Source: Bryobacterales bacterium
GTDB lineage: Bacteria > Acidobacteriota > Terriglobia > Bryobacterales > Bryobacteraceae
NCBI GenBank assembly: GCA_020847045.1
Contig: JADLCT010000018.1
Location: 1-64,000 of the forward strand
Reading direction: 5' to 3'
DNA: 64,000 nucleotides
The notes under the pieces were generated by a model, which was given only the letters and a program-made list of their open reading frames with translations, had not been told where the DNA came from and searched no databases. Positions 1 to 64,000 of this stretch are shown here, piece after piece. The translations under genes were made by a program, and so were the position numbers. Every line of letters starts with the position of its first letter. Within the stretch, counting starts at the first letter, position 1.

Positions 1-5
1 CGTCT

Positions 6-23
6 GGGCTCCTCACGGAGCCC
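6..23. terminator. Hairpin near left edge
   Basis: A perfect 7-base inverted repeat (GGGCTCC / GGAGCCC) with a TCAC loop. It is GC-rich and has no T-tract on either side, so a terminator role is only a guess. It lies downstream of the truncated regulator that ends at 111. Bases 24-110 hold no gene I can support, only a short minus-strand open frame ending at 26 that resembles nothing I know. Confidence 0.3.
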
Positions 24-110
24 ACTTACTCGTCGCCGATGGCGCCCATCTTGAGCATTTGGCCCCGCCAGACCAACAATCGCTGCCCGCCCCCTGCGGC
101 GGGTGGCTTT

Positions 111-980
111 TCAGCAGCCTGCTAGAGCTATCGCGCTGGACACTCCCGTGAACGGCCGTGACCGCCCAAGCAGCGGCGCCGACGTCACCTGGTACTCCCG
201 GCGCAGCGAAGGCCGCGGAACCGCAATCGCGACCGCGCCATTCGCTTCGCGCGGCGATAGCGCGCCGCGGATCAACTTTGCGAGCCGCTCTTCAGTCTGC
301 CTGTCCGCCGCTGATAGCATGCCGCCGCGCATCGACAATCCGTCGTTGCTCCGCAGCATCTCCTCCGCCGCGCGATTGCAGTAGATCGCGGTCCCGCCCG
401 GCTCCACCAACACCGCGCCGAGCGGCAGCGCGTCCATCGCCGATTCGCCCGCCGCCAACATGTCCAGATGTTTCGCAATTGTCCAGGCGCGGCTCAAATG
501 CGGCAGCAGGAATTGCGCAACCTGCCGCTCGGTCTCATCGAACGCGCGCTTGCTCGGCCCGCGCAAACCGGAAAGCGTCGGGGCAAGCCACCCGTCCCGC
601 GCAATCACCGCTCCCATCGAATAGATGAGTCCAAACCGCTTCAGGCAGTCGTTATAGAATTCCGATCGCTCCAACTCCGCGCGCGGGCATTGCTCCTGGT
701 CCAGGTTCACCTTCCCGGTAACATACAAGGAGCTCCCCCGCTCGCGCCAGAGATTCAGCTTCGAATAATACTCGTTATAGGACTGCTTCAGCGGCGAAGC
801 CACGCCGAAACTCCCTAGAATCACCGACGTGTGCCCGGACAAATCGTGAACCTGCAGAAACGCCGAGTCGGCCGAAATCGTTTCCGCGTATGCCGTCAGA
901 AAATTTGCCCACAACGCGGGCGCAACCGCCGCTTCGTACGCCATCAACGCGAGCCGCAAGAGATCCGATTCGGATACCAC
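111..980 (-). CDS. LuxR-type sensor protein, DNA-binding end missing
   Basis: 289 residues from a GTG start with AGAGGGG about 7 bases upstream. The sequence resembles acidobacterial LuxR-type regulators that have an N-terminal sensor part, then a PAS-like segment (around residues 180-275, AVLVEPGGTAIYCNRAAEEM), then a C-terminal helix-turn-helix. Here the protein stops right after the PAS-like part (SSAIALAGC), where such proteins normally continue into the LuxR helix-turn-helix, and I find no such domain in any frame down to the window edge. It is either a decayed gene or a sensor-only protein. The family call is from recalled similarity, so moderately sure; the absence of the HTH is seen directly. 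Confidence 0.6.
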   Translation of the reverse strand: MVSESDLLRLALMAYEAAVAPALWANFLTAYAETISADSAFLQVHDLSGHTSVILGSFGVASPLKQSYNEYYSKLNLWRERGSSLYVTGKVNLDQEQCPRAELERSEFYNDCLKRFGLIYSMGAVIARDGWLAPTLSGLRGPSKRAFDETERQVAQFLLPHLSRAWTIAKHLDMLAAGESAMDALPLGAVLVEPGGTAIYCNRAAEEMLRSNDGLSMRGGMLSAADRQTEERLAKLIRGALSPREANGAVAIAVPRPSLRREYQVTSAPLLGRSRPFTGVSSAIALAGC

Positions 981-1089
981 GACCAGCCCCTCTAATCGCT
1001 TAGTCTCCTTTTGACATATCAGAATGACAGCGGCTTACGCAACTTCACCCGCACCCGCGGGCGTGCGCACTACGTACTCACGCTTCTTC

Positions 1090-1890
1090 TCAGTGATGGT
1101 CCACGCGCGGGGCGATCTCTTTTTCGCGCAGCTCACGGATCAGGCGGACCATGTTCTCCACCACGCCCTCGACGAAGCGGCGCCCCTTTTCCTGGCTGGC
1201 CTTGGTGGGATCGCCCAACGTGCCGGTTTTGGAGTAGCGGCTGAAGAACTCCTGGAAGAACACCGGTGAGGGATTCTGCAGGTCCCAGTAGAAGAATTCA
1301 CTGCGCGTGGGGGGGAAGTCCGGCGCGGCCTTGTCCATCTGCACCAGGTCGCCGCGCAGGTACAGGAGCACGCTGGTTTCTAGCTCGCAGCCATGGGCCA
1401 TGCCGCCTGGATAGGCCGACTCGCGCAGTTCCGTGAACAGAGGCTTGGGCACAAGGCTCCACCACGGCGCCATGGCGCACACGGCGGTTGTGTGGTTGGT
1501 GATGTTGCGGGCGCAGATATCGAGAAACGGCACGTTTGAGCCATGCCCGTTCACCAGCAGGATTTTGCGGAAGCCGTGGTAGGCCAGGCTTTTGCCGATG
1601 TCGGTGACATAGCGGATGAAGGTATCGCCTTCGACGGCGATGGTGCCGGGAAAGTCGAGATGGTGCTCGTTGAAGGCGTAAAAGACGCTGGGCAGCAGCA
1701 CGGCCTGGTGCGGCGCGGCCTCCACGGCGCGGCGGGCGATCTCGGTGGCGCACAGCACGTCGGTTACCAGGGGCAGGTGCGGACCGTGCTGTTCAATCGT
1801 ACCCACGGGCAGCACGGCCACGCGCTGCTCGGCGACGGCCTCGCGGATCTCGGGCCAGGTGAACTCTTCGTAGCGGAATTTGTTGGGCAT
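1090..1890 (-). CDS. Creatininase family protein (metal-dependent amidohydrolase)
   Basis: 266 residues, normal for the creatininase/MftE family, which hydrolyses cyclic amides or trims peptides with two metal ions. Visible metal-ligand motifs: E33 and H35 in GTIEQHGPHLP, D44 in LVTD, H116 in NGHGSN, and E169/E171 in HGCELETS. No signal peptide, so cytoplasmic. It stands alone between the truncated regulator and a divergent beta-propeller gene, and nothing nearby (no mycofactocin genes, no creatine pathway) reveals the substrate. The family is clear; the exact reaction is unknown. Confidence 0.85.
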   Translation of the reverse strand: MPNKFRYEEFTWPEIREAVAEQRVAVLPVGTIEQHGPHLPLVTDVLCATEIARRAVEAAPHQAVLLPSVFYAFNEHHLDFPGTIAVEGDTFIRYVTDIGKSLAYHGFRKILLVNGHGSNVPFLDICARNITNHTTAVCAMAPWWSLVPKPLFTELRESAYPGGMAHGCELETSVLLYLRGDLVQMDKAAPDFPPTRSEFFYWDLQNPSPVFFQEFFSRYSKTGTLGDPTKASQEKGRRFVEGVVENMVRLIRELREKEIAPRVDHH

Positions 1891-2005
1891 GGCGAGAAGC
1901 CATGGTACAGGAACGCGCCACGTTCCGCACGAAAGCTCCGCTCACATTTTTTCGCGCTGTCCGTCCAACACATGCTTTGATGAAGGGAATCCGTTTTAGA
2001 CGCTC

Positions 2006-3406
2006 ATGAGATTCTGCACGCTCCTCCTGCTGGCCGCCGGCCTGTGCGCGGGTGGCGACTGGCCGCAGTTTCGCGGTCCGCGGTCGAACCCCACGGCGGA
2101 TGATCCGGCACTGCCCCAGCGCTGGTCCACCGGGGAGAATATCGCCTGGGCCGCGGACATTCCGGGCCGTGGCTGGTCGTCGCCGGTCGTCACGGGAGGA
2201 CGGGTCTTCCTTACGGCGGCGGTCACCGATGGCGTCTCGAAGAAGCCGCAGCCAGGAGTGGATTTCAGCAACGACTATGTGGCGGAGCTTTCCAAACAGG
2301 GGTTGAGCGAAGCCGAGGTGCTGGCGCGCCTCACCGAGCGGGACATCGAGCTGCCCTCCGAGGTGAACCTCCACTACTTTCTCTATTGCCTGGATCTCAA
2401 CACCGGCAAGCTGCGCTGGCGCCGCGAATTCCACACCGGCCATCCGCCGCTGGGACGCCACCGCAAGAACAGCTTCACCTCGGAGACGCCGGTCACCGAC
2501 GGCCGGTGGATCTATGTCTACACGGGAGGCCTCGGGTTGTTCGCCTTCGACCTGGACGGCAAGCCGCAATGGAAGACGCCGCTCGAAGCCCTGCCCATCT
2601 ATCTCGACTTCGGCACGGGCGCATCGGCGGCGCTGCACGAAAACATGCTGGTCATAGTGAATGACAACGAAAAGTCCTCGTTTCTCGCCGCCTACGACAA
2701 GCGCACCGGCAAGCAGTTGTGGCGCACTCCGCGCTCGTTTCCGGGCTCTGAGGGACGTGCGCGCACCTCGGGCTGGGCGGCGCCCTACGTTTGGCGGAAC
2801 GTTCTGCGGACCGAGATCGTCACCAACGGTCCGGGCGTGGTGGTGAGCTATGACCTGGCGGGCAAAGAGTTGTGGCGGCTGTCGGGCGTCTCCGGCACGC
2901 CCATTCCGATGCCGTTCGCCTATGAGGGGCTGCTCTATCTGAACGGCGGCGCCGGGCGGCGGTTGTATGCGGTGAAGGAGGGCGCGCGCGGTGAGATTAC
3001 GCTCGAAGCGGGACGCGCGTCGAATGAGTTTGTCGTGTGGTCGCAGGAGCGGGCGGGCACCTATCTGGCGACCCAGGTGGCGTATGACGGCGGCATCTAT
3101 ACGCTGAGCGACAAGGGCATCGTGGCGCGTTACGACGCTGGCACCGGCAAGCTCAGCTACAAGGCGCGGCTGGACACGGGCGGCGGTTCGTTCACCTCGT
3201 CGCCGTGGGCCTACAACGGCCATGTGTTCTTCCTGAGCGAGGAGGGAAAGACGTACGTGGTGCAGGCGGGCGCGCAGTTTGCCGTGGTGGGCGTGAACGG
3301 CCTTGGCGAGATGGCGCAGGCCACGCCGGCCATCGTGGACGGCCGTCTGCTGGTGCGCACGGAAAGCAGACTCTGGTGTGTGCGCGGAGGGCGAACGGGA
3401 GGCTAA
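2006..3406 (+). CDS. Secreted PQQ-type beta-propeller protein
   Basis: 466 residues. A Sec signal peptide (about residues 1-16) is followed by DWPQFRGP, the usual opening of outer-membrane PQQ-like (pyrrolo-quinoline-quinone repeat) propellers in Acidobacteria and Planctomycetes. Repeats carry the W-motif pattern of strand plus DxxTGKxxW (e.g. LDLNTGKLRW, YDKRTGKQLW, YDAGTGKLSY). No dehydrogenase catalytic residues are apparent, so it is more likely a structural or binding propeller than an enzyme. Divergent from the creatininase gene and convergent with csm5, ending only 5 bases from it. A paralogue lies at 53156-54580. Confidence 0.8.
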   Translation: MRFCTLLLLAAGLCAGGDWPQFRGPRSNPTADDPALPQRWSTGENIAWAADIPGRGWSSPVVTGGRVFLTAAVTDGVSKKPQPGVDFSNDYVAELSKQGLSEAEVLARLTERDIELPSEVNLHYFLYCLDLNTGKLRWRREFHTGHPPLGRHRKNSFTSETPVTDGRWIYVYTGGLGLFAFDLDGKPQWKTPLEALPIYLDFGTGASAALHENMLVIVNDNEKSSFLAAYDKRTGKQLWRTPRSFPGSEGRARTSGWAAPYVWRNVLRTEIVTNGPGVVVSYDLAGKELWRLSGVSGTPIPMPFAYEGLLYLNGGAGRRLYAVKEGARGEITLEAGRASNEFVVWSQERAGTYLATQVAYDGGIYTLSDKGIVARYDAGTGKLSYKARLDTGGGSFTSSPWAYNGHVFFLSEEGKTYVVQAGAQFAVVGVNGLGEMAQATPAIVDGRLLVRTESRLWCVRGGRTGG

Positions 3407-3411
3407 GCCGG

Positions 3412-4521
3412 CTAAGCTACGTCGAGGCGCACCCAGCCGGCCAGCGCGGCGGGTTGATCGTTGAGGAAGAGTACGCGGCGGGACTTGGGGAAGGGAAGTC
3501 CGCTCGCGATGGTGCGGCTGTAAGGCGGCAAAGCGCCCAGCAGCTTGCGGTAGTTCACGTCTTCCGGGTGCGGCCAGCCGGTTTTGCCGAAGAAGCCTCC
3601 GCCCCAGCCAAGGTTCAGCACGCACGAGGAGGGGCCGGCGGCTTGGATCTCCTCTTTCAACTTCCGCACGGAGGCCACCACGCCGTTTAATCCGCAGGCC
3701 GCGGCGAACTTTTCGTGCAGCGTAAGCGTGACGGCCGAGTAGGCGTTGGCGGCCGCGGCGAGCAGACGCGCATTGACGTTGGAGCGCACGCGGGCCAGTT
3801 CATCCCAGCGCCCGGTGAAGGCTGCGCCCGGCATGGCCATCTCGGCAAAGCGGGCCGAGGCGTCGGAGATGCGGTTGGGCTCGACGGTGTTGCGGCCCAC
3901 TCCTTTCCAGCCCCAGGCGATGCGGCCGCCCCGGTTGTCGAGCTTGGCCGTGCGCCACAGATACACCTGGAAACGGTCGCGCGCCACGGGCGCCGAGTCG
4001 CCGAGCGACAGCGCGCGCATCAGGTCGTGTCCGGGGTTGCCGAGCGACTGGCGTTCCAGTTCCTCGGCGGCCGTGCGGCGCAGCGTTCCTTCGTCGAAGC
4101 GGGCGGCGAGGCCTTCCAGATGCTTGGCCTGCCAGCGGGAGGCGAGCAGGGCCGTTCGCAACGCGCCTTTCAACGCGCTGGCCGGAAGATAAGGACCGCC
4201 TGTGTTGGTGGCGAACTCGGGGATGAACAGGTGGTCCGCCGGCATGCGGTTCCAGTGGCTGACGGCCGAGGGGTGTTCAAAAGCGATGCGGCGTCCGGCG
4301 AAGTTTTGGGCGAAGCCGCCCCAGGAGGAGAAATCCAGCCGGTCGGCGCGGCGGATCTGAACCAGGTAGTTGTCCAGGCGCGGTCCGCGAGCCAGTAATT
4401 TGAAGATGCGCGCCTGGTCGAGTACGTTCACCTGGTCGCGCCACACCATGTAGTCGATGGGCGAGAGGGCCTCTCCGGAACCAACGAGCGTGGGCGTAAG
4501 AACGGTAACGCGGTAGTTCAT
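3412..4521 (-). CDS. csm5: Type III-A CRISPR effector subunit Csm5
   Basis: 369 residues, RAMP (Cas7-like) fold. The N-terminus YRVTVLTPTLVGSGEALSP is the typical Csm5 first strand with its glycine motif, and PYLPASALKGALRTAL (about residues 108-123) is the RAMP signature loop. Csm5 caps the crRNA 3' end of the Csm complex. The ATG overlaps the csm4 stop (ATGA), so translation is probably coupled. It is the last gene of the operon and meets a beta-propeller gene head-on 5 bases further. Confidence 0.9.
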   Translation of the reverse strand: MNYRVTVLTPTLVGSGEALSPIDYMVWRDQVNVLDQARIFKLLARGPRLDNYLVQIRRADRLDFSSWGGFAQNFAGRRIAFEHPSAVSHWNRMPADHLFIPEFATNTGGPYLPASALKGALRTALLASRWQAKHLEGLAARFDEGTLRRTAAEELERQSLGNPGHDLMRALSLGDSAPVARDRFQVYLWRTAKLDNRGGRIAWGWKGVGRNTVEPNRISDASARFAEMAMPGAAFTGRWDELARVRSNVNARLLAAAANAYSAVTLTLHEKFAAACGLNGVVASVRKLKEEIQAAGPSSCVLNLGWGGGFFGKTGWPHPEDVNYRKLLGALPPYSRTIASGLPFPKSRRVLFLNDQPAALAGWVRLDVA

Positions 4522-5684
4522 CGGGCGGGCTCCGTGTCGAAGAAGGCGGGAACCAGTTCGGGTTCGGGCTCGGTGTCCGGCAGCGGTTCGGACGCAGGTT
4601 CGGGCGCAGGAGCGGGCTCTGCCGCGGACAGGGGCTCTGCCGCGGGCAGCGGCTCCTGTGCGATGAACGGCGCTGACGGGTGCGGATGCGTCTGGCCGGG
4701 CAGCGGCAGCGCGACGGCAAAGCCGCTGCGATAGACGGGGTGCGGGTGGCCCGCGGGCGTGACATCGGCGGCCTGGCCAACCGGGGCCGAGGCCGAGGCC
4801 AGCACGCTGCCTTCGGCGATCATGCCGATGGCGGGCTTCAGCGCGCCTGTGACGGTGCGGCCGGCGCGGGGCGCCAGCGAGTAGTTGCCCGCGGTCCAGT
4901 CGATGGCGTCGGAGGCCGAGGCGTGGCACAACGAGAGCAGCCACCAGTGGCGCGAGGTTTCCGGCGCCGGCTGCGCGCCGGGCAGCAGCAGAGAAGCGAG
5001 ATCGCCAAACTGGAAGCGAATCGCGGCCGCGTGTCCCCAGCCGCGCGAACGCTCGCCGCCGAGGCCGGTATCGCTGAGCAGGCGGAAGGCCGCTTCCAGC
5101 TTGGGACGCCAGGTGGCGGCGGCTTCGGCGCCGGCAAACACGGCAGCGCACCAGTAGCCGGCGTTCGGGGCGAATTCCAGGCAGGCGGTTCGGTGCGGAG
5201 CGGCGGCGCCGGTAAGCCTGTCCACGGCGGCCGCGGCCCGCAGAGCATAGCGGAAGGGACCGGCGTGGCCGGGGCGTCCGCTGCGCGGCACCAGGCACTG
5301 GCTCATGCCATCCACCTCCCAACTGTCCTCGCGCAAAGGTGGGCCGTTGAGCAGCGAGGCCACCACGCGCGTGGGCACAAACCGGGCGCCGGAGGCGCGC
5401 AGGCGTCCGGAAAGCTGGGGCGGCCACAACGTCCTGGGCGGCGGCACATACAGGTCGTCGCGCAGGTAGGGGAAAAGCGATGTGAGCCGGACGGCGGGCT
5501 CGGCGGCGCGGGCCGTCGCCTCCAGCCAGGGCCCGGCCTCATCCAACTGGTTCAGCGCACCGGTGAGGGCCGCAAACAGCGTGTCGCTGTGACACACCGG
5601 GTCGACACGGTCGCGCGAGCCCGTGTGCGGGCCGTTGCGCCATGGGCCGGCGGGCGTGATGCGGACAAGCAGAGCGAGCGGCAT
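4518..5684 (-). CDS. csm4: Type III-A CRISPR effector subunit Csm4 with acidic C-terminal tail
   Basis: 388 residues from the ATG at 5684; the open frame continues upstream, but MPLALLVRITPAGPW fits the Csm4 N-terminus. Family marks: CHSDTLFAALTGAL (about residues 30-43), SLFPYLRDDLYVPPP (about 69-83) and the glycine-rich GLGGERSRGWG loop. Csm4 (Cas5-like) binds the crRNA 5' handle and contacts Cas10. The last ~55 residues are an add-on: a low-complexity, strongly acidic Pro/Glu/Ala tail (AEPAPAPEPASEP and similar) with almost no basic residue, which I would not expect in Csm4. It starts 13 bases after csm3 ends. Confidence 0.9.
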   Translation of the reverse strand: MPLALLVRITPAGPWRNGPHTGSRDRVDPVCHSDTLFAALTGALNQLDEAGPWLEATARAAEPAVRLTSLFPYLRDDLYVPPPRTLWPPQLSGRLRASGARFVPTRVVASLLNGPPLREDSWEVDGMSQCLVPRSGRPGHAGPFRYALRAAAAVDRLTGAAAPHRTACLEFAPNAGYWCAAVFAGAEAAATWRPKLEAAFRLLSDTGLGGERSRGWGHAAAIRFQFGDLASLLLPGAQPAPETSRHWWLLSLCHASASDAIDWTAGNYSLAPRAGRTVTGALKPAIGMIAEGSVLASASAPVGQAADVTPAGHPHPVYRSGFAVALPLPGQTHPHPSAPFIAQEPLPAAEPLSAAEPAPAPEPASEPLPDTEPEPELVPAFFDTEPAR

Positions 5685-5697
5685 TGCGTGAGGCGTG

Positions 5698-6531
5698 TTA
5701 GCTGAGCTGCGCGGCGAAAGCGCCGCCGTTAGCCAGGGCGAGAATACCATCCGTGCCGGCAGAGGCGGCCAACTCCACCTCGGCGGCGCCGGTGGCGTAG
5801 TAGCCGCGGCCGCGCCAGGCGGCGCGCAGGTTGGCAAAGCGGATGCGGCCGGAGCCGCGCGAGCCGCCGCCGCCGAGAGAGTCGTCTTCCAGCAGGCGGA
5901 GACCCTCGGCCAGCCGGGCCACCAGCGCCTTGTCCTCCTCGCAGAGAATGTCCACCACCATGCGCACGCGGAAGCGGGCGCCGGCAGGAACGCGTTCGAG
6001 CGTGCGCGGGTTTACCTGCGAAGTAAGCCGGTCGATGGCGTTTTCGCTTTTCACCTCGGTGATCTCGTCGTCGAGATTTTCGCGCATCTGCGGCGTGATG
6101 GAGTCCAGATCGAGCGGCGCGTCATAGACGGTCAGGCGCGCGGGCGTGGCCTGTGCGCCATCGACTGGCTCGCCCGAGACACGCTCCATCCGGCCCGGAT
6201 TGCGTCCGAACAGCAGGCAGATCTCGTCGTCAGGCCGGTCGCTTTGATGAATGCGCACCTCCTGGCCGCGGCGGCGCGACAGGTAGACCAGCTCTTCGGG
6301 CGACAGGACGCCGCTGGAGTGTTCCAGCAGGGCGCGCAGGCGGCCGCGCAGCGAACTGCCGGGAACGTAGGGGCGGCCGAAGCTGTCCTTTACCACGGGA
6401 TTGTCGGCGCCGCCGATTTCGAGCGAGCCTTTGCCGGCGCCGATGTGGAGCCCTGTTTCACAATGCAGCTCGCCTTCCAGGATGAGCTTGCCGATCAGTT
6501 TCAGATTGGTTTGTGCGGTATGAGCGCTCAT
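5698..6531 (-). CDS. csm3: Type III-A CRISPR effector subunit Csm3 (target-RNA nuclease)
   Basis: 277 residues from the ATG at 6531, chosen because GAGGAC lies at SD distance; an in-frame upstream ATG would overlap csm2. Csm3 (Cas7) forms the backbone on crRNA and cuts target RNA every six bases. D43 in GADNPVVKDS aligns with the catalytic Asp of Csm3, followed by RPYVPGSSLRGRLRALLE (RAMP signature). The C-terminal glycine-rich loop is LGGGGSRGSGRI (219-230). The active-site residue is intact, so RNase activity is predicted. It lies 19 bases after csm2. Confidence 0.93.
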   Translation of the reverse strand: MSAHTAQTNLKLIGKLILEGELHCETGLHIGAGKGSLEIGGADNPVVKDSFGRPYVPGSSLRGRLRALLEHSSGVLSPEELVYLSRRRGQEVRIHQSDRPDDEICLLFGRNPGRMERVSGEPVDGAQATPARLTVYDAPLDLDSITPQMRENLDDEITEVKSENAIDRLTSQVNPRTLERVPAGARFRVRMVVDILCEEDKALVARLAEGLRLLEDDSLGGGGSRGSGRIRFANLRAAWRGRGYYATGAAEVELAASAGTDGILALANGGAFAAQLS

Positions 6532-6550
6532 GGATATGTCCTCGGGCGGG

Positions 6551-7333
6551 CTACTCGTTGTAGGCGATGATGGCTTCAAACAGGTCGCGGAAGCGTTCGT
6601 AGCCGCGCGCCTCGTTCTTGCGTGTGACGGCGAGCAGCAGCTTTTCGAGCGGATCGAGTGAACGCAGCGAATGGCGCGCGATGGTGTAGGCCAGACGCGC
6701 GCGCAGCATGACGAAGTTGTGCTGGCGGTCGGCGTCGGCCGTGCGCGTGGCGCGGCGGACGGCGTTGTAGAAACGGCGCAGTTGGGAACGCGTGCCGGAA
6801 TCGAGATCGCGCATGCGGGCCACCACGGCGTGCGCGGCGTTGTCCAGATAGAGCGGGTCGGCGATCAGCTTCTCGATGTCAATTTCCAGCGGGCCGTCGG
6901 GACGGCCGCCACCACGGCGGTCGTCGCGGCGTCCGCCCTCGGGGCGGGGACCGCGGCCTTCTCCGCGCGGGCCATCAGGACGTGGGCCACGGCCTTCGCC
7001 GCGTCCGCCTTCGCCGCGTCCGCCTTCACGGGAACCTCCTCCGGTCTGGCCGTCCTGCCGGGGAGGACGCTCGCCTTTGGGCGGGCGCTCGCCACGGGGA
7101 GGACGCTCACCGCGAGGCGGACGGTCGCCACGTGGGGCCTGCTGGCCAGAAGCCTGTTGCGCGGCTTCCGCCACGGGTTCAGTTGGCGCGGTGGTTGCCG
7201 GGGCGGGGGCGGTTTCGGGAGCGGACGCCGGCGCCGGTGCTTCCGCCGTGTGCGGAGCCACCGGCGCGGCGGCGGATTCGGGCGCGGCCTCGACAGCGGG
7301 CGCCTGTTGCAGATCCTGTTCCTGATCAGACAT
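6551..7333 (-). CDS. csm2: Csm2 small subunit with long disordered N-terminal extension
   Basis: 260 residues from the ATG at 7333, which overlaps the cas10 stop by 8 bases. Residues ~148-260 are an ordinary Csm2 helical domain (SQLRRFYNAVRRA, then a second helix set ending RFRDLFEAIIAYNE); normal Csm2 is about 120-150 residues in total. Before it come two low-complexity parts: residues 1-66, Ala/Pro/Glu-rich, and 67-147, Arg/Gly/Pro-rich with four tandem RPPRGE-type hexapeptides and EGGRGEG/GRGPRP blocks resembling RGG RNA-binding tails. The reading frame is continuous with the Csm2 domain and no other start with a good SD lies before it, so I take it as real. Its function is unknown. Confidence 0.88.
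   Translation of the reverse strand: MSDQEQDLQQAPAVEAAPESAAAPVAPHTAEAPAPASAPETAPAPATTAPTEPVAEAAQQASGQQAPRGDRPPRGERPPRGERPPKGERPPRQDGQTGGGSREGGRGEGGRGEGRGPRPDGPRGEGRGPRPEGGRRDDRRGGGRPDGPLEIDIEKLIADPLYLDNAAHAVVARMRDLDSGTRSQLRRFYNAVRRATRTADADRQHNFVMLRARLAYTIARHSLRSLDPLEKLLLAVTRKNEARGYERFRDLFEAIIAYNE
7055..7135 (-). repeat. 18-base tandem repeat coding for RPPRGE hexapeptides in csm2
   Basis: Four imperfect copies of an 18-base unit, encoding RPPRGE, RPPRGE, RPPKGE and RPPRQD. The differences are mainly at third codon positions, meaning the peptide is kept while the DNA has drifted. Such tracts can change copy number by slippage; because the unit is a multiple of three, the csm2 frame would be kept. 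Confidence 0.75.
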
Positions 7334-8756
7334 GAGTTTCAGCCTCGATGGAGAGACGGGTCCATTCGACCGCCACGCGGCCGGCAGGACGCAATCGTAC
7401 GTGTTGTGCGCTGCCGCCAATCAGTTCTTGAGTAACCGAGTTGCGGAGCTTTTCATATTCGCGGCCCGGGCGGGCGCCAAGCGCCAGGCCGATGCGGCGG
7501 TGGTATCGCCAGGGGCGGCCTGTGGGCGATGGCGCGCCTGCGGGTGCGGCGGCGTTGAGCTTCTCACGGTAAAAGCCGGTGAATTCGGTGAGAAACGCCG
7601 GCGGGCAGCGGAAGTCGCGGATCAGGCGCAGCAGGTCATCGCGCAAACTGGCGGCGCGGTACACCTGCTTCCAGTCGACGGTACGGCCGAAGAGGTGGAA
7701 GCAATCCTTTTCCTCACTCTTCGCGCTTTCCAACAGGCGGCCCGCCTCTTCGTAGACATAGGGGAAGGGGGTATCTTCACCGGGGGCCAGCGCGAGGGCC
7801 ATGGTGATGGTCTTGGCCTCAGGACCATCCAGAAACTTCAGATGCTCTCCGGCAAACAGATGAAACAGCCGGTGGAATTCGGTGGCCAGCCGGAGCAAGG
7901 CGTCCCAAGAGCCGTAGACGGCAAAGTCGTCGCCGCCTGTGTACAAGATGGTGACCTTGCGCCACAGCTCGGGCAGAGCATTACAGGCGAGCTCGATTTC
8001 GCCGGCGAAAAACTGCTTCATCACGCGCGACAGCCGAAGATGTTCCTCGATGTCGGCGCAGCTCCGCAAGCGGACGCCAAAGTTGTCCACATCGCCGCGC
8101 AGCACGCCCCAGCGCTGGCTGCCCTCGGCGCGCGCGGCAAGTTCGGAGGGCGTCGCCGGTTGTGCTCCCGCGTCATCCAGCGCGGTGTGGCGCGCCAGGT
8201 GAATGTCGTCGGGACCGGCGCCGAGACGCCAGTTGTGGCGGCCGCCCTCCACCATCACCACGCCCGGCTGGCCGGGCGACCACGAAGCCGTGACGGCCTC
8301 GCGGAAGGCTTCCGAGAAACCGGCGAAATCCTGTTCGTCCCCCGCCGCGGGCAGTGGTGCGGCGAGCGGTGTACCCAGCGCTCGTCCGAGCCCGGAAAAG
8401 AGCCGCTTGCGGACGATCGTCCAGTCGCCCAGGTTTTCCGTCCATGCCCAGACCAAGCGAAGACGGCCGCCGCTGCGGGTGTCGATATCAGACTGCGCGG
8501 CGGCAAGAATCTCTTCGGCCTGCACGCGGGACTCCTCGGGCAGAACGATCAGGAACTGGCCGCCGCCGCTGGAGCCCAATAAAAGCGAGGACAATCCGAG
8601 TTCGGCCAGGATGCCGCGCGGCAGAACCTCGGTGAGCAGGGCGGCCCACTGGGAGCGTCCGCCGAGCACGCCGGCGGAGTTTGCCTCCGGAGCGGGCGAC
8701 AGCAGGAACTCCTCCAGTCCGGAGAGCTTACCGAGTAGGAAAATCTGAACGGACAT
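7326..8756 (-). CDS. cas10: Compact Cas10 (Csm1) without HD domain, GGDD present
   Basis: 476 residues from the ATG at 8756, against about 750-850 for usual Csm1. Residues 1-~130 look like the first Palm domain (LGGRSQW at 31-37, SSGGGQFLIVLP at 62-73). Residues ~214-360 are the second Palm with the metal/NTP site: DVDNFG (222-227) and YTGGDDFAVYG (272-282). A helical C-terminal part follows (KDCFHLFG at 350-357 marks the boundary). There is no N-terminal HD nuclease domain and no Cys cluster between the Palms. Cyclic oligoadenylate synthesis is predicted, HD DNase is not. First gene of the csm operon. An in-frame start at 8855 is possible but adds only 33 non-HD residues. Confidence 0.92.
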   Translation of the reverse strand: MSVQIFLLGKLSGLEEFLLSPAPEANSAGVLGGRSQWAALLTEVLPRGILAELGLSSLLLGSSGGGQFLIVLPEESRVQAEEILAAAQSDIDTRSGGRLRLVWAWTENLGDWTIVRKRLFSGLGRALGTPLAAPLPAAGDEQDFAGFSEAFREAVTASWSPGQPGVVMVEGGRHNWRLGAGPDDIHLARHTALDDAGAQPATPSELAARAEGSQRWGVLRGDVDNFGVRLRSCADIEEHLRLSRVMKQFFAGEIELACNALPELWRKVTILYTGGDDFAVYGSWDALLRLATEFHRLFHLFAGEHLKFLDGPEAKTITMALALAPGEDTPFPYVYEEAGRLLESAKSEEKDCFHLFGRTVDWKQVYRAASLRDDLLRLIRDFRCPPAFLTEFTGFYREKLNAAAPAGAPSPTGRPWRYHRRIGLALGARPGREYEKLRNSVTQELIGGSAQHVRLRPAGRVAVEWTRLSIEAETHV

Positions 8757-9002
8757 CGCAGGTTGCCGGGCGCGGCCAGACCGCGCCGTGTGGAAGCACG
8801 CGGGACCGGAACGAAAGACCCACTGTAACACAGGCCGGGAAACCGGGCGCAGCATCCCTGGACGCAGGATTTATAAGGGGAACCCCCTAGCGGGGAACGC
8901 GGACGTGTGTCACAATCCACACTGCTCCGCGCGGCGGTATGCGCAGCGCTTCGGGCGGAATGGCCCGGGAGAATCAAACAACTTGCGGAGGTATGGGGAT
9001 CT
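8757..9002. promoter_or_regulatory. Divergent control region between cas10 and aqpZ
   Basis: 246 bases between two divergent starts, so it should hold both promoters. Seen: GGGGAACCCC at 8877-8886, an inverted repeat GTGTG-N8-CACAC at 8905-8922, and a clear GGAGG at 8987-8991 before aqpZ. I found no convincing -35/-10 pair for either gene and no CRISPR-like repeat. The inverted repeats may be operators, but this is a guess. Confidence 0.35.
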
Positions 9003-9698
9003 ATGAGTAAGAAACTGATGGCGGAGTTTCTGGGCACATACTGGCTGGTGTTCGGAGGCTGCGGCAGCGCGGTGCTGTCGGCGGCGTTTCCCGAGGTTGG
9101 CATTGGCCTGCTGGGCGTGGCGCTGGCGTTCGGCTTAACCCTGCTGACGATGGCATTCGCCATTGGGCACATTTCGGGCTGCCACCTGAACCCGGCCGTC
9201 TCGCTCGGCTTGGCCGTGGCGAAACGGTTTTCATTTTCCGAGCTTCTGCCCTATTGGGGCGCGCAGGTGCTGGGCGGCATCGCCGGAGCGGGCACATTGC
9301 TGGTGATCGCCTCCGGAAAGGCCGGCTTCAGCACGGCCGCCGGGTTTGCCGCCAACGGCTTTGACGCCCATTCTCCCGGCGGGTATTCCCTTCACGCCTG
9401 CTTGGTGGCCGAGATCGTCCTGACGGCGTTTTTCCTGTTCGTGATCTGCGGCGCCACGGACCGGCGGGCGGCGGCGGGTTTTGCTCCCATCGCCATCGGC
9501 CTGTGCCTGACGCTGATCCACCTGATCGGAATTCCCGTGACGAACCTGAGCGTGAATCCGGCCCGCAGCACGGGACCGGCGCTGTTTGTGGGCGGCTGGG
9601 CCATCGAACAGTTGTGGCTGTTCTGGGTGGCGCCGCTGATTGGCGGGGCCATTGGCGGCGCTGTGTATACGGTGGTGGGCGCAAGCGACCGGGAGTAA
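9003..9698 (+). CDS. aqpZ: Aquaporin Z-like water channel
   Basis: 231 residues with six membrane helices and both half-helix NPA motifs (HLNPAVSLG at 63-65 and SVNPARST at 185-187). F43, H173 and R188 match the narrow aromatic/Arg filter of water-selective AqpZ; the E. coli filter position Thr183 corresponds to Leu here. The start at 9003 is supported by GGAGG about 11 bases upstream; an earlier in-frame ATG (8907) would add a non-family leader. Inner membrane. Divergent from cas10; mtnP follows 101 bases later. Confidence 0.93.
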
Positions 9699-9799
9699 CC
9701 CGCCGGCGTTTCCTCCCGGTCCAGAGCATCGCCCGCTGCGGCTTGCGGCGGTTTATGCCGGAAGCGGCCCGCGCCCGCGGCGGGCGATAATAGCGATTT

Positions 9800-10660
9800 A
9801 TGTCCATCTCGATCGGAATCATTGGCGGCAGCGGGCTGTATTCGATGCCCGGTTTCAGGCAGCAGGAGGAGCGGCGCCTCACCACGCCGTTCGGCGATCC
9901 CTCCGACGCCTATGTGGTGGGTGAGTTGTCGGGCAAAACCGTGGCGTTTCTGGCGCGGCATGGCCGCGGGCACCGCATTACACCCACGGAGTTGAACTTC
10001 CGCGCCAACATCTACGGCTTCAAGATGCTGGGCGTGGATACGATTCTTTCGCTCAGCGCCGTGGGCTCGCTGAAGGAGGAGCACAAGCCGCTGGACTTCG
10101 TCATCGTGGACCAGTTCGTGGACCGTACGCGGGGCCGCGTCAGCACCTTCTTCGGCGAAGGGCTGGTGGCTCACATCGGCTTCGGCGACCCCATCTGCAT
10201 GGATCTGGCGCGGGTGCTGCACCAGGCGGCGGCCAATGTTGGACTGCACGCCAAGTTGGGCGGAACCTACCTGTGCATGGAGGGCCCTGCTTTTTCCACC
10301 AAGGCCGAGTCGAACCTATACCGGAGCTGGGGCATGGACGTGATTGGCATGACCAACCTGCAGGAGGCCAAGCTGGCGCGTGAGGCGGAAATCTGTTATT
10401 CGACCGTGGCCATGGTGACCGACTACGACTGCTGGCATCCCGATCACGACCACGTTACCGTGCAGCAGATCATCGCCACGCTCACGCAGAACGCCGAAAA
10501 CGCCGCCCGCGTGGTGGCCGAGGCCGTGGAGATCATGCCGTCCCTGAAGGGCTGCAAATGCGGCCAGGCGCTGGCGCACGCGATCCTGTCCGACAAAAAG
10601 ACGGTGCCGCCCGCCACGGTGGAGAAGCTGCGGCCCATCGTGGGTAAGTATTTCGAGTAA
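9800..10660 (+). CDS. mtnP: S-methyl-5'-thioadenosine phosphorylase
   Basis: 286 residues, normal length for MTA phosphorylase, which splits methylthioadenosine (from polyamine synthesis) into adenine and methylthioribose-1-phosphate for methionine salvage. Motifs: phosphate loop [10 protein letters not shown] (6-15), [10 protein letters not shown] (53-62), MEGPAFST (160-167), and TDYDCW (207-212), typical of MTA rather than purine nucleoside phosphorylase. No good SD is seen before the ATG. A GC-rich hairpin (CGCCCG/CGGGCG, 9772-9786) just upstream may separate it from aqpZ. Confidence 0.95.
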
Positions 10661-10692
10661 GTGGCGCCGCGCGGCCACGGGATGACAGGAAA

Positions 10693-10716
10693 AGCCGTCT
10701 CTGGCGTGAGACGGCT
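10693..10716 (+). terminator. Terminator-like hairpin between mtnP and dps
   Basis: Perfect 9-base stem AGCCGTCTC / GAGACGGCT with a 6-base loop, 32 bases after the mtnP stop and 34 before the dps stop. The genes converge, so it could end transcription both ways. There is no long T-run after the stem, so strength is uncertain. Confidence 0.65.
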
Positions 10717-10750
10717 CCCCATGTTTGAACAGTAAGCGGGACGCGGCGAC

Positions 10751-11224
10751 TTACTGGGCCATGGAACGTAGCATCCAGGCCATCTTTTCGTGCTCCTGCA
10801 TCAGACCGACCAGAAAGTCGCCCGTGCCGAGATCGCCATACTGATCGTCGGCCAAGCCGGCGGCCTTGCGCAGGTTGACGGTGATGTGCTCGTGATCGGC
10901 CAGCAGGGCTTCCACCATCTCCTGCGGGGTCATCGAGCCACCGGGAATCTCCTTCAGTGTGGTGAGTTTCAACATCTCGGCGAGCGAGCCCGGCGCCACG
11001 CCGCCAAGAGTCACGATGCGCTCGGCGATCTCGTCGATGCTCTCCTCGATCTCGCTGTACTGCGATTCAAAGAACTTGTGCAGGTCGTGAAAAAGCGGCC
11101 CCTTCACGTTCCAATGAAAATTACGGGTCTTCGTGTACAGGACATACTCGTTGGCCAGGACAGGACCGAGCAGCCCAATCACGTTTTCGCGGTGTTCCCG
11201 GGTAATACCGATTTTCGGTTCCAT
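10751..11224 (-). CDS. dps: Dps family DNA-protecting ferritin
   Basis: 157 residues, the usual Dps length. Dps forms a 12-mer that oxidises iron with peroxide and shields DNA in starvation or stress. All ferroxidase ligands are visible at the right spacing: H37 (NFHWNVKGPLF), H49, D64 and E68 (IDEIAERI). No long Lys-rich N-terminal tail, so DNA binding may be weak. Divergent from a LysR gene across 183 bases; I saw no OxyR-type motif. Confidence 0.93.
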   Translation of the reverse strand: MEPKIGITREHRENVIGLLGPVLANEYVLYTKTRNFHWNVKGPLFHDLHKFFESQYSEIEESIDEIAERIVTLGGVAPGSLAEMLKLTTLKEIPGGSMTPQEMVEALLADHEHITVNLRKAAGLADDQYGDLGTGDFLVGLMQEHEKMAWMLRSMAQ

Positions 11225-11370
11225 AACTATATGTTAGATGCATCCTATCCGTGATTAGTTACAAGTTGGCGGCATGGCGGGAGAGGGTGGCGGCCCGTAA
11301 GCGGGCTCACGGAGTACCGCAGGCCGGGGCGCTCGGAGCGGGGTGTGGCCACGTTCGTTGCCGATTTAAC

Positions 11371-11386
11371 ATTGTTATCGCGCAAT
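11371..11386. promoter_or_regulatory. Possible LysR-binding site ahead of the LysR gene
   Basis: ATTG-N8-CAAT, a 16-base dyad containing the T-N11-A pattern usual for LysR-type regulators. It ends 4 bases before a -10-like TAGAAT (11391-11396) and 21 bases before the regulator start, where binding would block its own promoter. Pattern only; no conservation data. Confidence 0.4.
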
Positions 11387-11407
11387 CCGGTAGAATTAGA
11401 GTATCGA

Positions 11408-12328
11408 ATGGAACTCCATTCCCTCAAAGTATTCCTGGCCGTGGCGACCGAGAAGAGCTTTTCCCGGGCGGCCGATCGCATGTCCCGCACCCAGCCGGCC
11501 ATCTCTCTGGCCGTGCAGCGTCTGGAATCCGAGCTCGACGAAAAGCTGATCGACCGTTCGGCGAAGGATCTGCTGCTGACCGATGCCGGGCGGATTGTGG
11601 TGGAGTATGCGCGCCGGTTCGAGAACCTGGAGCGGGAGATGGCGACGGCGCTGTCGGAGTTGCGCGACAACTCGGCGGGCCGGCTGACGATTGGCGCCAA
11701 TGAATCGACCTCACTCTACCTGATGATGCACATCGAGCGTTACCGGCACATGTATCCGCGCGTGAAGGTGGAGGTGCGGCGCAGCTTATCGAGCAGGATT
11801 CCCGGACAGTTGGTGGACGGCGATCTGGAACTGGGTGTGATCAGCTATGATCCGGCCGATCCCCGGCTGGAATCGCACGTGATCTACACGGACCATCTTT
11901 CGTTCGTGGTCAGTCCGCAGCACAGGTTCGCCGAACGCGTGGACATCAGCATCGCTGAGCTGGGCATGGAGACGTTCATCGCGCACAACGTTGCCTCGCC
12001 CTACCGCGAGATCGTGCTGAAGGAGTTCCAGCGGCACCGCGTGGCGTTGAACATGGACGTGGAGATGCCCACCGTGGAGACGGTGCGGCGCATGGTGCAG
12101 CGAAGCGAAGGCGTGGCGTTTCTGCCCCGGATGTGCGTGGAGCAGGAGGTGGAGGCGGGGCTGCTGCGCGAGGTGCGCGTGCCGGAGTTGAATCACGTGG
12201 AGCGCAAGATCCGCCTGGTGTATCCGGCCAAGCGAGGGCTCAGCCATGCGGCGCGGGCCTTTCTGGAGCTGGTGCGCGGCAAAGTGGCCGAAGGCGGCGC
12301 GGAGGAGACGGGCGCGCAGCGGGGTTAA
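11408..12328 (+). CDS. LysR family transcriptional regulator
   Basis: 306 residues from the ATG at 11408. Winged helix-turn-helix at residues ~1-60 (SFSRAADRMSRTQPAISLAVQRLE), then a periplasmic-binding-protein-like effector domain (~90-295). Only one Cys sits in the effector domain (RMCVEQEVE), so it is not OxyR despite the divergent dps gene. Target and ligand are unknown; dps is one candidate target. Its end overlaps the end of the convergent kinase gene by 4 bases. Confidence 0.9.
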   Translation: MELHSLKVFLAVATEKSFSRAADRMSRTQPAISLAVQRLESELDEKLIDRSAKDLLLTDAGRIVVEYARRFENLEREMATALSELRDNSAGRLTIGANESTSLYLMMHIERYRHMYPRVKVEVRRSLSSRIPGQLVDGDLELGVISYDPADPRLESHVIYTDHLSFVVSPQHRFAERVDISIAELGMETFIAHNVASPYREIVLKEFQRHRVALNMDVEMPTVETVRRMVQRSEGVAFLPRMCVEQEVEAGLLREVRVPELNHVERKIRLVYPAKRGLSHAARAFLELVRGKVAEGGAEETGAQRG

Positions 12329-14934
12329 CGCGCGAGCGATTCCAGCTTGGCCCGCGTGGCGGAGAAGTCGGCGGGCAGCAGCGCCAGTCCCTTGCGGGCG
12401 GCCTCACGAGCCTCCACGCGGAGATGATTCGCATCGAGCGCATCGGCGAGTTGGAGCCAGACGTCGGGCACGTTTCCCTGATTCGCCGCCAGGCTGCGGC
12501 GGGCGTACACCAGCGCGAGCGGGGCATCGCGCAGGGGCGGCTTGGGAAACAGCAGCAACAGCCGGATCACCCGGTCATAATCCTGCAACTGGGCCGAGGG
12601 GGCGTCGGCCATGCGGCGGGCTTCGGCCAGGGCGCGCGCGGCCAGGGCGGGCGAGTTGGTGAGCGCGGCGATGCGGGCCTGAATCTCGATGTGGGTTCCG
12701 GTCATGCTGATGGGCGCGCCGGGTTTGCCCAGAAAAGGTTCGATCAGGCGTTCGACGCGGCGGTAGGCGGCCAGGGCGCCTTCTTTGTCGCCCAGAAGCT
12801 CGCGCGCGCCGCCTTCCAGGTTGAGTTGCACGGCCAGGTCGAGCTGCGCCTGCGCGTTCTCCGGGTCCAGACGGGCAAAGGGCTCGTAGTAGTCCCGCGC
12901 GAGTTCGAACTGGCGCAGGGCCTGGGCATACTGGCGGGCCTCCATGTGGGCGCGTCCCTTGTGCGCCGTGATGTAGGCGCGAATCCTTCTGACGCGAAGA
13001 CTGCTTTGTTCGGACGCGGGCAACTGGTCCAGGGCATCGGCAGCCTGGTCGAAATAGTCGAGCGCGGCCTGTGGCCGCTGGTCGCGAATCGCCGTGCCGG
13101 ATTTGAGGAGGAGCACCGCGCGTCCGCGCAGCAGACGGACGTGATGCGGATCGAGCTTGAGGCCCCGGGCATTCAGTTCGCGCGCGCGCTGGAGCGCATC
13201 GGCGGCTTTGCGGGGATCGCCGAGGCTGGCCGCGCCCACCTGGTTGTACTGGTCGGAGAGGCTGTCGTAGCAGGAGGCCGCCTGGGCCACCTCGGACGCC
13301 GTGCGCGCGCCGGCGGCCTGCAAACGGCAGCCGTCGACGGCGTAGCGGACGCCCTCCTGCGTGCGGCCCATGACGAACAGCACCTCGGCGCGGGATTGCA
13401 GGGCCTGGCCGCCGAGATACTGGCGCATGCGCTCGTCGGGCAGTGTGCCGGCAAGCTGGGCGGCCTTGGCGTAGCTTTTGAGAGCGCCCTCCTGGTCGCC
13501 CAGGTTCTGCTCGTACGGGTTGCCTTGCAGCGTGCCGAACTTAAGATAGGCGTCGATCAGCTCCTGGCGGAGCGTGGCGTCGTCGCTGGCCGCGGAGGCC
13601 ATCTTGTCGAGTTGAGCCAGGCCGCGCGAGACGATCAGTTTGCGGGCCGGAGTGGAGCCGGGCAACTGCGCCACGGCGTCGTTGAGATCGAACAGCAGCG
13701 TGCTGGTGAGGCGGCGGAGATCCTGGAAGCGGGACTGGGCGCGGTCGCGTTCGACGCGCGCCACGTGGGCCTGCCAGAGCACACCGGCCATGCCGAGAAC
13801 GAGAATGAGCAGCGCGGCGGCCAGCGCGGCCGTGAGCGCGCGGTTGCGGCGGACGAACTTCGCCGCGCGGTAGACCGCCGTCGCCCGTTGCGCCAATACG
13901 GGCAGTCCGCGCGACCAGGCGCCGAGATCGGCCATCAGAGCGTCGGCGCTGCGGTAGCGCTCGGCGGGATCCTTGCGCATGGCCATGTGGATGATGGCGT
14001 CCAGGTCGGCGTCAATCGCGGCCTGCGGCGCGGCGCGCGAAGGCATCGGAGGCTCCTGTTCGCAGATGACGCGAAGCATCTCCTCCATCGTGTATTCGGT
14101 GAGCGTGTAGGGCAGTTGGCCGGTCAGCAGCTCGAATAGCACCACGCCGAGCGAGTAGACGTCGGACGAGGTGGACACGGCCTTGCCCATCACCTGCTCA
14201 GGGCTGGCGTACTCCGGCGTGAAGGTGTGCATGCCGTGGCGGGTCACCTTGCCCGGCGTGGTTTGCATGTTCTGGCTGACGAGCTTGGCGGTGCCAAAAT
14301 CGAGCAGCTTCGGCGTGCCGTCTTCGAGCACCAGTATGTTTTCCGGTTTAAGGTCGCGGTGGATCACCAGATGGCGGTGGGCGTAGTCCACGGCGGAGCA
14401 GATTTTCTGGAAGAGTTCGATGCGGGCGCTCAGGGCGAGCCGGCTCTGGGCGGCGAACTCATCCAGCGGGACGCCCTCCACCATCTCCATGACCAGGTAC
14501 GGTTCATTCAGGCTGGTGAGGCCGCCGTCGATCAACTGGGTGATGAAAGGGTGGCTCAGTCCGGCCAGAATCTGCCGCTCCTGCTGGAAACGCTCGGCGA
14601 ACATGGGCGAGGCCAGCGCGGGGTTCAGAAGTTTAAGCGCGGCGCGCTGCCGGAAGCCGCCCTGGGCGCGTTCGGCCTCATACACGGCGCCCATGCCGCC
14701 TCGGCCAATGAGGCGTACGAGATTCCAGGCGCCGATGCGCTCGCCGGAACGGGAGGGCTGTTCGGGCGCGGGCGGCGTGAAGCGCTCCTGCTCGCCGTAG
14801 GCATGCACCAGGGAGAGCACCTCGGCGAGCAGCGCGCCGTCGCCGGCGCATCGTTCGCGCACGAAGCCGTCGCGCCACTGCGCGGGCAGTTCCATGGCGA
14901 GATGGTAGATCTCTTGTACGGCGTTCCAGTCCAT
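12325..14934 (-). CDS. Membrane Ser/Thr protein kinase with TPR-like C-terminal part
   Basis: 869 residues from the ATG at 14934. Residues ~66-345 are a complete Hanks-type kinase: GRGGMG (77-82), K101, HRDLKPEN (192-199), DFG (212-214), and YASPEQ activation segment. A single membrane helix spans ~366-388, followed by a long outer part with many helical repeats resembling TPRs (about 400-860). Kinase inside, repeat sensor outside is the usual layout. It begins 19 bases after the ECF sigma gene, a pairing common in Acidobacteria, suggesting the two work in one signalling path. Confidence 0.92.
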   Translation of the reverse strand: MDWNAVQEIYHLAMELPAQWRDGFVRERCAGDGALLAEVLSLVHAYGEQERFTPPAPEQPSRSGERIGAWNLVRLIGRGGMGAVYEAERAQGGFRQRAALKLLNPALASPMFAERFQQERQILAGLSHPFITQLIDGGLTSLNEPYLVMEMVEGVPLDEFAAQSRLALSARIELFQKICSAVDYAHRHLVIHRDLKPENILVLEDGTPKLLDFGTAKLVSQNMQTTPGKVTRHGMHTFTPEYASPEQVMGKAVSTSSDVYSLGVVLFELLTGQLPYTLTEYTMEEMLRVICEQEPPMPSRAAPQAAIDADLDAIIHMAMRKDPAERYRSADALMADLGAWSRGLPVLAQRATAVYRAAKFVRRNRALTAALAAALLILVLGMAGVLWQAHVARVERDRAQSRFQDLRRLTSTLLFDLNDAVAQLPGSTPARKLIVSRGLAQLDKMASAASDDATLRQELIDAYLKFGTLQGNPYEQNLGDQEGALKSYAKAAQLAGTLPDERMRQYLGGQALQSRAEVLFVMGRTQEGVRYAVDGCRLQAAGARTASEVAQAASCYDSLSDQYNQVGAASLGDPRKAADALQRARELNARGLKLDPHHVRLLRGRAVLLLKSGTAIRDQRPQAALDYFDQAADALDQLPASEQSSLRVRRIRAYITAHKGRAHMEARQYAQALRQFELARDYYEPFARLDPENAQAQLDLAVQLNLEGGARELLGDKEGALAAYRRVERLIEPFLGKPGAPISMTGTHIEIQARIAALTNSPALAARALAEARRMADAPSAQLQDYDRVIRLLLLFPKPPLRDAPLALVYARRSLAANQGNVPDVWLQLADALDANHLRVEAREAARKGLALLPADFSATRAKLESLAR

Positions 14935-14953
14935 CGGGACCCGCCTTAGAGGC

Positions 14954-15637
14954 TCAGGATTCCGGCGCGGGATCGCCGGCATGCAGCCGGCGCCAGAGCC
15001 AGGCTTTCACGAAGCGGATATCGCGGTCCACGGTCGACTTGGACACCTGAAGAACTTCCGCGGTCTCCGCCGCGGTGCAACCGAGCATGTGATGCAGTTC
15101 GATGACACGGACCATGCGGGGGTCGATCGAGCCGAGTTCCTTGAGGGCGCGGTCCAGTTCGATGGCTTCCGGGCCGTTCATGTTGAGCCAGGGCAGGTCT
15201 TCGCTGAGCGGCACGTGCTGCACGTTGCCGCCGCGTTTTTGCGCCTGGCTGTTGCGGGCGTAGTCGGCCAGGATCATCCGCATGAGTTTGGCCGCGAAGG
15301 TGAAAAAGTGATTGCGGTCCTTCCATTCGGCTTTGCGCTGGTGGATCAGGCGAAGATAGAGCTCGTTGACCAGCGCCGTGGCCTGCAGGGTATGGCCGGG
15401 GCGTTCGCGGCTGAGGTAGGAGCCGGCAATCTGCCGCAGTTGCGGATACGCCAGCGGCATGAGGTTATGAAAGGCATGAACGTCGCCGCTGTTCCAGGCG
15501 CCGAGAAGGCGTGTGATTTCACCGTCAACACGGGCGTCGCCGCTGCCGGCCGCATCGGGAGAGGCTGCCGGGGCGGGCTCGGGCGTGGCGGAGGCGGGAT
15601 CGGTGGACTCCGGCGGCGGTTTCGGCTCCTCGTTCAT
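14954..15637 (-). CDS. ECF-type RNA polymerase sigma factor
   Basis: About 227 residues from the ATG at 15637; a GTG 27 bases upstream is also possible. A Pro/Glu/Ala-rich leader (~40 residues) precedes region sigma-2 (ATALVNELYLRLIHQ, then HFFTFAAKLMRMILADYAR) and region sigma-4 with a helix-turn-helix (HHMLGCTAAETAEVLQVSKS). The ATALVNEAYLRL-type motif is characteristic of the ECF group found with Ser/Thr kinases in Acidobacteria and Planctomycetes. No anti-sigma gene is adjacent; the downstream kinase may be its controller. Confidence 0.9.
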   Translation of the reverse strand: MNEEPKPPPESTDPASATPEPAPAASPDAAGSGDARVDGEITRLLGAWNSGDVHAFHNLMPLAYPQLRQIAGSYLSRERPGHTLQATALVNELYLRLIHQRKAEWKDRNHFFTFAAKLMRMILADYARNSQAQKRGGNVQHVPLSEDLPWLNMNGPEAIELDRALKELGSIDPRMVRVIELHHMLGCTAAETAEVLQVSKSTVDRDIRFVKAWLWRRLHAGDPAPES

Positions 15638-15685
15638 GATGAACCAGTCTGCATCATCTAACACAGACGCCCGGCGTGTCCAGCG

Positions 15686-16783
15686 TCAAACACGCAGAGG
15701 CAGCAGGCGGACGCGATGAGCCTCGCTGTCGCCGACATACAGGTTGGAATGGCGGTCGATAAAAACTCCATGAGGACGGTTGGTTTGGCAGGCCAGCGGC
15801 GGTCCGTCCGGTCCGTCGCCGCGCGTTCCGTTGCCTATGAGCGTCGTGATTACGCCCCGCTTGAGATCGATGTGGCGTATGGCGTGATTCTCGGTATCGG
15901 CGATGACGACGCCGCCATCGGGGGACCAGGCGATGCCTTTGGGCCCATTCAATCGCGCCTCGCGCGCCGGGCCGCCATCACCCGTATAGCCCTTTTCGCC
16001 CGTTCCGGCCAGGTGCTGGAAGACGCCCTTGCGGGGATCGATGCGGAACACCTTGTTGCCTTCGCGCAGAACGAGGTAGAGATTGCCGCGCGGGTCCAGC
16101 CCGATGGCGCGGGGACCGTTGACGGCCGTGCCTTCTATGGGCGCTCCGTCGGGAGTGGCCTCGCGGGCGCCTGTGCCGAGATAGGTCTCGATGACTCCCG
16201 TATCCAGATCGACGCTGCGGACGCGGTGATTGCCGATATCGCAGATTAGCAGGCGGCCCCGCGGATCGAAGGCGATCGAGTGGGGCTGCGCGAGGTGCGC
16301 CTTCGCGGCCGGGCCGCCATCGCCGGAAAACCCGGCTTCGCCCGTGCCGGCAATGGTGGTGACAATACCGGTGGTGCGTCCCAGCCGCCGCACCGCGTGG
16401 TTCCGCATCTCCACCCAGTACATGTTGCCTTCGCGGTCGAAGCGCACCTCGTAGGGTTCGTTGCACAGGGCCCTGGCGGCCGGCCCGCCGTCGCCCGCGT
16501 AGCCTTTCCGGCCCGTGCCCACGGCGGTGGTGATGAGGCCCGTCTTCAGATCGATGCGGCGGATGACATGGTTGCCGGTTTCGCAGACATAGAGGGCGCC
16601 GCCTGGGCCGGTGGTGAGTCCGTACGGGTTGTTGATCTGGGCCTCGGCGGCCTTGCCGCCATCGTTGGTGTAGCCCGGCACGCCGTTGCCGGCCAGCGTG
16701 TAAGTGGCTACTGGCGTGGCGCACGGAGCGGAGGAGTTCAGCGTGGCGGCCGCGGAGGCGAGCAGGAACTGGCGTCTATGCAT
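15686..16783 (-). CDS. Exported NHL-repeat beta-propeller
   Basis: 365 residues from the ATG at 16783. A Tat-like leader (RRQFLLASAAATL) is followed by about five to six repeats of GxxGYxGDGGPAxxAxLxxP...DxxNHxIRxID, the NHL propeller pattern. No catalytic residues are evident; such proteins usually bind partners or ligands in the periplasm. Its start lies inside the end of the upstream glycosyltransferase gene (46-base overlap, different frame). Confidence 0.85.
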   Translation of the reverse strand: MHRRQFLLASAAATLNSSAPCATPVATYTLAGNGVPGYTNDGGKAAEAQINNPYGLTTGPGGALYVCETGNHVIRRIDLKTGLITTAVGTGRKGYAGDGGPAARALCNEPYEVRFDREGNMYWVEMRNHAVRRLGRTTGIVTTIAGTGEAGFSGDGGPAAKAHLAQPHSIAFDPRGRLLICDIGNHRVRSVDLDTGVIETYLGTGAREATPDGAPIEGTAVNGPRAIGLDPRGNLYLVLREGNKVFRIDPRKGVFQHLAGTGEKGYTGDGGPAREARLNGPKGIAWSPDGGVVIADTENHAIRHIDLKRGVITTLIGNGTRGDGPDGPPLACQTNRPHGVFIDRHSNLYVGDSEAHRVRLLPLRV

Positions 16784-17598
16784 CGACGCAATTCTACAAG
16801 AGCGGCGAGAGTCTGCTCGACCGTGGGCCAGGGATCGGCGGCGCCGGGCGCGGCGCGGACGACGATCGCCGCTGGCGGCGCCCATACGGCGGGATCGGTG
16901 GGGCCGAAAATGGCCAGAGTAGGCGTTCCCGTGGCCGCGGCCAGATGCGTGGGGCCGCTGTCGTTGCCGATGTAATAGGCGGCGTTGCCGAGCCAGGCGG
17001 CCAGTTCACCTGTCCCGGCGAAGCGGCGCGCGGGCAGCGAGGCGGGCAGATCCTCATCCGGTCCGGCCGTGAAGGCGGCGGGCAGGTCGAGTTGGCCGGC
17101 CAGGGCGAGGTACCGTTCGAATGGCCAGTTCTTGCGAGGGCTGCCAGAGAAGGGATGAATCGCGGCGTAGGGCATGGCTTGCATGAGAGGCACGGCGATG
17201 CGGGGGACGCGGCGCTCCAACCGCGCGCCGAGCGATTCGGCCTGCCGAGCGTAAAACTCCGTGGCGGGCAGGTGTGAACCAGCCTCCGGCAGGGCGGGCA
17301 GGAAGGTGAACGGCAGGTGGCGCACGGCGTGACGGAACTCCTCGCGAGCCGAGCCATACCAGCTCACGATGGAGTCGAACGTAGCCAGATGACGCAATAG
17401 CTCAGGTGGCGCCAGGCCGAGTTCCAACAGGTCGAGGCCGGTGGAGGACAGCGCGCGGGCTCGCGTGGCAAAACCGGCCAGCGGAAGATGCGCGGCGGCG
17501 GTCCACACTTCGGTGTAGCTCGTGCGAAGGGCTTCGAGCGCGGGCAGCGAGACGACGAAGTCGCCCAGCGCGCCGGGGCGGATGAGAAGTCGGCGCAC
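16738..17598 (-). CDS. Glycosyltransferase family 9 (heptosyltransferase-like)
   Basis: 286 residues, somewhat shorter than typical 330-350 residue heptosyltransferases. The start MRRLLIRPGALGDFVVSLPALEAL is the classic GT9 N-terminus, and GNDSGPTHLAAATGTPTLAI (about 211-230) is the donor-binding motif. It probably adds a sugar to lipopolysaccharide or a similar surface glycan from the cytoplasmic side. It starts 7 bases after the DsbD-like gene ends, so is likely co-transcribed with the redox genes. Confidence 0.88.
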   Translation of the reverse strand: MRRLLIRPGALGDFVVSLPALEALRTSYTEVWTAAAHLPLAGFATRARALSSTGLDLLELGLAPPELLRHLATFDSIVSWYGSAREEFRHAVRHLPFTFLPALPEAGSHLPATEFYARQAESLGARLERRVPRIAVPLMQAMPYAAIHPFSGSPRKNWPFERYLALAGQLDLPAAFTAGPDEDLPASLPARRFAGTGELAAWLGNAAYYIGNDSGPTHLAAATGTPTLAIFGPTDPAVWAPPAAIVVRAAPGAADPWPTVEQTLAALVELRRCIDASSCSPPRPPR

Positions 17599-17605
17599 GG
17601 GACGG

Positions 17606-18112
17606 CTAGTAGAGATTGACGGCGATCTTCACCTCGGCCGTGCGCGGCGGATAGCAGGCCGTATTGGTGCAGGCCTGGTAGCGCAGCTTGCCGGTGATGA
17701 TCTTTTCGCCCTTGGGTGCCTGGGCGGGAGCATGGAACTTGGTGACGATGTCGAAGCCGCCGGTGTAGACGCTGAGCGGTTTTTCGCTGAACGCATAGCG
17801 CTCCTGGCGCGGCTCCGGGAACGCGATGGCCTTCACCGTGAAGGGCTCGGCGGTCCAGGTGAGCTTGAGGGGGATGAGATACTCGTCGGCCGGCTTGGTG
17901 GAGTTCACGTGGTAGCCGGGGTTCAGCTTCACATGCAGCTTCACGGGCGTTTCCACGCCGGCCTGGATGGCGGCCGTGGCCGGCGCCTGCAGCGTCAGAA
18001 TGTTACTGAACTGCTGGGGCCGCAGTGGCGGCGCGAAGCACAGCAGCGCCAGCGCCAGCGTCAGCTTTGCGGCCCGCGCCCAGCAGATGTTCGATATCGC
18101 GTTGATAGTCAC
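17606..18112 (-). CDS. Free-standing DsbD N-terminal (alpha) domain protein
   Basis: 168 residues: signal-peptide-like segment (~14-33), then a single immunoglobulin-like DsbD alpha domain ending with the redox pair C148 and C153 (YQACTNTACYPP). In full DsbD this domain hands electrons to periplasmic partners, but the membrane and thioredoxin parts are absent here. The next upstream gene is a TlpA thioredoxin, a natural partner. The start lies inside tlpA (110-base overlap, another frame); no later start would keep a signal peptide. Confidence 0.82.
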   Translation of the reverse strand: MTINAISNICWARAAKLTLALALLCFAPPLRPQQFSNILTLQAPATAAIQAGVETPVKLHVKLNPGYHVNSTKPADEYLIPLKLTWTAEPFTVKAIAFPEPRQERYAFSEKPLSVYTGGFDIVTKFHAPAQAPKGEKIITGKLRYQACTNTACYPPRTAEVKIAVNLY

Positions 18113-18587
18113 CTTTGCTCACCAGTCCCACATGCACGGCGGCGATTTTGCCGTCTCGGTCAATCAAGAACGAAGTCGGCAATGAGTCGACGCCGCCATA
18201 GTGCTGGGCCATTACGTCGTTGCCGATGGCCACGCGGTAGTTCACCTTGACACGCTCGACGTAGGGTTTGACAACCTCCCACCCCTCTTCGTCCATCGAC
18301 ACGCCGAGCACGGCGAAGCCCTTGTCGCGGTAGTTCTTCTCAAACTCCATGAACCAGGGGATCTCCAGCTTGCAGGGGCCGCACCATGTGGCCCAGAAGT
18401 TAAGCAGCACCACCTTGCCCTTGTATTCGCCGAGGTTGAAGCTCTTGCCCTGGGCGTCCTTCAGCGTGAAGGCGGGGGCCGGGTTGCGCTTGGCCGCCGG
18501 CTTGATGGCGGCGGCGCCCGGCGGCGCATACGAACAGGCCGCAAAGAGCATGATGACCAAGGCTGTGGCAAAGGGGGCGCGCTGCAA
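18003..18587 (-). CDS. TlpA-type periplasmic thioredoxin
   Basis: 194 residues. Membrane-directing N-terminus (~1-27, with LFAAC resembling a weak lipobox), then a thioredoxin fold with WCGPC at 68-72 and cis-Pro in SLPTSFLIDRDGKI. TlpA/ResA proteins reduce disulfides in exported proteins or in apocytochrome c. The C-terminal ~30 residues (Ala/Gly/Arg-rich) lie where the DsbD-like gene begins, so they may be a by-product of the overlap. 21 bases separate it from the HExxH gene. Confidence 0.9.
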   Translation of the reverse strand: MQRAPFATALVIMLFAACSYAPPGAAAIKPAAKRNPAPAFTLKDAQGKSFNLGEYKGKVVLLNFWATWCGPCKLEIPWFMEFEKNYRDKGFAVLGVSMDEEGWEVVKPYVERVKVNYRVAIGNDVMAQHYGGVDSLPTSFLIDRDGKIAAVHVGLVSKGDYQRDIEHLLGAGRKADAGAGAAVLRAATAAPAVQ

Positions 18588-18608
18588 GAAAATCTCCTTG
18601 TATCCAGT

Positions 18609-19181
18609 CTATAAGGGAATGGCCCGATCCCCAAACTGTTGGATGAACCAGCGGCGTCTTGGTTTCCGCCAACAGTGAGAAAGTGTGAATTCTTCGTGAC
18701 GGGCCAGGCCCGCGTAGAGCCAGGCGGCGGTGTCGCAGAAGGCTTCGCAGACATAGTCGCGCCAGCGCGGAGTGGAGCGTGCGGGGTCGGCGGGCGTCAG
18801 CCTGGCTTTGCGCCATTCGGCGCTCCAGCCGAGCTCGCCCCTGGCGCGGGCGGCGAATTCGCGGGCCAGCAGCGCCCGCCAGGAGGCGCGCGCCGGATTC
18901 CCCAAGCGCAGCCAGGCAAAGTGGAAGAGCTCGTGGACGAGAATCCTGCGCCACTCCTGGGGGTGGCGGCGAAGCCCCGAGTCGAGCACGATCAGACGCC
19001 TGCGCAGGAACGAGGCCGCGTGCACCTCCTTGCCGCCGCGAGCCACCAGCGCGCCGCGCCGGACTAGCAAAGGCGTCCGGTAGCTGAGCCGCAAGGGCGC
19101 GCCGGTCAGCGCGGGCAGCTGGCCGCCGTCAAGGCTGCATCGGGAGGGTATGAACCGCCTCGGCCTTGATCGCGGGCGCAT
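18609..19181 (-). CDS. Unrecognised HExxH (zincin-like) protein
   Basis: 190 residues, family not recognised. It contains HELFH (83-87), a zinc-protease signature, and 59 residues further CEAFCDTAAW with E146 and D150, like the third-ligand helix of gluzincins. No signal peptide is visible from this start. The start is uncertain: the ATG at 19181 overlaps the isomerase gene by 53 bases, and the first ~20 residues look non-native. Likely a small metallopeptidase or a dead relative; its place between a periplasmic isomerase and TlpA suggests an envelope link. Confidence 0.65.
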   Translation of the reverse strand: MRPRSRPRRFIPSRCSLDGGQLPALTGAPLRLSYRTPLLVRRGALVARGGKEVHAASFLRRRLIVLDSGLRRHPQEWRRILVHELFHFAWLRLGNPARASWRALLAREFAARARGELGWSAEWRKARLTPADPARSTPRWRDYVCEAFCDTAAWLYAGLARHEEFTLSHCWRKPRRRWFIQQFGDRAIPL

Positions 19182-20889
19182 CGATGATCTTCACCTGGAT
19201 GCTGTTGCGCATCTTCTCGAACCACTTCTGGAACTTGGCCTGGCGGATCTCCTCGTACAACTGGTTGCGGATTTCGCCGTAGGGGATGGGCTTCAGCTCC
19301 TCGACGCGGAACAGGTAGAAGCCGTTGGGTTGTTGGATGGGCTGTGTCACCGCGCCGGCGGGCGTGGCGAAAATGGCTCTGCGCACGTTCTCGGGTACGC
19401 GCGTGTCGGAGGCGGCTATCGGCATGAATTCACCGTTCTTGGCTTTGGTGCCCGGGTCGTCGCTGTATTCCTGGACGAGCAACGTAAAGTCGGTTCCGGC
19501 CTTCACCTTGGCCAGTACCTCTTCGGCGCGGAGCCTGGCCTCTTTATCGTTGCGAGGCTTCTGCGTGGCGCCCGGCGGCGGCGGAACCAGGCTGTAGGAG
19601 ATGTAGATCATCTTTACGGTGGCGCGCTGGTAACGCTTCAGGTTGTCTCGATAGTAGCTCTCCACCTCCTCGGCCGAATTCGAGATGCCGTTCATGGTCT
19701 CGTCGATCTGGGCCTGCATGAGGGTCTGCATGTCGTTCCAGCGGATGCGGTCCGAAGCCGGAGGCGCCTGATCGAGCTTGGAGTCGCGGGCTTCCTGGGC
19801 GAACCCTCGCATCATGGCCAACTGGATGAGAAACTCCTTGGGTTGGCGGGCGGCAGCCTGGCGGACGGCGGGCGGCGCGCCGTTGAGCACCTGGTTCATC
19901 TGCTCGGCCGTGTAGGCGCGGCCATCCACGGTGGCGACCACGGTTTCCGGCGTCAGCTCGGGCGGCGCTTCGCGGCCCGGCGTGGCCGGGGCCAGCATCT
20001 GGAAGAAGACCGGACTCTTCACCTCCACCAGGGCCGAGTCGTGGCGTTCCTTGATCATGCGCTCCATGGCGGCGTAGCGCAACTCGTCGGCGATCATGCC
20101 GGAGACCTCCGTGATGGGGGCGACATGCAGCGAAAGCACCTGCAGGATGTAGAAGGCGTTGCCGAACTGCAGCGGCTCGGTGTACTGGCCGGGAAGGGTG
20201 GCGAAAACGGCCTTCTTCACCGCCTCGGGCAGCTTCGAGTTGGGCAGGATGGTAGGGTGTTCCTTTTTGTACGCCTCGGCGGCCTTGGGGTCGGACTCAC
20301 GCTCCATGGTGGCGGCAAACGGCGCGCCGGCGCGGAGCTTGGCCCACACCTCCTGGGCGCGCGTGCGCGAGGCGGCTTCGGTGCGCAGTGCGCCGCCGCC
20401 GTTGTCATAGGGGATGACGATGGGGAGCACCTCGGCCACGCGGTAGCGCATCAGGTTGCCTTTGTAGGCGGCCTCGATGGCGGTTGGCTCGACGGGCCTC
20501 GTCTTGGTGCGCTCCTCGATCATGGCCATCATGAGCACGGTATTCTGTTGCCACTCCAGACGGTCCTTGTACGGCGAGCGTTTGTCGAGTCCGGCTTTGC
20601 GCGCTTCGGCCGTCAACAGGCTGAGCATGTTGTAGCGCTCAAAAAAGTCCCGCGGGTCGGCCGAAACCGCCTGGTTGATCGTGTCAGGAGCGTTGGCCAA
20701 AATCGCGCGAAGCCCACCCAGCGTGACGGGTTTGCCGTCCACTTCGGCGACAACATGCGTGGGAGGAAGCGTTTCGCTGCGCGTGGCTGTCTCTTGTGCG
20801 AACGCCGAGCCCGCGCACACCAGCATGGCGCAGGCGAGCGCCGCGCACGCCGTGCTGGCGCGGACAGAGACCGGTACCTGAATTTTCAT
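19129..20889 (-). CDS. Periplasmic double-parvulin peptidyl-prolyl isomerase (SurA/PrsA-like)
   Basis: 586 residues. Signal peptide ~1-32 (cut after AFA). Two copies of the same module follow: a chaperone segment opening VVAEVDGKPVT (~46) or VVATVDGRAYT (~310), then a helical part and a parvulin-type rotamase domain (~150-270 and ~430-550; the second is better kept, with GEFMPIA and FYLFRVEEL). SurA also has two parvulin domains but only one chaperone segment, so the tandem arrangement differs. It would fold or escort outer-membrane proteins. First gene of the minus-strand run reaching 12325. Confidence 0.85.
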   Translation of the reverse strand: MKIQVPVSVRASTACAALACAMLVCAGSAFAQETATRSETLPPTHVVAEVDGKPVTLGGLRAILANAPDTINQAVSADPRDFFERYNMLSLLTAEARKAGLDKRSPYKDRLEWQQNTVLMMAMIEERTKTRPVEPTAIEAAYKGNLMRYRVAEVLPIVIPYDNGGGALRTEAASRTRAQEVWAKLRAGAPFAATMERESDPKAAEAYKKEHPTILPNSKLPEAVKKAVFATLPGQYTEPLQFGNAFYILQVLSLHVAPITEVSGMIADELRYAAMERMIKERHDSALVEVKSPVFFQMLAPATPGREAPPELTPETVVATVDGRAYTAEQMNQVLNGAPPAVRQAAARQPKEFLIQLAMMRGFAQEARDSKLDQAPPASDRIRWNDMQTLMQAQIDETMNGISNSAEEVESYYRDNLKRYQRATVKMIYISYSLVPPPPGATQKPRNDKEARLRAEEVLAKVKAGTDFTLLVQEYSDDPGTKAKNGEFMPIAASDTRVPENVRRAIFATPAGAVTQPIQQPNGFYLFRVEELKPIPYGEIRNQLYEEIRQAKFQKWFEKMRNSIQVKIIDAPAIKAEAVHTLPMQP

Positions 20890-20962
20890 GGGATATCGCT
20901 ATTGTAACAAGACGTAAGAACCTGGCTTTTGTCAGTATTCATGGCGCTGCGGACTGCGTGCT

Positions 20963-21850
20963 TTACGCCGGCTCCTCCTCGCGCAACAACGCAAGAAAGC
21001 TCTCGGCGGCCCTGTTGAACCGCTTCCGGCTATGGTGAATGATGCCGAGCGGGCGGAACAACGCGGGTTTGTCCAGACGAATGGCCACCAGACGGCCCTG
21101 CTCCACCTCGTGACGCAGAATCCGCACGGGCAGAATCGAGATCCCCTCGTTCAACGCCACGGCCTCCTTCATCATCTGGATATTGTCAAACCGCATGGCC
21201 ACGTTTACGGCCACGCCGGCGTCGCTGAGGTACTGCTTGACGTGCGCGGCGATGGGAAGGTCCTCGTCGAAGCCGACAAAATCGGCCCCTGCCAGATCGG
21301 ACGGCTGGAGCCACACCTTTTGGGCCAGCGGGTGTTGGGGGGCGACGGCCACCACCATGCGCTCCTGCCGCCAGGGCGTGGCGCTGATCTCCCGCGTCTC
21401 ATTGGGGTAGCTCACCAAGCCCAGGTCGGCGCGGTCGGCGAGGATCGCTTCATAAATCTTCTCGGGCCGGAGGTAGGTAACCACCAATTCAGCGCCAGGG
21501 AACCGCTCGCTGAATTCGGTTTCCAACCGCGACATCTCCGACAAGCCGACCGAATAGATAGAAGCCACCCGCACCTGCCCCTCCACGCGTTCCTTGAGAC
21601 GCTCGATCGAGGCATCGAACTCGTCCTTGCGGTGGAGAATGTCCTGGCAAAAGTCGAAATAGAGGCGTCCGGCCTCAGTCAACTGAAGAGGCCGGGTGGA
21701 ACGGTCCACCAGAATGACGCCCAGGCCGCGTTCCAGCTCCTGCAGATGCTGGCTCGCGGCGGACTGGCTAATGCCATTGTTTTCAGCGCCTTTTGAGATC
21801 GAGCGTTCGTGGGCGAGATCACGAAATAAGCGAATATGATGAAAGTCCAC
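20963..21850 (-). CDS. LysR family regulator, probable regulator of gltBD
   Basis: 295 residues from a GTG start (AGGATGG upstream). Helix-turn-helix at ~1-60 (SISKGAENNGISQSAASQHLQELE), effector domain after ~90. It is divergent from gltB over 141 bases, the same layout as Bacillus GltC, a LysR activator of glutamate synthase; function is inferred from position only. A TATAAT (-10, 21889-21894 on the minus strand) for its own promoter overlaps the dyad described below. Confidence 0.88.
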   Translation of the reverse strand: MDFHHIRLFRDLAHERSISKGAENNGISQSAASQHLQELERGLGVILVDRSTRPLQLTEAGRLYFDFCQDILHRKDEFDASIERLKERVEGQVRVASIYSVGLSEMSRLETEFSERFPGAELVVTYLRPEKIYEAILADRADLGLVSYPNETREISATPWRQERMVVAVAPQHPLAQKVWLQPSDLAGADFVGFDEDLPIAAHVKQYLSDAGVAVNVAMRFDNIQMMKEAVALNEGISILPVRILRHEVEQGRLVAIRLDKPALFRPLGIIHHSRKRFNRAAESFLALLREEEPA

Positions 21851-21877
21851 AGATCCATCCTATCATTCAATTATCTA

Positions 21878-21893
21878 ATAATATACAGATTAT
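21878..21893. promoter_or_regulatory. Dyad between LysR gene and gltB, candidate operator
   Basis: ATAAT-N6-ATTAT in a locally AT-rich stretch that contrasts with the GC-rich surroundings. It is centred about 52 bases upstream of the predicted gltB transcription start, a normal position for LysR activator contact, and covers the predicted -10 of the regulator gene, fitting self-repression. Confidence 0.5.
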
Positions 21894-21902
21894 AAGTTCT
21901 GT

Positions 21903-21931
21903 TTGACTAATTGTGAGCCTGTCGCTATACT
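21903..21931 (+). promoter_or_regulatory. Sigma-70-type promoter of gltBD
   Basis: TTGACT (21903-21908), 17-base spacer, TATACT (21926-21931). Start of RNA expected near 21938, giving a leader of about 54 bases with a GGGAG/CTCCC hairpin (21946-21966) and GGAGAGG 6 bases before the GTG of gltB. Confidence 0.75.
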
Positions 21932-21991
21932 CGGTAACTATCCAAGGGAGAACCGTCCCCACTCCCATTTTCCCTGATGGAGAGGTAAACC

Positions 21992-24900
21992 GTGAGCCAG
22001 CAATTTCCGAACTCCGATTCTCACGATCACCACCGCATTCCGGTGGGCGATGTGCATCCCACCCGGACCGAACCCGGGCTGCCGCCCGCGCAAGGCCTGT
22101 ACAACCCGTTGTTGGAGCGGGACGCCTGCGGTTTAGGGTTTGTGGTGAACATCAATAATGAATCCTCCCACGACATTGTGACGAAGGGAATTCAGATCCT
22201 GATCAACCTGACGCATCGCGGCGCGTGTGGTTGCGATCCGGACACTGGGGATGGCGCGGGTATTCTGATTCAGATTCCTCACGCCTTCTTTCAACGGGAA
22301 TGCGGAGCGTTAGGTTTCCAACTGCCGCCGGCGGGCGGTTATGGCGTGGGTATGGTGTTTCTGCCGGTGGACCGGCAGCCGCGCTACACCTGCGAAGGCG
22401 TGCTCGAGCGGATCGCGCGGGAAGAGGGGTTGGAGGTTCTGGGCTGGCGCGACACGCCCGTGAATCCGAACGCGATCGGACGTTTGGCGCGCGCCGCGCA
22501 GCCCTACATTCAGCAGATCTTCCTGAAGCCGGCCGGCGAGATGACGCAGGACGATCTGGAGCGCAAGCTCTACCTGGTGCGCAAGCAGGCCGAGGCGGAG
22601 ATCGCCGCCAGCGACATCGCGCAAAAAGACTTTTTCTATTTGCCGTCGCTCTCCACGCGGACCATCGTCTATAAAGGCCTGCTGCTGGCGCCGCAGATTG
22701 CCGAGTTCTACAAGGAGTTGAAGGACGAGACCCTGGTGAGCGCGCTGTGTCTGGTCCATCAGCGCTTTTCGACGAACACCTTTCCCACCTGGCAACTGGC
22801 GCACCCGTTCCGCCACATCTGCCACAACGGCGAGATCAACACGATTCAGGGCAACCGGAACTGGATGCACGCGCGGCAGGCGGTGCTGAAGTCTACTCTG
22901 TTCGGCGGCGAGTTGAGCAAGGCGTTCCCGGTGATTCAGCCGGGCGGCAGCGATTCGGCGAGCTTCGATAACGCGGCGGAGATGCTGTTCCAGGCCGGCC
23001 GCAGCCTGCCGCACGTGATGTCGATGCTGATTCCCGAGGCCTGGGATCACGACGTCACCATGCCGGCGGAAAAGAAGGCCTACTACGAGTACCACGCCTC
23101 GCTGATGGAGCCCTGGGACGGTCCGGCGGCCATCGCCTTCACCGACGGACGCGTGATTGGCGCGACGCTGGACCGGAACGGTCTGCGGCCGGCGCGGTAT
23201 GTGGTGACCAACGACGGCGTGCTGATCATGGCTTCGGAAACGGGCGTGCTGCCGGTGGAGCCCGCCAACGTGAAGTTCCGGGGACGGCTGCAACCGGGCA
23301 AGATGCTGTTGTGCGATCTGGAAGCCAGGCGTATTGTGCCCGACGAGGAGCTGAAGGCCCAACTGGCCGGCCGGAATCCTTACGGCGAATGGATTCACAA
23401 GCAGCAGGTTTTGATCGACGAGCTGCCGGCGCCGGGACGCTGGCATCAAACCGATTTCGACACGCTGCTGCCCCGCCAGCGCGCTTTCGGCTACACGGAT
23501 GAGGATCTGAAGACGATTCTCGCTCCGATGGCCATGAAGGGCGAGGAGCCGATCGGCTCCATGGGCACGGACACGCCGCTGGCCTGCCTGTCGGACAAGC
23601 CGCAGCCGCTGTTCCATTACTTCAAACAGTTGTTCGCGCAGGTGACCAATCCGCCGATCGACCCGATTCGCGAGGAGCTGGTCATGTCGCTGACCAGCTA
23701 CATCGGCACCGAGCGTAATATTCTCGACGAGACGCCCGAGCACTGCCACACGCTGAAGCTGAAGGACCCCATCCTGACCAACTACGACCTGGAGAAGCTG
23801 CGGCGGGTCTCGCACGGCGACTTTCTGTCGACGACGCTGTACGGCGTGTTTCCGGCCGAGGGCGGGGCCAAGGAGTTGCAACGGGCGCTGGACGGCGTGT
23901 GCCGCCGGGCGTCGTGGGCGATCAAGTCCGGCTACACGCTGCTGGTGCTGAGCGACCGCAACGTGGATGCCGAGTACGCGCCGATTCCCTCGCTGCTGAT
24001 GCTGTCGGCCGTGCATCATCACCTGATCCGGGAGGGTACGCGGACGCAGGTGGCGCTGATTGTCGAAAGCGGCGAGCCGCGCGAGGTGATGCATTACAGC
24101 CTGCTGATCGGCTACGGCGCCAGCGCCGTGAACCCGTATCTGGCCATCGAGACGCTGGAGGACATGCAGAACAAGGGTCTGCTGGGCGCGGCGGGTTTTG
24201 AAACGGCGCTCAAGAACTACAAAAAGGCCATCAACAAGGGCCTGCTGAAGGTGTTCTCGAAGATGGGCATCTCGACGCTGCAGAGCTACCGCGGCGCGCA
24301 GGTGTTCGAGGCCGTCGGCCTGGCCAAGAGCCTGGTGGACCGCTACTTCACCGGCACGGCGTCGCGCATCGAAGGCGTCGATCTGGAGGTGCTGGCGCGC
24401 GAGGCCAAGATGAAGCACGACCTCGCCTACCAGCCGGTGACCGAAGCCGAGACGGAACTGATGACCGGCGGCAGCTACCAGTACAGGACGCGCGGCGAGT
24501 ATCACCTGTTGAACCCGGCCACCATCGCCAAGCTGCAGCACGCCGTGCGCTCGGAAGATCAGAAGAAGGCCTACGCCACCTACGAAGAGTATTCCCGGCT
24601 CATCAACGATCAGAGCAAGACGCTGTGCACGCTGCGCGGCCTGATGGAGTTCCAGTCCGGCGGCCAGCCCGTGCCGCTGGAGGAGGTGGAGCCGGCCAGC
24701 GAGATCGTGAAGCGTTTCGCCACCGGCGCCATGAGCTTCGGAAGCATCTCGAAGGAGGCGCACGAAACGCTGGCCATTGCCATGAACCGCATCGGCGGCC
24801 GTTCCAATACGGGCGAAGGCGGCGAGGACGAGGCGCGGTTCCCGCGCGAAGCCAACGGCGACTGGCGGCGCTCGGCGATCAAGCAGGTGGCCAGCGGGCG

Positions 24901-26668
24901 CTTCGGCGTGACGATCAACTACCTGACCAACGCCGATGAGCTGCAGATCAAGATCGCGCAGGGGGCCAAGCCGGGCGAAGGCGGGCAATTGCCCGGCCAC
25001 AAGGTGGATGAGGTGATCGCCCGCGTGCGGCATTCCACGCCCGGCGTGGGCCTGATCTCGCCGCCGCCACACCACGATATCTACTCGATCGAGGATCTGG
25101 CGCAGTTGATCTATGACCTGAAGAACGCCAATCCGCGGGCCCGCATCTCGGTGAAGCTCGTCTCCGAGGTGGGCGTTGGCATCGTCGCGGCGGGCGTCAC
25201 CAAGGGCCATGCCGACGTGGTGCTGATCTCCGGCGACAGCGGCGGCACCGGCGCCAGTCCGCTTACCTCGATCAAGCACGCTGGGCTGCCCTGGGAACTT
25301 GGGCTGGCCGAGACGCAGCAGGTGCTTGTGATGAACGACCTGCGCTCGCGCGTGATCGTGCAGACCGACGGTAAGCTGTGCACGGGCCGCGACGTGGCCA
25401 TCGCCGTGCTGCTGGGCGCCGAGGAGTTCGGCTTCTCCACCGTGCCGCTGGTGACGGTGGGCTGTATCATGATGCGCAAGTGCCACCTGAACACCTGCCC
25501 GGTGGGCATCGCCACGCAGGATCCGGCGTTGCGCGCCAAGTTCAGCGGCGCGCCAGAGCATGTGATCAACTTCTTCTTCTTCGTGGCCGAGGAGCTGCGG
25601 CGCATCATGGCCACGCTGGGCTTCCGCACGGTGCGGGAGATGGTGGGCCGCGTGGACAAGCTGGACGTTCGCCCGGCCATCGAGCACTGGAAGGCCAAGG
25701 GGCTCGACTTCAGCCACATCTTCCACAATCCCGAGGTTCCCTCGCGCGTGGGCCGCGTGTGTTCCATCGCGCAGGACCACGGCCTGGACGCCGCGCTCGA
25801 TCACGAGCTGATCCGGCAGGCCACCCCGGCGCTCGAACGGGGCGAAACCGTGCATGCCTCGCTGGAGATCCGCAACGTGCACCGCACGGTGGGCACGATG
25901 CTGTCGGGCGAAATCGCGCGACGCTACGGCAGCGAAGGGCTGCCGGACGACACGGTGAACCTGCACTTTCACGGCTCGGCCGGCCAGAGCTTCGGCGCGT
26001 TTCTGGCCAAGGGCGTCACGCTGACGCTGGAAGGCGACGCCAACGATTACACGGGCAAGGGGCTCTCCGGCGGCAAGGTGATTGTCTATCCGCCGAAGGG
26101 GTCCGGCTTCGTGGCGCACGAAAACATCATTGTCGGCAACGTGGTGCTGTACGGCGCCACCAGTGGCGAGGCGTACTTCGACGGCATGGGCGGCGAACGC
26201 TTCGCCGTGCGCAACTCCGGCGCCACCGCCGTGGTGACCAGTGTCGGCGATCACGGCTGCGAATACATGACCAAGGGGCTGGTGATCGTGCTCGGCTCGA
26301 CGGGCCGCAACTTCGGCGCCGGCATGTCGGGCGGCACGGCCTATGTGCTGGACGAAACGGGCGAGTTCGCCCGCTTCAACTGCAACCTCTCCATGGTGGA
26401 TCTGGAGCCGGTGCGGGATGCGGCCGACAGTGATCTGCTGCGCCACTACATCACGAACCTGCACCGGTACACGGGCAGCCAGCGGGCCGGCCATGTGCTG
26501 GACAACTGGGCCGCGTTGCTGCCGAAATTCGTGAAGGTGTTCCCGCACGAGTACAAGCGCGTGCTGGGCATCGCGCGGAACGAGGCCGGCAAGGCCAAGC
26601 CGGCGGCGCAGCCAGCGGCATACTCCAACGGCGTTCCGGCGGAAACCGTTGGGGCCACCCGGCCGTAG
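21992..26668 (+). CDS. gltB: Glutamate synthase, large subunit
   Basis: 1558 residues, full length. Makes glutamate from glutamine and 2-oxoglutarate. Starts at GTG with GGAGAGG. Residues 1-45 are a propeptide; C46 in RDACGLGFV becomes the N-terminal nucleophile of the glutaminase domain (~46-450). A central domain, the FMN/2-oxoglutarate domain (~850-1230) with the 3Fe-4S cysteines in [15 protein letters not shown] (~1157-1171), and the C-terminal beta-helix (~1290-1500) follow. gltD begins 18 bases after it. Confidence 0.97.
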
Positions 26669-26686
26669 AGGGCACGAGGAGTCACG

Positions 26687-28102
26687 ATGGGAAAAGAAAC
26701 CGGATTCATGGAGTACGCGCGCGAGCTGCCTGTCAGAAGGCCCGTCGCCGAGCGCGTGAACGACTACTTCGAGATCTACCAGCCGTTCGCCGATGAGAAG
26801 GTGCGTACGCAAGGGGCGCGCTGCATGGACTGCGGCGTGCCGTTCTGCCACACCGGCTGCCCGTTGCACAACGTCATTCCCGACTGGAACGACCTGGTGT
26901 ACCGCGGCCGCTGGCGGGAAGCGATCCGCGTGCTGCACTCGACGAACAACTTTCCCGAGTTCACCGGGCGCATCTGCCCGGCGCCGTGCGAATCGGCGTG
27001 CGTACTGGGCATCAACGAGCCGCCCGTGGCCATCAAGTTGATCGAGCGCACGGTGATCGACCACGCCTGGGCGGAGGGATGGTTGAAGCCCGAGCCGCCG
27101 CCGCAGCGCACCGGCAAGCGCGTGGCCGTGGTGGGCAGCGGCCCGGCGGGCCTGGCGGCGGCGCAGCAGTTGAACCGCGCCGGACACTGGGTGACGGTGC
27201 TGGAAAAGTCGGACCGGCTGGGCGGCCTGCTCCGCTACGGCATTCCGGACTTCAAGATGGAGAAGCATTTGATCGACCGGCGTGTCGATCAGATGACCAG
27301 CGAGGGCGTGGAGTTCCGCACGCGGGCGCACGTGGGCGGCAATGTGCCGGTGAAGGATCTGCTCAGCGAGTTCGATGCGATGCTGCTGGCCGGCGGGGCC
27401 GAGGCGCCGCGCGATCTTCCGGTTCCGGGCAGGGAGTTGAAGGGAATTCACTTCGCCATGGAGTTCCTGCCCCAGCAGAACAAGCGCAACGCGGGCGACA
27501 CGGTGGAGAACCAGATTCTGGCCACGGGCAAGCGCGTGGTGATCATCGGCGGCGGCGACACAGGCGCCGACTGCCTTGGCACCTCGCACCGGCACAAGGC
27601 GGCCAGCGTGCATCAGTTCGAAATCATGCCCCTGCCTCCGGCGGACCGCTCACCTTCGACGCCGTGGCCGATGTGGCCACTGATGCTGCGTCAGGAGAGC
27701 TCGCACGAGGAGGGCGGCGAGCGCGGATGGGCGGTCAACACGGTTCGCTTTGAAGGTGACGCCCAGGGCAACGTGAAAAAGCTGCACGGCGTGAAGGTGG
27801 GGCCACCGCCGAAGTTCGAGGCCGTACCTGGGTCGGAGTTCTCTCTGGACGCCGATCTGGTGCTGCTCGCCATGGGCTTCACCGGCCCGGTGCGCGGCGG
27901 CATGATTGAGCAGTTGGCTGTCGAACTGGATGCGCGCGGCAACGTGCTGTGCGACGGCAACTACATGTCGAGCGTGCCGGGGGTGTTCGCCGCGGGCGAC
28001 ATGCGGCGCGGCCAGTCGCTGGTGGTGTGGGCAATCAGCGAAGGCCGGAAAGCGGCGCGGGCGATCGATGTGTACCTGATGGGCGCCTCGAAGCTGCCGT
28101 AG
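26687..28102 (+). CDS. gltD: Glutamate synthase, small subunit
   Basis: 471 residues. Supplies electrons from NAD(P)H to GltB. N-terminal iron-sulphur cysteines ([14 protein letters not shown] near 46-59, then [13 protein letters not shown]), FAD site [17 protein letters not shown] (~147-163), NAD(P) site [13 protein letters not shown] (~284-296), C-terminal FAD contact [13 protein letters not shown]. Good SD (AGGAG) before the ATG. Operon with gltB. Confidence 0.96.
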
Positions 28103-28134
28103 GCGCGAAAGCCCGCGGCGGCGGAACGAGATCG

Positions 28135-29658
28135 TTACCGGATGACTTCCAACGGGCGCAGGTCAACCGAGCCGTTGTGCAGCGGCGCCCACTGATCGGC
28201 GCCCACCACGGCCCGGTTGGGATCGCTTTCCACGGCCAGACCCTGCTCCACGGCGTAGTAATAGTTGCTGCCCGCCTTGGCCTGGTAGCGGTTCCCCTGC
28301 TGATCCTGCAAACGCACGGTTCCGCTCAGCAGGTCGCCCACGGCTTCGGCGCGCTTGCCGGCCGACTCCATTCGGTCCTCAAACATGCGCTGGCCCAACT
28401 CGGCCTGTCCCCGGAGATAGTTCATCGTTGCCTGCGTATCGCGGGATGCCGCCTGGCGATTGGCCATGATCCACTGCGGATTCCAACGCACGGAGGCGAG
28501 CACCTGCCTCATGATGCGCGATACCCCGGCCTCCTTTCCTTGCGCGGCGATGAAGCCGCTGATGTTGCGTTGCAGGCTGCCCGCCACCAGGTTCGGGTCC
28601 ACCGAGCGCATGAAAGTCGTGTGTCCGGCGACCCTGCCCGACACCGCCATGCCGTTGCGCGAGCCTGAAAACTCCGCTTCGCCGATGGCGTTCCGGATGC
28701 CTTGCAGGCCCACCTGCTGCGGCATTTGATCGGCCTGCTGCGACAACTCGGCGCGGTCGCGCCGCTGGGTCACCTGCACGCCCGTCAGGCCGTAGTCGCG
28801 GCCCAGCCCCTGCGTAATGTAGCTCTCGGCCAATTGTGTTCCGGTTGCATAGGGGCACCACCCGGCGTAGCCTCCCGTTCCGGGCACCTGCATGGTTTGC
28901 GGTCCGGGAATGGTGCATGTGCCCAGGCGCGTGTCGCCCACCCAGATTACGGATGCCCCATCGGGACTCAAGAAGCGGAACGAGGTGCGCACGTCGAGAT
29001 TGCTGAGGCGCTGCACGCTGCTTTCGGCGCGCCATCCGGCCGGCTTGGATGCCGCGAAGGCGTTTTCGGTTGGCTCCTGCCAGGCCTCCATGGGCAGTTC
29101 GCGGACCTCTCCATCGCCCCGGCCGCCGCTGTTGCCACCATTCGCTTGTCCCGGCTCACGGTAGGCAAAGCTGCGCAGCACGCCCACCAGTTTCGGCCGC
29201 GTCTGATCGAACTCGCCGGCCGGGGCCGCCATGCCGAACAGCATCGCCGAGCTACCACTGGCCGCCGAGCACATCACGGCGGCGCGAATCAGTCCATCGT
29301 GCATGGTGAATCCGGCCACGGCCGTTCCGCGGCCCTCTTCGCGAACGCTCGCCGGCGAAGCGCCCGGAAAGGCGCCCCATCGGTTCGCCATGACGCCTCG
29401 CAACAGCGAGCCGCAATCCTGCAACCGGCCCACCACGGGCGCCACCACCACGTACGATTTACGGTCGCCCGAAACCACGGCCACCTGTCCGCCGCCCAGT
29501 TTCTCCACCTTCCAGCCGCCCGGCACTCGGACCACGAATCCGTCGGCATCCTGGTGCACGGATCCAGTCCAGTCTCCGCGTAACTCTTCCACTTTCCGCT
29601 GCGCGGCCGAGCATCCCAGCAGCGCCGCCACGGCGCCCAACAGTGCGATTGTCTTCAT
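28135..29658 (-). CDS. Lipoprotein of unknown function
   Basis: 507 residues from the ATG at 29658, chosen because it gives a lipoprotein signal (ALLGAVAALLGC, Cys 16); upstream in-frame starts give an unlikely leader. I recognise no domain. The middle (~110-330) may hold two related halves, each with a hydrophobic strand set. It is divergent from a Tat-exported protein gene over 73 bases and meets gltD head-on. Confidence 0.7.
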   Translation of the reverse strand: MKTIALLGAVAALLGCSAAQRKVEELRGDWTGSVHQDADGFVVRVPGGWKVEKLGGGQVAVVSGDRKSYVVVAPVVGRLQDCGSLLRGVMANRWGAFPGASPASVREEGRGTAVAGFTMHDGLIRAAVMCSAASGSSAMLFGMAAPAGEFDQTRPKLVGVLRSFAYREPGQANGGNSGGRGDGEVRELPMEAWQEPTENAFAASKPAGWRAESSVQRLSNLDVRTSFRFLSPDGASVIWVGDTRLGTCTIPGPQTMQVPGTGGYAGWCPYATGTQLAESYITQGLGRDYGLTGVQVTQRRDRAELSQQADQMPQQVGLQGIRNAIGEAEFSGSRNGMAVSGRVAGHTTFMRSVDPNLVAGSLQRNISGFIAAQGKEAGVSRIMRQVLASVRWNPQWIMANRQAASRDTQATMNYLRGQAELGQRMFEDRMESAGKRAEAVGDLLSGTVRLQDQQGNRYQAKAGSNYYYAVEQGLAVESDPNRAVVGADQWAPLHNGSVDLRPLEVIR

Positions 29659-29731
29659 ATCCGGATGGCGCATTCGGCGGCCGGATTGAATCACGCCGCC
29701 GCACACGGTCCCCCACTGTATCCTTGGTTCC

Positions 29732-31129
29732 ATGTTGTCTCGCCGCTCGATGCTCTCCCTGCTGCCTGCCGCTTTCCCCGGCGCGGCAGCCGCGCAAACC
29801 CGCTTCGCGGGCCTTCCCAATACCGGGCTCTCCTCGCACACGGCCGGTCCGCGCTCGGAATGCGGCGTTGGCGCGCTCATGCCCTGGGCCGATGCGTTGT
29901 GGGCCATCACCTATAACTCTCACATGAAGGCCACCGGCACGGGACTCTGCCTCTACCGCATCGACGACCGCTTCGAAGCCATCGCCGTGCACCAGCACGA
30001 TGGCACGCACGCCAACCGCCTGGTGCACGCCCCATCCAACCAGGTATTCATCGGCCCGTATGCCATCGATGACCGCGGCAACCACCGCTTTATGCCCGAT
30101 CTGGCGGAACATCGTCTTACCACCACCATGCCGCATCTGACCGATCCGGCCAACCGCGTCTACTTCCTCACCATGGAAGGACTGCTGTTTGAGCACGATG
30201 TCCACACGCATCAATCCCGCCAGATCGACGACCTTGTGAAGCGATTCCAGATCCGTCAGCGTCCTCACTTCAAAGGTGGCTTCACGGCGCAAGGGCGGAT
30301 GGTGGTCACCAACAACGGTTTCTACGAATTTGGCGATACGCAGGCCGGGCTGTTTGAGTTCGACGGCAAATCCTGGCGCGCGCTTTCGCGCAAGCCCCAC
30401 ATGGATGTCGCCGCGCGCGGCAATCTCGGCGGCGTTTTGTTCGCCACCGGATGGGACGAAAGCTCGGTTCTGTTCTGGGCCCTGGTGAAGGGCGAGTGGC
30501 AGCGCTACCGTCTGCCCAAGTCCAGCAACCGCTTCAACCACGCCTGGCAAACCGAATGGATGCGCATTCGCGAGGTGGAAACCGAGCACTTCCTGATGGA
30601 TATTCACGGTATGTTCTATGAGTTGCAGCCCATCGCCTTCGAGGGCCGCATCTGGGGCGTGAAACCGGTGTGCGCCCACCTGCGCACCATTCCCGACTTC
30701 ACGCCCTTCCGCGGACTGCTGGCGTTGGGCGGCAACGAAGGCTCGCCGAACAACAACAACAATCCGCTCGGCGGCCAGCCGCAGTCCGGCATCTGGTACG
30801 GCAAGACCGACGATCTGTGGTCCTGGGGCAAGCCCGCGGGATGGGGCGGCCCGTGGCGCAAGGCCGCCGTCACGGCCAACCAGCCCTCCGACCCCTTCCT
30901 AATGACCGGATTCGACCGCAAGTCGCTCCACCTGGCCGCGAGCAAGAGCTGCGCGTTTCATGTCGAGATCGACTTTTTGGGCGACGGCTCCTGGGTCACC
31001 TACGAACGGATCGCGGTTTCCGGCGGCGCTTACGCGCATCATGAATTCCCGGGCGCCTTCAGCGCGCACTGGGTGCGTCTTACGCCTTCGGTTTCCTGCA
31101 CGGCTACGGCCGAGTTCATCTATGGATGA
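29732..31129 (+). CDS. Tat-exported protein of unknown function
   Basis: 465 residues. Tat signal (SRRSMLSLLPAAFPG, then AAAAQ cleavage). The rest is beta-rich with many Trp/His/Gly turns, such as LMPWADALWAITY and GGVLFATGWDESS, consistent with a propeller, but no named family is recognised. A run of Asn (about residues 345-349, NNNNN) marks an exposed loop. The next gene (ArsC-like) starts 48 bases later on the same strand. Confidence 0.7.
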   Translation: MLSRRSMLSLLPAAFPGAAAAQTRFAGLPNTGLSSHTAGPRSECGVGALMPWADALWAITYNSHMKATGTGLCLYRIDDRFEAIAVHQHDGTHANRLVHAPSNQVFIGPYAIDDRGNHRFMPDLAEHRLTTTMPHLTDPANRVYFLTMEGLLFEHDVHTHQSRQIDDLVKRFQIRQRPHFKGGFTAQGRMVVTNNGFYEFGDTQAGLFEFDGKSWRALSRKPHMDVAARGNLGGVLFATGWDESSVLFWALVKGEWQRYRLPKSSNRFNHAWQTEWMRIREVETEHFLMDIHGMFYELQPIAFEGRIWGVKPVCAHLRTIPDFTPFRGLLALGGNEGSPNNNNNPLGGQPQSGIWYGKTDDLWSWGKPAGWGGPWRKAAVTANQPSDPFLMTGFDRKSLHLAASKSCAFHVEIDFLGDGSWVTYERIAVSGGAYAHHEFPGAFSAHWVRLTPSVSCTATAEFIYG

Positions 31130-31177
31130 TGCCTGGGCCGCGTTCCTCGCCCCCCGGTCTGCCACAATCGTTATTGT

Positions 31178-31549
31178 ATGATTCGCGTCCAGATCTTCGG
31201 CGTAAAGAATTCGCAGGCCACACGCGCCGCCGAGCGCTTCTTCAAGGAACGCCGCATTGATCTGCAACTCGTCGATTTGAAAGTGAAGCCGATGGCGCCG
31301 GGCGAGTTGAAACGGTTTCTGGACAAGTTCACCTTGCAGGGGCTAATCGACAGGGAAGGGAAGTCCTTCCTGGATGCCGGACTGGCTCACATGCGCATGA
31401 CCGGCCCCGATTTGATCCGCCGCATCGAAACCGATCCGGGCTTGCTGCGCCTGCCTCTGGTGCGCGCGGGCAACCTTGTCAGCATGGGCCGCGACGAGCA
31501 GGCGTGGAAGGCCATGGCCGCGCAGGACGGCACATCCGGTTCACGCTAG
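31178..31549 (+). CDS. ArsC/Spx-family protein without the catalytic Cys
   Basis: 123 residues, the size of ArsC-like thioredoxin-fold proteins. Fold marks: VQIFGVKNSQATRAAERFFKE, ERRIDLQLVDLK, and LRLPLVRAGN near the C-terminus. The N-terminal Cys (or CxxC) used by arsenate reductases and Spx is replaced by GVKNSQAT, with no Cys in the whole protein, so redox catalysis is not possible. Probably a binding protein. It overlaps the end of the convergent ABC-F gene by 4 bases. Confidence 0.78.
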   Translation: MIRVQIFGVKNSQATRAAERFFKERRIDLQLVDLKVKPMAPGELKRFLDKFTLQGLIDREGKSFLDAGLAHMRMTGPDLIRRIETDPGLLRLPLVRAGNLVSMGRDEQAWKAMAAQDGTSGSR

Positions 31550-33180
31550 TGATAGATCCCCGGCGCCTCGTGGCCGGTCTGCGTCACATACTCTTCGTAG
31601 GTTCCCGGATACAGCAGCGGAGCGCCCGTGCCACTTTCGCCGCCCAGCTCCAGCACGCGCGAGCCGAGGCCGCGCAGGAAGGTGCGGTCGTGCGAGACGA
31701 ACAACATCGTCCCCTCGAACTCGCGCAGCGCCTCGATCAGCATCTCTTTCGTCGCCAGGTCGAGGTGGTTGGTGGGCTCGTCCAGAACCAGAAAATTCGG
31801 CGGGTTGTACAGCATGCGCGCCATGGCTAGCCGGGTCTTCTCGCCACCGGAAAGCGCCCGAATCTTCTTGTCCACGTCGTCGCCGGAAAACTGAAACGCC
31901 CCGGCCAGCGTACGCAGCGAGCCCAGGCTGTCCAACGGGAAGTCCTGCTGCAACTGCTCGGCGATGGTCAGCTCCGCGTTGAGCACGTCGAGCGATTGCT
32001 GCGCGAAGTAGCCCATGTTCACGTTGGCCCCCATCCGCACCTGCCCGCCGTCAGGCGCGCTGGCCCCGGCCACCATCTTCAGCAACGTCGTCTTGCCCGC
32101 GCCGTTGCGCCCCATCACCGCCCAACGCTCACCGCGCCGCACCGTCAGCGTGAAGTTGTCGTAGAGGCGCCGCTCGCCATACGACTTGGAGACACCCTCC
32201 ACCATAGCCACCTGGTCTCCCGAACGAGGCGGCGTACGGAACTCGAACTTCACCACCTGGCGTTTTTTGGGCAGTTCGATTTTTTCGATCTTGTCCAGCG
32301 CTTTGATGCGGCTTTGCACCTGCGCCGCCCTGGCCGCATGCGTTTTGAAGCGTTCAATGAAACGCTGCTCCTTGGCGAGCATGGCCTGCTGCCGGGTGAA
32401 GGCGGCCTGCTGGTTGGCCTCGCGCAGGGAACGCTCGCGCATGTAGAAATCGTAGTTTCCCGAATAGACGATGATCTCGCCGCCGTCGATTTCGGCGATC
32501 CGCGACACGATCCGGTTCATGAACTCGCGGTCGTGAGAGGTCATCATCAGCGCGCCTTCGTAGGCCTTCAGGAACTGCTCCAGCCAGATGATGGATTCCA
32601 GATCCAGGTGGTTGGTGGGCTCGTCCATCAACAGGACATCGGGCCGGCCGAGCAGCACGCGCGCCAGCGCGACGCGCATCTTCCAACCGCCGGAAAGCGC
32701 TCCCACATCGCCGTCGATCTGCGAGTCGCCGAAGCCGAGTCCGTGCAGCACCTCGCGCGCCTGCGCCTCCAGAGTGTAGCCGCCCAGGTGCTGATACTCC
32801 TCCTGCGCGTGGCCGAAACGGTCGAGGATCGCATCCATCTCGCCGGCGCGCGCAGGATCTTCCAACGCCCGCTGCAACTCCTCCAACTCGTGGTGCAACT
32901 CGCCGGCGCGCCCGCTGCCGGCAATGGCCTCGTCCAGCGTCGAGCGCCCCTTCATTTCCTCGACATCCTGCCGGAAGTAGCCGATGGTCAGTTTCCTGGG
33001 GACGGTGACTTCCCCATCATCCGGGGCCTCTTCGCCCACCACCATGCGGAACAGCGTCGTCTTGCCCGCACCGTTCGGGCCCACCAGGCCCACCTTCTCG
33101 CCAGGGTTCAACTGGAAGGACGCTTCGACGAACACCAACTGGCGGCCATATTGTTTGTTGATATTGGAAAAAGAAATCAT
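31546..33180 (-). CDS. ABC-F family ATPase (ribosome-associated type)
   Basis: 544 residues from the ATG at 33180. Two ABC domains in one chain without membrane helices: Walker A GPNGAGKTT (34-42) and GRNGAGKTT, signatures LSGGWKMR and LSGGEKTR, both Walker B with DEPTNHLD. The linker carries charged helices (EANQQAAFTRQQAMLAKEQR) typical of ABC-F factors that help translation or confer antibiotic resistance. No resistance genes are nearby, so a housekeeping role (YheS/Uup/EttA-like) is more likely. Confidence 0.92.
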   Translation of the reverse strand: MISFSNINKQYGRQLVFVEASFQLNPGEKVGLVGPNGAGKTTLFRMVVGEEAPDDGEVTVPRKLTIGYFRQDVEEMKGRSTLDEAIAGSGRAGELHHELEELQRALEDPARAGEMDAILDRFGHAQEEYQHLGGYTLEAQAREVLHGLGFGDSQIDGDVGALSGGWKMRVALARVLLGRPDVLLMDEPTNHLDLESIIWLEQFLKAYEGALMMTSHDREFMNRIVSRIAEIDGGEIIVYSGNYDFYMRERSLREANQQAAFTRQQAMLAKEQRFIERFKTHAARAAQVQSRIKALDKIEKIELPKKRQVVKFEFRTPPRSGDQVAMVEGVSKSYGERRLYDNFTLTVRRGERWAVMGRNGAGKTTLLKMVAGASAPDGGQVRMGANVNMGYFAQQSLDVLNAELTIAEQLQQDFPLDSLGSLRTLAGAFQFSGDDVDKKIRALSGGEKTRLAMARMLYNPPNFLVLDEPTNHLDLATKEMLIEALREFEGTMLFVSHDRTFLRGLGSRVLELGGESGTGAPLLYPGTYEEYVTQTGHEAPGIYH

Positions 33181-33267
33181 CCGATACTCCAAGCTAGCAG
33201 ACCATCCAGGGTTTGCTTCTCACGCCGTGCTCCCCGTTCGGCTATCGTGGAGGAAGTGGACCGCCTT

Positions 33268-34032
33268 ATGTTTCGATTGACAGCCGCCATTTGCTTCGCC
33301 ACCGGCCTGGCCGCGGCCCAACCCGTGGAGATCGTTCTGGCCACTTACGGCTCGGGACAGTTGCACGATGTCACCGGCGTGGTGCGCAGCGCGCTGGCGG
33401 CGGGCAAGCAGGAACTGCCCGTGACGCTCGATGCGCTCGGCGTGGGGGATCCCGCGCCGGGCCGCGTCAAGACGCTACGGATCATCTATCGCGCCGCGGG
33501 GCTGCTGTTTGAAACCGCCGCACGTGATTTTGAAACCATCGCGCTGCCAGTGTCCGCGCCATCGGCCGCCGCTCCGTCCGTTCCGCCGGCATCGGCCCCT
33601 CCGGCCGGCAACGGCATCGCGACCGGTGGCTTTTTTGATCCGCCCGCAACGGCCGGGAGTGGAGCACCCGGCTCAGGCGTGGCCACCGCTCCGCCGTCCG
33701 CACCGCCTTCCGCACCGCCCGCCGCCAGCACGATTGTTTCGCCGGTGGCTTCGGTGCCCAACGGCGCCTGCTTTTACTTGCAGTCCAACTATGGCGGCAC
33801 GCCCTACTGCTTTGCCAGCGGCAGCGCCTCGGCCGATCTCGGCTCCGAGCGCCGCCGGTTCCGCAGCATGCGCCTGGTGGGTTCGGCGCAAGCCGCCGTG
33901 CTTTTCGACGCCAACAATTTCAGCGGCGCCTCGGCCCGCCTCACACAGAGCCAGCCCGACCTTCGCACGGCCCGGGGTGCGTACTACACCTCCGACTTCG
34001 ACGAACGCGCCGCCAGCCTGCGCGTGGAATGA
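33268..34032 (+). CDS. Exported DUF3395-like plus beta/gamma-crystallin-like protein
   Basis: 254 residues from the ATG at 33268 (an in-frame opening continues far upstream but is antisense to the ABC-F gene). Signal peptide ~1-17. Residues ~19-85 resemble DUF3395 (EIVLATYGSGQLHDVTGVV, GDPAPGRVKTLRIIY). A Pro/Ala/Ser linker (~95-165) leads to a C-terminal crystallin/peptidase-inhibitor I36-like domain (CFYLQSNYGGTPYCF, FDANNFSGASARL). The combination is new to me. Function unknown. Confidence 0.7.
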   Translation: MFRLTAAICFATGLAAAQPVEIVLATYGSGQLHDVTGVVRSALAAGKQELPVTLDALGVGDPAPGRVKTLRIIYRAAGLLFETAARDFETIALPVSAPSAAAPSVPPASAPPAGNGIATGGFFDPPATAGSGAPGSGVATAPPSAPPSAPPAASTIVSPVASVPNGACFYLQSNYGGTPYCFASGSASADLGSERRRFRSMRLVGSAQAAVLFDANNFSGASARLTQSQPDLRTARGAYYTSDFDERAASLRVE

Positions 34033-34057
34033 GCGGCTTTCCCAGACGCCGTCAGCA

Positions 34058-35110
34058 TCAAAAGGTGCGGCTGGGCCTGTAGCCGGGACGGGCGCGCACG
34101 CGCATCTTTTTCGCCGCATCGCTCAGAATCTCGATGTTGATGCGCCGGAAGCCGTCGTTGGGGTTTGGCTGCGGATAGTAGCTCACCGTGTAGGAGTTGC
34201 CCAGCGATTCGCGAATCGACTCGAACGCCTCCACCTGCTTCTGCCATGTCTTGGCGAAAAACACCTGGCCGCCGGTCCGCTGCGAGATCCGCTTGAAGAC
34301 GTTCGACGAGATGGCGTCGCGGTTCACGTCGTTGGTGGAGATCACATAAATCGGAATGCCCTCATCTTCGGCCACGGCGCGCACGTCGTCCGGCGCCACC
34401 ATGCTGGCGTTGTCCGGTCCGTTGGAAAAGACGATCACCACTTTGCGGCCGGGAACCTTGGCGGCGTCGCGCAAGGCCAGCAGGAGAGCGTTGTAGAGGG
34501 CCGCGTCGTCGCCCGCCACGGCCTTGCGCAGTCCCATGATGGCCTGGTTCCTGTCGCGCGTCAGAGAGGCCGCCCGCGAGAGGTTTCTCGAAAACGTGTA
34601 GATGGCCACCGAGTCGGCCCGGTCCAGGCCGCGCACGAAATCGGCAATCGCGTCGGAGGCGTAGACGAACCCCCTGTACATGTAGTTGCTCGTGTCGAAG
34701 AGAACGAAGACGTTGGTGCCCACGAAGGCGTCGCCGCGTGACTCGGCGGCTTCCGGCGCGGCGGCTTTCGGCGCGGGAGCCGAAGCCACGATGGGCCGCG
34801 TGCTGCCGTCCTCGAGCACCTGAATGGGCGGCTTGTTCCCTTCGCCGAACGTGGACACCTTTTGCAGAATGCCATCCTCGGTGATCCGGAAATCCACCGG
34901 TCTCAAGCCGGTGATGTATTTGCCTTTGTTGTCGGTCACGGTGAAACTCAGCACCACCATGTCCACTTTCACGCGGAATGTGGGCCTGTCCTCGCTATCG
35001 GGGGCGGCGGTCTCCTGCGCCCAACCCAGCGCTGCGCCGGCCGCGTGCAGCCCGGTGCATAGAGCCAGCCGCCGTGTCACTCTTCCGCCCGCCGTCTCAT
35101 GTCTTGGCAT
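34058..35110 (-). CDS. VWFA domain protein, acidobacterial type
   Basis: 350 residues. Tat/Sec-like leader (TRRLALCTGLHAAGAALGWAQ), then a strand-rich N-terminal part (FRVKVDMVVLSFTVTDNKGK), then a von Willebrand A domain (~130-345) of the acidobacteria-specific VWFA-related group. The metal site motif is D139-T-S-N-Y, with Tyr where Ser or Thr is usual, so metal-dependent binding may be reduced. It starts 3 bases after the 1117-residue gene ends, hence the same operon. Confidence 0.85.
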   Translation of the reverse strand: MPRHETAGGRVTRRLALCTGLHAAGAALGWAQETAAPDSEDRPTFRVKVDMVVLSFTVTDNKGKYITGLRPVDFRITEDGILQKVSTFGEGNKPPIQVLEDGSTRPIVASAPAPKAAAPEAAESRGDAFVGTNVFVLFDTSNYMYRGFVYASDAIADFVRGLDRADSVAIYTFSRNLSRAASLTRDRNQAIMGLRKAVAGDDAALYNALLLALRDAAKVPGRKVVIVFSNGPDNASMVAPDDVRAVAEDEGIPIYVISTNDVNRDAISSNVFKRISQRTGGQVFFAKTWQKQVEAFESIRESLGNSYTVSYYPQPNPNDGFRRINIEILSDAAKKMRVRARPGYRPSRTF

Positions 35111-35113
35111 GGA

Positions 35114-38100
35114 TTAATAACCCCCACTGGACAAACTGAGAGAAGCTTCCTGGCCCCGTGTGCGAACCTCGTCGCCCACCACTCGCAGGGCGCGCAGCAG
35201 CGCCGGCCAGTCCTCCAAATGCGTCGCGAAGATTCGCTGCACGGTGTGTTGCGTCCACTCCGGCGCCGACACGGCCAGCCGTCCCGGGTCCACCTGCAGC
35301 TCGTCGGAGAGCGCCGCATAGTACAGGATGCTCGATTCCCAGCTTTCGGCCATGATGCGGCTGGAGTAGCCCATGAGCGTGGGGAAGGTGCGCAGGAAGG
35401 CCAAGCCCGGCCTGTTCGAACTGGTCAGCGTGGGCTTGGGCGTGCCGAAGGCCAGCGAGATCGCCGCCGGCGCCACCTGGGGCGAAGACGACATCCGCCG
35501 GATCTCACGCGCCAATGGATCGCCATCGCCTTTCACGGCATCGGCGATCTGGTAGAGCTCGGCGGGTGTGACGTTTTCGAGCGCTCCTGACATGTCTCCG
35601 GCCGAGAGCATCTCCTCGACGCGCGCCGTCCGGTTCGGAGCGGCCTGCTTGCTCAGCACGGCCACCACCTTGGTTCGCACCGCAGGATTCAACACGCTTT
35701 CGGCCAGCAGCGTTTGTCCCTCGCCCAGGTGCAATCCCACCCAGTGGGTCTGCTCGCGCGTCGAGTTCCACCAGCGCGGCAGCTTCGCCATTAACATCAT
35801 CTGCGGAACCAGGTCGCCCCAGATGAGCGCCTGTTCGCGCGACGGAACCAGGAAGTTCTGCTCGGCCTCGGCCAGAGCATAGCCCAAACCCGCCAGCGAG
35901 CCCACCAGCCGTCCGCCCGCGCTCGATGGCCAGCCTGAGCCCAGCACCTCGGTGTTTCTCCACGTCTGGTTTGTGCCTTGAATGCCGAGGAAATCGTGGC
36001 TGCGCGCGAAGAGAGGATTCGTCCGCAGCACCTGGGCGGCGGGCGGCGCGTAATAGAGATAGTTGAATCCGACCAGCGTGTCACGCAGCATGGCGCCCAG
36101 CTTTCCCCGCGCCTCGCGAAGCTTTGCCGGATCCGCCCCGGCCTTTTCCACCTCGGTCCGGATGTTCAATTTTCGCTGAGTGTCCACGTGGCGGTCGGTC
36201 CAATAGCCAAACGACAGGGCGTTCCTTTCCGCCGTGGTCAGCGCCGAACGCGGCAGTTGAATCTCCTGCATGCGCGTATTCAGGCGGTTCAACAACGCCA
36301 CGTTCACCTTCTCGCCCTTGGCGATGGCCTCGGTGTGGTCGGCGATGTCCAGCAGCAGCTTCAACGAAATCAGGCGCTGCGAATCGAACAGCCGCGTCAT
36401 CTCCTGCACCAGCAGCGTGTGGGCCTCCTGGTCTCTCGGTTTCAAGCTGCCGGCCATCAGGTCCAACATCCGGTCCTGCACCGATCCTTGCGTGGCGCCG
36501 GCCGCTTTCATCAGCGCCAGCACGTGCGAGCGGCTTGCGTCGAACAAGGCCGCCTCGTCCTTCACCTTTGCGAAACTGTCCACGATGCCCGCGAACAGCT
36601 CGTCGCGCCCGGCAACCGGAATGAGGCCGTTCCGGCTCAAAATCTGCCACAACCCGAGCAGGGCCTGGAAGCTGCCGGCCGTGTCGGCCCGCGCCAACTG
36701 ATCGCGCGTGGAACTGATGGACTGCGCCGTCGTGAGGAAGTTCCGGATCGACTGGTCGGTGAGCGCGGGCTGCTCGGCCAGCAGCGGAATCTGCGCGCCG
36801 AACATGCGGTAAGACCGCGCCAGCTTGTCGATGGTCTCCGGCGCAAGCGGCGCGGCCCGCATCCGGTCCATGTCGCTTACGGCCATGAAAATTTTGAGCG
36901 GCTCATTCTCCACGGCTTTCCGGCACAGGGCGAACAAGGCTTCGAGAACGTCATCGGGCGTCTTCCAGGACGAGGCCAGCTTGGTCAGCTTCCCGTCGTA
37001 CTTGCCGTGTGGATGGTTGATGAACAGGTTCTTCCAGATCTCGACGCCGCCCGGCACATGCGGCTGTCCGTTTGGCTCCAGCCACAGCCGTGTGGTCAGA
37101 AGCATCAGGTCCGTATTGGAGCGGAACACTGGGCGCGCGGGACCCGGGCTCGTGATGCGCCCCTTCAGCGCCGTGTAGAAGCGTTTCAACCGCTCAGGCT
37201 CGCTCAGGTAGTCGCGAATGGGACCGTCGATCCGCGCCAGCGAATCGTAATAGCTCGTCAGCCACCCGTCGTCCTTGGCCATCAGCTTTTCGTAAAATTC
37301 GACGCCCTTGTCCGGGCTTGCGCCCACCAGGTCGCCCCAGGCGGCCACCGTCGCCGCGTTGCCTGGCACCTGCGCCTTGCCGTTGCGCACCACGAACATG
37401 CCGCCGAAGAAATCCAGCACGTGGGCGAAGGCCCGTAGCCGCTGAATGCTCACCGCCTTCTTCATCTCGGAGGCCGTGTGCGCGTCCAGTTTCGACAGCC
37501 CCAAGTAGAGCCGGCACAACGCGGGGTCCGAGAGGAAGACGTCGATGAACTCCTTCTTCTCCTTCTCGGCGGACATCCAATACTCGGAGCCGAACAGTAC
37601 AGGAACCAGCGTCGGATGATAGTCGTACTGGAAGGGCCGGTTGTTGCGGAGCGCCACTTCGAGCTCGGCCAGGGGGAAGCCGGAATCGATGGTCAGAAAA
37701 GCCCGGCTGGCGTTCACCGTCTCGAGGACCACCTCGCCGCCACAGGCGCCACGCATCCGGTAGCCCAGAACCTTCAGCAGTTCGCCCGTCTCCGGCGTAT
37801 CGCAGGCGGAGATGGTGAGCACCTTCGACTCGCCGGACAGCTTCTCGATTTCGCGCGCCTGTCCGAGGTAGCGGAAAACCAGCTTCAGGTACTCGGTCTG
37901 GTCCAGGCCCTCGGCCGAAGTCGAAGCCTGGTAGCCGTTGGTGACCACGTTGCGCGCCAGCGCGCCCAGCAACTCGTCGGGCTTCAGATCCGGCGAAAGC
38001 GCCGCCATGCGGGCAAAGGAAGCCAGCGGCCCGGGAATGCCCGTCACGGGCATGTCCACTCTTGTAGGCGTGGGAATGGCCGCCGCCAGATCGGCGCCGC

Positions 38101-38467
38101 CCGCCGAGCGGTAGGCCGCCAGATGCTTCTCCGCCGCGGGACGGTCACCGCGCAGCAGGCTGAGCAGCGTCAAGCGCCGCAGCGCCGAGGTTTTGGCCTC
38201 GCCCGCGGGCAGCGCGGCGGCCGCCTTCTCATAAGCCGCCCTGGCTTCCAAATTCCTGTACCGGTCGAGAAACTCGGCGTAATTGAGCAGTTGCCGGGGT
38301 GTCGCCGAGGGTCCCTGGGCCGCCTCCCGCAGGACGCGCTGCGCACCAGCGGCATCGCCTTCGCTCTCCAGCCGCCGGGCCTGACCCAGCGGATCCTGCG
38401 CCCACGCGGCCGCCACCACACCCAACCAAAGGACCGTCTGCATGAAGCCGATTCGCGTCCGGTTCAT
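35114..38467 (-). CDS. Large exported protein of unknown function with TPR-like N-terminus
   Basis: 1117 residues from the ATG at 38467 (AAGGA SD; signal peptide ~8-23). Residues ~25-125 are helical repeats like TPRs (LGQARRLESEGDAAGAQRVL, LEARAAYEKAAAALP). The remaining ~1000 residues resemble nothing I know: long, mainly helical, with few Cys. Exported to the periplasm or beyond, and co-transcribed with a VWFA protein. A promoter-like pair lies at 38613-38642. Confidence 0.75.
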   Translation of the reverse strand: MNRTRIGFMQTVLWLGVVAAAWAQDPLGQARRLESEGDAAGAQRVLREAAQGPSATPRQLLNYAEFLDRYRNLEARAAYEKAAAALPAGEAKTSALRRLTLLSLLRGDRPAAEKHLAAYRSAGGADLAAAIPTPTRVDMPVTGIPGPLASFARMAALSPDLKPDELLGALARNVVTNGYQASTSAEGLDQTEYLKLVFRYLGQAREIEKLSGESKVLTISACDTPETGELLKVLGYRMRGACGGEVVLETVNASRAFLTIDSGFPLAELEVALRNNRPFQYDYHPTLVPVLFGSEYWMSAEKEKKEFIDVFLSDPALCRLYLGLSKLDAHTASEMKKAVSIQRLRAFAHVLDFFGGMFVVRNGKAQVPGNAATVAAWGDLVGASPDKGVEFYEKLMAKDDGWLTSYYDSLARIDGPIRDYLSEPERLKRFYTALKGRITSPGPARPVFRSNTDLMLLTTRLWLEPNGQPHVPGGVEIWKNLFINHPHGKYDGKLTKLASSWKTPDDVLEALFALCRKAVENEPLKIFMAVSDMDRMRAAPLAPETIDKLARSYRMFGAQIPLLAEQPALTDQSIRNFLTTAQSISSTRDQLARADTAGSFQALLGLWQILSRNGLIPVAGRDELFAGIVDSFAKVKDEAALFDASRSHVLALMKAAGATQGSVQDRMLDLMAGSLKPRDQEAHTLLVQEMTRLFDSQRLISLKLLLDIADHTEAIAKGEKVNVALLNRLNTRMQEIQLPRSALTTAERNALSFGYWTDRHVDTQRKLNIRTEVEKAGADPAKLREARGKLGAMLRDTLVGFNYLYYAPPAAQVLRTNPLFARSHDFLGIQGTNQTWRNTEVLGSGWPSSAGGRLVGSLAGLGYALAEAEQNFLVPSREQALIWGDLVPQMMLMAKLPRWWNSTREQTHWVGLHLGEGQTLLAESVLNPAVRTKVVAVLSKQAAPNRTARVEEMLSAGDMSGALENVTPAELYQIADAVKGDGDPLAREIRRMSSSPQVAPAAISLAFGTPKPTLTSSNRPGLAFLRTFPTLMGYSSRIMAESWESSILYYAALSDELQVDPGRLAVSAPEWTQHTVQRIFATHLEDWPALLRALRVVGDEVRTRGQEASLSLSSGGY

Positions 38468-38612
38468 AGAATCCTTCCCTGGTCCCGCGAAGGACCTCCT
38501 CTCAATTGTGGTTTCTACTCTACCACCGCACCATCCTTGCCCCACCATGCGCGTCAGGGCGCGGACCAGACACCGGCCGCCATTCCCCGCGACCCCGTTT
38601 CGGGATTCCAGA

Positions 38613-38642
38613 ATTCTAGGCCAGCCGGGCAACCCGCCGCAA
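38613..38642 (-). promoter_or_regulatory. Possible promoter of the large exported protein gene
   Basis: On the minus strand, TTGCGG, 18-base spacer, TAGAAT. It leaves a leader of about 140 bases before the ATG at 38467. The -35 matches weakly, so this is tentative. Confidence 0.35.
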
Positions 38643-38671
38643 GCCGGGCGTTGTAAAATCCGCTCTGGATC

Positions 38672-39748
38672 ATGCATTCGCCAACCCGTACGTCCCTGCT
38701 CCTGCTGGCCGCCGTTTCCGCGGCCTTTTCCGCCAGCCCCACCATTGCTGTCATCGGTCTTCAGCACTCGCACGTCTGGGGACACCTGCCCCGGATGATC
38801 GGTGGCTCACCGGCCCGCCTGGTGGGCATCTCGGAGACCAACCCCAGTCTCATCGCCGAGGCCCGGAAAATGGGCGCACCCGCCGCAGTCTTCTTCAAGG
38901 ACGATGCGCAGATGTTGGACGCGGTGAAGCCGGACATTGTGTGGGCGTTTACGCCGAACAACGGCCATCTCCGGATCGTCAAGCTCTGCGCTCCGCGCAA
39001 GATCAACGTGATGTTCGAAAAGCCACTGGCCTCCACGCTGGCCGATGCGCGCGCCATTCGCGTTCTGGCCAAACGCCACGGCATCGCGGTGCTCACCAAC
39101 TATCAGATGGCCTGGTGGCCCTCGAACTACCTGGCCAGGGAGCGTGCCGGCGCGGGCGAACTGGGCCAGGTGTGGCGGCTGCGCGGCATTGTCGGCCATG
39201 GTGGTCCGGGCTCGGAGGGGCCGCGCAACTCCGTCTTTTTCGGTTGGCTCACCGATCCGGTGCAGAATGGTGCGGGCGCGCTGATGGACTTCGGCTGCTA
39301 CAACGCCTTGTGGAGCCTCTGGTATCTGGGCCGGCCGGAATCTGTCTACGCGCATGTGAACCATCTCCGCCCGGCCATCTTCCCCAAGGTGGAGGACAAC
39401 TCGACGATGATCCTGAGCTACAAAAACGGCGTCGGTCTGTTTGAAGGCAGTTGGGATCTGCCCAGGAGCTTCCAGGAGCTAGAGGTATTCGGCCTGGAGG
39501 GCAGCGCCACGCTGACGCGCGATCGCCTGGAGATCCGCAAGGGACGAGGCGCGGCGGTCGAGGCGCCGCTGCAACCGCTGGCGCCCGAAAATGCCGAGCC
39601 CATCGCCCACATGATCGCCGCCATGCGTGACCAGAAGCCGCTGAATCCGATGGTGGCGCTGGACATCAATGTCGATGTCGTCGAGATCATCGAGGCCCTC
39701 AAGAAGAGCGTAGCCACGAAGGCCGCCGTCCGCCTGCCGCTGCGATAG
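38672..39748 (+). CDS. Exported Gfo/Idh/MocA-type oxidoreductase
   Basis: 358 residues. N-terminal signal peptide-like segment (~1-21) precedes a Rossmann domain (TIAVIGLQHSHVWGH). EKPLA (~111-115) is the family's conserved Lys-Pro motif at the dinucleotide/sugar site, followed by a C-terminal sugar-oxidoreductase domain. Such enzymes usually change sugars or inositols with NAD(P), and exported forms with a tightly bound cofactor exist. TAAAAT (38653-38658) may be its -10. It meets the DUF1501 gene head-on. Confidence 0.85.
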   Translation: MHSPTRTSLLLLAAVSAAFSASPTIAVIGLQHSHVWGHLPRMIGGSPARLVGISETNPSLIAEARKMGAPAAVFFKDDAQMLDAVKPDIVWAFTPNNGHLRIVKLCAPRKINVMFEKPLASTLADARAIRVLAKRHGIAVLTNYQMAWWPSNYLARERAGAGELGQVWRLRGIVGHGGPGSEGPRNSVFFGWLTDPVQNGAGALMDFGCYNALWSLWYLGRPESVYAHVNHLRPAIFPKVEDNSTMILSYKNGVGLFEGSWDLPRSFQELEVFGLEGSATLTRDRLEIRKGRGAAVEAPLQPLAPENAEPIAHMIAAMRDQKPLNPMVALDINVDVVEIIEALKKSVATKAAVRLPLR

Positions 39749-39760
39749 CCCCGCCGCGCG

Positions 39761-41182
39761 TTATGCCACGATCTGCCGGATCACTTCGCCGCTGACGTCG
39801 GTCAGCCGCATCTGGCGTCCGTTGAACGGGTAGGTCAGCTTCTCGTGATTCATGCCCATCAGGTGCAGGATGGTGGCATGCAGGTCATTGATTGTCATCT
39901 TCTCTTCCTGGGCGCGATAGCCGTACTCGTCGGTCGCGCCCACGGCTGAGCCGCCCTTCACGCCGCCGCCCGCCATCCACACCGTGAATCCGTACGGGTT
40001 GTGGTCGCGGCCATCCATGCGCTGGGAGATCGGCATGCGTCCAAACTCGCCATGCCAGACCACCAGTGTCGAGTCCAGCATGCCGCGCGCCTTCAAATCC
40101 TTCAGCAGGCCCGCCATCGGCTTGTCGGTTTCGCCGCAGTGCATCTCATGATTCGCCTTGATGTCCCAGTGCGCGTCCCAGGACTCCTGAAAGTTTCCGC
40201 CGCCGGAATAGATCTGCACGAACCGCACGCCGCGCTCCACCAGCCGGCGCGCCATCAGCGCCTGCCGCGCGAAATAGTGCGTCGGCTGCTCGCCCACGCC
40301 GTACAGCTTTTTGGTCGCCTCGCTCTCGCGCTCAATGTCCACGGCCTCCAGCGCGTGCGACTGCATGCGGTAGGCCAGTTCGTAGGCCGCGATGCGGGCG
40401 CTCAGTTCCGTATCGGCCGGATTCTTCGCCGCGTGCTCCTGGTTGAGCTTTTGCAGCAGATCGAGCCAGCGGCGCTGTCGCTCCGGGGGCAGGCCCTTCG
40501 GCGGCAGCAGGTCCACGATTGGATCGCCGGTGGAGCGGAACTGCGTGCCCTGGTAGGCCGCCGGCATGAAGCCGTTGCCCCAATTGGGCGCGCCGCCGAT
40601 GGGTCCGCCACGGTGATCGGTGAACACCACATAGCCCGGCAGGTTCTCGCTCTCGCTGCCCAACCCGTAGGTCACCCAGGAGCCCATCGATGGGTGGCCG
40701 GCCTGAATCGTGCCCGTGTTCATCTGGAACAGCGCCGGGCCGTGATCGTTCGAGATCGAGGTGAGCGAGTGGATGAACGCCAGATCGTCCACCTGCCTGG
40801 CGATGTGCGGGAACAACGACGACACCCAGCGCCCGCTCGCGCCATACTGTTTGAACTCCCACGGCGAGGGCATCAGACCGCCCGGATTGCCTTGTGAGGC
40901 CACCACCTCGCCCTTGCCCGTCAGTGCCTCTCCGGCCCGTTTGGCCAGCAGAGGCTTCGGATCGAAGGTGTCCACATGGCTCACGCCACCGTAGCAAAAA
41001 ATGGAGATCACCGCCTTGGCCTTCGGCGCATAGTGCGGCGGACGCGGGGCCATCGGGTCCAGCCGCGCCGCCCGCGCCAGCATGCCCGAAGCCGCCAGCG
41101 AGGCGATTCCACCGCCAAAGCGTTCGAGCAGCGCGCGGCGGCTCCAAAAGCGTTGCGTCGAATGATGGGAGCAGTGACTCAT
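39761..41182 (-). CDS. DUF1501 family protein (exported, sulfatase-like fold)
   Basis: 473 residues from the ATG at 41182, overlapping the upstream stop (ATGA). Tat-like leader (FWSRRALLERFGGGIASLAASGMLA). Typical DUF1501 marks: VISIFCYGGVSHVDTFDPKP, VWHGEFGRMP and GGGVKGG near the C-terminus; the fold relates to alkaline phosphatase/sulfatase. In Planctomycetes and Acidobacteria it almost always follows a DUF1549/DUF1553 gene, as here. The function is not established; carbohydrate breakdown is suspected. Confidence 0.9.
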   Translation of the reverse strand: MSHCSHHSTQRFWSRRALLERFGGGIASLAASGMLARAARLDPMAPRPPHYAPKAKAVISIFCYGGVSHVDTFDPKPLLAKRAGEALTGKGEVVASQGNPGGLMPSPWEFKQYGASGRWVSSLFPHIARQVDDLAFIHSLTSISNDHGPALFQMNTGTIQAGHPSMGSWVTYGLGSESENLPGYVVFTDHRGGPIGGAPNWGNGFMPAAYQGTQFRSTGDPIVDLLPPKGLPPERQRRWLDLLQKLNQEHAAKNPADTELSARIAAYELAYRMQSHALEAVDIERESEATKKLYGVGEQPTHYFARQALMARRLVERGVRFVQIYSGGGNFQESWDAHWDIKANHEMHCGETDKPMAGLLKDLKARGMLDSTLVVWHGEFGRMPISQRMDGRDHNPYGFTVWMAGGGVKGGSAVGATDEYGYRAQEEKMTINDLHATILHLMGMNHEKLTYPFNGRQMRLTDVSGEVIRQIVA

Positions 41183-43668
41183 GGCAGGTATGCGAATTCG
41201 TTCGTGTTCAGCAGGGTCTGGCACAACTCGGCCAGCGCCGGCTCGCCGCCCCGCGCCAGAAATGCCGCCGCCTCGTCCAACTCGCGCGCCTCCGGTTGGC
41301 GCGCGAAGGCCAGTTCAAACGCCAGCCGGACTTGTGCCTCCGCGCCTGGGCCCGCCTCGCGGCGCAGCCGCTTGGCGAACTCGTCCGCCTGCAGACGCAC
41401 GAGGGCGTTGTTCATCAGCAGCAGCGCCTGCGGCGCCGTAGTGGAGGTGTTCCGCCGCGCGCACGAGGTAATCATGTCGGGCTGGTCGAAGGATTCGAAC
41501 AATGGATAGCGGATGCTCCGTTTGTTGAACACATAGAGCGACCGGCGCCATGTGGAGCGGTCCTCTTCGGGTTTGCCGTTCCAGGTGCGTTTCGAGCTTC
41601 CCTGGAACAGCGCCGGATCGATGAACGGCTGCACGGGAGGCCCGCCGCGAGTCATGTCGAGCGTGCCCGCCACGGCGAACATGGAGTCGCGCAGCGCTTC
41701 GGCCTCCAAACGCTGCCGTGGCATCCGCCATAGCGCGCGGTTTCGCGGATCAATCTTGAGATTCTCCTCGCGGTCGCCGCTCGCCATGCGGTAGGCCTCG
41801 CTGGTGAGCATCAACCGGTGCATGTGCTTCATGTCCCAGCCGCTCTCCATGAACTCCACGGCCAGCCAGTCCAGCAGCGCCGCGTTGGACGGGCGCATCC
41901 CGGTGCGGCCGAAATTCGAGGGCGTTGCAACCAGGCCCTCACCGAAATGGTGCTGCCAGATCCGGTTCACCATCACTCGCGCTGTGAGCGGGTTCTGCTT
42001 TGACGCCACCCACCGGGCAAAGCCGAGCCGGCGGTAGCTGGAGCGGGCCTCAGGAGGCGGGGCGGGGAACGCGGGCTCGCCATCGGAGGCCACCGTCAGC
42101 ACACCCGGCTTCATCCCGGAACCCTTGTTGCCCGGCGAGCCCCTGTGCAGGAAGTAGCTCGGCAGCGCTTCGCGTCCGTCCTCGCCAATCGCCATTGCCG
42201 TGTCGTATTCGGGTGGCTTCTGCTTGCGCAACTCCGCCGCTCCGGCCGTCACGCGCTCGTGTTCGGCCCGCTGCTCCGCGCTCATGCGCGCGAGAATCTC
42301 CACCTCTTCGATTTGCAGCGTGCGCTCGATCTGGCGCGCGTTCAGGCGCTGCCCCTCGGTGCGCTGGCCAGGCGGCGTCCGCCAGGCCTCCTGCATATAC
42401 GCGGGCAGCTTGGCCACCTTCCCGGCGAAAATGGCCTCCCGGTGCGGCTTTTCAAGCGCCTCCCGGCGAGCGGCCAGGGGCTTAACCAGTTCGTCAATCC
42501 GCTTCACTCCGGCGTTGTAGCGTTCCACTTCGGAGGCGTCCACCAGCGGATACTCCCTGGGCCGCGTCGAATAAAACACCGCTTGAATGCGGTAGTAATC
42601 CTTCTGCGGAATCGGATCGAACTTGTGGTTATGACACCGCGCGCAGCCGAGCGTCATACCGAGAAACGACAGCGATGCCGTCGAGACGATATCGTCCAGT
42701 TCGTCCATGCGCGTCTGCTCGGTCTTGATGTTGTTCTCGGGGCCCAGGCGCAGGAAGCCCGTGGCGATCATGGCGTCGCGGCCGCCTGGCTCGGCTTCAT
42801 CTCCGGCCAACTGCAACCGCACGAACCGGTCATAGGGCATGTTCTCGTTGAACGCCTTGGCCACCCAGTCGCGGTAGCGCCAGATCTGCACATAATCGCG
42901 GTCGTACTCGAAGCCGCCCGAATCGGCGTAGCGCACCAGGTCCAGCCAGTGCCTGGCCCAGCGCTCGCCATACTGCGGCGAGGCCAGCAGAGCCTCCACA
43001 AGGTTCTCCCAGGCGCGCGGGGAACGGTCCCCGGCAAACGCGCGCACCTGCTCCAGCGTGGGAGGCAGACCTAACACGTCCAGATAGACGCGCCGCGCAA
43101 GCGCCCGGCGTGTTGCCGGCGGCGAACCGGTGAGACCCTTCTCCCGCCAAGTGGACCGGAGGAACGCATCGACCGGATTAGCCGCGTTCTCCCGGGGAAC
43201 TGGCGGACGCATGGGTCTCCGGAACGACCAGAACGCGCGGTCTTTCTCCGTCACCGGCTGCTCTTCCATGGCCGCCAGCGCGGCTTTGCGCGCCACATCG
43301 CCATCAACGCCTGCTGGCGTAGCCGCCGGCTCCGGATACACCGCTCCGGCGCTGATCCAGCGCTCCAGAACCGCCAGTTCGGCCTCTGGCAACTGTTTCC
43401 CCGGAGGCATGGCCGGCTTCTGCGCGTGGGCCGCGAACAGAAACACGCGGCTGCGGCCGGGATAGTTCGGCACAATCGCCTCGCCGCGCTCGCCGCCCGC
43501 CAGAGCGGCGTCGCGGGTCCGCAAATCGAGGTTCGACGTCTTCAGCCCGGCTCCATGGCAGCCAAAACAATTCTTCTGCAAAATGTTGTAAGCCTGATCC
43601 TCCAGCTCTCCCGCGCCCAGCAGAGAGACGAAGATCAGAAACAGTGTGCAACGCGTCAAGGTAGGCAC
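41179..43668 (-). CDS. PSCyt1-DUF1549-DUF1553 (PSD1) exported cytochrome-like protein
   Basis: 829 residues from a GTG at 43668 with GGAGG 7 bases upstream; an earlier TTG is less likely. Signal peptide ~1-20. Residues ~28-110 are a cytochrome-c-like domain with haem motif CFGCH (34-38); DUF1549 follows (~165-370, with a second CARCH near its end), then DUF1553 (~540-800). It couples with the DUF1501 protein downstream. Likely periplasmic redox or carbohydrate handling; the substrate is unknown. Confidence 0.9.
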   Translation of the reverse strand: MPTLTRCTLFLIFVSLLGAGELEDQAYNILQKNCFGCHGAGLKTSNLDLRTRDAALAGGERGEAIVPNYPGRSRVFLFAAHAQKPAMPPGKQLPEAELAVLERWISAGAVYPEPAATPAGVDGDVARKAALAAMEEQPVTEKDRAFWSFRRPMRPPVPRENAANPVDAFLRSTWREKGLTGSPPATRRALARRVYLDVLGLPPTLEQVRAFAGDRSPRAWENLVEALLASPQYGERWARHWLDLVRYADSGGFEYDRDYVQIWRYRDWVAKAFNENMPYDRFVRLQLAGDEAEPGGRDAMIATGFLRLGPENNIKTEQTRMDELDDIVSTASLSFLGMTLGCARCHNHKFDPIPQKDYYRIQAVFYSTRPREYPLVDASEVERYNAGVKRIDELVKPLAARREALEKPHREAIFAGKVAKLPAYMQEAWRTPPGQRTEGQRLNARQIERTLQIEEVEILARMSAEQRAEHERVTAGAAELRKQKPPEYDTAMAIGEDGREALPSYFLHRGSPGNKGSGMKPGVLTVASDGEPAFPAPPPEARSSYRRLGFARWVASKQNPLTARVMVNRIWQHHFGEGLVATPSNFGRTGMRPSNAALLDWLAVEFMESGWDMKHMHRLMLTSEAYRMASGDREENLKIDPRNRALWRMPRQRLEAEALRDSMFAVAGTLDMTRGGPPVQPFIDPALFQGSSKRTWNGKPEEDRSTWRRSLYVFNKRSIRYPLFESFDQPDMITSCARRNTSTTAPQALLLMNNALVRLQADEFAKRLRREAGPGAEAQVRLAFELAFARQPEARELDEAAAFLARGGEPALAELCQTLLNTNEFAYLP

Positions 43669-43757
43669 ATTATATCCTCCGGCCAGCGTGGCCCGGCGCG
43701 CGTTGCGCAACCACCGTTTCGTATCCTGGGTGGGTGCCCGCCGGACCGGCTCTTCCG

Positions 43758-46700
43758 ATGAATCCGTATCTCCGTCTGCCCGTTCTCCTGCTGGCGGCCG
43801 CCTGCCTGCTGCCCGGCCAGTCCAACGCCAACAAGGGCGAGGTCATCGGCGCCGTGTTCGACCCCGGTAAGGCCGCCGTGGCCGGCGCCAAGGTGGAAAT
43901 CCGGGACGTGGCCACAGGACTATCGCGCCAGCTCGTCACCGGTCCACAGGGCGGCTATCGCGCCCTGCTGCTCGACGCCGGGCTCTATACGCTGACCGCC
44001 CAGGCGGACGGCTTTGCGCCTGCCGTCGTCGAAGAGATTCCCGTCACGGGGGGCGGCAGCATTCGCATCAATGTGACGCTGCGATTGCAGGCCAGCTCCA
44101 TCTCCATTGAAGCCGGAGCCTCGCTGATCAATGCCGCCCTCGCCGCGCCCACTGCCACTCTGAACGTGGGCGCGATCAACGGGCTCCCCATCAACGGCAG
44201 GCGCTTTCAGGATTTCGCCCAACTGGCGCCCACCACCCAGGCGGAGCCGCAGCGCGGCCAACTGAGCTTTGCCGGCCAGCGCGGCATCAACTCGAACGTT
44301 ATGCTCGACGGCGCCGGCTACAACCAGCCTTACTATGGCGGCATCCGGGGCGGCGAGCGTTCCAACGCCATCATGACGGTGCCCCAAAGCGCCATCGAGG
44401 AGTTTCAGGTGATCGCCACGGGATACTCGGCCGAGTATGGCCACTCCACCGGCGGCGTGCTGAACACCATCACGAAAAGCGGTACAAACGAGTTTCATGG
44501 TGGCGGCTTCTATCAGCTCCGGCACAAGGAACTCGGGGCCCAGGATCCGGTTCAGATCGCCGCCTCGCTCGAAAACCAACAACAGTTCGGCGGCTCGTTC
44601 GGAGGGCCTGTGCGCCGCGACAAGCTCTTCCTGTTCACCGCGGCCGAGGCGCGGCGCTCGCGCACGCCGCGTCAAACGCTTTTTGCCCAGCTCATCGGCC
44701 GCACCGCGCCGGCGGGCGCGCAAGAGGCCTTCGATTTTTACCACTCTCTTGAACAACCTTTCACGCAAACCAATAACGCCGTGGCCGCGCTCGTGAAGGC
44801 AAGTTACCAGTCCGCGCGGGGCCACCGCCTTACGCTGCGCTACAACGTGAGCGGCGCCAGCGCGGGCAACGCCGTCAGTGTGGGTGGCGCGCTGACGCCT
44901 TTCACCAACCGGTCTCTTTCCAACGACGGCGCCGAGCAGGACCGCACGCACACGGGCACGTTGCAGTACACCCACCTGTTTTCGCCCGTCCTGCTAAACG
45001 ACCTTCGCTTCACCGGATCTTATGAAATACGCCCGCGCCTGTCGAATTCGGAAACGCCGCAGGTCACCAACACGCTGGGCACGTTCGGGGCCCGCAACTT
45101 TCTCCCCGCCACGCAGGACGACACGCTCTGGCAGCTATCCGACGCCCTTTCGCTCACCCGCGGCCGCCACACGTGGAAGCTGGGCATCGACTACAACCGC
45201 GTCACCGCGGCGCAGACATCCGGCTTAAACCAGTACGGCGGGTTTTCGTTCACCACCTCGGACATCAACACGATCCTCGACATCCTGTCGCGCGGCGGCG
45301 CCATCGCCAACCGTTTTGACAGCCCGGCGGTCACCTACAGCCGCCAGCTTGGGAATCTGAACGCGCACATGGGCATGCACCAGGCGGCCGCCTTCGCACA
45401 GGACAGTTGGCGGCTGACCAACAAGCTCACGCTCGATTTCGGCCTCCGCTGGGAAGTCCAGTTCAACCCCGCCGCCGAGGCCAACCACGAGGCTCTGGTC
45501 CGGCAGGTGAACGGCTACGTCTTTCCGAACGGCCAAACCATCAGCCCCGGCAACATCCCGGATTCGCCGGCCCAGTTCATGCCACGCGCCGGAGTGGCCT
45601 GGTCGCCCTTCGCGGGCCGCCCGCGCACGGTTGTTCGCGGGCACACCGGAATTTTCTACGCATCAACGCCGCTGATCTTCATGGCGGGTCCAATGAACAA
45701 CTTCCGCCTGCCTCCGGGCGACGTCTCCGTTACGCTGGCGCCGGCCGGCGGACTCACCGTCTACCAGCAACTGCTGGCCGCGGGCGTTGATTTGAACCGC
45801 TATCCGCTGGGCGAGCTTCCCGTGATTCCGCTGGAAACCGTGCAGCGCGCCGCGCAACTCGCGCTCGGCTCCGCGCCGGACCCGTTCGCCAACGCCTCGC
45901 TCACCGCCATGGCCGCGGACTTCCGTAACCCGCGCGCCGTTCAGGCCGGGGTGGGATTCGATAGCGAGATTCTCTCCAACCTGGTTCTCGGCGTGCAGGT
46001 CTACTACGTGAACACGGTCCACCTGCAGCGCAATCGCGACTACAATCTTCCGCTGCCCACACTGCTCGCCACCGATGCCTCGCAACGGCCCAACTATGGG
46101 CTGCGCACGCGGAACGTGCGGCGTCCGCTTGCCAGCCTCGGTACGATCCTTGCGCGCGAAAGCTCGGCGCGGTCGCTCTACCGGGGCGCCACCGCGTCGG
46201 CGCAGTACCGGACGCGGCGTTACCAGTTCGGCATCAACTACACGCGTTCGGAAAATTTCTCAGACGACGACACCGAGCGCGATTCCACAGGCATCAACTA
46301 CGCTGACCCGCAGAACCTCAGCCAGGAGTACGCCTACTCGCGATTGGATGCCCGCCACCTGGCCAACGCGTGGTTCGTGCTGCCGCTCCCGCTCGGCCTG
46401 GAAACGGCCGGCATCTTCCGCATTCGCAGCGGAGCCCCCATCACCGCCATCACGGGCGCAGACAACAACGAGGAGTTCAACGCCAACGACCGTCCCTACC
46501 TGGCGCCGGGCGTTCCCATGCCGCGCAGCTCCTTCCGCAACCGGACCGTGTACTTCAATGACCTTCGCGTACTGAAGAGCATCGCTTTGGGCGAAGCCAG
46601 AAGGCTCCAGATTTCGGCTGAGTTTTTCAATCTGCTGAATCTCGACAACGTGGTCTACGCTGGCGTGAACGGCGGCATTGTGAGCGGCATCTATGGCCCT

Positions 46701-46841
46701 GGGTTTCAGTCCAACGGCACGGTGGCCGCCATCGACCCCCGTTTCCAGCGCCTCAAACTTGCCGACGGCTCCTATGACCGCAACAACGCGCAGACGGGCT
46801 CGCCGCTCCAGGTACAGTTGGGTCTACGCTTCTCTTTTTGA
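43758..46841 (+). CDS. Oar-like TonB-dependent outer-membrane receptor
   Basis: 1027 residues from the ATG at 43758. Signal peptide ~1-20, an N-terminal carboxypeptidase-regulatory-like beta-sandwich (EVIGAVFDPGKAAVAGAKVEI, ~28-110), a plug domain (NGLPINGRRFQDFAQLAPT), then a beta-barrel to the C-terminal Phe (LRFSF). This is the Oar-type receptor expanded in Acidobacteria; substrates are suspected to be polymers or peptides. It is divergent from the DUF1549/DUF1553-DUF1501 operon across 89 bases, suggesting joint use. Confidence 0.92.
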   Translation: MNPYLRLPVLLLAAACLLPGQSNANKGEVIGAVFDPGKAAVAGAKVEIRDVATGLSRQLVTGPQGGYRALLLDAGLYTLTAQADGFAPAVVEEIPVTGGGSIRINVTLRLQASSISIEAGASLINAALAAPTATLNVGAINGLPINGRRFQDFAQLAPTTQAEPQRGQLSFAGQRGINSNVMLDGAGYNQPYYGGIRGGERSNAIMTVPQSAIEEFQVIATGYSAEYGHSTGGVLNTITKSGTNEFHGGGFYQLRHKELGAQDPVQIAASLENQQQFGGSFGGPVRRDKLFLFTAAEARRSRTPRQTLFAQLIGRTAPAGAQEAFDFYHSLEQPFTQTNNAVAALVKASYQSARGHRLTLRYNVSGASAGNAVSVGGALTPFTNRSLSNDGAEQDRTHTGTLQYTHLFSPVLLNDLRFTGSYEIRPRLSNSETPQVTNTLGTFGARNFLPATQDDTLWQLSDALSLTRGRHTWKLGIDYNRVTAAQTSGLNQYGGFSFTTSDINTILDILSRGGAIANRFDSPAVTYSRQLGNLNAHMGMHQAAAFAQDSWRLTNKLTLDFGLRWEVQFNPAAEANHEALVRQVNGYVFPNGQTISPGNIPDSPAQFMPRAGVAWSPFAGRPRTVVRGHTGIFYASTPLIFMAGPMNNFRLPPGDVSVTLAPAGGLTVYQQLLAAGVDLNRYPLGELPVIPLETVQRAAQLALGSAPDPFANASLTAMAADFRNPRAVQAGVGFDSEILSNLVLGVQVYYVNTVHLQRNRDYNLPLPTLLATDASQRPNYGLRTRNVRRPLASLGTILARESSARSLYRGATASAQYRTRRYQFGINYTRSENFSDDDTERDSTGINYADPQNLSQEYAYSRLDARHLANAWFVLPLPLGLETAGIFRIRSGAPITAITGADNNEEFNANDRPYLAPGVPMPRSSFRNRTVYFNDLRVLKSIALGEARRLQISAEFFNLLNLDNVVYAGVNGGIVSGIYGPGFQSNGTVAAIDPRFQRLKLADGSYDRNNAQTGSPLQVQLGLRFSF

Positions 46842-46860
46842 GCGGAAGCCTACGGCGTCC

Positions 46861-48681
46861 TCACCAGATAAAGTCCTTGGCGATGTCCCGTTTGTCGTAG
46901 CCGTCCAGCACGTGGACCACGCGCAGCCGTTTCACCTTGGCCGAATCCATCTGCCCGATCGGGACGTACAAGATCCGCCGGCCCAGGTGGCTCGCAATCG
47001 ACCGGAACACGCTGCGCGGCGGCTTGGCGGCCACATATACGACATACTTGTCCACCGAATAGTCCAGACCGGCCATCAATAAACGTTCCGGTTTGTTCTC
47101 GGCGAAGTCGTAGTCGTGGTCCTGCCAGACGTTGTACATGCGGCGCGGCGGGCGCGTCATCAGAAAGCCGCCGTATTCGGCCCGCCCGATGCCCGGACCC
47201 ACCATGTGATCAAACGGATTGGTGGCATAGAACGCCATGTCGCTTTCGTTCTGATGCTCGCCGAGCCAGGTGGTGAGATACGAGTAGCGCTCTCCCTCGC
47301 CGGGATCGAAGATCACCACCACGGCCCCCACCTCGCCCGCCAGTTTCTGAGAGTTCCGTACGAAAATCGTTCCTTCGTGCCAGTTGCGGATCGTTTCCCT
47401 CACGTCGATGCCGTCCAGAATCGAGGTGGTGAACGGCTCCACGCGCTCGCGCTCCTCCGACAGAATCGTCTGCGCCTTCTTCTTCAGGTAGTGGCCGAAA
47501 TCCTCGATCACCAGATCCTCGGGCGGATAGGAACAGATCGAGGAGCCGTCCAACTGCTCGGCCCACTCGCCCGGCCGGTGCTCTTTACGCCGCATCTTCA
47601 AGCCGGCCGGTTTCAAGCGTTGCTTGGGACGGGGAAGCCTGCGGCGCAGCCGGATCTTGCGCGTGTTCAGCCACACCTCGCCGGCCGACAGATCCACGGT
47701 TTCCAGCGTCGAAGTCTCCCTTTGCGCCGGATACCGGTTCGCCTTTTCCCACACCTCCCAGGCGTAGTTGTCGTCCACAATGGCGCGCGCCGCCACGATG
47801 ATGTCAAACAGCGACGCCGTGAGATCGGAGTTCAAGTGCGCCAGGTTGCGCGTGTAGCGGGCCATCATGCGCCGCTGCCAGTGCTGAACGCTGTCACCCG
47901 TGCTGGCCACGTAGCTCTGCTCTGCGTCGCGCAGCAGCGCCAGTTGCGCCCGCGGACGCTCGATCAGTTCCGGTTCAATCTGCACCAGCCGGAAGCGTTC
48001 ATAGCGCTCCTGCAGATACGGATACTCCATCGTGATCTCGGCCAGGCAGGACGGCGCCGGGTTCACCAGCTCCACGCGGAGACCCGTGTCCTTGGCGCGG
48101 GGCGGCTCCTGCGGCTTCTCCATCGCGTCCAGCACGGGGTCCAGCAGGTTCAGGGTGAGCACCACCATCGTCTCCTGCCCGGGGTCGGTTCCTTGCAGCT
48201 TCCATGCCACGCCCGCCGCGTAACGCTCCAACTCCTCGTGCCGCTGGCGCGGGTGCAAACGGTAGGCCTCGACGTAGCGTTCGAGAGGGATCCGGCGCAG
48301 CGCGTACGGATCCGGATAGAGATCGCCCACATGCGGCGGGTCGCCCAGATCCGGGGCCACGAACTCCACGCGCGCCCCCACTTCACGCGCCGTCCGCATG
48401 GCCTCGACGAAGGGATCGCACGGCTCGACGGGCACATACACGGCCGCGCCCTCCTCCTCACGCGCCGGGTACACCAGCACGCTGATTTGCGGCAGCCGGC
48501 GCAGCGCGGTTGCAAACTGCTTTTCGAGAGTCGAGGGCAACTCGATGGCCACCACTTTGGGCCGCTCCAGCAGAATCGCGCGGCGCACCTCGATGGCGAA
48601 CTCCATCCTGCCGTGCGCCACCGGAAAATAGCGCAGATGGCCGCGCTTCAGATCATCGGTGGCCGTGGGACGCCGGTTCAT
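46861..48681 (-). CDS. 606-residue protein of unknown function
   Basis: No family recognised with certainty. The N-terminus LRYFPVAHGRMEFAIEVRRA with KVVAIELPSTLEKQF has the strand-helix layout, His and Glu of ChaN/TIKI-like (EreA-type) hydrolases, comparable to DUF5682 proteins; this is a guess. A basic stretch (RKIRLRRRLPRPKQR, ~345) sits mid-protein, and the C-terminal half contains GAVVVIFDPGEG and YVVYVAAKPPRS. No signal peptide, so cytoplasmic. Convergent with the TonB receptor, and 100 bases from prmC on the same strand. Confidence 0.7.
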   Translation of the reverse strand: MNRRPTATDDLKRGHLRYFPVAHGRMEFAIEVRRAILLERPKVVAIELPSTLEKQFATALRRLPQISVLVYPAREEEGAAVYVPVEPCDPFVEAMRTAREVGARVEFVAPDLGDPPHVGDLYPDPYALRRIPLERYVEAYRLHPRQRHEELERYAAGVAWKLQGTDPGQETMVVLTLNLLDPVLDAMEKPQEPPRAKDTGLRVELVNPAPSCLAEITMEYPYLQERYERFRLVQIEPELIERPRAQLALLRDAEQSYVASTGDSVQHWQRRMMARYTRNLAHLNSDLTASLFDIIVAARAIVDDNYAWEVWEKANRYPAQRETSTLETVDLSAGEVWLNTRKIRLRRRLPRPKQRLKPAGLKMRRKEHRPGEWAEQLDGSSICSYPPEDLVIEDFGHYLKKKAQTILSEERERVEPFTTSILDGIDVRETIRNWHEGTIFVRNSQKLAGEVGAVVVIFDPGEGERYSYLTTWLGEHQNESDMAFYATNPFDHMVGPGIGRAEYGGFLMTRPPRRMYNVWQDHDYDFAENKPERLLMAGLDYSVDKYVVYVAAKPPRSVFRSIASHLGRRILYVPIGQMDSAKVKRLRVVHVLDGYDKRDIAKDFIW

Positions 48682-48728
48682 GCACTCACTATTGTCGGCG
48701 ATCGAAGCAGGCGGACGGAAGCCAGCGG

Positions 48729-49583
48729 CTAAAGGCCGATGCCGCCAGGGTGGAAGAAGGCGCTTAGCACGCGTGGCCAGCCTGCCAGGTCCTGGTTGGC
48801 TTCAATGAAACGCCAGTCTTTGCCGAACATGGGGCTCACCGTCTCCAGGTCCTGATAGCCGATCTCGAACGAGAGAAGACCGCCGGGCCGCAGGATGCGC
48901 TCGGCGTCGGCGATCAGGCGGCGGTAGATGCCATTGCCTTGCCCGGAACCAAACAACGCGACGTGGGGCTCATGGTCGCGCACCTCGCGCGGCAGCCGTT
49001 CGCGCGCCTCGATCGGGATATAGGGCGGGTTGGAGACGACGGCATCGAAGTAGGCCGGGGCCAGCGCGGCGCCAAGGTCGCAACAGAGGAACCGGACCTT
49101 TGCGCCGAGCGCGGCGGCATTCTCGCGGGCCACGCGGAGGGCGGCTGGAGAGATGTCGGTAAGCGTCAGATCGTAGGACGGGCGTTCCAGGGCGAGCGAG
49201 ACGCCAATGGCGCCGGAGCCGCAGCCGATGTCGGCCACGTGGCGTGCGCCGGGCTGGCGGCGCAGTACGGTCTCCACCTGGTGCTCGGTTTCGTGGCGGG
49301 GAATCAGCACGTCGGGCGTGACCATGAAGTTCCGTCCGAAAAACTCCTGGCGGCCGGTGATGTACTGCGTTGGCGTACCGTTCAGACGTTCGCCGACGAA
49401 GCGGCGGAAGGAGCGCCCGGCCTCCGGCGTCAGCGTCTCCTCGGGATGGGCGAACAGGTAGACGCGCTCGCGGCCAATGGCGTGGGCCAGCAGCACCTCG
49501 GCCGAAAGACGGGCTTCGGCCACACCGCCCTTTACAAAGCGTTCGACGGCCGTGGCGAGCGCGCTTTGCAGTGTCGCGTCCAC
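48729..49583 (-). CDS. prmC: Release factor glutamine methyltransferase
   Basis: 284 residues. Methylates the GGQ glutamine of release factors. TGRQEFFG (77-84), SAM site DIGCGSGAIG (118-127), catalytic NPPY (185-188). It starts the base after the prfA stop codon, so the enzyme and its substrate are made from one message, the usual bacterial order. Confidence 0.95.
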   Translation of the reverse strand: MDATLQSALATAVERFVKGGVAEARLSAEVLLAHAIGRERVYLFAHPEETLTPEAGRSFRRFVGERLNGTPTQYITGRQEFFGRNFMVTPDVLIPRHETEHQVETVLRRQPGARHVADIGCGSGAIGVSLALERPSYDLTLTDISPAALRVARENAAALGAKVRFLCCDLGAALAPAYFDAVVSNPPYIPIEARERLPREVRDHEPHVALFGSGQGNGIYRRLIADAERILRPGGLLSFEIGYQDLETVSPMFGKDWRFIEANQDLAGWPRVLSAFFHPGGIGL

Positions 49584-50663
49584 TTACTCTCCGGCGGCCT
49601 GCTGCTTCAAACGCTCGGTTTGGAAGTAGGTGACGCAGGCGTCGATCATCTCGGCGATGCGGCCTTCCATGATCGTGTCCAGTTGGTAGAGCGTCATGCC
49701 GATGCGGTGATCGGTAACCCTGTTTTCCTTAAAATTATAGGTGCGGATCTTTTCGCTGCGGTCTCCCGAGCCGACCATGCTCCGGCGCTCGGCGCCTAGC
49801 GCGGCGTTCTGCTTTTCCATCTCGAGATCATACAGCCGGGCCCGGAGCACCTTCTCGGCCTTGGCGCGGTTCTTGATCTGCGATTTCTCATCCTGGCACG
49901 AGACGACCACCCCGGTGGGGATGTGGGTCATGCGGACGGCCGAATAAGTGGTGTTCACCGACTGGCCGCCGGGTCCCGAGGAGCAAAAGGTGTCCACGCG
50001 CACGTCCTTCGGGTCGATCTTGATGTCCACATCGTCGGCTTCCGGCATCACGGCCACCGTGATGGTGGAGGTGTGGATGCGCCCCTGGGTTTCCGTGGCC
50101 GGAACGCGCTGGACGCGGTGGACGCCGCCTTCGAACTTCATTTTGGCGTAGACCTTGTTGCCGCTCACCAGGGCGATCACCTCTTTCATGCCGCCCACGC
50201 CGGATTCGCTCGTCGAGGTGAGCTCCACTTTCCAGTTCTGGCTTTCGGCGTAGCGGCAGTACATGCGGAACACCTCGCCGGCGAATAGCGTGGCTTCGTC
50301 GCCCCCGGTGCCGGCGCGAATCTCCAGCAGCACGTCCTTGTCATCGTTCGGGTCCTTGGGCAGCAGAAGGATCTTCAACTCCTCCTCGAACTTCTGCACC
50401 TCGGGCTCCAGGCGGGCGACATCCTCGGCGGCCATGGCGCGCAGTTCGGCGTCGGTCTCGTTCAGCATGGCCCGCGCGCCTTCCAGATCGCCGTGGGACT
50501 TCTTCCACTCGCGGTACTTCTCGACGAGCTCGGAGAGGTCGTTGCGTGATTTGGCGGTCTTCCGGTAGACGTCGGCGTTGCCGATTATGTCCGGGTCCGC
50601 CATCTGGCGTGTGAGATCGTCAAACCGGGCTTCGGTTTCATCGAGTCGCTGCAAAAATTGCAT
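49584..50663 (-). CDS. prfA: Peptide chain release factor 1
   Basis: 359 residues from the ATG at 50663; the frame stays open upstream but the family N-terminus ([14 protein letters not shown]) begins here. PAT codon-reading tripeptide at 188-190 (stop codons UAA/UAG) and GGQ at 232-234 for peptide release. Followed directly by prmC; DUF1385 lies 55 bases upstream. Confidence 0.96.
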
Positions 50664-50718
50664 GGAGATTTCCTCAGTGTAACGGGTGGCGGAGAGGGGG
50701 CTCGTCGCGCGCGGACCG

Positions 50719-51711
50719 CTAGGCGATGACGAGCGCGCCACCCTGCTGGCGTTCCAGCTCCATCGCGCCCTGCAGTGCGGCGATGGCCACTTCGGTCTGA
50801 TCGTCGGAGGGCGTCTGCGTGGTGATGCGCTGCAGCCAGAGGCCGGGGGCTGTGATGACGCCCAGCAGGCTGCCCGGGCGCTTGGCGGCAAAGCGGATGA
50901 TCTCGTAGCTCAGCCCGGCGATGGGCAGCAGCAGCAGAAAGCGGGAGATCATCTTACTGGCAAAATCGGTGAAGGGCAGCAGCGAGTAGATGCACATGGA
51001 GATGAGCATGACAACGATCAGGAAGCTGGTGCCGCAACGGGGGTGGAACGTGACGAAGCTCTGGGCGTTGGGGATGTTGACTTCCTTGCCGGATTCAAAA
51101 TTGAACACCACGCGGTGCTCGGCGCCGTGAAACTCAAACACGCGGTGTATGTCGCGCCAGCGCGAGATGCCGTAGAGGAAGACCAGGAATATGGCGATGC
51201 GGATCAGCCCGTCCACGAGATTGAACAAAATCTGATTGGAGAGCTGAGGCGCCGACTTCTGCAACTGCGTGGTGAGCCAGAGCGGAACGAACTTGTAGAG
51301 GAAGAAGAAAAAGATCAGGGAAAAACCAAGGTTCAGCGTCATGGCCAGGCTCGAGATGGGCTTGGCCTCCGCCTTCGGGTCCTTGGATTTCTCCTCCTCG
51401 CTCAGTGCCGCGTTGGCGGAAAATTGCAACGCCTGGACGCCAAGCTTCATGGCCTGGCCCAGAGTGCCGATGCCGCGCAGGAAAGGCAGCTTGAAGATGG
51501 GATACCGGTCGGCGACCTTGGGCAGGGGCTTGGACTCGGTGATGATCTCGCCGTTAGGCTTGCGTACGGCCACGCAATAGCTTTGGGGGGAGCGCATCAT
51601 GACGCCCTCCATGACAGCCTGGCCGCCGATTAGCGTCGTTTCTTCGCCCGATTCGAGAACGGGCAGCAGTTGCGTATACGCGGCTAGACGAATGAACCGG
51701 CGAACCTGCAC
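50719..51711 (-). CDS. DUF1385 membrane protein
   Basis: 330 residues. The family signature [14 protein letters not shown] lies at ~29-42, four membrane helices occupy ~118-290, and a conserved HGAEH sits before the last ones. DUF1385 genes commonly precede prfA-prmC (often with rpmE), as here, although the role is unknown. It is divergent from ispG across 131 bases. Confidence 0.9.
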
Positions 51712-51842
51712 CTTCAGGGGATCTCCTCTCCTCTTAGTATAACTGGATGCGCCGGGCCACCCGTAGGATGCCGGAATGCGGCGGAGGCGGGGCGGACGCC
51801 TGATAAACTGGAGGTTCCCGAAGGAGAGGCGGAGCCCGAAGT

Positions 51843-53078
51843 ATGGATGCCATGGTGCGCAGAAACAGTGTCGCGGTGAATGTGGGCGGAGTGATGGTGG
51901 GCGGCGGCCACCCGATCGTTGTTCAGTCGATGACGAACACGGACACCGCCGACGTAACCGCGACGGCCAACCAGGTGCGGGATCTGGCGCTGGCGGGCAG
52001 CGAACTGGTGCGTGTCACCGTGAACACGGACGAGGCGGCGGCGGCCGTGCCCAAGATCGCCGAGACACTGAAGCTGTACGGCGTCCAGGTGCCGCTGGTG
52101 GGCGACTTCCACTACAACGGCCACCTGCTGCTGAAAAAGTACCCCGAGTGCGCCCGTACGCTGGCCAAATACCGCATCAACCCCGGCAACGTGAACATCG
52201 GCAAGAAGCATGACGACAACTTCCGGACGATGATCGAGGCGGCGGTGGAGTATGGCAAGCCGGTGCGGATTGGCGTCAATTGGGGATCGCTGGACCAGGC
52301 TCTGCTGACGCGGATGATGGACGGCAACGCGAAGTCGGCCGAACCGCTGGAGGCCGGGGAGGTGATGATCAACGCCATTGTGGAGAGCGCCATTTTGTCG
52401 GCCGCCGCGGCGGAGCGCTACGGCTTGCGCGGCGACCAGATTATCCTCAGCGCCAAGGTGAGCGCTGTGCAGGACCTGATCCGCGTCTACCGCAAGATGG
52501 CGGCGCGCTGCGGCTACCCGCTGCACTTGGGCCTGACCGAGGCGGGACTGGGTTCCAAGGGAATCGTGGCCACCACGGCGGCGCTGGCTGTGCTGCTGCA
52601 GGAAGGAATCGGCGACACGATTCGCGCCTCATTGACGCCCATGCCAAACGGCGATCGCACGGAAGAGGTGATCGTTTCGCAGCAGATTCTGCAGTCGATG
52701 GGCTTGCGCAGCTTCACTCCGCAGGTGACGGCGTGCCCGGGCTGTGGGCGCACCACCAGCACGTTTTTCCAGGAGCTGGCGGACCGGATTCAAACCTACC
52801 TGCAGAAACAGATGCCCGTGTGGAAGGAGTCTCACCCGGGCGTGGAGGAGATGAAGGTGGCCGTGATGGGCTGCATCGTGAACGGGCCGGGCGAGTCCAA
52901 GCACGCCAACATTGGCATCTCGCTGCCGGGAACGTTCGAGGAGCCCGTGGCGCCGGTGTATGTGGACGGGCGGCTGTCGCGGACGCTGCGCGGCGAGCGG
53001 ATTGCCGAGGAGTTTTCGCGGATGCTCGAAGAGTACGTGGAAGCGCGGTATGCCCGCCGGGAACCGGCGGCAGTGTAA
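51843..53078 (+). CDS. ispG: 4-hydroxy-3-methylbut-2-enyl-diphosphate synthase
   Basis: 411 residues. Next-to-last enzyme of the non-mevalonate (MEP) isoprenoid pathway. N-terminal TIM barrel ([16 protein letters not shown]), 4Fe-4S cysteines in TACPGCGRT and [12 protein letters not shown]. An AAGGAGAGG lies rather far (about 16 bases) from this ATG, and a second ATG 9 bases on is possible. Predicts that the organism makes isoprenoids by the MEP route. Confidence 0.96.
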
Positions 53079-53155
53079 ATAAGCCACGCCCGCCGGGACG
53101 GTGGCAGAGCCGCCGTACGCTTTACCGCTGCCAGGCGTAGGATATATGGAATCCT

Positions 53156-54580
53156 ATGAGAAGTTCACTGGGCCGGCTCTTCCCATTTCTTCTGGCGGCT
53201 GCCGCCTGGGGCGCCGACTGGCCACAGTTCCGCGGGCCCGCCTCATCCGGGCTGTGCGGCTCCTGCGGCCCGATGGTGGCCGAGTTCGGACCGCAAACCA
53301 ACGTTCTGTGGAAGACCGCCGTACCGGCCGGAAAGTCGTCGCCCATCCTGGCCGGTGAACGCCTCTTTCTCACCGCCGCTGAAGGCGACAGACTGGTGAC
53401 CCTGGCCCTGGACCGGACCACGGGAAAGGTGGCGTGGCGGCGGTCGCTGCAAGCGCCCAAGCGCGAGCAACAGCACACCCTGAACCATCGCGCCGCACCG
53501 AGCGCGGTCACCGACGGACACCGCGTGTATGTCTTTTTCGCCGATTTCGGGCTGGCCGCCTACGGCGTGGATGGCGCGCCCCTGTGGCAGCTTCCCATGG
53601 GACCATTCAACAGCCTGCATGGCGTGGCGGCTTCGCCCGTCTACGCCGGCGGCAAGGTGCTGCTGGTGGTGGACCAGGACACAGACGCCTTCATCATGGC
53701 CGTGGACGCGGCCACCGGACGGGTGGCCTGGAAGAAGCCACGCGAGGTGAGCAACGGCTACTCGACGCCCGCCGTGTACAAGCCGGCGCGGGGACCGGCG
53801 CAGGTGATCGCGGCTGGCTCCTACCAGTTGACGGCGTACTCGGTGGAGGATGGCGCGACGGTGTGGTACGCGGGCGGTCTGACGTGCCAGCCGAAGTCAG
53901 TGCCCGTGGTCGCAGGAGACACGGTGTACTTCAACGGCTGGACGCCGGGCAACGATTCGGGCCAGCAGGTGGAGTTGCCCGTATTTGCCGCCGTGCTGGC
54001 CAAGGCCGATGCGAATGGTGACGGCAGGCTGGCGCAGGAGGAGCTTCCGCAGCCGTGGCAGCCCACCGGCACATGGAAGGCGATCGACCTGGACCGCGAT
54101 GGCTTCCTGAATGAACGCGAGTGGACGTTGTTCCGTTCGCGCCGGGCTTCGCGCAATGGCGTGCTGGCGGTGAAGCTGGGCGGCGAGGGCGACGTGACCG
54201 CGAGCCATGTTCTGTGGCGTTATGAGAAGGCCCTTCCTGATGTGCCCGCGCCTCTGATTTGGAACGGCGTCGTGTACCTGGTGCGCAGCGGCGGCATCGC
54301 CACGACGCTCGACGCCAGGACGGGTAAGGTGCTGAAGCAGGGGCGTCTCAGCGGGGCGATGGAGGACTACTATTCTTCGCCCGTGGGTGTGGACGGCAAG
54401 GTGTATGTGGCCAGCGAGCACGGCAAGGTGGTGGTGCTGCGCGCGGCTGGCGAGTGGGAGATTCTGGCGGTGAACGACTTTGACGCCGAGATCTACGCCA
54501 CGCCGGCCGTGGCCGAAGGCGTGATGTATGTGCGGGCGGGCGGGATGCTTTATGCGGTGGGCGCGCAGCGGGCGAGATAG
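53156..54580 (+). CDS. Exported beta-propeller with EF-hand insert
   Basis: 474 residues. Signal peptide ~1-19, then ADWPQFRGP as in the paralogue at 2006-3406. Several PQQ-like repeats carry DxxTGKxxW. Between repeats, around residues 283-320, is an EF-hand pair (DANGDGRLAQEEL and DLDRDGFLNEREW) that should bind calcium. No dehydrogenase active site is apparent. Convergent with a TonB receptor, ending 12 bases from its stop. Confidence 0.83.
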   Translation: MRSSLGRLFPFLLAAAAWGADWPQFRGPASSGLCGSCGPMVAEFGPQTNVLWKTAVPAGKSSPILAGERLFLTAAEGDRLVTLALDRTTGKVAWRRSLQAPKREQQHTLNHRAAPSAVTDGHRVYVFFADFGLAAYGVDGAPLWQLPMGPFNSLHGVAASPVYAGGKVLLVVDQDTDAFIMAVDAATGRVAWKKPREVSNGYSTPAVYKPARGPAQVIAAGSYQLTAYSVEDGATVWYAGGLTCQPKSVPVVAGDTVYFNGWTPGNDSGQQVELPVFAAVLAKADANGDGRLAQEELPQPWQPTGTWKAIDLDRDGFLNEREWTLFRSRRASRNGVLAVKLGGEGDVTASHVLWRYEKALPDVPAPLIWNGVVYLVRSGGIATTLDARTGKVLKQGRLSGAMEDYYSSPVGVDGKVYVASEHGKVVVLRAAGEWEILAVNDFDAEIYATPAVAEGVMYVRAGGMLYAVGAQRAR

Positions 54581-54592
54581 TCCGGCGGCGCC

Positions 54593-56830
<2,238 letters not shown>

Positions 56831-57095
56831 GAGCTGGTTCCATGGCCATTTTCGCGGCGATGGCACGCATACCGTGTGTACATAAGGCCGCGCGGCCCTT
56901 CCTGCGCCGTGAACGGGCCTTGCGCGGCGGCCAGCGGCCGGGCGTCATGGCGCACTCCAAATCGCCGGCTCCCGCGCGTGATGGTAACTGTTACAATCCG
57001 AGTGTCCGGCAAACGCGCTGGCGCAAAGCGCGAGGCGGGCAGGCAGTTTGCGTCCGCCGCTGGGGGTCAACGTCGAATCAACAAGGAGGTTCCGC

Positions 57096-57602
57096 ATGAG
57101 TGCACCGCGTTTACAGGTGGCGCAGGAACGGCCCGAGGAAGAACCGGCGGCCGAGGCCGCGCAAGGCGCGTCTTTCCGCATCGTGAGCCGGATCGTGGAC
57201 TGGATCACCAACGACCGGACGCAGTTGCTGAACATCACGGACCGCGTGAACGAGATTGTGCGGCGCAGCGGAATTACGAACGGCATCGTGCATGTGCAGT
57301 CGTTGCACACCACGACGGCGGTTTTTCTGAACGAGTGGCAGGACGCCCTGCTGGAGGATGTGAAGACGTTCTTTGAAACGGCGGTGGAACGCGAGCGCTA
57401 CTACAAGCACAACGACGCGCGGTTTTCCGACTGCGAACGGAGCAACGCCGATTCTCATCTGCGCGGGATGATGATGGGCCAGTCGCTGAGCCTGCAGGTG
57501 CGCAACGCCAGCGTGCTGCTGGGCACATGGCAAAGCATCATTCTGGCCGAGTTCGACGGTCCGCGCAGCCGCTCGGTGGCGGTGCAGATTTCCGGCGTCT
57601 GA
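57096..57602 (+). CDS. YjbQ/UPF0047 family protein
   Basis: 168 residues from the ATG at 57096 with a strong AAGGAGG SD. The first ~35 residues are an acidic/Ala-rich add-on; the YjbQ core follows (ITNGIVHVQSLHTTTAVFLNEW, then DSHLRGMMMGQSLSLQVRN and LGTWQSIILAEFDGPR). YjbQ folds as a small metal-binding beta-sandwich, with thiamin-phosphate synthase side activity reported in some. An 11-base dyad GTAAC-T-GTTAC (56984-56994) lies upstream. Confidence 0.92.
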   Translation: MSAPRLQVAQERPEEEPAAEAAQGASFRIVSRIVDWITNDRTQLLNITDRVNEIVRRSGITNGIVHVQSLHTTTAVFLNEWQDALLEDVKTFFETAVERERYYKHNDARFSDCERSNADSHLRGMMMGQSLSLQVRNASVLLGTWQSIILAEFDGPRSRSVAVQISGV

Positions 57603-57626
57603 TCCGGAGGCGCCGGCGCCGGTTAT

Positions 57627-57656
57627 TTGACACCCGTGTGCGGCGGCCAGTACACT
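57627..57656 (+). promoter_or_regulatory. Sigma-70-type promoter of the DUF507 gene
   Basis: TTGACA (57627-57632), 18-base spacer, TACACT (57651-57656). RNA start near 57663 gives a ~33-base leader with AGGAG before the ATG at 57696. One of the two best promoter matches in the window. Confidence 0.7.
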
Positions 57657-57695
57657 GACGGGAACGCTTAGTTTAGGAGCCCATTCTCCAACCGG

Positions 57696-58283
57696 ATGCT
57701 TCTTCCCAGGGAGTTTATCGAATACCTTTCGCGGCAACTCGTGAAGCGATTGTCCCCTTCCATTTTTGAGGTCACCGGCGCGGGCGTGGCCGTCGAGGCG
57801 ATTCAGAATATCGTGCTCGATGAGATGGAGATCGAGGACCGTCTGAACGAGGAGGTGCGCGAAATCCTGAGCCAGTACAGCGAGTACATGCGGCGCGAAG
57901 GCGTCAGCTATCAGGAGATGTTCCGCCGCATCAAGAACAAGATGCTGGCCGAACGCAAAGTGGTGCGCGCCAGCGGCCGCGACACGGGCGACGCCATGAA
58001 GCTTTCGCGCGACAAGATCACCGACATTTCGCACAAGCTGGTGGCCTCCATGCGCAAGTCGCGGGACTTCCGGATGCGGAAAGATCCCAACGACGTTCGC
58101 CTGGAAATTGTCCGGACCTTCACCGAGATTCTCACCATCGAGGAAAAGGTGGACAAGGCGGCGCGCGCGAAAATCCGCACCATGAAACGCGAGTACGTGG
58201 AAGGCACCGAGGATTACGCATTGCTCCACCGGCAGTATTACGTCGAGGAGATGAAGAAACTCGGGATCGACCTTACGGCCTGA
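57696..58283 (+). CDS. DUF507 family protein
   Basis: 195 residues, predominantly charged helices, two similar halves: EFIEYLSRQLVKRL then NIVLDEMEIEDRLNEEVREIL in the first, KLSRDKITDISHKLV and LTIEEKVDKAARAKI in the second. This pattern is typical of DUF507, found in Acidobacteria and Deltaproteobacteria and without a known role. No signal peptide. Own promoter, and the kinase gene follows 19 bases later. Confidence 0.85.
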   Translation: MLLPREFIEYLSRQLVKRLSPSIFEVTGAGVAVEAIQNIVLDEMEIEDRLNEEVREILSQYSEYMRREGVSYQEMFRRIKNKMLAERKVVRASGRDTGDAMKLSRDKITDISHKLVASMRKSRDFRMRKDPNDVRLEIVRTFTEILTIEEKVDKAARAKIRTMKREYVEGTEDYALLHRQYYVEEMKKLGIDLTA

Positions 58284-58302
58284 TCCGGCGGAGGCGGCGC
58301 AC

Positions 58303-59280
58303 GTGCGCACAAACATTCTTGTCGCGGGAAGTCTGAACCTGGATTTCGTCGCCGGCGTGGCCACGCTGCCCGAACCCGGACAGACCGTAACGGGCGCTTC
58401 ATTCGAGTGGATTCCTGGAGGCAAGGGAGCCAACCAGGCCTGTGCCGCCGGTACGATGGCGCGGTCCGAGTCCGTCCACGCGGCACATGCCAGCGAGCGG
58501 GAAGCGGTGCGCGTGGAGATGGCCGGCTGCGTGGGAAGCGACGATGCGGGCGCGATGCTTCTGCGAAGCCTGGCAGCGGCGGGTGTGGAGGCCGGGGCTG
58601 TGGAGCGCGTGGACGGGGTGGCCACGGGCGCGGCGCTGATCAACGTGGATGCCTCGGGGCAGAACACTATTGTCGTGATTCCTGGCGCCAACGGGCGTTT
58701 CGCGCCGGTCGCTGTGGAAAGCCTGCGAGGCCGGCTGCGCGAGTGCGCCTGGCTGCTGTTGCAATTGGAGACTCCGCTGGAAACCGTGACGGCTCTGCTG
58801 CGCGCCGCGCGCCAGGAGGGCGCGCGCAGCATGCTCGATCCGGCGCCGGCGCAGCCGCTTGCTCGCGGACTGCTTTCGATGGTGGATATCCTTACGCCTA
58901 ACGAGACCGAGGCGCGCCTGCTGCTGGGCCGTGCGCCGGGACGCGTCGGCCCGGAGGATGCTCCGGAACTGGCCCGGGCGCTGCGCGCGGTGGGGCCGAG
59001 GGCCGTGGTGATCAAGATGGGCGACGCCGGGTGCTTCTACTCGGGTCCCGAAGGCGAGATGGCCGCACCCGCATTTCGCGTTACGGCCTTGGACGCCACC
59101 GCCGCCGGCGATACCTTCAACGCGGGTCTGGCCGTTGCGCTCACCGAGGGGCGTCCGGTGGCTGAGGCGTTGCGCTTTGCCAATGCGGCCGCCGCCGTAA
59201 GCGTCACACGCATGGGCGCGCAAACCTCCGCGCCATCGCGCGCCGAGGTCGAGCGTTTGCTGGCATCGCCTGGCGCCTAG
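58303..59280 (+). CDS. PfkB family sugar kinase, ribokinase-like
   Basis: 325 residues from a GTG start with GGAGG upstream. Ribokinase marks: GSLNLDFVAGVATLPEPGQT, GGKGANQA (39-46), and DATAAGDTFNAG (~264-275) with the catalytic Asp. Probably phosphorylates ribose or a similar sugar or nucleoside with ATP. No ribose transporter is near, so the substrate is not proven. Its end overlaps the convergent membrane-protein gene by 4 bases. Confidence 0.88.
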   Translation: MRTNILVAGSLNLDFVAGVATLPEPGQTVTGASFEWIPGGKGANQACAAGTMARSESVHAAHASEREAVRVEMAGCVGSDDAGAMLLRSLAAAGVEAGAVERVDGVATGAALINVDASGQNTIVVIPGANGRFAPVAVESLRGRLRECAWLLLQLETPLETVTALLRAARQEGARSMLDPAPAQPLARGLLSMVDILTPNETEARLLLGRAPGRVGPEDAPELARALRAVGPRAVVIKMGDAGCFYSGPEGEMAAPAFRVTALDATAAGDTFNAGLAVALTEGRPVAEALRFANAAAAVSVTRMGAQTSAPSRAEVERLLASPGA

Positions 59281-60935
59281 CGGATCTTGTATACGAGGAA
59301 GCGTTCGTTCTCAAATAGAGGCGTCTGGCCGGGCAGACGGTTCTTTTTGAGCAGCACGAGATAGTCGATGCCGCGCGCCGCGTACGAGGGGATGCGTTCG
59401 GGCGCATAGCCGGGTTCCAGCACGTTGCTCCAGCGCTCCCACCACTCATCGGCGAAATCCTTGAGCAGGTTCACCTGGCCGCCGCCTTTCCAGTCCACAT
59501 ACACGCCGCGCAGGGAGCGCGCGCGGAAGATACTGGCGGCCGGGTCCTTGCCACCGTCGGGGAAGAGAAACATAGCGGACTTGGGCGTGTGGCCGCGCGC
59601 CCACTGAGCAAGCTGGGCGATTTCGGGCGTATCGACCACCCTGTAGTTCCTCACCTCGCCCCAGGTGGGCAGCAGTGCATAGGGCAGCAGCGCGGCCAGC
59701 ATCAGCGGAGCGAGCGCGCGGCGTCCCCGCTGATAGGCGCGCACGCCCACGGCGGCGCCCATCGCGGCCAGAGCGGAGATGGCAAACCGTTTGACCAGCA
59801 GCGGCGAGCGGAAGTCGGGCAGAAGCAGATCGAGAACGGGAGTTTGCGCGGGAATGGCAAAGCCAACCAGTAGCCAGAGAAAGGCCACGCCTGTACGGCC
59901 TTCGCGCGCGGCGGCAATGCCGGCCACGGCGGAAAGCACGATGGCGATGACAAACAGGAACGCCGTGGCGCGGGCGGGTTGAAAGGCGGGAATGAGCGAC
60001 CAGCGCAGCCCCTCCAGCAGCATCAGCGAGAGCGGAATGCTGAGGAACGCGACGATCGGAATGCCGAAAAAGACCCATCGCGCCTCACGCGAAAACAGCG
60101 GCCGCAGCCGCACGGCGGCCAGCGCGATGAACGCCGCCAGAAACTCGTACATGCGCAGGTAGGGCGCAGGCCACAGGGAAACCCAGTTGTAGGCGCCGCG
60201 CAGGCGCTGCAGCCGCGCCAGTTCGTCGTCGATGCGCAGAAACAACGCCTGTTTTTCAGACTCCCCGGCCTGGAACCGGGAAAAGACAAACAGGCCCGCT
60301 GCAAAGGCCGCCAGAATCACCAGAGGACGCAACGCGGCTGGACCCTCCCGCCGGGCTTCGAAGCAGAGATAGAGGCCGAACACGGCCAGCACGGGCCAAG
60401 CCGTGGGCGGGTGCGTGAGAAAGGCGATGCCCGTGGCCACGGCCGCGCCGCCAAGACGCCGGTGGGCGAACAGTCCGAGCGCGAGAACCAGCAGGCAGAT
60501 GGCCGTGCCGCGAGGCACCGGCTCATACTCAAAGGTGAGCACGGCCGGAGCGGCGACGGTGGCGCCGAGGCCATAGACCACGGGAACCAGCAGGGCGAGC
60601 AGGGGCGGCAAGGCCAGGGCGCGGGCCAGCAGATAGGCGCCCAGCAGCGCACAGAAACGGGCGATCAATTGTTGGAAGACGAGAACACCCTGGAAGTCAC
60701 CGGCCCCGCTGAGCCGGCGCAGCAGCAACGCCGTCTCGTCATAGATGGAATAGGTGACGTGCGGGCGCGTGGCGACGCTGTCGTGGGGGTACAACGTGGG
60801 GTCGGCGAAGCGCTCCAGGATGGGAATGTAGATCTGGGTATCGGAGGCCAGAAAGGTATGGCCGGGCAGGGTATAAAAGCCCAGAATCACGAGCGCAGCG
60901 AGCACGGCCGCGACTGCCCAGCGGGATACGGTCAT
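59277..60935 (-). CDS. Multi-pass membrane protein, glycosyltransferase-C-like or DUF6798-like
   Basis: 552 residues, ~11-12 membrane helices. After the first helix is an outer loop with SDTQIYIPILERFADPTLYP, resembling the acidic first loop of GT-C lipid-linked glycosyltransferases. The C-terminal ~100 residues are soluble (RSLRGVYVDWKGGGQVNLLK, YLVLLKKNRLPGQTP). Family not certain. ATG overlaps the TPR gene stop. Confidence 0.7.
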   Translation of the reverse strand: MTVSRWAVAAVLAALVILGFYTLPGHTFLASDTQIYIPILERFADPTLYPHDSVATRPHVTYSIYDETALLLRRLSGAGDFQGVLVFQQLIARFCALLGAYLLARALALPPLLALLVPVVYGLGATVAAPAVLTFEYEPVPRGTAICLLVLALGLFAHRRLGGAAVATGIAFLTHPPTAWPVLAVFGLYLCFEARREGPAALRPLVILAAFAAGLFVFSRFQAGESEKQALFLRIDDELARLQRLRGAYNWVSLWPAPYLRMYEFLAAFIALAAVRLRPLFSREARWVFFGIPIVAFLSIPLSLMLLEGLRWSLIPAFQPARATAFLFVIAIVLSAVAGIAAAREGRTGVAFLWLLVGFAIPAQTPVLDLLLPDFRSPLLVKRFAISALAAMGAAVGVRAYQRGRRALAPLMLAALLPYALLPTWGEVRNYRVVDTPEIAQLAQWARGHTPKSAMFLFPDGGKDPAASIFRARSLRGVYVDWKGGGQVNLLKDFADEWWERWSNVLEPGYAPERIPSYAARGIDYLVLLKKNRLPGQTPLFENERFLVYKIR

Positions 60936-61612
60936 TGTGCGGGCGTTTTCTCCAGTTGTTGTTTGGCCCAGGCGCGGGCCGGATTCAGGGCGAGGCTCTT
61001 CTGGATGGCCGCGCGGGCTTCAGCATGTCTGCCTTGCTTGCGCAGGGCCAGTCCCATCCACAGGTAGGCCTCATCGGATTTGGCGTCGAGTTGGATGGCC
61101 TTCTGGAAGTCGGCAATGGCTTTGTCGAGGCCGCCGCCGAACATGGGCGGCAGGTAGTAGTTGCCGACGCCGCGGCTGACATAGTTCAACGCCGTCTTGG
61201 GCGCGAGTTCGACGGCGCGGTTCACCTCGTCGCGCGCGCAGGCGCCGTATTTCATGCCGGCCAGCACGTTGGCCGGAATCACCTGGCCGCACAGCGTGCC
61301 CAGAATGCGATGGTATTCGGCCGTCTCCGGTTTGAGTTCCACGGCCCGCCGCGCGGAGGGAATGCCCGCTTCGGCCGCGGCGCGCGCGGCGTTCTTGTCG
61401 GCCTGCTCCATGGCCGCTTGGGCAAGGGCGGACTGCGCCACGGCATGCGCATACTGGGCCGGGGCGTCCGATGCGGACTGGGCGGCGCGTGCGGCGGCCG
61501 ACTGCGCCAGTTGCATCAACGCGGCCCGGTCCTGCCGGTCGAGGGCGGCATCCACCGGCGATTGGGCGGCCAGGGCCAGGGAACCCAGAAGGGCTGCGAA
61601 ACAACGGATCAT
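60932..61612 (-). CDS. Exported TPR protein
   Basis: 226 residues. Signal peptide ~1-18, then Ala-rich helical repeats (~19-85) and a TPR pair (AIDFQKAIQLDAKSDEAYLW-type pattern; AIADFQKAIQLD, AYLWMGLALRKQGRHAEARA). Likely a periplasmic adaptor. Overlaps both neighbours by 4 bases (ATGA at each end), so the three genes form one operon. Confidence 0.8.
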   Translation of the reverse strand: MIRCFAALLGSLALAAQSPVDAALDRQDRAALMQLAQSAAARAAQSASDAPAQYAHAVAQSALAQAAMEQADKNAARAAAEAGIPSARRAVELKPETAEYHRILGTLCGQVIPANVLAGMKYGACARDEVNRAVELAPKTALNYVSRGVGNYYLPPMFGGGLDKAIADFQKAIQLDAKSDEAYLWMGLALRKQGRHAEARAAIQKSLALNPARAWAKQQLEKTPAQ

Positions 61613-62814
61613 AGCTTGGCCACTTTCTTCTGTACTAGATAAAAATAGCAGGCCGTGAGAACCAGCAGCACGCCGTTGGCAGCGATGACGGGCGGCGCCG
61701 TGACACGCTCGATCATCTCACCGCTGACGTAGTTGCCCACCGGCATGCCGCCGCGGAAAGCGACGTTATACACACTCATGACGCGGCCGCGCATCTGGTC
61801 GGTTGCGATCAATTGCACCAGGGAGCTGATGAGCGCAAAGACGCTGACCAGCGCCATCGAGCCGAAGAACAGAAAGACGCAACTGAGCCAAAGGGTTTGG
61901 GAGAGCGAAAAGCAGCCCACGAAAACGCCCAGCAGGAAAATGTTGATCAGCGTGATGAGCCCCTTGTGGCGGGAGTGGCCAAAGCTGGCCACCAGCAGCG
62001 CGCCCACCACGCTGCCGGCGCCCGACACCGACAGCAGCAGCGTATAGGTGTTGGGCCCCTGGGCAAAGATGGTTTTCACGAATACGGGCAGGAAGGTCAC
62101 CACAGGAATGCCGAGGGCGGTCAACAGAAAGGCCAGTCCGATCAGCGCTACCATGGACGGGCGCTCCCGGATGAAGCGGATGCCCTGGTTCATGCTCTCG
62201 ATCATGGTTTCCTTGGCCGCCGCCGGCTTATAAGGGCTGCGCACGAGAAACAGCGTCACGATGACGGCGATGTAGCTGAGACCGTTCAACCCGAAACACC
62301 AGGCGGCGCCCAGTTTGGCCAGTGCCAGGCCGCCCAGCACGGGGCCAATAATGCGCGCCAGATTGAACTGGATCGAGTTCAGCGCGATGGCGTTGGAGAG
62401 ATCCTCGTTCTTGACCAGCGTCGGAATGAGCGCCTGATACGCCGGACCGCCAAAGGCCTGCGCCAGGCCGACGACAAAGCTCAGCGTGAGGATGTGCCAA
62501 ACCTGCACCGTGTGCCACGCCACCAGGGCCGTGAGGGCGAAGGCGCAGGAAAGCTGCACCACCTGCGAGGCGATCAGGATGTGGCGGCGCTCCACGCGGT
62601 CGGCCACCACGCCGCCCACCAGCGACAGCAGCATGATGGGAATCTGGCCGAGAAAGGCGTCCAGGCCAAGCAGCCGCGAGGAGCCGGAGATCTCGTAAAC
62701 CAGCCAGCTTTGCGCCACCGTCTGCATCCAAGTGCCGATGGAGGAGGTGCAGGCGCCGATCCACATGGTGCGGAAATCGGGATACTGGAATGCTTTGAAG
62801 GTGCGTTTGAGCAA
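61609..62814 (-). CDS. Major facilitator superfamily transporter
   Basis: 401 residues, 12 predicted membrane helices. The start is a TTG, fitting the family opening (KRTFKAFQYPDFRTMWIG, then SSIGTWMQTVAQSWLVYE). The motif-A-like loop VADRVERRHILI is present. The group (DUF894-like exporters) often moves siderophores or drugs, so efflux is probable; the substrate is unknown. Confidence 0.88.
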   Translation of the reverse strand: MLKRTFKAFQYPDFRTMWIGACTSSIGTWMQTVAQSWLVYEISGSSRLLGLDAFLGQIPIMLLSLVGGVVADRVERRHILIASQVVQLSCAFALTALVAWHTVQVWHILTLSFVVGLAQAFGGPAYQALIPTLVKNEDLSNAIALNSIQFNLARIIGPVLGGLALAKLGAAWCFGLNGLSYIAVIVTLFLVRSPYKPAAAKETMIESMNQGIRFIRERPSMVALIGLAFLLTALGIPVVTFLPVFVKTIFAQGPNTYTLLLSVSGAGSVVGALLVASFGHSRHKGLITLINIFLLGVFVGCFSLSQTLWLSCVFLFFGSMALVSVFALISSLVQLIATDQMRGRVMSVYNVAFRGGMPVGNYVSGEMIERVTAPPVIAANGVLLVLTACYFYLVQKKVAKL

Positions 62815-62866
62815 CGTGCCGCCTGGTGGGATGCGATGAGGATGCGAGTCGGGTCCGCCCGGGACG

Positions 62867-63241
62867 CTACGGCAGCGGCTGCGGGCGGCTGATGAGGTGG
62901 AGAATGTTTCCGTCGCAGTCGGCGAAAAAGACCAGACGGTTGCCCTGGTTCTCGAAGGCTTCGGTCAGGAACAGCACACCCAGTGCCTTTAATTCTCGCA
63001 TGCCCGCGTCGAAGTCCTCCACGTCGATGGCCAGGTGGCGGATGCCCGGATCCTTCATCTTGTTCGAGCCGCGTTCGCCCTCGCTCGGAATAATTTCGAG
63101 CATCGAGCCATTCGCCGCGCGTACAAAATAGTTGCCGTCATAGACGAAGTTGATGCGGAAACCGAGAATATCGCGGTACCAGTTGGCGAGCTTTTCGGGG
63201 TTGGGCGAGGCGATGGCGGTGTGTTCCAGGCCTTTGAACAT
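62867..63241 (-). CDS. VOC/glyoxalase-fold protein
   Basis: 124 residues from the ATG at 63241. One VOC module set: FKGLEHTAIASPNPEKLANW, YVRAANGSMLEIIP-like strand, GIRHLAIDVEDFDA, FFADCDGNILHLI. Metal ligand candidates are H6, E (LEIIP), H (IRHLAI) and H (ILHLI). Could be a dioxygenase, lyase or binding protein; the reaction cannot be told. Confidence 0.85.
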   Translation of the reverse strand: MFKGLEHTAIASPNPEKLANWYRDILGFRINFVYDGNYFVRAANGSMLEIIPSEGERGSNKMKDPGIRHLAIDVEDFDAGMRELKALGVLFLTEAFENQGNRLVFFADCDGNILHLISRPQPLP

Positions 63242-63299
63242 AACAGGGATTGTAGCAAGCCCGGCGCGGCCGGTGGCGCTTTGCATCGCCGCCCGGCGG

Positions 63300-63791
63300 C
63301 TAATAAACCTGGAAGCAGAACACCTGGTTGGCGCCACTCGGGCTCAGGCAGTACTCGCCTTGTTCCAGCACCTCGGCGGCCTCGATCCGGTAGAGGTCAG
63401 GGGCGAGTTTCGACGTCGTCAGATGAACCGGCCGCGGGCCGTCCTTCTTCCGCTTGCCGGGACTGGGAAACAGCACCTCGCGCCGCCCGTCCTTGGTCAC
63501 GGCGAGTTTGTACATCTCCAGCTTCTCAGGGGCGATCTTGCCGGCCACGAAAAGAAAGATGGGCTCCGGCAGGGGCGTTCGCACCGGCGAAGCCGCGCCC
63601 GGTATGGCGGCGGCGCTGCCGTCCTTGCGCTGCTCCTCCTTGGCCTCCTGCACCTCGGTTTCCACCAGCGTGCTGGCGTGCAGCAGATACGGGATATCCG
63701 GTTTTGGCGGGCGCGGCCCGGCATACTTCTGCCAGGCCGGCAGGGGCGCCAGCAGCGCCGCGGCGAGCAAAAGAAGGGTCCAGCGCATCAT
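63300..63791 (-). CDS. Small exported protein of unknown function
   Basis: 163 residues with a clear signal peptide (~1-19). A Pro-rich segment follows, then a beta-rich part (PIFLFVAGKIAPEKLEMYKL, LAPDLYRIEAAEVLEQGEY) with two Cys near the end (EYCLSPSGANQVFCFQVY) that could form a disulfide. No family recognised. Confidence 0.65.
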   Translation of the reverse strand: MMRWTLLLLAAALLAPLPAWQKYAGPRPPKPDIPYLLHASTLVETEVQEAKEEQRKDGSAAAIPGAASPVRTPLPEPIFLFVAGKIAPEKLEMYKLAVTKDGRREVLFPSPGKRKKDGPRPVHLTTSKLAPDLYRIEAAEVLEQGEYCLSPSGANQVFCFQVY

Positions 63792-63836
63792 GAGGGAAAG
63801 CCTACCACTTTCGATGCTCCGCGCCGGAAGCGGGTT

Positions 63837-64000
63837 TCAACGGGGCAGGGCTTGCAGCCAGGCTTCCAGTTCCGGCGCCTCGAAGCTGTCAATGGCCAGG
63901 TCGTGCGAGGGCAGCTCGCGCAGCGTCGTGCGCAGACCCACCACGCGCGCCCCCGACGCCCGGGCGGCGCGCAGCCCGGCAATCGAGTCCTCGAACACGA
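63837..64000 (-). CDS. HAD-type phosphatase, C-terminal end only
   Basis: Only the last ~54 residues are inside the window; the gene continues past the right edge. FEDSIAGLRAARASGARVVG is the motif IV region of beta-phosphoglucomutase/phosphoglycolate-type HAD phosphatases (ExxD + GxxAAxxAG). The substrate cannot be judged from this piece. Confidence 0.8.
   Translation of the reverse strand, partial: VFEDSIAGLRAARASGARVVGLRTTLRELPSHDLAIDSFEAPELEAWLQALPR

Follow-up and report, generated by a model that had tools for sequence, protein, structure and literature searches.

An Arg/Gly-rich, predicted-disordered N-terminal tail on the type III-A Csm2 of Bryobacteraceae

In the Csm complex of L. 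lactis, multiple Csm2 subunits build a ridge along which the target RNA runs, apo particles lose Csm2, and Arg48 of Csm2 is required for cleavage (PMC8964682). N-terminally His-tagged L. lactis Csm2 gives an active complex (PMC8964682), and the N-terminus of Csm2 therefore tolerates additions. The protein described here resembles the type III-A Csm2 (Cas11) of L. lactis, S. epidermidis, and E. italicus in its helical core fold, its operon position, the arginine of the SQxR motif, and its matches to PF03750 and TIGR01870. It has 260 residues because of an N-terminal tail, whereas the solved bacterial Csm2 chains that it matched have 107–139. A Gly/Arg-rich N-terminal tail also precedes the core in the Csm2 of Thermococcus onnurineus (PDB 6mur, 6o7h; about 187 aa; GGYGRGGYGRQDRP), but that tail is short, with about 20 residues and several tyrosines, whereas the tail here spans 147 residues without any aromatic one. 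Arg/Gly richness and predicted disorder are shared with RGG/RG-box RNA-binding tails, from which the Csm2 tail differs in having one RGG, no aromatics, about 17% Asp/Glu in its RG part, and a near-neutral mixed charge. For the locus as a whole, a described counterpart is the type III-A system of the Mycobacterium tuberculosis complex, a lineage-wide conserved Csm operon with few signs of ongoing adaptation, for which non-immune roles have been proposed (PMC13334790). The Bryobacteraceae operon shares the lineage-wide occurrence and the scarcity of signs of ongoing adaptation. The M. tuberculosis complex locus, however, contains cas1, cas2, cas6, csm6, and arrays (PMC13334790), none of which is linked to the Bryobacteraceae operon, and the Bryobacteraceae system further differs in its HD-less Cas10 and in being conserved over a whole family.

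The window, a stretch of 64,000 nucleotides from a Bryobacterales bacterium (family Bryobacteraceae; assembly GCA_020847045.1, contig JADLCT010000018.1), carries a csm operon in the order cas10-csm2-csm3-csm4-csm5 (Table 1). The csm2 gene lies between cas10 and csm3, and its start codon overlaps the stop codon of cas10 (ATGTCTGA). Residues 165–258 match the Pfam family Csm2_III-A (PF03750) with an E-value of 6e-10 and 40.4 bits against a cut-off of 24.8, and residues 181–259 match TIGR01870 with 40.3 bits against a cut-off of 30.6. AlphaFold2 predicted six helices for residues 153–259 (pLDDT 89–96) and coil throughout residues 1–146 (pLDDT about 46–63), and Foldseek returned Csm2 chains as the top matches of the model (probability 1.0, E 0.015, TMt about 0.6). 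These boundaries agree with the first-pass annotation, in which the helical domain had been limited to residues ~148–260, behind 147 disordered residues. Arg186, in the SQ[ILV]R motif, is invariant among 38 homologues and aligns with the arginine of the QVR motif of T. onnurineus Csm2 (6o7h). By this motif only, R186 would be the counterpart of Arg48 in L. lactis Csm2. The 260-residue protein is thus confirmed as a genuine type III-A Csm2 with a predicted-disordered N-terminal tail.

Table 1. Positions of the csm genes and of the segments of Csm2 within the window
Feature	Position (strand)	Extent	Remarks
cas10/csm1	7326..8756 (-)	476 aa	GGDD present, HD domain absent
csm2	6551..7333 (-); ATG at 7333, stop ends at 6551	260 aa	PF03750 and TIGR01870 above cut-offs
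Csm2 extension, part 1	7136..7333 (-)	residues 1-66	Ala/Pro/Glu/Gln-rich; coil, low pLDDT; only in longer-tailed homologues
Csm2 extension, part 2	6893..7135 (-)	residues 67-147	Arg/Gly/Pro-rich; 6-residue RPP[RK](G)E tandem repeat; tail type of all readable family homologues
Csm2 helical core	6554..6892 (-)	residues 148-260	invariant Arg186 in SQLR
csm3	5698..6531 (-)	277 aa	Asp43 in GGADNPV
csm4	4518..5684 (-)	388 aa	60-aa acidic Pro/Ala/Glu-rich C-terminal tail, about 4521-4700, net -10
csm5	3412..4521 (-)	369 aa	

The other subunits fit a type III-A effector with a short Cas10. The cyclase motif GGDDFAV of Cas10 is conserved, while a search for an HD domain in this protein gave no match; the protein is much shorter than the matched Csm1 of about 720 residues, and its relatives are equally short. 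Type III systems without the HD domain are known, and its absence was therefore not treated as excluding type III-A. Asp43 of Csm3 is conserved in more than 95% of the sequences, at what is presumably the position of the catalytic Asp33 of S. thermophilus Csm3. Leaving aside the Csm4 of the window, roughly 17 of 92 distinct copies in the family have acidic Pro/Ala/Glu-rich tails or inserts (L041, L043, L051, L058, L109, L130, and others). In the same genomes, median identity was 85% for the Csm2 core, about 73–74% for the housekeeping control MTAP, 74% for Csm3, and 52% for Cas10. Distances correlated moderately with those of MTAP, a single housekeeping protein (r 0.46–0.52 for Cas10, 0.27–0.42 for the Csm2 core), which is consistent with largely vertical descent without proving it. 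Apart from the five csm genes, no gene stood out convincingly as a conserved neighbour in the flanks, inspected over up to about 10 kb. Neither cas1 nor cas6 was linked to the operon, and in the examined loci no CRISPR array lay less than about 10 kb away. Direct-repeat matches in several flanks (L035, L043, L048, and others) were considered as arrays and set aside as they look like tandem or coding repeats.

The tail consists of two segments of different composition, as the first-pass annotation had described them. Residues 1–66 contain 33% Ala, 17% Pro, 12% Gln, and 11% Glu with a net charge of -9, and residues 67–147 contain 32% Gly, 26% Arg, 19% Pro, 10% Glu, and 7% Asp with a net charge of +8; over the whole tail, 15% of the residues are basic and 15% acidic, and the net charge is 0. 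Four RPP units do exist where four RPPRGE hexapeptides had been reported, but the exact hexapeptide occurs only twice (at 71 and 77), the others being RPPKGE (83) and RPPRQD (89); the GRGEG and GRGPRP blocks are present as claimed, at 105 and 110 and at 114 and 126, respectively. Aromatic residues are nearly absent from the homologous tails as well, with 53 Phe, Trp, or Tyr among 6879 tail residues of 93 homologues. RPP[RK] occurs in 50 of these 93 tails, against 4.3 expected from composition shuffles, although the homologues are related and the counts are not independent; in short-tailed homologues it starts mostly near residues 11–20. Charges are more evenly mixed than in composition shuffles in 91 of 91 homologues (mean z -1.7; again not independent). 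The Csm2 tail can be described as a polyampholyte of near-neutral, evenly mixed charge in which aromatics hardly occur. Arg also prevails over Lys in the core (15% versus 3%), and the preference for Arg in the tail may stem from genomic GC content.

The tail is not a strain-specific oddity, an explanation rejected by the family-wide survey. In a first sample, 33 of 37 family genomes had the Csm2 core, and none of the 24 genomes from elsewhere in the order or class did. A scan of the Bryobacteraceae located this Csm2 in 212 of 237 genomes and 69 of 76 genera, nearly always as a single copy, and in 142 of the 148 genomes with at least 90% completeness and low contamination. Named records with this Csm2 were mostly labelled as Bryobacteraceae, Bryobacterales, or less resolved Acidobacteriota; one was labelled Acidimicrobiia, apparently in error. 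Csm2 is missing from some family genomes at least 90% complete (G005, G009, G524, G525), of which G009 has its own Cas6 with arrays. We inspected about 93 distinct proteins of the family, and all readable copies bear a tail rich in R/G/P/D/E, about 30–158 residues long; the measured extensions ranged from 29 to 158 with a median of 57, the value of 29 coming from a copy cut at a contig end. Three copies could not be read cleanly owing to frame problems (L058, L076, L135), and L122 lacks the exact YLDN landmark, yet is tailed. The R/G/P/D/E-rich segment adjoining the core is general, and the Ala/Pro/Glu block preceding it belongs to longer-tailed homologues. Across the wider Acidobacteriota, Csm2 is patchy: it was found in 16 genomes outside the family in a sample of 396 genomes that included three of the family. 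The Csm2 proteins from these 16 are mostly of normal length, and the readable ones have tails of some 15–40 polar residues. The survey of Csm2 families, Acidobacteriota included, that the first-pass annotation had proposed thus places the tail family-wide, and its remark that no comparable Csm2 was known needs qualification: all readable Bryobacteraceae copies are tailed, and shorter tails occur in T. onnurineus and other Acidobacteriota. Short Csm2 tails are not new; a long tail kept across a family appears to be. Our literature search, which did not cover preprints, found no published work on disordered Csm2 extensions.

The same annotation had named two observations that would count against the extension: a translation start near residue 145, and homologues with the same start but no tail. 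At the sequence level, no plausible start was found near residue 145: the tail contains no ATG, its only other possible starts are GTG codons at residues 25 and 54, and in 63 of the 93 homologues the tail has no possible start codon of any kind. Homologues with a cas10-adjacent start also carry the extension. Relative to the nearest relative (G001), dN/dS was 0.28 for residues 1–66, 0.08 for residues 67–147, 0.15 across the whole extension, and 0.02 for the core; being plain Nei-Gojobori counts on alignments of low-complexity sequence, these values are to be read as well below 1 rather than as precise. Further pairs gave finite extension values of 0–0.36 and three undefined ones; about half of these pairs had an extension dS of at least 1, and the zero came from 39 codons. 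We reject an annotation artefact, with the true start near residue 145 and the tail untranslated, because selection acts on the amino acids of the tail and the tail offers hardly any start codon; nothing was found in favour of such an artefact. Neutral drift or slippage of low-complexity sequence, with no function for the tail, could in a GC-rich genome account for the tandem repeats in the DNA, the amino acids with GC-rich codons (Gly, Ala, Arg, Pro), and the variable length. Such drift is nevertheless very improbable given that dN/dS is well below 1 where dS is unsaturated, that every readable family copy is tailed, and that motif and charge patterning exceed what composition predicts. Because of the overlapping start, the lack of an internal ATG, and dN/dS below 1, we take the Csm2 tail to be translated and selectively constrained.

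What a constrained tail might do is a matter of weighing its charge pattern, its motif, and its variability. RNA binding or assembly by the predicted-disordered tail is possible, as the annotation had supposed, but with about equal numbers of acidic and basic residues the tail is weaker in this respect than a typical cationic RNA-binding tail. Its suggested likeness to RGG tails that drive condensates did not hold up, with one RGG, scarce aromatics, and balanced charge; the lack of aromatics and the even mixing of charges speak against a condensate-forming RGG/aromatic tail. We tentatively favour, at a probability of about 0.42, reading the tail as a multivalent, flexible tether on the ridge of the Csm complex where target RNA runs. 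Each complex would display several extended RG/RP-rich arms, its Csm2 copies being arranged along the side of the Csm filament where target RNA lies; the arms could engage target RNA and neighbouring subunits through weak, multivalent contacts. Such contacts might steady the loosely held Csm2 ridge and speed up the capture of long transcripts, while the evenly mixed charge would prevent condensation and leave the arms soluble and extended. The conserved folded domains, together with crRNA from a Cas6 acting in trans, would remain necessary for cleaving RNA and for synthesizing cyclic oligoadenylate. Somewhat unlikely, in our judgement, is an entropic bristle or solubility spacer that keeps Csm complexes apart and soluble without any specific ligand: a polyampholyte of this kind, nearly devoid of aliphatic as well as aromatic residues and keeping its composition while its length drifts freely, would suit that role, but the enrichment of RPP[RK] and the low dN/dS of the RG part suggest that more than bulk composition is kept. 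That enrichment, with starts mostly near residues 11–20 in short-tailed homologues, could instead mark a short linear motif (RPPRE/REGR-like) that docks some partner, for example the acidic Csm4 tail, the trans Cas6, or a housekeeping RNase; Cas6 is unlinked and needs recruiting in trans, and a subset of genomes, including that of the window, have acidic Csm4 tails or inserts. The motif is, however, inexact in about half of the homologues, and most Csm4 proteins have no acidic tail, yet all readable Csm2 copies have an RG-rich one. Tail length varies fivefold among family homologues and about half lack an exact RPP[RK]; no precise docking site therefore seems to be kept, and we consider a docking motif unlikely.

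The novelty lies in a lineage-wide variant of a known subunit. A type III small subunit can evidently carry a long, predicted-disordered tail kept by selection, which raises the testable question of what role disordered tails play on CRISPR effector complexes. A more consequential lead than the tail is the near-universal Csm operon without HD domain or linked array: in one soil-bacterial family the Csm effector behaves like a core set of genes, whereas Cas1 and arrays are gained and lost, and why the lineage keeps such an operon almost universally can likewise be tested. It is conceivable, if quite doubtful, that the Bryobacteraceae Csm complex is a core and possibly housekeeping RNA-handling machine, without linked arrays, adaptation genes, or HD domain, whose Csm2 tails would provide multivalent, perhaps guide-independent contact with cellular RNA.

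The remaining CRISPR components are scattered over the genomes. A search of 24 family genomes found an unlinked Cas6 in 22 of them, the exceptions being G013 and G018, and all 20 Cas6 proteins retrieved with their surroundings are homologous to that of the window's genome. The latter is a solitary gene (L180, 9841–10713, on G000:C54) with homologues family-wide; only in G009 does an array lie alongside. A search for Csx1_CARF, the one CARF family covered, found none in 38 genomes although its control worked; in the Csm6_HEPN search, the control itself gave no match. Cas1 is patchy, in 9 of 24 family genomes plus a fragment in the window's genome. By ORFs read by eye, a Cas9-like protein adjoins Cas1 in G000:C91 (L258, 269–3505, 1078 aa) and in G001:C48 (L259, 1289–4504, 1071 aa), the Cas1 gene in G000 being truncated at the end of the contig. 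A generic repeat-tag pattern revealed a patchy distribution of arrays over the family genomes, and the count of 0 in G000–G002 comes from one generic tag in gapped assemblies with the cas9-cas1 cluster at a contig edge; for the window's genome, examined by pattern searches, this count does not establish that arrays are absent. Chosen closed or near-complete family genomes ranged from hundreds of repeats to none detectable, and several of their arrays had type I-like repeats. The shared repeat motif CTGANNNAGAAGSGATTGARAC was found in only 3 of 24 family genomes searched. Repeats ending in it occur in arrays of G003:C130, G012:C33, G021:C270, and G044:C8, with a variant in G028:C3 and G029:C19, and possibly form a small covarying hairpin before the 8-nt tag.
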